Assembly (NCBI GenBank): GCA_009602725.1
Contig: WELB01000216.1
Location: 153,824 to 191,356 of the forward strand
Length of the DNA stretch: 37,533 nucleotides
DNA from: Spirogloea muscicola
Lineage: Eukaryota; Streptophyta; Zygnematophyceae; Spirogloeales; Spirogloeaceae
Direction of reading: 5' to 3'
Shown here: one piece after another, positions 1-37,533 of the stretch
Numbering within the stretch: position 1 is the first letter of the stretch
Layout: each line of letters begins with the position of its first letter
Translations under genes and position numbers: made by a program
The notes under the pieces: model-generated
The model's input: the letters and a program-made list of their open reading frames with translations, nothing else
Databases searched by the model: none
What the model was told of the DNA's origin: nothing

Positions 1-60
1 CCCTCCCTCCCCTCCCTCCCACTCTCTCTCTCTCTCTCTCTCGCGCTCTCCTCCCCCCCG
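1..60. repeat. CT-rich microsatellite
   Basis: The window opens with C/T-only sequence that includes a run of about ten CT dinucleotides, followed by a C-rich stretch. It is simple-sequence DNA. No gene can be attached to it from this side of the window. Confidence 0.9.
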
Positions 61-189
61 GCGGGGCTCTCCTCTCAATGCCGGCCTGCGCAGCGCGCCT
101 CCGCCGGCGGCTGCCCCGCGCTGCGTGCCGAGAAGCGCCGCCGGCCCTTCGCCGCTCTTTCTCCGCCGCTCCTGCGCCCTCGCCGCAAT

Positions 190-203
190 TCCCGCCGCAG
201 CTC

Positions 204-243
<40 letters not shown>

Positions 244-245
244 AG
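190..245. repeat. (CCG)n trinucleotide repeat
   Basis: About fifteen CCG units lie in a GC-rich block. Read on the plus strand they give a polyproline run inside a 67-codon open frame (78-281). The frame has no other recognisable content, so it may be a 5' exon, a 5' UTR or chance. I annotate only the repeat. Confidence 0.85.
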
Positions 246-343
246 CAGGGGCTCGCCCGGGGGAAGCCTGACTTCCAGTAGAATGTATTTATGACTACGT
301 TACTCACCCCCCCATTCCCCAATCCCCACTGAGAGAGGCCCCT

Positions 344-388
344 GTCGCAGCCCTTGCCCCCATTGGGAGTGCCACTTCTTCTTCTTCC
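344..388 (+). repeat. Half copy of the dispersed hairpin repeat
   Basis: A 36-bp segment (346-381) is identical to 27961-27996. It holds the right arm GCAGCCC, the CCCATTGGGAGTG box and the terminal CACTTCTTC tract of the hairpin repeat found elsewhere in the window. The left arm (GGGCTGGC) is missing. The rest of 246-599 shows nothing I can assign. Confidence 0.75.
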
Positions 389-599
389 TTCCCCACTGGG
401 CCCCCCATCCTCCCGCCGTCCACATGAACGGCATTCCAGGTCTGCTCCTCCGACGATCAGTCCCCCCCTTTGCCCTCCACCGTCGCGCTGACTTGGACGG
501 ATAGAGACTCTTGTGCATCCCCGCAGCTCGCGGCAGAGAGGCCAAGTACGCCGGACCACCCGGAAGTGGACGAGCTCGGCCCACTGGCCATCTATGTGC

Positions 600-1170
600 A
601 CGGGGCTTTCAGGTCTCATCTCAAGCTCTCTGAGCAGGTTGGCTCTCGGAGCTCAGGCTCATGCTTGGCGCTAGAAAGCTGGACAACCTCTAGTTGGTTG
701 CATGAGGATTGCTGTCCGAAATCTTGGCATCGATAAGCAACCTCTACGTGCTACTTGTGGTTACTGAGCGGGTCGGCTCAGCAGTAGGTGATGTACATCT
801 GAAGATGTTCTTGACTTTGTTGGACAATCAGGCCCCCCATCGCTTGAAGCACACTTGGCTTCCTGCTTGATTGCACTTTCTTGCTGGTCCTTTTTCGTCA
901 GCCTCGTCCAGTCTTTTGGGCTGGCCTTTCACAGCCATTGCTTCCTCTTGGAAGAAACACATTGTGCTGCTAATATTCCCGACATACACGGTTGATCAAG
1001 GGCCCGTCAGTGGCTACTCAGTAGTAGCCACGTAGTAGTAGCCACTTCTTTGCTGAGTGCTTAGTGCGTATTATTCCGGGCTTTCGCAAGAACCTTTACC
1101 ACTCCTTGTCAGTTGTTGGGACTGACCTTTCACGGCCATCGCCTCCTTCTGAAAGAGCCTCCCATCCCCA
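600..1170 (+). mobile_element. Decayed LINE-type 3' tail with hairpin repeats
   Basis: Nucleotides from about 645 to 790 match, with many substitutions, the last codons and start of the 3' UTR of the minus-strand copy at 30322-31010. Shared pieces are GCTCAGGCTCATGC, AGAAAGCTGG, ACCTCTACGTGCT and GGTTACTGAGCGGGTC. The deduced C-terminus reads about SISNLYVL instead of SDLYVLTRGY, so it is broken. Downstream are a GATGTACATCTG box shared with other tails and two hairpin units, near 908-945 (GGGCTGGCCTTTCACAGCC) and 1118-1150. The 5' limit is uncertain. Confidence 0.7.
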
Positions 1171-1873
1171 GCGCTTGCTTGTCAGTGCTGCAGTGTCCCC
1201 AAGGCCTGCACTTCATACCTCCATCCCAATCCCCTAAACCCCACTTTATCGATGGAAGACCAAGTCAAATTAAGGACAGGACCCGGCCAGCCCCAGACTC
1301 GCTGAGCCCTGACCTGCCAGCCTCCGGCAGTCAAGTGCATCAGGCCCAGCGCTCTGCCTGCCACCACGATCACTCACATGCAGAGGCAGGCTGTGGATGC
1401 AAGGCGAGTGGGTGACAACCAAACCTGAGCCCCAAGAGCAAGCAAAGCTGAGGCTGCCCCACCTGCTGTCGCCTTGCACAATGTCACACAAATCACAGCC
1501 AGAGAGTGGCGACAATGTGCAGAGTCAATCCCGCCTGTGGCTCCTGGAAACCTTCAATTGATGGATGCGTCATTGGCCATCACAGACCTTGGATTACCGT
1601 ATGTCCTGCAAAGCAGTACTAGCAGGGCACAGTGCCACACCTTGCTGCTGAGCAATCTGCTTGAGCCTCAATCTACAAGCATCATTGACAGGGGGGCACC
1701 TGAGTTGAGGCATAGTAAGTGGGTCAAGAGTCAGACTACTTGTACGAAGCAATGCAAGCAGACCTAGGACTCCGAGTGGCTGTCTCCTAGAGTGGTCTCG
1801 GCACCAATCTTCCAATTGTCTCACGAACAAGAGGATGGACACATTGACGTAAACCATGCACCAAGCAGGGCTC
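1171..1873. other. Intergenic / 3' flank of the methyltransferase gene
   Basis: No exon with family similarity, RNA gene or mobile-element core is visible here. The interval lies directly downstream of the minus-strand PMT stop codon at 1874, so it should contain that gene's 3' UTR and polyadenylation region. Short open frames on both strands (up to about 105 codons) lack recognisable motifs. Confidence 0.5.
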
Positions 1874-4800
1874 TCAGGCCTTCGGCCGCCACATTGTCTT
1901 GTTGATTGCAAGGAAGCCCTCTTTCCCTTCGTTGTATTCCAGCAGTGTGTTCCAGTGGAAGGCGGCAGCTATTGCCTTGGCCTTGATAAGGACGTCCACT
2001 GTGTCCCGGATGATGGCATAACCTCCTGGCCGCAGGATACGATCCATCTCAAGCATTATGTCGGAAATCTTACACCTGCTTGCCACAGCCCAATGCAAAG
2101 CAGAGCTCAGCAGGTACCACAGCTCCTCAAAGCTCTGCAAGCTTCTTGACTGCGAGTTGTTTAGCTAGACCACAACAAACCAAAGACTGTTCATCAACAA
2201 TACGTTCTTGAATCCATCACTGCCAGCTTCCATCCTATGGTCAAGCTGGTATTCCAGGAGACAACAAGGAGATAATCCTCAAAAACAGGATTGCCAATGG
2301 CATATACGGTGGAGCTATGGTCACCTTTGGGCGTCAACAGAAAGGACGTGATCGCAGTGAAGAAGGTCATATGTTCGAGGATACGTGTTGAAGGACTCGC
2401 ACCAATCATGGTACACCCCAATCAGCCCACGGTCAAAGATGATGGACAGCGTGTCGGGGCTGCTGGTGGGCACTACATTCATTACCCACATTGGCCTCTT
2501 AGAGAGTGCCACGGCAAATCTGCAAAATGCAAAGGCCTGTTACTGTCTTGAAAAGGCCACTACTTACTTATTACTCTGCACAGCAGAAGAAGGATGCGGT
2601 AGACATTGTGATACATTTCGACCAGAAGTACACAGTGGTGTACACTATCATGTCATCACAGTTGATCCATCAATCATTCTAAGCACAAAGAATGAGTTAG
2701 TCAAAACAGGCCACCATGCCACACATACCCTCCATAACCAGCTCGCATATCCATCACATTTCGGACATGCGTCCACACTATGCCCATGGCAGCCATGGAG
2801 TACGAGCGGTTGACAACTTTTGCCCAGTGCTTTTTGTCCCGTCGACAGTCCTCTCTAGCCGGCTGGCCATAAATGCCAGTGCCAATACTGGCAAGCCAAG
2901 CAGGGGGGTCCGCCAAGCGGGCCTTCCTGGGAGGTGGCCATTCAGTGCCCCGCGCACCCTCCTCCACAGGGATCCGGTGCAGGCAGGTATTCATTGGCAC
3001 ATACCTGAGAATACATGAGATGCTTCTAATAAGTAGAGGAATAAGCTCATCCCAAGGAGCCGAGGGCTGTAAAAAGCCAGCCCAAAATGGACAAGGTCTG
3101 AAGGGGCTGTAAAGCGCTACAACAAGTATCTATAAAGTAGCCTGACTCCCAGATTGTCTTGTCTGGATCTAGATCTACATAGCATTGAGCAGGACCCAGT
3201 ACTTCCAGTATATCAAGTCTAAGCAGCTCGTCAAGAAAGCATCAGGATTCCTAGGCACGACAGTGAAGCAGGAGCGATTTCGAGGCACGAGCGCATAGCA
3301 CATTGCAAACTCACCAGGCTGCATCAGGGTTGTCATCAGGATCACACAGTGGAGGCTCAGTGCCCTGTGGTCGATCATACAAGCAGGTATTGTTGACACT
3401 CTTCTTCCAAATGGCGACGCCAACAGCTTTAGTTTTCTCCAATGCGACCAAAGTCCAACACATCTTGGACGTGAGGTCCGACATTGCTATCACAAAGAAA
3501 ACCATCAGATGTAGTCAGGTTTCTTGATGACCAATACAACTGCCTTGCTTGTATGCTGCGCACAAGACAAGGAGGAGGAAGCATTGACATGCTCATTTGC
3601 AGATTTGCAGCCATATGCACAAGACTGCGCTTCACATATATTAACAGAACTAGGACATGCTTGTGCAGGACAACCTCTTGCCAGCTGCCTAGTGCTTCTA
3701 TTGACAATGGATATAGATAGTTCTGCCCACATAGATCTCAGAATCTAAGCACTGCCAACAATAAGAACAAACATTAAGAAGGCAGAAACTTCACTATAGC
3801 ACCTTTCCAGACTTCCGCGTCTTTCTGCACCTCACCATTCCAGACATCTGTATCCGCCTGGTCACTTTTGTATACAGGTGTAGCAGACCACACAAAGTAG
3901 CCACCCGGTCGCAATATGCGGTTAAGCTCCACAAGCAGCATACCACCTGGACGAGTTGATGGCTTGAATTGACTACCAGTGCATTGAGAAATATCAAATG
4001 ACTGAACCGTTGTCGAAGTCCATATCTATAGGTGCAATGATCACAGCACAACTTCGACCTGGCTTGTTGAGACCTGTCTCTAGGACGTTTTGCTAAAAAC
4101 TTTACGTCACTCTCTGTGGCTTAATGCTATGCATAAGCAATGCTCATTGTGGAGTGTGGACCCACCGTCCAAGTGCCAGCCAACTCGGCACCGGGCACAA
4201 TGGATGAGGTCATAGGAGTTGCTTGGAAAGGTAAGTCGCTGTGTTCCCATGACACCTAGAAGCGCCGGCACCCCCCGTTCGAGCGCAAACTGCACTTGTG
4301 CTTCGTGCTCATCCTTGGGGGCCACTGACATAGTCGTCACACCTTTCTTGAACAAGTAGGCTCCCCAGCTAGCCACTCCACAGCCTATGTCAAGCGCTTG
4401 GCAGACCTTCTCGCCCCATTGTATCTCTGGGAGAACCTGCGGAGCACCACTTGCCACATGGCTCATCCTCCCTGTAGGTTCCATTTACAAGTGACGTTGG
4501 AATAACAGACATCACAAGTGTGTGCACAGAACAACGCACTTGCCCCAAGTGTTTGCCATCTTCATACAATCTTACACTATGTACCTCTTCTATGAAGTTG
4601 ATGTAGTGCATTGCCCCAAATTTGAATTGTGTGCCCCCTCCTGGGAAGACTAGCTTGTCACCTTTTTGCCTCACCCAGTTCTGATCCTTCTTGTATGTAA
4701 CCAATTTGGTGTGAGGAACATTACTGTACCATATCTGCACACATTCAAACATCGTTTTGAAGCACATGTATCATGCCTACTACTGTTGGGGCTGACCAAG

Positions 4801-7800
4801 TCAACTTCAGTGGAGACTGAAGCATGGACAAAAACGGGGTATTCACATAAAACAGGTGGGAAGGAGTATTGCCAGTGCTGTAGCAATCACTGAAAGAAAG
4901 CAACTGCATCAAAATTCCAGTCTCCTCTTACGCAGGATGCAGCAAACACCTCTCCACGATTGCATCAGGCTACTTGCCAGCTAAGCAATCAGGAACAACT
5001 GTAAGGACTTGCCATATATATGCAGAAAGATTGCTGTTACAGGCAAGCGGTTGCTGTTACAGGCAATGCACAAGCCTACCGTATCCCGACTGGCTGGCCA
5101 GTCGACTCTGAACTTGTAGTCTTCTGGCAGGGGCACAAAGCACCGCTCAAACTCTTGAGGAGGAGGGCAATGTCGCTCCCTGTGTTGGAAGTGGTGTCTG
5201 GACCTCAAAGCTTTGATGGCCTTTGTGTTGTCTAAGCAGGGAATGTAGTCAGTTTTGCTTTCTGGGCAGATCGAATAATCGTGGCTCTCGTTCTCGTCAT
5301 CCACGACTTGGACCAGACTTTCTCCTTGTCCAACCCCAGCTTGATTATTGTCTACATTTTGCCCCGTGCCTGCAAGCAAGACATTACTGTGACGTTCTTC
5401 AATATGTACAACAGTCTCAAGTGATCGTACATATCTTTTGAATGTGACTGGGCAGCTTCACATCCAGTCTATGAAGTATCGATGTGTTCGTTTTGCAAAA
5501 CAAGCCACATGGTAGTGCAAAGTAATAGAAGAAGGCCGTGCCATCCTATGAGATCAATATAAGCATCTGCAGAGCTACAAGTGCTTGAGAACGGAGCATA
5601 CTGGCTTACCTGCACCATCAGGCCCCTTCTCAAATGTGTTTTCCACTATAGACTCTGTTCTCTGCGATTCAAGATCAGTTGAAGGGCTCTCCTTGGCTTC
5701 GTTCTCAAGCTCTGCGTTGGCTCCAACCGCTTCCTTGGTTGCACTATCAACCTCTACCTCGCCTGCATGTCCACTTTCTTCCATATTGCTTGGAGACTCA
5801 GATTGGCCTCCTTGTTCCTCTTGCTGGCCCTTGTCCTGCACCCCATCCCCGTCATTTAGCAATCTATTAAAGTCTTTTCCTTGACTCGTAAGGTAATCTG
5901 AGGCTTCTTCTTAATACCATCTATTTCTATTGGTGCATCACCAACTTCATCTACCTTGTCCTCGCCTTGGCTGCTGTCGCCCTGGCCTGCAGGCTCAGGG
6001 GCCTCACTCAAGGCTTCACCTCCCTCTTTACCATCGCCGCCTTCGTCTACCTTGTCCTCGACTTGGCTATTGCTGCTCTCGCCAGCAGGCTCAGGAACTT
6101 CATTCGATGCTTCGCCTGCTGCTTCTCCATCGTCACCATTGTTTAGCTTGCCCTCGCCTTGGCTATTGCTGCTCTCGCCAGCAGGCTCAGGAGCCTCAAC
6201 CGAGGCTTCACCTGCTGCTTCTCCATCGCCACCTTCGACTACCTTGTCCTCGCCTTGGCTATTATCACTTTGGCCAGCAGGCTCAGGGACCTCATCCACG
6301 GCTTCGCCTGCTGCTTCTCCGTCGCCACCTTCAACTACCTTGTCCTCGCCTTGGCTATCGCTGCCTTGGCCAGCAGGCTCAGGGACCTCATTCAAGGCTC
6401 CGCCTGCTGCTTCTCTGTCGCCGCCTTCCACCACCTTGTCCTCGCTTTGGCTATCGGCGCTCTGGCCAGCAGGCTCAGGGACCTCATTCAAGGCTTCGCC
6501 TGCTGCTTCTCTGTCGCCGCCTTCGACTACCTTGTCCTCGCCTTGGCCATCAACAGTCTGGCCAGCAGGCTCAGGGACCTCATTCAAGACTTCGCCTGCT
6601 GCTTCTCCATCACCACCTTCGTCTACCTTGTCCTCGCCTTGGCCATCGCTGCTCTGGCCAGCAGGCTCAGGGACCTCATTTATAGCTTCGCCTGCTGCAT
6701 CTCTGTCGCCAAATTCGTCTGCCTTGTCCTCACCTTGGCTTTCGCCGTTCTGCCCAGCAGGCTCAGGGACCTCATTGGTAGCTTCCCCTGCTGCTTCTCC
6801 ATCGCCACCTTCGTCTACCTTGTCCTCGCCTTGGCTATTGCTGCTCTGGCCAGCAGGCTCAGGGACCTCATCTATGGCTTCGCCTGCTGCTTCTCCACCT
6901 TGAGAAGTATCTGCGACGCTTTGGCTTTCCTGAAGAGAAGTAAAATTGCTCGTGAACACGAGTAAGCTAAGTGAAGCATTAGCAAAGCAGGTCAATGGCG
7001 ACGGTTGGACAGATTAGCAGATCACAATGTCATATGCTTGACAGACCTCCAAGTCAGGGCCTGACTCCTCCTGCCGGTCTTGCTTTGGCGTTGTCACTTC
7101 CTCGCGCAATTCCTCGGCCTCCATCTTCGCCAGGGACTCAAGCGCACCCTTAACGTCGGTGTCAATGGACTCGCTGATGGTAGGAGTTGGCACTGTGCTT
7201 GCGTCATTGTTCCTTGGCGTTTGGGGCTTCGCCTTTAGAAAGGAGGACGGGTCTAGGCTGTCATCAAGCTGTGACGAGGAGGCAAAAGATCAGACTCAGA
7301 CAAGCTCCAGTGGATAGCAGGTCCTCAACTTGTGCATGCCAAGCAGATCTTGTCAGCAGTTGCAGTGTGGGTGCTGTCATCAATGTCCATCTTGTACCGG
7401 AGGAACAAGGTGCTGTAGGAAGTGAAAGCACAGGCACTAACTGCGAGATGCAAGTGCAAGCAAGAGAATGAGTAGCATCACAGCAATTCCCAGGAGCTCA
7501 GCATAGAGAGGTGGCGAGAAACTTCCATCAACTCCACAGTTACACGAAAGCCAGACTATGTTAACAACAACCATAATTGTAAGAAGCCAGAGAGGAAGGA
7601 CGCTTATGGACGCTGTCCAAAACTTACATACCTCAAAGATGGATTCTACCTCCACATTTTTCTCTGGCGCTGTCCTTATTGCTTGGTCCTCCGCGTACAC
7701 AGCTGTCTGGTCAATCTGTATGCTGGGCAGCGGTGGTCTGAAGGCCCACACGCCAAGCACAACGAGCGCCACGCATAATGCCCCTGGAGGACGCCAAGGC

Positions 7801-7883
7801 CATGAAAGAGGACTCAGCTCAGCTGGCCAAATAGAACCTCGGACAAAGGCCGTCTGTTGATCTTGCAACAGTGTCACCGTCAC
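1874..7883 (-). CDS. PMT-family (DUF248) Golgi methyltransferase, PMT24/25/26-like, with repeat-rich acidic stalk
   Basis: This is a putative type II Golgi S-adenosylmethionine-dependent methyltransferase of the plant PMT/QUA2 family, whose members are linked to pectin methylation. My exon model is 7883-7632, 7268-7047, 6929-5955, 5835-5610, 5369-5080, 4734-4585, 4436-4166, 3946-3836, 3486-3315, 3004-2729, 2519-2325 and 2075-1874. All junctions are GT-AG and in phase, giving 1113 aa. A transmembrane anchor sits at about 34-48 (ALCVALVVLGVWAF), followed by an acidic stalk and ten 32-aa repeats (about 165-483). The catalytic part starts near 590 with YIPCLDN and HRERHCP, then IWYSNVPH and QNWV. 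The SAM motif is LDIGCG (720-725), followed by APKDEHEAQVQFALERG, CARCRV, NRILRPGGYFVW, NVMDM, WVMNVVP and a final ILRPGGY. Family members of this type are about 770-820 aa, so the stalk is expanded. The exact start and the 5955/5835 intron are the weakest parts. Confidence 0.9.
3040..3115 (-). repeat. Hairpin repeat inside a PMT intron
   Basis: Within the intron between exons 9 and 10 of the PMT gene lies GGGCTGTAAAAAGCCAGCCC followed by AAAATGGACAAGGTCTGAAGG. The hairpin arms, the AATGGACAA box and the GGTCTGAAGG tail recur at about 27405-27440, so this is a copy of the same dispersed unit. Confidence 0.75.
5950..6905 (-). repeat. Ten 96-bp tandem repeats coding an acidic stalk
   Basis: A 96-bp unit is repeated ten times in exon 3 of the PMT gene; the first copy is short. 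Each encodes a 32-residue unit of the pattern DKVxEGGDxEAAGEAxNEVPEPAGQxxxSQGE. The copies differ at scattered sites, with a more acidic/Asn-rich one (GKLNNGDD). Because the unit length is a multiple of three and lacks stops in several frames, long shadow frames appear on the opposite strand. The array is intrinsically disordered, rich in E, D, G, A and P, and lies between the membrane anchor and the catalytic domain. Confidence 0.93.
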
Positions 7884-8845
7884 GACGAGCCATTTCTGCT
7901 GCTCGGTGAACTAAGCTTGGACGTCTGACCAGGAGGCGGTCAGACATCGCAGAGAGCCCAGGCGTACCCGTGAAGGCGAGGCTGGACGAAGCGAAGAGCT
8001 TCCTCCCGGTGGGGCTGGTCTTGCCCGTCATGACCAAGCAGGCCGCCTGAGCCCCCTCAGCTGATCAGAGGGCTGCACACGGTGCTGATGGCCATTGTGA
8101 TGGTGCTGAGGCGCAGGCCGCACCTAGTCACGATGTCCAGGCCTAGAGGTCCCGCCTATCGCTGCCGGCGGCCATAGGCATTGCCGTTGCGGCACATCCT
8201 GCAAAGCCTGGTGCGGGAGGTCCCGGCTGCCGTCGACACCCTGGCCAACCCTCCAGCAACCGCCCCGGATTCTTTCGGGACGGCTGCGGCAGTCTTGGGC
8301 TCGGACGGCCCTTTCGCAAGCGACGGTCGCGCCGCCGTCGCCAAAACCTCCGAAGCCGACGCCGTCGCCGCCGCGGCGCGCGCGCTATGGACTGCGCGGC
8401 GTCGGCAGGAGTGCCGGCGATGAGCTCGACTAGGAAAAAGAGAGAAGCTTTGAAACTGGGCAGATATGGACATAGCCCAAACGGGTAATCTTCAAAACAG
8501 GGAAACGATCTACCATATTGCAGTTGGACTTCGGAAAGTTGGCTGCACCGGGGTGCCCCAGCTGACCCTGGCTCTCCAACGGCAGATAACGGCGATGACA
8601 CCGATCTGTGAGGCAAGTGGAACGTGTTCCTGTTCCGCTGCCGGTTACGGGGACACCAACTCGTCGCGGGCGTGTTAGCGACGCTTGCCCCATGTGGAAG
8701 AGCCCCTTTCTAACGTTGAAAGAGCACATCTTAACGAAGCTCTTGGTCAGCCCCCTGACCCCCCCACGGCCCACAGCCCCCTCGAGGGCGGGACCTTCGT
8801 CCAAGGTCCCCCGCCAGGCCGCCGCCGCCGCCGCCGTCCGCCGCC
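7884..8845. promoter_or_regulatory. Divergent intergenic region between PMT (-) and clathrin heavy chain (+)
   Basis: These 962 bp separate the start codons of two divergently transcribed genes and must hold both promoters and 5' UTRs. The stretch from 8150 to 8420 and the last 100 bp before 8846 are strongly GC-rich, the latter with CCG repeats. Open frames of up to about 157 codons exist on both strands in the GC-rich part but have no recognisable motif. I see no clear TATA box. A short upstream exon of the PMT gene cannot be excluded here. Confidence 0.55.
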
Positions 8846-11800
8846 ATGGCGGCCGCCAGCGCCCCCATCACGATGCGGGAGGCCCTCACGGCAAGCCCCC
8901 GCCGAGGCCCTCCCCGCGCGCCGCTGCATGGCAGTGCCGTCACGCAGATCCCGATCGGGCAGCTGGCCAACAGCCGCTGCTGAGGAGGTCCCATTGAGAA
9001 CAGCCACCGTCCCGACGGGCCCCTCCGTCGCAAAGCGCCCGCTGCGAAGCCATGGCTGGCCACGAGGGTCGGCTATCCGTGGTGCGAGCCAGAGTCATTG
9101 GTCATTGTGGTTACTGTCCCGCTGACCAGCGCCCTGTTGAGTGGTGCTGCCAGTTGACGAGCCTCGGCATCAACAACCAGTTCATCACCTTCACGCATGT
9201 CACCATGGAGTCCGACAAGTTCATCTGCGTGCGTGAGACGGCTCCCTCCAACAGCGTCGTCATCATCGACATGGCGACGCCGATGCAGCCCCTGCGGCGG
9301 CCTATCACCGCAGACTCCGCCCTTATGAACCCTACCAGCAAGATCCTAGCCCTTAAAGGTAATACCTGCGGCACATTACTACTGTCGTGAGAGCCTGCGA
9401 CAGGCTGCGCATGTTAATACACGGAACATCAGTCACAACCCCTGACCTAAAATGAGCACCTTACTCACTAAGCTCTTTTGGCTGCAGCCCAAATACAGGG
9501 CACGACACAAGACCATCTACAGATCTTTAACATCGAGTTGAAGGCAAAAATCAAGTCGTACCAAATGCCAGAGCAGGTATGTCAGGGAGGGGACGTGGTA
9601 AGATAATCTGTGTTAGTCGTTTAACTTCTGCTTTAATGCTTGTCTCAGAACTTACAAGTACGTGTAGGCTCAGCGTGAAGAGATGTATTTCAGGTCGTCT
9701 TCTGGAAATGGATATCACAAACACTCATTGGATTAGTGACTCAAACCTCCATCTATCACTGGTCTATAGAAGGTAAGCTCCCTAAATTGTTGCACATTCC
9801 TCTTCAAGCTTGTGCAGCGTACTGGCATTCCTGGCTTTCCTGTTGGCTTCATGAGAATTTTGCAGGGCGTTATGTGCAGCCCATTTATAGTCCTGTCTCG
9901 CTAAAAAGCACAATGTTGCACGAATTTCGTCAATCTGCACTGTTGTCTACTTGTCTGACTGAAGTTTGTCTTTGATACCTGAAGGTGAGGGTGATCCTGT
10001 AAAGATGTTTGATAGGACTGCAAACCTCAGTGGCAACCAAATTATCAACTACAGATGCGATCCGACTGAGAAGTGGCTAGTCCTCATAGGCATAGCACCC
10101 GGGGCTCCAGAGGTGTGTATTCTTGCCTTTGCGAGGTCGTTAAGTTCATCATAAGTTGCTCGAACGGGGAAGATACGACAGAAGATGCTGTAGTTCCTCG
10201 GTTGGGCAGCCACCTTCAGGAACAACTGTGTGCCTGAGTGTGCTTCTGGACTCAGACCAGTCCACAGTCGACCTGCCACATTTGGGTGTCAATGCTGTGG
10301 GGTTTGGGAACTACGGTTGTCTTAGTAGCGTGTTAATAGTGCATCTTCTTTGGTGTTGCCTGCAGCGACCACAACTTGTCAAGGGCAATATGCAGCTGTA
10401 CTCGGTCGATCAGCAGAGAAGCCAGGCTTTGGAGGCTCATGCCGCTGCTTTTGCAACCTTCAAGGTAAGGCTGGCAGACCAGCAGTCAATAAAGGCTAGC
10501 AGACCAGCAGAGAAAGATCCTGTGCAGCCTCAGGGACTTTTGCAAGGGCAGTGGCTGACTAAGAACAACTTGTGTGATTCTTCACACTCACTCTTACCAA
10601 CAGGTACCAGGGAATGATTACCAGTCGTGCGTCATCGCATTTGCCACTAAGACTATCAGCGCCGGGCAGCTTACATCAAAGCTGCACGTGATTGAGCTGG
10701 GCGCACAGCCAGGTTAGTACCACAACATTGATGACGATTTTTTTGACGTGTCGTGGTGAGATCTTGCTATACAGTGACGAGAGGCATGAGGCATGAGCAA
10801 GGGAGTTCGCTGGCAATATAATTCTTCCTGCACCTGCATGATCCACAGCAAGCATCTACTGTACTCAATCTTCAATAGCCAGGGCTTTGCAATATGTAGA
10901 AGGTGCAGTGCAAGCCTATGGCTTATCAGTATATTGGACACCCTGCTAGGCCTAGCAAAATGTCATTGAGATCCAGTGTGCTGTAATGCTGTGTGGCAGG
11001 GAAACCAGGCTTTTCTAAGAAGCAAGCAGACCTCTTCTTTCCACCTGACTTTGCTGATGATTTCCCGGTGGCAATGCAAGTGAGATTTGCTGTGTTGTAG
11101 TATGGAGTTGAGTAGTTGGCGTCTTTACCAGTATTGGCTTCATTGACCTGGTCATGCTCATGACCGAGCAAGCTATCCGTTTGCCAGCATCTCATTAGAT
11201 TGCATCTGCCCTCTCCGTCAAGCCTCCTGCCGAATCAGATTGCCTCACATTCCAGTTGCATCAATCACTGTCTTCTGCAGATCTCTGGCAAATACAGCCT
11301 CATATATGTCATCACAAAGCTGGGGCTTCTGTTTGTCTATGATTTGGAGACAGCAACGGCAGTTTACCGCAATAGGATCAGTCCTGATCCTATCTTCTTG
11401 ACAACAGATGCCCCAGATGTGGGCGGCTTTTATGCTGTTAATAGACGTGGGCAAGTCTTACTAGCAACGGTCAACACTTCGACTATTATCCCCTTTGTCA
11501 GCGGGCAGGTACTGCTAATACAATCATCAAAGAGCTGCACCTCAAGTCATGGCCAATAATGGTAGGATGCCTGCTTTGCTCTACGTGCTTCTGAATGCTT
11601 GGTCGGAGGCTCATGGGTCACTAGTCAGTTGCTGAAGGCAGGTCAAGCCTTTAGCCTGCTACTTGTTCGCTCTTCAGCATGGACACGGTGGTCAGTTGTC
11701 AAGGCGCTTCATCTGGAACAACTATATATAATGGTGTTATATAATGGTGTATGCTGTGCGATAATCGTGCCTGCAGCTCAACAATCTTGATCTTGCTGTC

Positions 11801-14800
11801 AACCTTGCAAAGCGAGGCAATCTGCCAGGTGCAGAGCAGCTGGTACACATCCGTTCAGCTCATCTGAATGCATGTCCTGCCTATCTCGGCCTGTGCTTGG
11901 TGACATTATTTTCATTGGTGTGCAACTAGGATGTGCTTTCTACGTTCTGAAGTTTCTGATATTTTTACGTTTAAGCTGAAGGGCGTGCTTCATGTGCTGT
12001 CCTTTGTGCAGCTTGTGCTCAAGGACAATGTGACATTGCTTATTGTGTGTCAGCTGAGGAGCTTCTAACAGATTGTTATGTTGTCAATTGTAGGTTGTTC
12101 AACGTTTTCAGGAGCTCTTTTCTCAGATGAAGTACAAAGAAGCTGCAGAGCTTGCAGCTGACTCTCCACAAGGAGTACTCCGTACGCTAGACACTGTTTC
12201 AAAGTTCCAGGTACATGATGTCCAATTTGCCACTTGCTATTTTGCGCCTTCAAGGATCACCCATGCATCCGAGCGAAGTATGGTGGCTTGGGTTTTTTCA
12301 GCTTTCTTCAGCTATTAACATGTAGCTGTGTGTTCTGCAGAGTGTTCCTGTCCAACCTGGCACGACTTCACCACTTCTTCAGTACTTCGGCACCCTTCTG
12401 ACAAAGGGCAAGCTGAATTCGTATGAATCCCTTGAGCTCTCTAGACTGGTGGTTAATCAGAACAAGAAGAACTTACTGGAGAACTGGCTGGCTGAGGATA
12501 AGCTGGAGTGCAGCGAAGAACTCGGAGATCTTGTTAAGGTAGGACATGTTAATCCATACCAGCCTATCAAATTGGACTGTAGTATGTACACCGCAAATAG
12601 CTGCTGGAGATTACCTCCTCAATCTGATGCCTCCAACAAGCATCAGCTTCATTGGCAAACGAATGCCCTTTGCATGGTTTTGAAGTCCAAGACTCAAGTT
12701 GCTGCACGCTGCCTCTAAGAAACCTGCCTACCTGTAGGCTACAGAGATATTGCACTCACTATCCTCTGCACACTGTCTGTTTGTCTAATCTAAGAGCTGT
12801 CTAATCTAAGAGCAACCTGTTGAGGACGTTGCCTCACGATGCTTGCTAAGCATCATTGCAGACAGTGGACAATGACCTTGCACTGAAGATATACATCAAG
12901 GCCCGTGCAACCGCAAAGGTCATCGCAGCATTTGCCGAGCGTGGGGAATTTGATAAGATCCTCATCTATTCCAAGCAGGTACTCCTTCCTACAGCATCTT
13001 TGTGTCGTGGTCAGTTTCTTTGTGGCTAGCATGTTGTTGGACACTTCACCAAAAAGAATCAGATTCTTCGCAGGTTGTCATTACTGATCTCGACGGATGT
13101 GCAGGTCAATTATACTCCAGACTACTTATGGCTCCTCCAGCAGATGCTACGGAGCAACCCTCAGGTAATCTGCTACAGAGATAGTTTTGAGATGCTCAAG
13201 TCAAGGTTGTGCTTGGTCCTCCATGTTGAGAAAATCACTGGACTATCTACTGCAATGGTTGCTCATCTTCAAGTGTCACTTGTTTTGAGTGTTCACTTTG
13301 ATTGCAATACCTGGAATCATTGCATTGTGCTGAAAGTGTACCTTTTGGCTAGTACTTGAATTGCCGGATGGCAAGTACGCTGGAAAGTTCTGCTCTGTCT
13401 GTGATGGATGCATTGCCCTGGTTTTATCTGCTTTGATCCCTTTATAGTGTCCTGACGAGACTTCACATTTTTGTGGTAAATCTCGGAACCAGGGCGCTGT
13501 CAACTTCGCGCTAATGATGGCTCAAATGGAGGGTGGATGCCCTGTGGACTACAACACCATCACAGACCTATTCCTCCAGGCAAGCACCTAATCAATGGCG
13601 GTGTTAGTTGCGTTTGAGTACATGCCTACTGCTTGATGAGCCTTGACGTGGTTCTTCAATTCTACTTTTTGTGAGCTATCTTCAATTCAGCCTGGCGCAC
13701 TGAAGTAATAATATGTGTACTCTGGTTTGCAGCGTAATCTGATCAGGGAAGCAACGTCTTTCCTTCTGGACGTGCTCAAGCCGAATTTGCCAGAGCATGC
13801 ACTTCTGCAAACGAAGGTACTGTTTACCTTCATTCTAATGTTCCCGTAGTTTCATAAGTTGCAGAAGTAGGTGCTGCAGTGAAACTCCACTAATTGTTTG
13901 CGTCACCTAGAGGTGTTTACTTCAGGCGGCTGATATAATTAAATTGCTGTGTGCCCAGGTCCTTGAGATCAACCTAGTCACTTTCCCAAATGTAGCTGAC
14001 GCTATATTGGCAAACGGCATGTTCACTCACTACGATCGGCCGCGGATAGCACAGCTATGTGAGAAGGCTGGTCTCTATACCAGAGCCCTTCAGGTGCATT
14101 TTGGAGCATGCTTCAAGCCTTACGTGTTCCAAACTGAGTCTGTTGGCAAGCACAAACGTGATAGAGGTTCTGCACAATCTTGGACCTGACAGTCGTTAGG
14201 CAGCTTTTGTAGGGCCAATCTTGACAGCTAGAAGACAACCCGTCCTGCTCTAATAAGATTTCCTGATGTTTACGTTCTCGCCTTGCAGCACTACACAGAG
14301 CTGCCGGACATCAAGCGCGTGATAGTCAACACGCATGCCATTGAACCCCAGGTGTGAGCTTCCAGCTAAATTGCATATTGACATTGTAATCCAATCTCTC
14401 TTCCAAAGTGCCACATCTTGTATATGGTCAGGCGTGCTGCGACTTGCATTGTTGCTCAAGCATATTATATATTGGCTCATCTCTGCTGGCCCAGTCTGAG
14501 AATTTATATTTGACATGCTTGTGATTGCAGGCCCTTGTTGAATTTTTTGGAACCTTGTCGAAGGAGTGGGCTTTAGACTGCATGAAGGAGCTGTTGCTTG
14601 TCAACATGCGAGGCAACTTGCAGATTGTTGTGCAGGTGAATGCTCATCCGGAATGCATGCTCTTTGAGCATCCTTGCCTTTGCTTCTGAATGATAGTAGT
14701 TGGTCGCACTCTTTGTATACTCGACTTCATTTGTCTTGTTCAAGAAACTGCAATGAGAGAGAATGAAGTGTTAAGGTTTCTCATTGAGCTCAATGTACTG

Positions 14801-17800
14801 CAAGACAGGTAGCTAAAGAGTATGTGGAGCAGTTGGGTGTAACTGAGTGTGTGAGATTGTTTGAGGACTTTAAATCTTATGAGGGCCTCTACTTCTTCTT
14901 GGGCTCCTACCTCTCCTCAAGGTGCAGTCAGCTGTACTGCAATAGGGACGCCTCCAGGCATCGCATCCACGCTTGGGGGCTAGAAAGCGTCCACCGAAGC
15001 CTTGCCATTGGTCACCTTGGGTGGCTACTCCATGCTGTCATGCCTCCCTTCTTAACCTTTGGTAGTGCCGCATGCTGTCTTCTCATATATCTCTTGTTCA
15101 TGTGTTAACAATAATCTGCAGTGAGGACCCTGAGATTCATTTCAAATACATTGAAGCAGCAGCCAAGACTGGGCAGATCAAGGAGGTTGAACGGGTCACT
15201 CGCGAGTCCAATTTCTATGACCCAGAGAGGACGAAGAACTTCCTGATGGACTCGAAGCTTCCAGATGCTCGTCCCCTCATCAATGTCTGCGATCGATTTG
15301 GCTTTGTGCCTGATCTTACCCATTATCTATACTCCAATAACATGCTGCGGTACATCGAGGGCTATGTTCAGAAGGTAAGCTTGCACTTGAGTTTGGTTGA
15401 GGAATACTCGTCTTTCATGGCACTGTTGTTTGCGTGTCTATGGGTCATAGGAAAGTATGTGACTTTCTGAGATCGATCATGCGTCTTGGACCACGAGCTG
15501 GGTCCTACAGATTGTTCCTGTGGCATTTAGTGTGCATCATTCGTTTGTAGAGCCTCAGTCTGAGTATTATAGTTCGCTGTACATTTGTTCAGGTGAACCC
15601 TAGCAACGCTCCGCTTGTGGTTGGTCAGTTACTGGATGATGAATGTCCAGAGGACTTCATCAAGAACCTCATTCTTTCAGTGCGCTCGCTCTTGCCTGTT
15701 GAGCCCTTGGTGGAGGAATGTGAGAAGCGGTAAGCTTGGCCTCTCCCACCCAGGAGCTGAGTTCATTCAGCAAACAGCTTCAAGAAGTGCTCAGCTTGAA
15801 AATTCTTTATAGCACGTGTGCAGCATTTACTACTCTATCTCGTCTTCAGACCTACCTGCTTATACTCACTTGGTACCGCGTTTTTTGCAGCAACCGCCTG
15901 AGGCTGCTGACACAGTTCCTGGAACACCTTGTGAGCGAGGGAAGCCAAGACGTGCATGTGCACAATGCTCTAGGAAAGATCATTATCGACACCAACAATA
16001 ACCCAGAGCACTTCCTTAACACCAATCCCTATTATGATTCTCGAGTGGTCGGCAAGTATTGTGAGAAGCGAGACCCTACTTTGGCGGTGGTGGCATACAA
16101 ACGTGGCCTTTGCGACGACGAGCTGGTGGCTGTCACCAACAAGAACTCCCTCTTCAAGCTTCAGGCTCGGTGTGTGTGCAGCAGAGCAATTCACTGCAAG
16201 TGTGCTAATATTAGCGGTGTACAAGCCGCACGCTTCTATTGGGACTGATCTCAATTAGCTCACATGCATCTCCAGGAGTCGAAGGTCAATTTACATACAT
16301 CTTGTATCTCTCCTTGCAGTTATGTTGTTGAGCGAATGGAACCTGACCTCTGGGCCAAGGTTCTGGATCCTGAGAACGACTTCCGCAGGCAACTCATTGA
16401 CCAGGTAAAGGCAATCCAGTCACTTTGCTGTTGACATGGGCCAAATCATCAAAATGCATGATGTGGAGCTAAGACTTGTGAGATGGTAAATTTTCACCAT
16501 CGTGGACAATACAGAAATGACTGATGGCATACATTACTGGTGGGCTTGTAATTTTGTGTTGCAGGTTGTCTCAACGGCTCTGCCTGAAAGCAAGAACCCA
16601 GATCAGGTGTCAGTGACAGTAAAGGCATTCATGACGGCAGACTTGCCACATGAGCTGATTGAGCTCCTTGAGAAGATCGTTCTGCAGAATAGTGCTTTCA
16701 GCGGGAATCCCAACTTGCAGAATCTGCTCATTCTCACGGCCATTAAAGCAGACAAGTCGCGTGTCATGGATTACATCAGTCGCTTGGACAATTTCGATGG
16801 CCCTGCAGTTGGCAACATAGCAGTCGGTTTGGAGCTCTATGAGGAGGCCTTTGCCATCTTCAAGAAGTTCAATCTGAATGTGAAGGCTGTGGATGTGTTG
16901 CTTGACAATCTGGGCAGCATTGATCGTGCCGTTGAATTTGCAAACAGAGTGGACGAGGACGATGTCTGGAGCCAAGTGGGCAAAGCGCAGCTACGTCAGG
17001 GTCTGGTTGTGGAGGCCATTGAGAGCTTCATTCGGGCTCAAGATGCAACCCAGTTTGTTGACGTTATGCGAGCAGCTGAGCAGGCCGGCGTCTGGCAGGA
17101 GCTGGTCACTTACCTGCTCATGGTGCGGCAGAAGGTCAGAGAGCCACGGGTGGATGCTGGACTCCTTTACGCGTATGCACGTGTCGACCGCCTTGGGGAC
17201 ATTGAAGAGTTCCTTGCACAGCCCCATGTGGCAAACCTTCAGTCCGTGGGCGACAGGATGTTCGACGAGGAGCTCTATGAGGCAGCCAAGATCATATTCA
17301 TCCACATCTCGAACTGGGCACGCTTGGCATCCACGCTCGTGCGACTGGGCCAGTTCCAGGCTGCTGTGGATGCAGCTCGTAAGGCCAACAGCTCGCGCAC
17401 CTGGAAGGAGGTTTGCTTTGCCTGCGTGGACGCGGAGGAATTCCGGCTAGCACAACTGTGCGGGCTTAATATCATTGTCCAAGTTGATGACCTGGAGGAA
17501 GTGAGCGAGTACTACCAGAACAAGGGCTACTTTGACGAGCTCATCTCTCTTATGGAGAGTGGCCTGGGCTTGGAGCGCGCCCACATGGGCATTTTCACGG
17601 AGCTGGGCACATTGTATGCTCGCTACCGTCCTGAGAAGCTCATGGAGCATCTCAAGCTCTTCTCCACCAGGCTCAATATCCCGAAGCTCATTCGCGTCTG
17701 TGATGAGCAGCAGCACTGGCGAGAGCTGACCTATCTCTACATCATATACGACGAGTATGACAATGCTGCAACAACGATCATGTCACATTCTCCTGAAGCG

Positions 17801-19610
17801 TGGGACCACATGCAGGTGATGACATGCAAAAACCAGCTGCTGGTTGTGCAGATGCTCAACTGCGCCAGGCATATGCCATATTATTACTGCCCAGACTTTG
17901 CTGTGCAAATCAAGAAGACTGACTGTGCTCCATCACTGATCGTCATGTGCAGTTCAAGGATGTGGCTGTCAAGATCGCAAATGTTGAGCTCTACTACCGG
18001 GTAGTCCATTTCTATCTACAGGAGCACCCTGACCTCATCAATGACATGCTCAATGTCCTTGCACCACGGGTGGATCATACGCGTGTCGTGGACATTATGC
18101 GCAAGGTATGCAGCAGTGGACTTTTGCATGCAGCCTTCTTTGGCTGAAATTTCTTTGACTCCTCAAGCTGCAAGCTAGTGGATGTGTCTCATGTCTAGTT
18201 GTACTTGCCAAAGTGCATCTGGCAGTCTTTCTTGTATGGTATGTGACATATCAATTTACTTGATTCACACTTGATTATCTTATGTGGAATTGTTCAGAAG
18301 CACATATATGCACAACAGCTGGTAGAATAAATACCATGGTTGCAGTATGCTCTGTTGTGTAACTTTCACAATGTTATATTTTTGTGTACGCTCTGCAGGC
18401 TGGACATCTTCCTCTCGTCAAGCCCTACCTGGTCTCTGTTCAGAGCAACAATGTCGCAGCTGTGAATGAGGCCCTGAATGGTCTCTACATAGAGGAGGAG
18501 GACTATGACAGGTTGAGAGAATCTATTGACATGCACGACAACTATGACCAGATCTCCCTTTCACAACAGGTTAGCCTCTGACCTTACTCCCTACAAGTTT
18601 TAACATGCTTCATACGTGACTGGCTCATGTCAGTCCTACACGTCATCCTAAAGCACACAGCTGGCGGGTTACCTGTGCAGATTGAGAAGCATGAGCTATT
18701 GGAGTTCCGAAGAATAGCTGCCACGATATACAAGAACAGTGGGAGATGGCGACAGTCTGTCTCCCTTTCCAAAAAGGACAAGCTGTACAAAGACGCCATG
18801 GAGACTGCATCGCAATCAGGAGATCGCGAACTTGCAGAGGAGTTACTCACGTTCTTTGTGGACGAGGTCAATGTTGCTTCACACTCATATTGACCCCTGA
18901 TAGCTTACTGCCACCTTGGCACTCAGTGCGGCGTTGGCATAGCACCTGATGTTGGCCCTATATCTCTCTAACCATGCTGCATGAATTGGTATTTGGCAGG
19001 GGAAGAAGGAGTGCTTTGCAGCTTGTTTGTACACCTGCTACGACCTTATCCGGGCTGATGTTGCCGTTGAGCTTGCCTGGATCCACAACATGTTCGAATA
19101 TGTCATGCCATACATGCTTCAGGTGAAGGCCATTACTGAGCCTGTCCTGTATTGTAACTAATTGTAAGGCATACAGTCGGCACCTGTTGCATGGACTCAA
19201 CTCTCAGTGCTGTCACCAGACTGACTGCTTGGTTGTGCTGCATGACCAGTTTCTACGTGAATACTCCAGCAAAGTGGACGAACTCGTGCGAAACAGGCTG
19301 GAGCAGCAGAAGGAGCAGAAGAACAAGGAAGCGGAGGAGAAGGAGGTCATCGCTCAGCAGGTCAGGCTCACTTACTGTCTTGATTGTGGTGAGTACTTTG
19401 TGCTCCTAAGGCACTCTGCTTTTGTTTAGCTTCTAATTTGGTCAGTGACTTTCGACCGTTTTGCAGAATCTGTACCAGCAATTGATGCCGTTGGCCTTGC
19501 CCGCTCCTCCAATGCCTGGCATGGGTATACCTGGGGGGGGTGTTGGTTACGATGCCGGCTATGGCGTGGGAGCCATGCCCGCCTACGGCATGCCCCCTAT
19601 GGGGTACTGA
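8846..19610 (+). CDS. CHC: Clathrin heavy chain (complete, 31 exons)
   Basis: This is the heavy chain of the clathrin triskelion, which forms coats for endocytic and trans-Golgi vesicles. Exons: 8846-8890, 9154-9358, 9488-9576, 9694-9772, 9985-10112, 10366-10464, 10604-10712, 11000-11079, 11281-11508, 11777-11842, 12094-12210, 12341-12538, 12862-12978, 13104-13163, 13493-13579, 13733-13816, 13959-14093, 14289-14351, 14531-14635, 14809-14921, 15122-15374, 15593-15729, 15891-16169, 16320-16404, 16565-17815, 17953-18105, 18399-18569, 18681-18866, 19000-19122, 19250-19360 and 19467-19610. They join in phase to 5100 nt (1699 aa); plant CHC is about 1700 aa. The N-terminal propeller starts [14 protein letters not shown] and contains [15 protein letters not shown] and [22 protein letters not shown] repeats follow, and the tail is Pro/Gly/Met-rich (PAPPMPGMG, ending PPMGY). 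The start has a strong context (GCCGCCATGG). Exon 25 is 1251 nt while all others are under 300. Introns 1 and 15 begin with GC. Confidence 0.98.
8889..8896 (+). other. GC-AG 5' splice site, clathrin intron 1
   Basis: Exon 1 (15 codons ending MREALT) runs into GCAAGC at 8891. The next exon opens after GTGCTGCCAG at 9154 with [10 protein letters not shown]. No GT donor lets the two conserved segments join in phase, so a GC-AG intron is the simplest reading. Confidence 0.8.
13577..13585 (+). other. GC-AG 5' splice site, clathrin intron 15
   Basis: Conserved residues TDLFLQ end at 13579 and are followed by GCAAGC. The next exon starts at 13733 with RNLIREAT after TTTGCAG. Joining gives the exact conserved [12 protein letters not shown] sequence, which fixes the boundary at a GC donor. 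Confidence 0.9.
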
Positions 19611-20016
19611 GAGGGTCCATCAATGGGGTGCTGAGGTTGCCGGCAGTGTTGATTGAGTCATGACCGACAGGCCTGTGCAAACGGGCTGCGAGTGGTGTAG
19701 GGCGTGCCAAGGAGCCGGCCTTTTGAGTGCTTGCCGCACTGGCAAGGGGTCCAGTCGGCGTTTCGGCTGGCCGCTTGAGGCCTGACGCTTGTAGCTTATC
19801 CCCGAAGCTCGTTGGCTGCCGCGCGCAATGGACTTAGCTGCTCTGACGGAAGAATGCGCAACGAGAATGTGGCAAGCAGCGGCCTTGACCATGTTTTTGG
19901 AATGGGGAAGGGGTTGGGGACACTGCCTGGCCCGCCTGCGAGCTGGCGGGGACGCACCTCCGCTGAACTCCTCCAGGGGGCTCACCCCTCCCCCTCCGAG
20001 CAGAAAGCTTTTCCAC
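19611..20016. other. 3' flank of clathrin heavy chain
   Basis: This should contain the clathrin 3' UTR. A GC-rich inverted repeat, CCCGCC-N8-GGCGGG, lies near 19929-19950. A 183-codon open frame on the minus strand (19620-20171) has low-complexity Leu/Pro/His content and no family signature, so I do not call it a gene. Confidence 0.45.
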
Positions 20017-20205
20017 AAGGGGGTGATGGCTGTGGAAATGGGATGAAAATGGAAGAGGGGGCGATGGCTGTGAAAATGTAATAAGTGTGGAATTAAGCAG
20101 CTTTCCAACAAGAGAAGGAAAAGCAAGAAGAGAAGGGGCAAAGGCTGTGAAAAGTTAGAAGTAGACCTCATTGAAAGGGGTGAGGGCTGTGAAAAGCCAG
20201 CCTGA
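20017..20205 (-). repeat. Cluster of half-hairpin repeat copies
   Basis: Four related segments, near 20017, 20055, 20132 and 20174, share the pattern AGGGG-NNA-GGCTGTGAAAA. Only the last continues into a full hairpin (GGGCTGTGAAAAGCCAGCC, 20184-20202). The others carry just the left arm. The orientation relative to the LINE tails suggests minus strand. Confidence 0.6.
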
Positions 20206-20524
20206 TAGACAACAAAGGGGCTGGATAGCCTTAAACAGCTCTTCTATGCAAATGGCATCGGCGAACAGGTGCGCAGTAACCCGTAGCCCAGCGACCGCGC
20301 ACCACCAAAGTAGCAGCCTCTTGGGGCCACGCTCAAGAGGAGGGGTTCATGCTAATGATGCCAGCCATCCGCTACTATGTGCGGAATGATTTCTTTGTCC
20401 GTCGACCGGCACATGAAGGCTGCTCTCATTGTTTACAGCCCAAGTCAACTTGTGCTATGAGCCACATCATCGCAGCAGTCATTGCAGCAGTGACTGTCCA
20501 ACTTAAATTCTTTACTTGCCGAGT

Positions 20525-20885
20525 GGAGTAGAGATGCAAGACCGTGTTGGGCAGGAGTGCGCAAATTGAATTGGCAGGTATCGTGATTGCAAGTCAGTGT
20601 TGAAATGCTAGTGAGTAGATACAACAACTGTTTCTTTAGAATAGCTGGGACGCTTAGTAGGACTAGTGATCTAAGGTCAGTCAATTAGGACTGATGCACG
20701 CTTGTTGGCACTCGGAGTCTCATATATGGAGAGCATATGGAGTACAGATGCAAGACCATATCAGGAAAAAATGTTTCAAACAATGATTGGCAGTTGGAAG
20801 TGACATTCATTCCTTCTGACTAGCTGGCTGCTTAGAAAGACTACTTAGCTTCGTCCAGTCAATCAGCACAAACGCACACGCAGAG
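20525..20885. repeat. Degenerate ~210-bp tandem duplication
   Basis: Matching words occur in the same order about 212 bp apart: GAGTAGAGATGCAAGACC near 20525 and GAGTACAGATGCAAGACC near 20738. Later come ATTGGCAG, TAGCTGG..GCTTAG and CAGTCAAT with a following GCAC tract. Spacing varies by indels. No coding sequence is evident. The rest of 20206-21117 holds nothing recognisable; its 3' part is the HP gene's 3' flank. Confidence 0.55.
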
Positions 20886-21117
20886 TTTGTAGCAGAAGCT
20901 GCTGCTGATGACCTGACCCAACTATGGCCTTCATATTGTTCATGACCTGAACACACACTACGCAGTTGCTGGAGTCACCACAGCGCTGCCGTCCTTGCTT
21001 TGTGGCCAATGGCGTATTCGTTGCCAGGTGGGCTGCTCCAGACTTCTCCAAATAAACTGCGACTGAGGGCATTGTGCATGCTTGCTATTAATGTACCGCA
21101 AACTTCAGCCGCCACGA

Positions 21118-22953
21118 CTACATGACCGGTAAGCGCACATTCTGGATCTCTGAGAGCCGGCATGTGAAGAGCTCGCAGTTGCCAAAGTCGCGGCCAGTGA
21201 GCTGATGGAGCACGCCCCAATGCGACACGACCTGTGGCGTGGCAATGCCCGTTCATCAGATTAGAGAGCCTGCTTTATGCAGATTTGTCAGTACTTTCTG
21301 TACATCTGAGGGCAACGACTTTGGCAGCTACAGAGAACAGTGAGAAAGGGGTGAACTTTACAGCGATCGTGTGCTCAGGACGGGCCGCGAGCCACTTTCG
21401 GAAACGAGACACGCGCTCGTCGAAAACATCCGGCGGCTCCACAACGACAGCCAGGGGGTCCTGCCGTCCGTCTGAGTGCCACCAGATTGCTGCTCCCGCC
21501 AGCCCAATGAAGACAGAAAGAGAGCTCACGTAGTCTACCTTAGCCTTGAATCTTAAGGTCAGCCTTCAATCCTAGCAATCATTTTGCAAGAGTTCATGAA
21601 GTTCAGGCTGATATCGTACTAGGAAGGTGGTCAAAGTAGAGGTGCGGATATTCGTCCGCAACGACCTCCGGACTGCGTCCCACATCCGATGCCATGTATA
21701 GCCGCTCCCGTGCCGCCGCCTCCACAACCTGGCACAAGTCCCGCAGCCCAATTGCCTGCTGCTCCTCATTCCTAGTCCATTACTGCAGAGATGCCGGCGG
21801 CAAACTTGTGCATCATAGGGATTGCAGGAAGTTGTAGCTATTGTGAAATAGCTGTGTGAGAGGCCGAGGCAACAGAGGAGCACAGACCTTGGGGGCCTTG
21901 GCTGCCGGGAACACGAGCTCCATGGTCTGCAGCGCCCGCGTCAGCGGCGAGGTGACAATGAGCTCTGGGGCAGGCGCCCGCTGTGCTGCCAGCGCTGCCA
22001 GAGCCCGGGCCTGCACCATGCAGCCGCCACAAAGCCCTCCTGGAGGAGGAGCCTGCCGCAGTTATCCTCCCGCAAACGCTGCCGTCCAAGCTTGCTCTGG
22101 AGATACAGATATCACTTAAACTCTTGACTCTCTGAAAGGAACTTAACTATTTGACAGTTGTAACTTCAGATATGTGGAGCAGCGAACAACTGCGCGACTT
22201 ACGACCAGCAAACGAACTTTGTATATCCAAATTCCTGGCACCGGCTTGAAGAGCGGGGGTTGAAAGACGGACCTGCCGCTGGCCCTCGGCAGTGAGGCGC
22301 GTGTCATATAGTAGTGGATCCTTGAAGCCTGTGTCAGAACAGCATCAGCGGCCTCTTAAGGGTCGTAACCAACATAATGGGCAGGCAGCATGATGCTGTT
22401 GGTACAAGCTAACAAAGTAAGTAATCAGAGATCACGTGACTAATTGCAGATCCCACGCTGTGATAGCCGCAGGGCAGCCTTCAGCGAGAGGCTTGCTGCG
22501 TTTAGGTGTAGGTTTAGGTTTAGGTTTTGGTTTAGGGTTTGCTGCGGCCAGGCTTACCTGCAGGAGCTCGGGCAAGGTACACGTTCATCTCCGTCTGGCC
22601 ATGCCGGATCTGCCACACCAATCAGACAGACCGCAGCAGGAGCTGAGTGTGCAGCAGCCATGGCGCCTGTACACCTGTCATTGTGCTTGCCTATGTACTT
22701 AGCCGCTCAGGCCCCTCCATCACTCTATGAACACTACATTCCGTAGCGCCTGCGGCAGCTTCAGCGAGTGCTTAGTGGCGGTTAGCGCTGCAGAGCGGTG
22801 GGACCGTACCAAGTGGAGGACTTTGTCGGCGGCACCGCCGGCGGCGCCGGCCCGCAGCGGCGCCGCCACTGCCGCGTCCGTGGCCAGCTCCACCCCACTG
22901 GCAGCCCGAGCAGCCGGTGCCGGCGCCGCCGCCGCCGCCGCAACAGCCAACAT
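21118..22953 (-). CDS. Histidine phosphatase superfamily (phosphoglycerate-mutase-like) protein, complete
   Basis: This is a phosphoesterase of the RHG/histidine-phosphatase clan. The substrate is unknown; the plant homologues I have in mind are phosphoglycerate-mutase-like proteins. My seven-exon model is 22953-22810, 22609-22558, 22328-22273, 22010-21888, 21755-21620, 21489-21362 and 21231-21118, all GT-AG and in phase (250 aa). The N-terminus is Ala-rich, possibly a weak organelle signal. Strand 1 DKVLHL is spliced directly to IRHGQTEMN, where His51 would be the phosphorylated residue. Next come LTAEGQRQ, then LIVTSPLTRALQT with Arg109, SDVGRSPEVVADEYPHL, WWHSDG and VVSHWGVLHQL with the second catalytic His217. 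It ends GRDFGNCELFTCRL. Intron 1 holds a LINE tail and intron 2 a telomere-like tract. The acceptor of exon 5 is the least certain junction. Confidence 0.87.
22501..22540 (+). repeat. Degenerate telomere-type (TTTAGGG) tract
   Basis: Five to six units of TTTAGG/TTTAGGG with variants (GTTTAGG, GTTTTGG) lie in intron 2 of the histidine-phosphatase gene, 17 bp from the end of exon 2. Confidence 0.85.
22660..22745 (+). mobile_element. LINE-type 3' UTR fragment in an intron
   Basis: The segment GTACACCTGTCATTGTGCTTG through CACTCAGGCC-like, CTCCATCACTC and ACACTACATTC parallels 31668-31735 almost base for base. It is therefore a 3' UTR fragment of the same LINE family, lying in intron 1 of the histidine-phosphatase gene in antisense orientation to that gene. 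Confidence 0.7.
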
Positions 22954-23204
22954 GGAGACCTCTTGAAAGACCCAAGTAACGATCTCAGTCTCTGAGACGA
23001 AACAGATCTCCTCCTCCTTGTGGGCCTTGCCAACAGCAGCTCGATCCGCAGCCGCAGGCGCTCCGTATGCTGCAGGGCCTGCGCTGCGGGGCGAGATAGA
23101 GCTTCTCGACGTGGTCCTGCAAAGGATCACAAGTGTAGTTGGTCGTCGGCGCTCTTGCCCATGCGTTATATTGGAAGAGATGCTTATTTCCGGCCATGTC
23201 AGAC

Positions 23205-23345
23205 GTTGTCTTTGTTGGGCTGTCCTCACAGCCAATGCTTTTCGTTCAAATATTTCTTTCGCTCTTGTAACCCCTGTGGGAGCAGCGTTGCCTTCGGGCT
23301 GGCCTCTCCCAGCCACCATTCAATTTGGCCGCACTTTCTTCTCCT
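23205..23345 (+). repeat. Two hairpin repeat copies
   Basis: The first copy is TTGGGCTGTCCTCACAGCCAA near 23214. The second (about 23308-23345) is GGGCTGGCCTCTCCCAGCC followed by ACCATTCAATTTGGCCGC and ACTTTCTTC, the B-type flank also seen in other orientations at 28105-28170 and 30075-30110. Both read on the plus strand, opposite to the adjacent LINE tail. Confidence 0.7.
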
Positions 23346-23359
23346 GTGGAAGCAGCACC

Positions 23360-23760
23360 TACAAAGGGGACGTGTGTTGAGTGTTGGAGGACCTGAGTGG
23401 ACGAGTACAGAGACAATCACATCTACAGATGTACATCACCTGCTGCTAAGCTGATCCGCTCAGCTAATATGGGTGAGAAAGTAGAGGTTGCTGATTGATG
23501 TCCAAACGTCAGACAGCAAGCTATAAGCCCTTCTGCTACGAACTTGTAGCTTGCTGAAGCAAAGCCTAGGCCTGAGCTAGGCCGCTGCAACAACAAACTG
23601 ATACCCAACCGCGCAAGAACGACGGTTTTCTTAGCCCACCTTGGCCAGAAGCACATCCGCACATCGAGCACACTCTAATGGTAGTCCGGAGTAGGGTATG
23701 GGAACGAGGACCTGTGCCAAAAAGATGTCACTGATGCTAAAGATTGTGCGCATGCCTTCG
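23360..23760 (-). mobile_element. Decayed LINE-type C-terminus and 3' tail
   Basis: On the minus strand, a match to GGTCCTCGCTTCCATACCCTACT of the 30322-31010 copy is followed by a decayed version of the domain up to SISNLYFLT and then an early stop. Next come GAGCGGATCAGCTTAGCAGC and GATGTACATCTG, the shared 3' UTR boxes, and a CACTCAGGTCCTCCA segment. Several in-frame stops make it a pseudogene. Confidence 0.7.
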
Positions 23761-24646
23761 ACCTGCTCCTTGTCAGTGTGCTTCTCTAGGAAATTGACTG
23801 TTATGCACTGTATATGCTCCCGAGAAGTCTGCTGAATGAAGACTTTCTCAAGCAGCTATTGCCACAGTGCACATGCAGTGCAGCTGCCGTTGCAGCTCTT
23901 GCACCTGCATATGGCTCCAGCTTGCCCTTTACTGACACGCCAAGTAGCGCAAGAAGGTCAGGAACCAGGCAAGGACCCTCGTCCATGAGTTGTTGTTAGC
24001 ACTGTTTGTGATGCGCTACAAGCACTTGCTGCACTCTCATGAGGACAGTATGCTGAGACAAGTGCGATGGTGTGTCGAAGAGCAAATGCTCTCGCCAACT
24101 TCATTGCCAGAGAGGCTGCTATAGATAACCACCACATGACCGCCATTGAGTTGAACTTCGAGATTCAAATCACATAGCGGTCATGGACCACAGCACAGGA
24201 TGCTGACAATGCATGCTCCCAGAATGCATGCTCCCAAGTAGCGGTGCCCGTTGGGACTGTTGGCTAGAATGTACGCTGCTGAAAGCCTCAACATTTTCCT
24301 GTGCATTCCATTTTATCGGCTTGACCAATTATACAGGATATCCTGGGGCGTACTTATGTGGCCTGACTCTACTGGGCTACTTGCTGACACTTCTTACGTC
24401 GACACACCGGACACACCGACACATTGACAGCAACATAGCGAATTGGTGCACCCAACGGGGCCTCCTTTGTGCAAGCATTGGCATTGACGACCACCATAGA
24501 GGGTGGGGGGTAAGGGGGCATGGCAATGGAGGGAAGGAGACTACTTCGCACTCACACCACATCTCTGCTGCATTGAGGGCCAGGCAGCATTGGCAATTGA
24601 ATTTGCAAGCAGCGGAGCAGCGGGCAGCAAGCGAGCCGCACACTGC
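23761..24646. other. Unassigned non-coding interval
   Basis: I recognise no exon, RNA or element core here. It may be the 5' part of the decayed LINE copy next to it. A perfect 14-bp direct repeat (AATGCATGCTCCCA) separated by one base lies at 24208-24236. A 212-codon open frame on the plus strand (24213-24851) has no family signature and overlaps real minus-strand exons. Confidence 0.4.
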
Positions 24647-24948
24647 TCAGCAGGACGCAGCAAGGAGCTCACGGAGCGCGGCATCGATGCAAGCGGTATC
24701 CTCATCATTGTATCCTCGACCTGCTGACCCGCCACCAAGTCAGTGCATGAAGTCAATGAGAATCGGCTGCGGGAGCGGGGAGGGCCAGCCACGCAGCCGG
24801 AAGAAGAGAGCAGGAACTTGCCAGCCATGTGACCCCAAACGCCGGGGATGACGCGTAGCTCTGCATGCGGAATAAGTGCCGCCTCATACGCCGAGTCCTC
24901 AGCCGGAAAGTACAGGTCGCGCTCGGCCGGCATCACGATCACCCGCGC
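24647..24948 (-). pseudogene. C-terminal exons of a homoserine O-acetyltransferase-like alpha/beta hydrolase
   Basis: Two exons join in phase: 24948-24822 and 24720-24647 (stop TGA). The first encodes ARVIVMPAERDLYFPAEDS, with the aspartate of the catalytic triad plausibly in ERDLYF, then IPGVWGHMAG with the conserved catalytic histidine. The second encodes GYNDEDTACIDAALRELLAA. This matches the C-terminus of MetX-type acetyltransferase-like hydrolases (IPSIWGH...FIDAALRELL). The intron begins with GCAAGT, a GC donor. The nucleophile elbow (GGSMGG) and the middle ~250 residues are nowhere upstream up to 26802, so the gene is broken, split by rearrangement, or misassembled. Confidence 0.72.
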
Positions 24949-25076
24949 CTACAATCCACCTCACCAATGTTACCCTCTGAGGAGATTGTGCAAGGGAGGT
25001 GGGGGACGTAGGAGAGAGGCGGTGGCAATCATGAAGAGGACGAACTGAGAAGGGGGAATGAAAGCTTAAGCTGGAG

Positions 25077-25751
25077 GTGGTGGGGACGATCAAGGAGGTG
25101 GGGGTAGATGTGGGGAGAGAGAGGGGGAGAGAGGAAGAGGAGGAGAGAGGGCAGGAGACGGGCGGCGGGGAGCTCCTGGGGGACGCCTTCGAGGTCGAGG
25201 CCACGGCGCAGTACGTGGTCTCGCGGGGCTTCGCCCGCGTCGGCCTCCAGGTGGGCGCGCGCCTTGCCGGCGGCCCTCGGCGGCGGCTGGCTGGCCAAGT
25301 CGGATCGCTACACCACATGCCGTCCAGAGGTGCATGCAGTTTAGGGTTTAGGGTCTAAGGGTGGGGTTTAGGGTGTCCACTGCCGCCACGGCTTTGGCCT
25401 GGCGCCCAAGAGGCACAGGCTGCGTCTCTGGCGCCACGGCTTGGCTCAGAAACCACGCCCCCACTTAGCTACCCCTCCTGAATCTCAGTAATTAGTGAAA
25501 GGACGGAGAAGACGGTGGTCTGAAGCCGCGATTGCTCGCTGCCTGCAGTTCCCGGACGAGCTCCTGGAGCTCAGCGCGGGCGTGGCCGCAGCCCTCTCGG
25601 CAGCCTGCCAGAGGCGCTCGCCGGAGGCCCACGAGGTGCAGCTCTTCGTCATGGCCGACACGAGCTACGGGAGCTGTTGCGTGGACGAGATCGCGGCGGC
25701 ACACGTTGACGCCCAGTGCGTCGTGCACTATGGGCACGCCTGCCTCACAGC
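25077..25751 (+). pseudogene. DPH2-like diphthamide synthesis protein, first two exons only
   Basis: Exons 25077-25250 and 25549-25751 join in phase. The start at 25077 is a guess. The first ends with FEVEATAQYVVS..FARVGLQ and the second begins [12 protein letters not shown]. It continues [36 protein letters not shown]. The FPDE and the cysteine-containing GSCCVD (a cluster-ligand position in DPH1/DPH2) mark the N-terminal domain of the DPH1-DPH2 radical enzyme, which acts on eEF2 histidine. A good GTGAGT donor follows at 25752, but no later DPH2 exon is visible before 37533, so this is a truncated copy or a gene broken by the assembly. FPDE points to DPH2 rather than DPH1. Confidence 0.75.
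25340..25374 (+). repeat. Telomere-type TTTAGGG tract in DPH2-like intron
   Basis: Three GTTTAGGG-type units with variants (GGGTCTAAGGGTGGGG) lie in intron 1 of the DPH2-like fragment, about 90 bp from its donor. Confidence 0.85.
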
Positions 25752-26405
25752 GTGAGTGCCGCGCCCCAGCCCAGTGGCCGTGCCTGTGGTTCCTGCAGGA
25801 GGCCCTGTACTTGTGTGCACTTTGTGCTGGGCGCTCGTCGAGTGTCGCACTCGAGACTCGGCCTCACCTGGTCGTTCGTTCAGCCGTAGTGAGCAGTGAT
25901 CAGGCCTCCTTTGGCTGGCTACCCCTTTACTTCCTCTTCACCGTGAAGGCTCAACGGCAAATGTAGGCACAGGACCTGAGATCGCCACGACCCATCTCTT
26001 TCATTGACAGCTGCGAGCAGCCTGCTTGTGTTACTGAGCCTCTGGCTGACAGCCATGTCAGATGTGCGTGGCTCAAAATCAATACAGGGCTACAGAAAGA
26101 GCTGCTACCGGTATGAACAGTGGGTGGGAGTCCTAGAGTGTGTCATCATTGGCAGCCCATACTGGGTAGCTCAGCTGCCACTCAGGAGCTCACTGTCAGT
26201 CTTCATGGAGTCAGATAGGGTGAGAGAGGAAGCTTGCAGCGGCCACCGACATCCTGCACTCTCGAAATCGTCAGCACGACTTGCTCATCTGCCGCACGCA
26301 ACTTTCCTCTCACTGCCACGTCCATGCGACATGACTTTGTCACAGCTTGCCGTGCTAAGATCAGTCTCATCCACACACATGGGCACTCCGTTGGCTGGCG
26401 CAGGA
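25752..26405. other. Unassigned interval
   Basis: Neither further DPH2 exons on the plus strand nor the missing middle exons of the acetyltransferase on the minus strand can be found. Codon-length open frames exist but none has a recognisable motif. Confidence 0.45.
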
Positions 26406-26789
<384 letters not shown>

Positions 26790-26801
26790 GGAGAGCCACA
26801 C

Positions 26802-27099
26802 CGATGAGCCAGTCGTTCTCCCAGTGCGTGCCGGCGTAGCAGGTGGGGTAGAGCACGGCGTTGGCCCTGGCGGCGTCCAGGCGGCCCCAGGTGCGGAAGG
26901 CCAGCCAGGCGCCCGGCAGCACGCGCCCGCACTCGAGCGCCAGGTCGCCCACCTCGAAGCGCTCGCAGGCGCGCCGCTCCGCTGCGCAGCCACCGCCGCC
27001 GGGCTGAGCCCGAGGTTTGAGCCCTGGCGCCCTGAATGTGAACCCTAATTCGCCCTATTAGGGTTTCTTCTCACCCAGCGTCATGGCGCGGGGGTCCAT
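26802..27099 (-). pseudogene. N-terminal exons of a homoserine O-acetyltransferase-like hydrolase
   Basis: Exon 26981-26802 encodes FEVGDLALECGRVLPGAW, LAFRTWGRLDAARANAVLY and PTCYAGTHWENDWLIG. This is the start of a MetX-like alpha/beta hydrolase (YxLGDFxLxxGxxLPxAxLAYxTYG ... FPTWYTGTH) and includes the oxyanion-region GTH. A short first exon 27099-27075 (MDPRAMTLG) fits in phase through a 93-bp intron with GTGAGA and GCGCAG ends; that exon is tentative. The donor after LIG leads straight into the CT array. It probably belongs to the same gene as 24647-24948, but nothing in between completes it. Confidence 0.72.
27041..27066. repeat. Telomere-type inverted pair (AACCCTAA / TTAGGGTTT)
   Basis: AACCCTAATTCG followed by CCTATTAGGGTTT forms two telomere motifs facing each other, within the short putative first intron of the acetyltransferase-like gene. 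Confidence 0.8.
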
Positions 27100-27239
27100 G
27101 GCCGCCGCCGCCGGCGCTGCTGCCGGCGGGCCCACGTGGGCGCCCCCGTGGCCCCGGGCTCCAACTTCACCTGGCCAGGAAGAATGCGGCTGCTGATAAT
27201 TATAAGAGCGGCTGTAATGGAAAAGAGAAAGCGGCTGCT

Positions 27240-27495
27240 GATATGAAAGAATCGGCTGTGAAATGCCAGCCAGATGCATACAGGTGTTCATGACGGAGCC
27301 AAAGGCTAGGCAGACAGGGCGCCCTCAATACCCCCGTGTCAGCAGTAGGAAGTCAGATAGGAAAAGGAAGAGAGAAAGCGCAGCCACATTGACTGGTGGC
27401 TGGGAGAGGACAGCCCAAAGGAATGCACAAGGTCTGAAGGAGCCGGAGTGCTGAAGGACTAAGACATCAGCAAGGGGACGCTCAGTAACCTCAGC
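27240..27495 (-). mobile_element. LINE-type 3' tail with two hairpin repeats
   Basis: Read on the minus strand, GAGGTTACTGAGCGTC (about 27475-27490) is the family's terminal Gly-Tyr-stop and following bases. It is followed by a B-type hairpin unit (27391-27425; CAGCCACC..CAATGTGGC in the minus sense) and another relic, GGCTGTGAAATGCCAGCC, near 27247. It lies tail-out and abuts a plus-strand copy that starts at 27500. Confidence 0.6.
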
Positions 27496-27499
27496 GGTC

Positions 27500-27700
27500 C
27501 ATGGCCCACGCTCTGCACCTGCGAGCTGGCCGTGCTCTCGCTGCGGGCTCTGGCTTTCGTCAGGCCTCCGGCTTTCGTGGCGGCGCTCCAGCTCCCCAAG
27601 TTAGCTTGTCAGATTTGTTTGTGCTCACCCGTGGGTACTAATGTCATCTTAGGTACCTTAGATTAGGTCTCCGTATTATGTAGCATTGTTTAGTCTGCAC
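27500..27700 (+). mobile_element. LINE-type C-terminal fragment (plus strand)
   Basis: An open frame 27501-27641 encodes AHALHLRAGRALAAGSGF and ends LSDLFVLTRGY-stop. It matches the C-termini of the minus-strand copies at 28433 (LHLRAGRALAAASGSG ... SDLRLLSRGY) and 30378 (AHALHQKAGRALAG ... SDLYVLTRGY). It is heavily 5'-truncated. The following UTR differs from the other subfamilies. Confidence 0.78.
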
Positions 27701-27779
27701 TCGACTCTGCCTGAACAATGTATTGGCTTGAATTGGCCTCCCTTTCAATTCATGCGCCCCGCGCGCCTTCTCTCTCTCT

Positions 27780-27996
27780 CTCTTTCGTCAGGGTGATAGC
27801 TTCCCGGCAGCTAGTCTGTCGGATCTGAGGCTCCTCACTCGTACTTATTGAGTGATCCATCCTCCCCCTGTTTTACCATTGCATCCTCAGGCCCCTTTGT
27901 AGCTGCTCACCGCTCTTAGGCCCCTCTGAACCTTTGTGAATTCTTTTTGGGCTGGCTTTTCGCAGCCCTTGCCCCCATTGGGAGTGCCACTTCTTC
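27780..27996 (+). mobile_element. Second plus-strand LINE-type 3' tail with hairpin repeat
   Basis: The frame GDSFPAASLSDLRLLTRTY-stop (stop at 27849-27851) repeats the family C-terminus. Its 3' UTR runs into TTTTTGGGCTGGCTTTTCGC and CAGCCCTTGCCCCCATTGGG, a complete hairpin unit ending CACTTCTTC at 27996. It lies only about 140 bp after the end of the previous tail. Confidence 0.75.
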
Positions 27997-28039
27997 TCTA
28001 GTCAAAAAGCTGCAAGTCGGAGTAAAGAAAGTGCCCGCC

Positions 28040-28300
28040 CTATGAGGATAGGGGCTGGAAAAGCCAGCCCAAAAGAATGGGCAAAGTACGAGAAGGGGGC
28101 CAGGGGAAGAAAGGAAGAAAGCGCGGCCAGATTGACTGGTGGCTGGGAAAGGCCAGCCCAGGGGAAACGCTAAGATAGACAAGCACAATAAGAAACAAAG
28201 CAGCTACGAGTCACTCAGTAACCCCTGCTAAGGTGCCGCAAATCAGAGATGCTAGGCTCCTGGAAGTGGGTCCCCTGGCCAGAGCCAGAGGCAGCGCGAA
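28040..28300 (-). mobile_element. Minus-strand LINE-type 3' tail, tandem copy
   Basis: Minus-strand coding ends PSISDLRHLSRGY at 28215. Downstream (to about 28040) are a B-type hairpin unit (28105-28165) and an A-type unit (about 28040-28085; GGGGCTGGAAAAGCCAGCCC plus AAAAGAATG). It is a second, 3'-only copy placed head-to-tail after the longer element that ends at 28433. Confidence 0.72.
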
Positions 28301-29890
28301 GAAAGTGCTCGCCCATTGAGAATAGGGGCTGGAAAAGCCAGCCCAAAAAAGAATGAACAGAGTACGAGAAGGGGGCCAGGGGAAGCGCTAAGAAAAACAA
28401 GCACACAGAGAAACAAAGCAGCTACGAATCACTCAGTAACCTCTGCTGAGCAGCCGCAGGTCGGAGATGCTAGGCTCGTGGAAGTGGGTCCCCTGGCCAG
28501 AGCCAGAGGCAGCAGCGAGGGCTCTGCCGGCACGAAGGTGCAGCGTCGGGGCCATAGACCTCTGCAGCGAGACGGCCAGGCGCATACGATGCACTTGCGC
28601 CAGCGATTCGGCTGCAGGGAAGTCCACCGGCTCCCCATGGAAGCGACGGGCGATGGTGTGGCGGGCGAGCTGGGCGAGCAGCTCGAGCCACCGAGCGCCC
28701 AGCGCCCCATGGGTGTCAATTGCCAACGGAAAGAACTCTTCTTCCCGCGGATGATCTGCGTACTTGAGCTCTTTAGCCCGAGCGGCGCAGGCGACCGCAT
28801 AGCCAGCCTTGGTGGCACATTGGGCTGGGTGTGAGCGGTCGTATGCATCGGTGGTCACCACGTCCAGGAGAAGACGTGGCCCGCCGGCCTGTGGGGTGGC
28901 CACCAGGACTACACGCCGGGCGTGGAGACCGTCGGCCCTTTCCTGGATCGGCATGATGCCGGAGTGCTCCGCTGCCACGGAGAAGCCAGCCTCCAACAGG
29001 ATGCCATGCATCGCATCGCGGAGGCAGTCGTGGGCCGCTGTCCGCTCGCCGACGTGGGCGCAGCGCAGAACATGAGCGGCCAGCTCCCCAGACTCGGCCC
29101 CTCGCTCGCCGCATACACACTGACGCACGCCCTGGAGATATGGAGGCGGCAGCCCCAGGAGCCAGTGGGCGGCAATGCGAAATCCCTCATCGGGTAGAGC
29201 GAGGGCGTCATTGATGGGGAGGGCCTGAAGCCACGCCGCTGCCCCCGGGGAGCAGGCCGATTGAAGTCTCGCGCGCCCTCGCAAGTCGGCCTCGGGGAGC
29301 TGCAGCACGGCGGTGGTGTAGGCGGCCTTGTCGACCACAGCCGCGAAGCACGCTTGACTGCGCAGGTCACCGGTGTGCGCGAGGTGCGCAAAGGAGACCG
29401 CCTGGCGTGCCAGGTCCGGGTGCGCCGCGAGCAGCTCCTGGTGGGCGGAGCGAAGCAACACCTGGAACGGCAGCGGGCCATGTCGACCTCCACCACCGCC
29501 TGCTCCAGTGCACGCCGGCCGTGGACCATGAAGCGCTGGGCCACGGAGGCGGCAGTCTGCGCCCAGCTGCCGAGGTATGCAGCCCGGCAAGAACGGGCGA
29601 GCGGGCGCAGGCCGAGACCACCGTGGCTGAGGGGTAGCGCCGCCTGGTGGATAGGGGCTGGCGACTGGAGGAAGCCCTGGTGACGGACCAGGGCCGCCAA
29701 GCTCGCCACCATGCCTGCATCAAAATCCCGTACGCCGCCAACGCCCCTGGGGACAGCGGAGTGGCCCGCGTCAAGTACTGGGGCCGCTGCCCAATGGCCT
29801 TGGTCAACATAGCCAACGACAGCTGCATGTCGTCCAGCTCGGGAAGCCGGGCCGCAGGCTGAAGGCAGCGAGGACTCTGCCTTGTCCATT
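28301..29890 (-). mobile_element. 5'-truncated non-LTR (LINE-type) retroelement, post-RT region, frameshifted
   Basis: Reading from 29890 leftwards, three frames are needed. The first has LPELDDMQLSLAMLTKAIGQ, the second ALPLSHGGLGLRPL and AAYLGSWAQTAA. The third (about 29500-28433) has AAAWLQALPIND and FRIAAHWLLGLPPPY, then a zinc-knuckle-like CVCGERG..AAHVLRCAH (CX1CX12HX3C). It continues RLLLDVVTTDAYD, FFPLAIDTHGALG, FHGEPVDFPAAESLAQVHRM and ends SDLRLLSRGY at 28433. This order is typical of the region downstream of reverse transcriptase in algal LINE-type elements; the RT core itself is missing. At least two frameshifts make it non-functional. Its 3' UTR (28301-28432) contains an A-type hairpin unit near 28305-28350. 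Confidence 0.8.
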
Positions 29891-30115
29891 CCTTTGGGCT
29901 GGCCTTTCCCAGCCCAGCCCAGCCCAGCGGCTGCTTAGCAGAGGTTACTGAGTGATTCTCCTGTAGCATCTTTGGCTTTTGTCCATTCTTTTTTGGCTGG
30001 CTTGTGCCAGCCCCTCTCTTCTAAGGGCGAGCTTTTCCTTTCCCAGCCCCTCGCCCCTCTGGGAAAACGTGTGTTTCCCAGCCACCAGTCAATCTGGCCG
30101 CGATTTCTTCTGCCG
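29885..30115 (+). mobile_element. Plus-strand LINE-type 3' tail with hairpin repeats
   Basis: CGGCTGCTTAGCAGAGGTTACTGAGTGATTC (starting 29929) matches the end and stop context of the minus-strand element. It is followed by TTGTCCATTC and hairpins near 29985-30017 and 30043-30110 (the last B-type, CCAGCCACCAGTCAATCTGG). Before it, 29898-29930 is an expanded hairpin arm, GGGCTGGCCTTTCCCAGCCC with extra CAGCC units. Confidence 0.68.
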
Positions 30116-30321
30116 GCACGAAAGGTGCAGCGCGCGGGCCATAGACCTCTGCATGCCCATTGAGGATAGGGGCTGGAAAAGCCAGCCTAAACGAATGAAC
30201 AGTGACTGCAGAGTCTGCAGCGAGACGGCGCATACGGTACACTTGCGCCAGCGACCCGGCTGCACGAAAGTCTACCGGCTCCCCATGAAGGACGTGTGTA
30301 ATAAGAGCTGGGGAGGCCATG
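30116..30321 (-). mobile_element. LINE-type ORF fragment interrupted by a hairpin unit
   Basis: On the minus strand HGEPVDFRAAGSLAQVYRMR matches the 28433 element (FHGEPVDFPAAESLAQVHRM). The alignment resumes at the codons for SMAPTLHLRAG after a 66-bp insertion. It is a third subcopy, truncated at both ends. Confidence 0.78.
30153..30213 (-). mobile_element. 61-bp hairpin unit inserted in a LINE frame, with 5-bp direct repeats
   Basis: Compared with the uninterrupted copy at 28521-28640, this copy carries extra sequence between two TCTGC pentamers (30148-30152 and 30214-30218); the intact copy has one. The insert contains GCCCATTGAGGATAGGGG, the hairpin GGGCTGGAAAAGCCAGCC and a CGAATGAACAG box, all shared with the unit at 28305-28360. 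The arrangement looks like an insertion with a target-site duplication; template switching during copying is the alternative. Confidence 0.7.
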
Positions 30322-31010
30322 TGTGGCCAAGCACAAAGGCAAGCACATTGACAAATGTACGTTATCTGCTGACCCGCTCAGTAACCACGAGTCAGCACAT
30401 AGAGGTCGCTAACTGATGCTCGAATACCGGACGGCAATAGACAAGCTCTTGAACTACCAGCCAAGGCTCGACCAGCTTTCTGATGCAACGCATGAGCCTG
30501 AGCTCGCTGCAGACAAGCTGACACTCGACGTCGCAAAATTGACAGATAGGCTGCCGGCATGCCCATGTGGGCTGGAACCATATCCTCGCGTCGTGCATAT
30601 ACCAGACTCGCTATGTTCTCAAGTAGGGTATGGAAGCGAGGACCCAAGCAGCCGAAAGTGTCGATTGCGGCCGGGAGAAGGTGGTCGCTGCGGGGGTAGT
30701 CAGAGTAGTGTCGGAGCTTTCTCTGCTCAGCACCTCCCACTGCGTGGCCAGCAATGTGTGTGAAAGCGGAACTCTTGTATGCCTCGGTCACCACCACATC
30801 CACCAAGGCTCGTGGGCCTCCGCCAGGTTGTACACCCACAATGTCCAGGGTGCGATGGTGATGGCGACCCTGGGAATCCGTGGTGATGGGCACTACATTG
30901 ATTACTTCCACAATGGCGCGGTAGCCGGCGTCGCGCATCAAGCCCGCCAGGGCGTCTTGTAGGAGATTGTGGACATACAGAGGGTGCCAGGCGAGGCGAG
31001 GTCCCACCAA
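30322..31010 (-). mobile_element. 5'-truncated LINE-type element with candidate nuclease module
   Basis: The minus frame from about 31005 to 30378 reads LYVHNLLQDALAGLMRDAGY, then RTLDIVGVQPGGGPRALVDV and VTEAYKSSAF. It continues QRKLRHYSDYPRSDHLLPAAIDTFGCLGPRF, AHALHQKAGRALAG and ends ASVSDLYVLTRGY. It is open throughout, so it is a younger copy than its neighbours. The segment LD-X14-D with a following D-V-V-V and K resembles the R2-type restriction-like endonuclease core (PD-X12-14-D). The 5' end is truncated near 31010; the 3' UTR reaches about 30322. Confidence 0.78.
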
Positions 31011-31104
31011 CAGTAAAATGAAGAGAAAAGAAGATATGAATGGGGCTAAGGAGAAAGACGAAATTAATTGCACGTAACCGGGGCCTTAACCCCCGGCGCT
31101 GCAT

Positions 31105-31310
31105 TTTTAAGCCCTAACCCAGCACCTCGTATCTTGACCCGAGCCTAGACCTGAAGTGCTAAGCAGATCTTAATCCCTCCAAATCCAAAACCCTAACTCT
31201 CACCCCACAAACGCAGTAGCTTGTATGTTGACCCTGAGCCTGGACCCAGACTACTTTAGCGTATTTCAATCCATCCAAAGCCACCCAGAACCCTAAACCC
31301 TACACCAGAA
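31105..31310. repeat. Degenerate tandem duplication with telomere motifs upstream of the RCC1 gene
   Basis: Two units of about 85-100 bp share, in order, GTATCTTGACCCGAGCCTAGACC / GTATGTTGACCCTGAGCCTGGACC (shortened), AATCCCTCCAAATCCA / AATCCATCCAAAGCCA and terminal ACCCTAA motifs. The second ends AACCCTAAACCCTAC eleven to thirteen bases before the start codon region at 31321. Confidence 0.7.
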
Positions 31311-31320
31311 AGGCAGCAGC

Positions 31321-34300
31321 ATGCGCTTGTCGAGCCTCCGCGGCCGCCGTTTCGCCCAGTTCCTGCAAAGCGGCGGCGATGCCAGCGGCGTGGTCGGGGC
31401 GGCGTTTGCGGCGTGGGGCAACGGCGACCACGGGCGGCTGGGCCTGGGTGCGCCGCCGCGCTCCGGGGCACTGCCCGTTGCGCTCGGTAGCGCCGCCCTG
31501 GCCGGCTGCGGCGGCGCCCGCCAGGTCGCCTGCGGTGGCGCCCACACCCTCTTCCTCACCGGTCTGGGCCCACCGTCCACCTCCCTCCCTCATCCCCTTG
31601 CTCCCAGCTAGCGACCTCTACGTGCTGACTCGTGGGTGTTGAGCGGGTCAGCTTAGCAGCAGGTGGTGTACACCTGACAACGTGCTTGCCGTTGTACTTG
31701 GCCACTCAGGCCCTCCATCACTCATACACACTCCATTCTTTCACACAAAGTGCACCACTGTTTGCTTGATTGGAGCGCAGAGTTGCCAAATGCTTTCAGA
31801 ATCTGATAATATAATGCCAAGTACTCTAGTTGCGCCAGCTTTATTGGCAACTCCTGACTTGGGCAGCTGCCGGCTGCGGCGCAGACTCTGGCGCTGTCTT
31901 CGCTGCGGGTCTCAACGATCGCGGCCAGCTCGGGCTAGCCGTCGCCGTCGAGCGTAGCCTGGTGCGACCCCTCGACGCCCTCACGCTCGTGCACCTCCTT
32001 CCTCTTGTTCCCTGCCCTGTTTGGCTCTCTCTCCCTCCAACTCCTAGCGCTGCCTACATTCTCCTCCCTCCCCCCTGTACGCTCTTTCCTCTGTCCTCTG
32101 TCCTCTGCCTCACCTCTGTCCTCTGTCTCCTCCCTCCCTCTGCAATTCCTGCCTTTCTCCCTCTCTTCGTTCTGCAGTGATTGACAGGCTCCTTGCTCCT
32201 CCCTCTTACCTCCGTCCTGCCTCCCTAGCTCCAACAACTGCAGCCGCAGTGGCCTGCAGGAGCCCCAGCATGTCGCCGGCCTGCCCGCGCCTGCCCGCAG
32301 CGTTGCCGCTGGCCACCACTTCAGCTCCTGCATTACAGGTGTGACGCTCCAGCCAATCCTCCTCCTTTACAGAGACTCCTATTGAAAGCCACCAGTAAAA
32401 CATGCCCTAAATCATAATCCTAAACCCTTACCTTAAACCCGTAACCCTAAACCCTATGCCCTAAGAATTTCAAGCCCTAAAACCTAGAAGGCTAGACTCT
32501 GATGAACATTCCTCTGCGCCACTGCAGAGGACGGCGACCTCTGGGTGTGGGGCGACAACCGGCAAGACCAGCTCGGCCTTGGAACCAGTGCGCATCAGTC
32601 TCAGTCCCTGCTTGGCCCCATGCTTCTGTGGCCCTCGCCTGACCCAGCACTTATGCGAGCTTACACCTCATGGTGTGGCAGGCTCTGGCCGCTTGGCGCA
32701 TGTGCCACAGCGCTTGGAGGCGCTGGCGGGCGCGGATGTTGTCGGCGTGGCCTGCGGCGCCAGCCATGCGCTTGCTGTCCTTGGTCTGGCCACCAACGTG
32801 CTCATGCTTCCTCCCTCTGTATTCTCTCCAATCAACCTCCCTGCTGAACTACTCCCAGCTTTACTCTATCAATAATCATTGTTAGGCCCTCAACCTCCTG
32901 ACAGATTTGAGTAAACCATTAAATCTACCGTGCTTAAGATCTTAGTTCCTTCATACTTGTGCCCCCTAAGCCTAAGATTCTCATGCACAGCGAGTGCTGT
33001 GCTAGGATTCTGAGGCCAGAGGTGCGCAGACAGGGAAACACTGAAGTTCATGCACAATGCACACGATGGTAGTTGGCTGATGATTGAATTGCAGCCTTGA
33101 TGTGGTGGCGTTGGTTGGTGTGCTTGTGCAGGCAGCGGCGAGGTATATGCGTGGGGCGCCGGGGCGAGCGGCCAGCTCGGCCTTGGCACACAACCGCTCT
33201 TCCAGCGCCTGGCTGGCACTACCAGGTCCATCATCTTGCTTGCCATCCATCTGTCGTGATGCTGATTGCTGTGCTCTGCACCATATGAGTGCTTGTTTAG
33301 CTTCATCTGCTATATGGAGCCCCTCTGATGCCGCGCCTCTCGCCTGTGTCTGTGGCGCTGCATCTGGCAGTGAGCGGCTGCCACGCCTGCTGCGCACCCT
33401 CCAGGGCGTGAAGGTAGGTCCTTCCCTTCTTTACGCATTTTGATGTATGTGCGCACCAGCAGCATGTACCCTCTCCATGGCCCCCCTCTCTCTCCCCCTC
33501 TCAAGCCCCCACCTTCTTCCTGCCTCCACCTCTACAACATCAGCAGGGCCGTCTCCGTCTCTGTCAATGCAGTGCAACTCTGGCACCTAGTGCACTTGCA
33601 CTTTAGAAAGGGAGGGAGAGGCCGACTAGGGCCTTGGGTGGCCTTGCAGGTCACCAGCGTCGCGGCGGGGCACATGCATTCAGCGTGCACTTCTGGTGCG
33701 AGGCCCCAAGTCCCGGTCAGCGCTCGACATATGCTGCCTTGTCGTGGCGCAGACCATTCACCGTCCCTTTTACCTTCTCGCGCATTGCCACTGTACCTCC
33801 GTTTGCCGCTTCATGCCCTCCTTTCTCTCCTGTCCTTCTTACATCCTCTTTGTCCACCCTGTGTCTGGCTCTCATGGAGCTGCCGCGGCATCGCAGATGC
33901 CGGGGAGCTCTTCACATTCGGCGGCAACCGCTTTGGTCAGCTTGTGCGTTGAATGACCTTCCTTTTCACCCTCTGCTTGGCATATCCCTTGAGACAGGCG
34001 GGGAAATGGAGTTGAGAGAGGGAGGGAGTGTTGCTCATAAGTTGCTACTCCGCCAGACGCCTAGGTCTCCTTAATACCAAGGTTCTCTAGAACCCATTTG
34101 TCAAGTCTGCAATGAAATAAGTTAACAAAGGATCAAGGTTATGCAAATAGACAAAGATAAGTATACATCTGATCTCCAGGTGCATGCTTGCAGGGCATAG
34201 GGACCGAGCGCGACGTGCCGCAACCTGTGCTCATTGACGGCCTGCGAGGTGTCGAGGGCGTCGCTTGCGGTGGCTACCACACCGCTGCGCTTGCAGGTCT

Positions 34301-35639
34301 GGCCAGCACTGCCTCTTTCTCTGCTGTACCGCTTGGAAGATGAATTTTACTCAGTATAAGAAGAGGATAACATTTAGTATGTCTGACGAGCAAGTCTTCT
34401 GCTACCGTCATGCTGCAGGCTGCGGTGACCTTTCTGTATGGGGTGGCAACGAGGGTGGCTGCCTTGGGCTTGGGTTTGCCTCCCATTGCTGCGTCCTCCT
34501 TACTTACTTCCCTCTGCCCTTCCCCTCTCTCTGCTCTCTATCTCTTTCCCCCAGATATCCCTCTCTCCCTCCTCGACATTCCTTTTCACTGTACCTTCCA
34601 GTCTTATCGCCTTCTCTTTCAGGCCTCCCCACTTCCTCGTGTGCGCTTCTCTTCTATCTGTACGTGCTCTCCTTCGCTCTTACTATTGCAGATGATACTG
34701 ACTGCTATATCTCCCACATGTGCGACTTCTGCCAGGAGAAATGTGCTGGCCAACGTGCCTGGGCCCACCCGCGTTGAGGCTGATGCAGTGAAGCAGCTAA
34801 CCATGGTCCAGGTATGGGTAGAGCTCGCTGAACATTCTCTCACAGCTTGCCTGTAACCCTACTCTTGATGTAACAGCATTCCAGCAACATGGGGAAACTA
34901 AGGTATTGGACAACCTCAGGGGGGGACTGACAGCAAACATCTCACAATTCTGATACAGGTCGCCTGTGGTTGGAAGCACACCGCTGCAGTCTCAGGTACA
35001 GCGCAACCTCCCTCACTCACTCCTCTCTGCCCTACCTCACCCTCCCTTCGCCTTTTTACTTCATCACCCATCAACCTGACAGAATGTCACCTTGGCAGAT
35101 CACTTGTTTCCCATTCTCGTCCAGCAATTGATGGAGGAGTTGCATGGTGACTGAGCATGTGGCGGACTTTCCTGCACAGCGAACGGCATCCTCTTCGTTT
35201 GGGGCTGGGGCGGCGCACCAGGCGCAGCAGTTGGTAGTGGCGACTCTGGCGGTGGCCAGTTGGTCAGCAATTCCCCCCTCTTACTTCGTTCCTTTGTGAT
35301 TTCCACAAAATATGTTCTCCACTGTCCACTCTCCACTTAATATTGACTGTCAGCTATAATTTTCCCCCTCTGCAGGGATTGGATAACGATTATGACCAGC
35401 CGGTGCCGGCACACGTGGCACTCCTAGCCACTAACAGGGACAGAGAGGGCCCACCGCAGCGCCTGTTGCCCGTGCTCCAGGTGTCCTGCGGCTTCAATCA
35501 CACCGCAGCAGTGCTTGCTAGAGCCCCCACTGTCGCCACCACCGCCGCTGCCCATACATCATCCATGACGCCATCAACAGTAGCTAATACCACCAACACC
35601 ATGCCATGCATGGGACCACTGCTGCCACCCCTGCGTTGA
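31321..35639 (+). CDS. RUG3: RUG3-like RCC1-repeat protein (complete, 15 exons)
   Basis: This is a seven-bladed RCC1 propeller. The nearest family I recognise is the mitochondrial plant RUG3, which is needed for nad2 splicing and complex I. Exons: 31321-31561, 31885-31988, 32260-32338, 32528-32587, 32682-32783, 33132-33225, 33371-33413, 33650-33695, 33897-33943, 34194-34296, 34419-34473, 34736-34811, 34959-34995, 35180-35262 and 35376-35639. They join in phase to 1434 nt (477 aa). Repeat motifs in order: AAWGNGDHGRLGLG, VACGGAHTLFLT, FAAGLNDRGQLG, VAAGHHFSSCIT, LWVWGDNRQDQLGLG, VACGASHALAVL, VYAWGAGASGQLGLG, LFTFGGNRFGQL, VACGGYHTAALA, LSVWGGNEGGCLGLG, VACGWKHTAAVS, LFVWGWGGAPG and VSCGFNHTAAVL. 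The Arg-rich N-terminus (MRLSSLRGRRFAQFLQ) fits a mitochondrial presequence. Intron 1 holds a LINE tail and intron 3 a telomere-like tract. The RUG3 assignment is by motif resemblance. Confidence 0.85.
31606..31760 (+). mobile_element. LINE-type 3' tail in RCC1-gene intron 1
   Basis: The sequence ASDLYVLTRGC-stop is followed by GAGCGGGTCAGCTTAGCAGC, GTGTACACCTGACAACGTGC and CACTCAGGCCCTCCATCACTC. This is the last ten codons and the UTR of the same family, in the sense orientation of the host gene and about 44 bp after its exon 1. Confidence 0.82.
32401..32491 (-). repeat. Degenerate CCCTAAA telomere-type tract
   Basis: About nine CCCTAAA-like units with variants (CCTAAATCATAATCCTAAACC, ACCTTAAACCCGTAACCC, shortened here) fill the end of intron 3 of the RCC1-repeat gene, ending 36 bp before exon 4. 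Confidence 0.85.
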
Positions 35640-35765
35640 ATGTACAAGAGCAAGGCCTTGATGGTTGACCTCCCTCACCTCCTCCTTCCTCTGCATACAA
35701 ATTGGCCCAGCTCTGGGCATGCCAACTTCCCCTCCTCTCTCCTCCAGCCTTCCTCAGAGAGTGCA

Positions 35766-37317
35766 CTAGTAGAAAAAGTCAGAGGTGTGCATAAGGTAGA
35801 AGGAGAGGCCGCGCGACGGGGCACCGCGATCACCGCCTCGATGGCCACGGTGCATGCGTCCCTTGGCGGCGACCGCAGCTGGGGACGGCGGCTCGTCACC
35901 ACGAAGGTGCTCCCAGCGTGCCACCTGACCGTCCCACGAGACGGAGGCGAGCATTGGCGCTGTTGGGTGCCAGCTCAGGTCGCGCACGACCTCTCTGTGG
36001 AAGCCCAGGCGTGCCACCAGGACGCCACTAACCTGCAACCAATAGGTGGGAAGGGGGGGAAGGTTGGCGACAACGAAAAAGGGAAGGAGGGGGATGCAGC
36101 AATTAGGGAGGTGAAACTGGAAACAAGTGGGTATGCAACAAACACCAGAAGGGCGAGTGAGAGGGATAGGCATAAACCTCTGTGAGGGCAAGGGAAGGGG
36201 GAGGAGACAGGAGGGTGGGAAGAGAACGTCATAAGAGTTGCAGGCAAGGACTAATGGATGACAGAGTGTAAGGCAGAGGGTAGGAGGGAAGAGAAAGGGG
36301 AGGAGGAAGGAAGGAGAGGGCAAGGTGGGAGGAGATTGGATGAGGCAGGTAGAGGTGAGGCCTCTCTGACCAAGTCATAGATGTATAGGCGGCCGTCGTG
36401 CGAGCCCGTGTAGATGTACCTCTGCCCCGTGCTGCAGATTAGAGGTACCAGTCAGAGATAGTGATGCGGTGGTCACCTCGAGCAAAAGATTGGTGACTAG
36501 CAGGTCGCGGCTTGGGATGTGTAAGGGCAACGTAGAGAGCAACACACCGAATGACAGAGAGGGGGGGAGAGAGGGAGTGAGACAGACGTGAAGGTGGGGG
36601 AGAAGTAGCAACGGATGAGCGTCTGTAGCACGTGGTGGCCTGTATACGTCATGATCGACATGTCATGCGGGTGACGCAGGTCCTTGCCCCGCCCCGGGTA
36701 CTCGGCACACCGGTAGTCCCAGTTGTACACTGGCAGCTTCTTGCGCGCCATCCTGCACCACGTCACCAGCTTGTCAAACCGGTCAGCCCTCTATTATTCG
36801 TTTGACTAATTGCATAGGTGCAAGGCAGGGAGGGGCCGGAAGGTCGAGGGAGGGAAGAGAAAGTAGAGCATGTTAAGTATTACTGCAACTATGGTTTTTA
36901 ATATTGGGGATTAAGAAAAAGAGTCCAAAGGAGAGGACGACCAGAGAAGAAAAGAAGAGGGAGGCGAGCAAGTTCGGGAGGAGGATGGATAAGGAGAGGA
37001 GACCAAGAGAAAAGAAGGGGGGGGAGGGGGGGTAAGCAAAGGTAAGGTGCTGCCCACCTGGCGGCGGCGGTGTGGTTGGCCATGCGGCGAATATCCCACA
37101 ACTTGATGGTCTGATCCTTGCAGTTGGAGATGAAGTGCACGCCGTCGCGCTTGCTGTCGATGTGCGTGATGCCCTCCAGGTGGCCGACTAGGACGCCCGC
37201 CGGCTTGCTGCGAGCACCGAGAGCCCGCCGGTCCCACACCTTGCACAGGCTGTCGTCGGAGCCCGAGAAAATAAGGTGGGAGCTCTCGTCTGCAAACGCA
37301 ACTGCATTCACCTCATC
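35766..37317 (-). CDS. LEC14B/DCAF11-type WD40 protein, C-terminal four exons (partial)
   Basis: This is the substrate-receptor type WD40 protein of CUL4-DDB1 ubiquitin ligases; the plant name is LEC14B, the animal name DCAF11. Exons: 37317-37058, 36752-36588, 36431-36371 and 36032-35766 (stop TAG), in phase, giving 250 residues. Visible are DEVNAVAFADES, SGSDDSLCKVWDRR (a WDxR DDB1-binding box), GHLEGITHIDSKRDG, ISNCKDQTIKLWDIRR (a second WDxR box) and LPVYNWDYR. Then follow DLRHPHDMS, CYFSPTFTTGQRYIYTGSHD, LYIYDL and VRDLSWHPTAPMLASVSWDG. The upstream exons, with the N-terminal repeats and start, lie beyond the window or in missing sequence. It converges on the RCC1-repeat gene with 126 bp between stop codons. 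The GA-rich introns show no exons. Confidence 0.93.
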
Positions 37318-37505
37318 CTGCGGGTGACAGCGATCGCGGTCGCTGGTCAGCCAAGTGCATCAGGGAGGGAATGAGGAAAGACAACACGTAGAAAGCAAGG
37401 CCCAAGAAGCGGAGGAAGGAGACAAGAAGCAGGAGTAAGTGAGTACCGAGAGTGGAGGCCAAATATGACTGAGCGACTGAGGGAGGGAGAGAGGAGAATG
37501 GGAAA

Positions 37506-37533
37506 GGGGGGGGGGGGGGGGGGGGGGGGGGGG
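37506..37533. repeat. Terminal poly-G run
   Basis: The last 28 or so bases are an uninterrupted G homopolymer at the very end of the sequence. This is more likely a sequencing or assembly artefact (a contig end) than biology. Confidence 0.9.

Follow-up and report, generated by a model that had tools for sequence, protein, structure and literature searches.

A 60-bp hairpin-bearing insert in the Spirogloea muscicola genome is probably a strongly 5'-truncated LINE copy

A 60-bp insert carrying a short hairpin, located in a 37,533-nt stretch of Spirogloea muscicola DNA (hereafter the window; contig WELB01000216.1 of assembly GCA_009602725.1, positions 153,824 to 191,356, forward strand), probably arose when a LINE (non-LTR retrotransposon) was copied by target-primed reverse transcription with very strong 5' truncation, a reading to which we give a probability of roughly 80%. 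Four observations underlie it: the unit is a LINE tail, the family has a constant 3' end, its 5' ends vary, and target duplications are found. As an insertion the window insert is of an ordinary kind, and it does not represent a new miniature element. The features concerned, with the basis of each assignment, are as follows.

28025..28074, minus strand: tail of a further LINE copy belonging to the insert's family (repeat comparison)
28298..28432, minus strand: 3' UTR of the LINE with ORF 28433..29719, with the same hairpin tail and ACTTTCTTC at its end (ORF-end comparison)
28433..29719, minus strand: C-terminal part of the ORF of a LINE from the insert's family, ending in SISDLRLLSRGY and the stop at 28433-28435 (translation, ORF-end comparison)
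30116..30290, ends approximate, minus strand: older LINE ORF fragment, recipient of the insert (alignment, repeat comparison)
30148..30153, plus strand: TCTGCA target duplication, copy 1 (sequence letters)
30154..30213, sense on the minus strand: 60-bp insert, a 5'-truncated LINE 3' tail without the last 13 nt of the tail (alignment to the tail reference)
30171..30187, minus strand: GGCTGG-AAAAG-CCAGCC hairpin of the LINE tail (letters and predicted fold)
30214..30219, plus strand: TCTGCA target duplication, copy 2 (sequence letters)

The insert (30154-30213) lies within the older LINE fragment and is bounded by exact 6-bp TCTGCA repeats, as read directly from the letters; the net gain at the insertion site is 66 bp, i.e. 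the 60-bp insert plus one TCTGCA repeat. The original prediction, which had placed an insertion with a short direct repeat in a LINE fragment, was therefore right about the event and the repeat, but its lengths (a 5-bp TCTGC repeat and a 61-bp insert) need correction. It had also described the fragment as aligning to 28521-28640 except for one block; alignment of 30116-30290 with this region confirmed colinearity apart from one large block, to which a 5-bp gap and single substitutions must be added as minor differences. Among the loci then fetched, TCTGCA was single and uninterrupted in 16 of 19 distinct places with the same LINE motif, so that a deletion in the other copies, rather than an insertion in the window, was rejected. 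The remaining 3 places (L002, L003 and the second place in L005) are interrupted a few bases further on by other events. The breaks in these three loci are all about 10 bp or less from the site of the window insertion in the LINE ORF, which the choice of query may explain; that in L002 is an independent nearby tail insertion with ATAGA on each side and a complete 3' end.

Against the tail reference, the alignment of the window insert starts 62 nt from the 3' end and stops 13 nt before it. The insert has three oddities: i) the tail lacks its final 13 nt, ii) there is a TGC microhomology at that end, and iii) extra nucleotides are present at the 5' junction, including the reverse complement of the target, CTCTGCAG. 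An automatic flank search gave just 5 shared nt for this copy, a length frequent by chance, and the target is partly palindromic (CTGCAG) and able to mimic short repeats.

Read on the minus strand, the hairpin unit forms the terminal part of a LINE 3' UTR, and this LINE is abundant in the genome. In 28 of 35 cases (loci L039-L068), the hairpin and the 3' end GGGCGAGCACTTTCTTC were reached within 180 nt of the ORF end (SDLRLLSRGY before the stop). The LINE whose 3' end the insert sequence matches has an ORF for a reverse transcriptase: a domain search of the LINE-family ORF detected RVT_1 (E 3.7e-16), and the only solved structures matched in a profile search at E values up to 0.01 were three R2 entries (best 8.1e-6), indicating an R2-like reverse transcriptase. 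The same kind of profile search gave no match to solved structures for the C-terminal region of the LINE; a low-confidence structure model suggests that the fold of this region resembles the R2 endonuclease. Pfam found no domain in three ORF pieces of the window. Related hairpin units nearby, as originally predicted, were located at 28025-28074 and 28299-28348. The original prediction had further supposed that the hairpin unit moves by itself, and had named a fixed position within LINE 3' UTRs as the finding that would speak against this; the 28 of 35 ORF ends largely bear out such a position, and no evidence was obtained for an independent 60-bp element.

The genome surveyed comprises 153 Mb in 471 contigs. 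The hairpin 18-mer GGGCTGGAAAAGCCAGCC had 2,024 exact matches genome-wide and the 21-nt tail core adjoining the hairpin had 4,645, compared with 0 for the reversed control in each case, so the abundance of the hairpin is far above chance. When the first 30 of the 2,024 exact hairpin places were aligned, the full LINE 3' end was found at most 40 nt from the hairpin in 27 of them; in the sense orientation, the sequence 3' of the hairpin was constant up to GGGCGAGCACTTTCTTC, and matching 5' of the hairpin ended at differing points. The exceptions were L016 (hairpin inverted), L018 (altered) and L031 (cut short); the inverted hairpin of L016 (1480-1540) lies inside an otherwise normal tail. The original prediction had proposed to look for constant ends; the unit has one, that at the 3' side of the LINE, its 5' end being variable. 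With exact patterns of 21 to 22 letters, the tail core gave 4,645 matches, a pattern further up the UTR 1,960, and two overlapping ORF patterns 22 and 80, the ORF counts being unusable as a curve of decay with distance from the 3' end because the commonest ORF form (22 of 29 in the loci) has another letter there. A T follows TTCTTC in 30 of 38 copies (L070-L109), which hints at a target preference or at one more tail base. No Rfam match at the gathering score was found within window positions 27000-31500, and none of the paper titles listed in a literature search concerned this element.

Truncation and target duplications were measured twice. The first measurement used 171 tails in the loci then fetched, of which 43 did not align and 128 did; 98 of the aligned tails end within 16 nt of the 3' end (terminal) and the other 30 align internally. 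In 69 tails tested for flanks, 21 had shared flanks of at least 7 nt, compared with about 3 expected by shuffling. Many of the 62-nt lengths in this measurement are seemingly tails of another LINE family and not truncations. At least 9 nt are missing at the 3' end in 5 of the 98 terminal tails, including the window copy, and some of the others possibly belong to other families.

The exact 3' end occurs at 1,365 genome places, and the second measurement took 40 loci from among the 100 listed first; 38 aligned and one of these ran off, leaving 37 copies, two of which begin at N runs. The retained lengths of these copies, all with an intact 3' end, range from about 34 to 928 nt with a median of 136 nt. 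All 35 readable 5' ends differ in length and there is no lump at the 5' side. Shared flanks of at least 7 nt were present in 13 of the 37 copies, compared with 1.4 expected and at most 4 in 300 shuffles, and were lacking in the other 24; the direct repeats reach 17 bp. Some alignment starts are not true truncation points, as families share tails and copies are nested, which makes individual rows less certain and leaves the excess of repeats unaffected. The constant 3' end, the varied 5' ends and the direct repeats together point to target-primed reverse transcription with 5' truncation. Since 10 of the 37 copies retain at most 80 nt, an insert of 60 bp is unremarkable, and good duplications do accompany tails no longer than the window insert, as in L094 (35 nt retained, 15-bp repeat) and L088 (56 nt, 17-bp repeat). 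The suggestion in the original prediction that the unit might be a repeated product of LINE copying is upheld as far as recurrence through LINE copying is concerned; the template switching that it invoked is unneeded.

The tail RNA is predicted to fold with the hairpin inside an outer helix, with a z score of -3.6 for the L055 UTR, -2.8 for the window tail (28299-28360) and -1.5 for the insert together with its two repeats. For the window tail, good folding is predicted for the complementary strand too (z -3.5), and which of the two strands matters is therefore not evident from folding alone. Among 28 cluster representatives, an outer helix of the type UUCAUU/AAUGGG or GUCCAU/AUGGGC scored best in only 6 and another helix in the rest, so these scores do not establish that it is conserved between families.

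Several LINE families (L043, L045, L046, L053, L065 and window positions 30378-31085) have in common the C-terminal motif SDLxxLTRGY, followed by the stop, and several families with this motif have a GGCTGG...CCAGCC hairpin with differing loops. In some loci (L046, L007), the tail downstream of an ORF belongs to a different LINE family from the ORF itself, as a result of either a swap or a nested insertion. Elsewhere in the window there are an AG dinucleotide array of 195 copies (26407-26795), a tandem array of ten 96-bp units, the unit length being a multiple of three (5936-6897), and a short run of CCCTAAA-like telomere repeats (32405-32464).

For the window insert, the proposed sequence of events would be as follows. 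The LINE protein may have bound the hairpin at the end of its RNA, nicked the target and reverse transcribed from the nick, i.e. target-primed reverse transcription. Reverse transcription would have stopped after about 60 nt, and the ends would have been joined, leaving the 6-bp target duplication. Pairing may have occurred between TGC at the nicked target end and a GCA located 9-11 nt from the RNA end, and such internal priming would explain why the end of the tail is absent from the window copy. The extra nucleotides at the 5' junction, partly the reverse complement of the target (CTCTGCAG), may reflect a snap-back; snap-back junctions and extra nucleotides have been described for an R2 protein (PMC11331408). 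The varied 5' ends, and the target duplication with empty sites, are those of a 5'-truncated LINE copy. The constant 3' end holds for the family (27 of the first 30 of 2,024 places), but the window copy itself departs from it by the missing 13 nt. Other points also count against this reading: the 6-bp duplication is at the short end, the automatic flank search gave 5 shared nt, the target is partly palindromic, the change of TGCTCG to TGCATG near the junction requires two substitutions, and most of the sampled copies (24 of 37) lack shared flanks of at least 7 nt.

The main rival for the window copy is a repair patch, in which end joining repaired a break in the older LINE fragment with filler DNA copied from a short stretch of a tail nearby, and target-primed reverse transcription played no part. 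We consider this unlikely, although the missing last 13 nt of the tail, the repeat of only 6 bp at a palindrome-like site and the extra nucleotides at one junction are consistent with it, and same-orientation tails 1.8-2.1 kb away match the insert (from 30154 to the hairpin end) at 32 of 34 and 31 of 34 positions. However, tails are near-identical genome-wide, so the match to the window tails does not indicate a neighbouring source, and the LINE 3' end together with the excess of direct repeats in the sampled tails argues that the LINE machinery commonly makes insertions of this size.

A broader proposal, improbable in our view, is that an R2-like LINE group lost its site specificity and spread mainly as minute tails from discrete short hairpin-tail RNAs acting in trans, the hairpin being the mobile unit at the RNA level and swapped between LINE families. 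For the insert itself, a slim chance is given to trans templates in the form of short RNAs of the tail, whether from a SINE or from LINE RNA that was processed or degraded; the tiny inserts would then be full copies of short RNAs. The 10 of 37 sampled copies that retain at most 80 nt would fit such templates, as would the recognition of the cognate 3' tail by the protein of two zebrafish LINEs (PMC4176376), but no common 5' end was seen, the 35 readable copies all differing in length. A SINE with a constant 5' end derived from a small RNA gene was rejected, there being no 5' lump among the 37 copies.

An independent status for the hairpin unit, as a miniature mobile element some 60 bp long, has a negligible probability: the many copies (4,645 exact tail cores) and the direct repeats flanking some short ones would suit it, but the only end that stays constant is the LINE 3' end, present at 27 of the first 30 of 2,024 places, the 5' ends scatter, and the hairpin occupies its LINE UTR position at 28 of 35 ORF ends. 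An autonomous hairpin element was rejected because of the scattered 5' ends and a 3' end identical to that of the LINE, as was a MITE or foldback element, which has two constant and often inverted ends, since the 5' ends scatter and the hairpin is internal to the tail.

With the insert read as a truncated LINE copy, a candidate for an unusually small mobile element is removed, and the hairpins found all over the genome have a clear reason. A dispersed and heavily truncating LINE group with an R2-like reverse transcriptase, several of whose families have similar hairpin tails, offers a modest resource for studying the choice of RNA tails by LINE proteins.

It is established that incomplete reverse transcription often leaves LINE copies truncated at the 5' end (PMC2881922), and those described here resemble 5'-truncated copies made by target-primed reverse transcription in their constant 3' end, scattered 5' ends and target duplications. 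They differ from the usual ones in the severity of truncation (median 136 nt in the 37 copies with an intact 3' end) and, for the window copy, in the lack of 13 nt at the 3' end. The tail is like those of stringent-type LINEs (zebrafish ZfL2, plant L1-clade LINEs and Chlamydomonas LINE/SINE pairs) in that a stem-loop lies near the end of the 3' UTR, here in more than one LINE family, with the stem kept and the loop varying. In stringent LINEs the protein binds the 3' stem-loop, and recognition of a general stem and a specific loop has been proposed (PMC4176376); a stem-loop tail has been reported for plant L1-clade LINEs, and LINE and SINE 3' ends are shared in Chlamydomonas (PMC3747384). These stringent-type LINEs belong to the L2 and L1 clades, whereas the LINE described here, with its putatively recognised hairpin, has an R2-like reverse transcriptase. 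R2 insertion is site-specific in rDNA (PMC11331408), whereas the present LINE copies, rather than sharing this specificity, are dispersed over many contigs with differing flanks.
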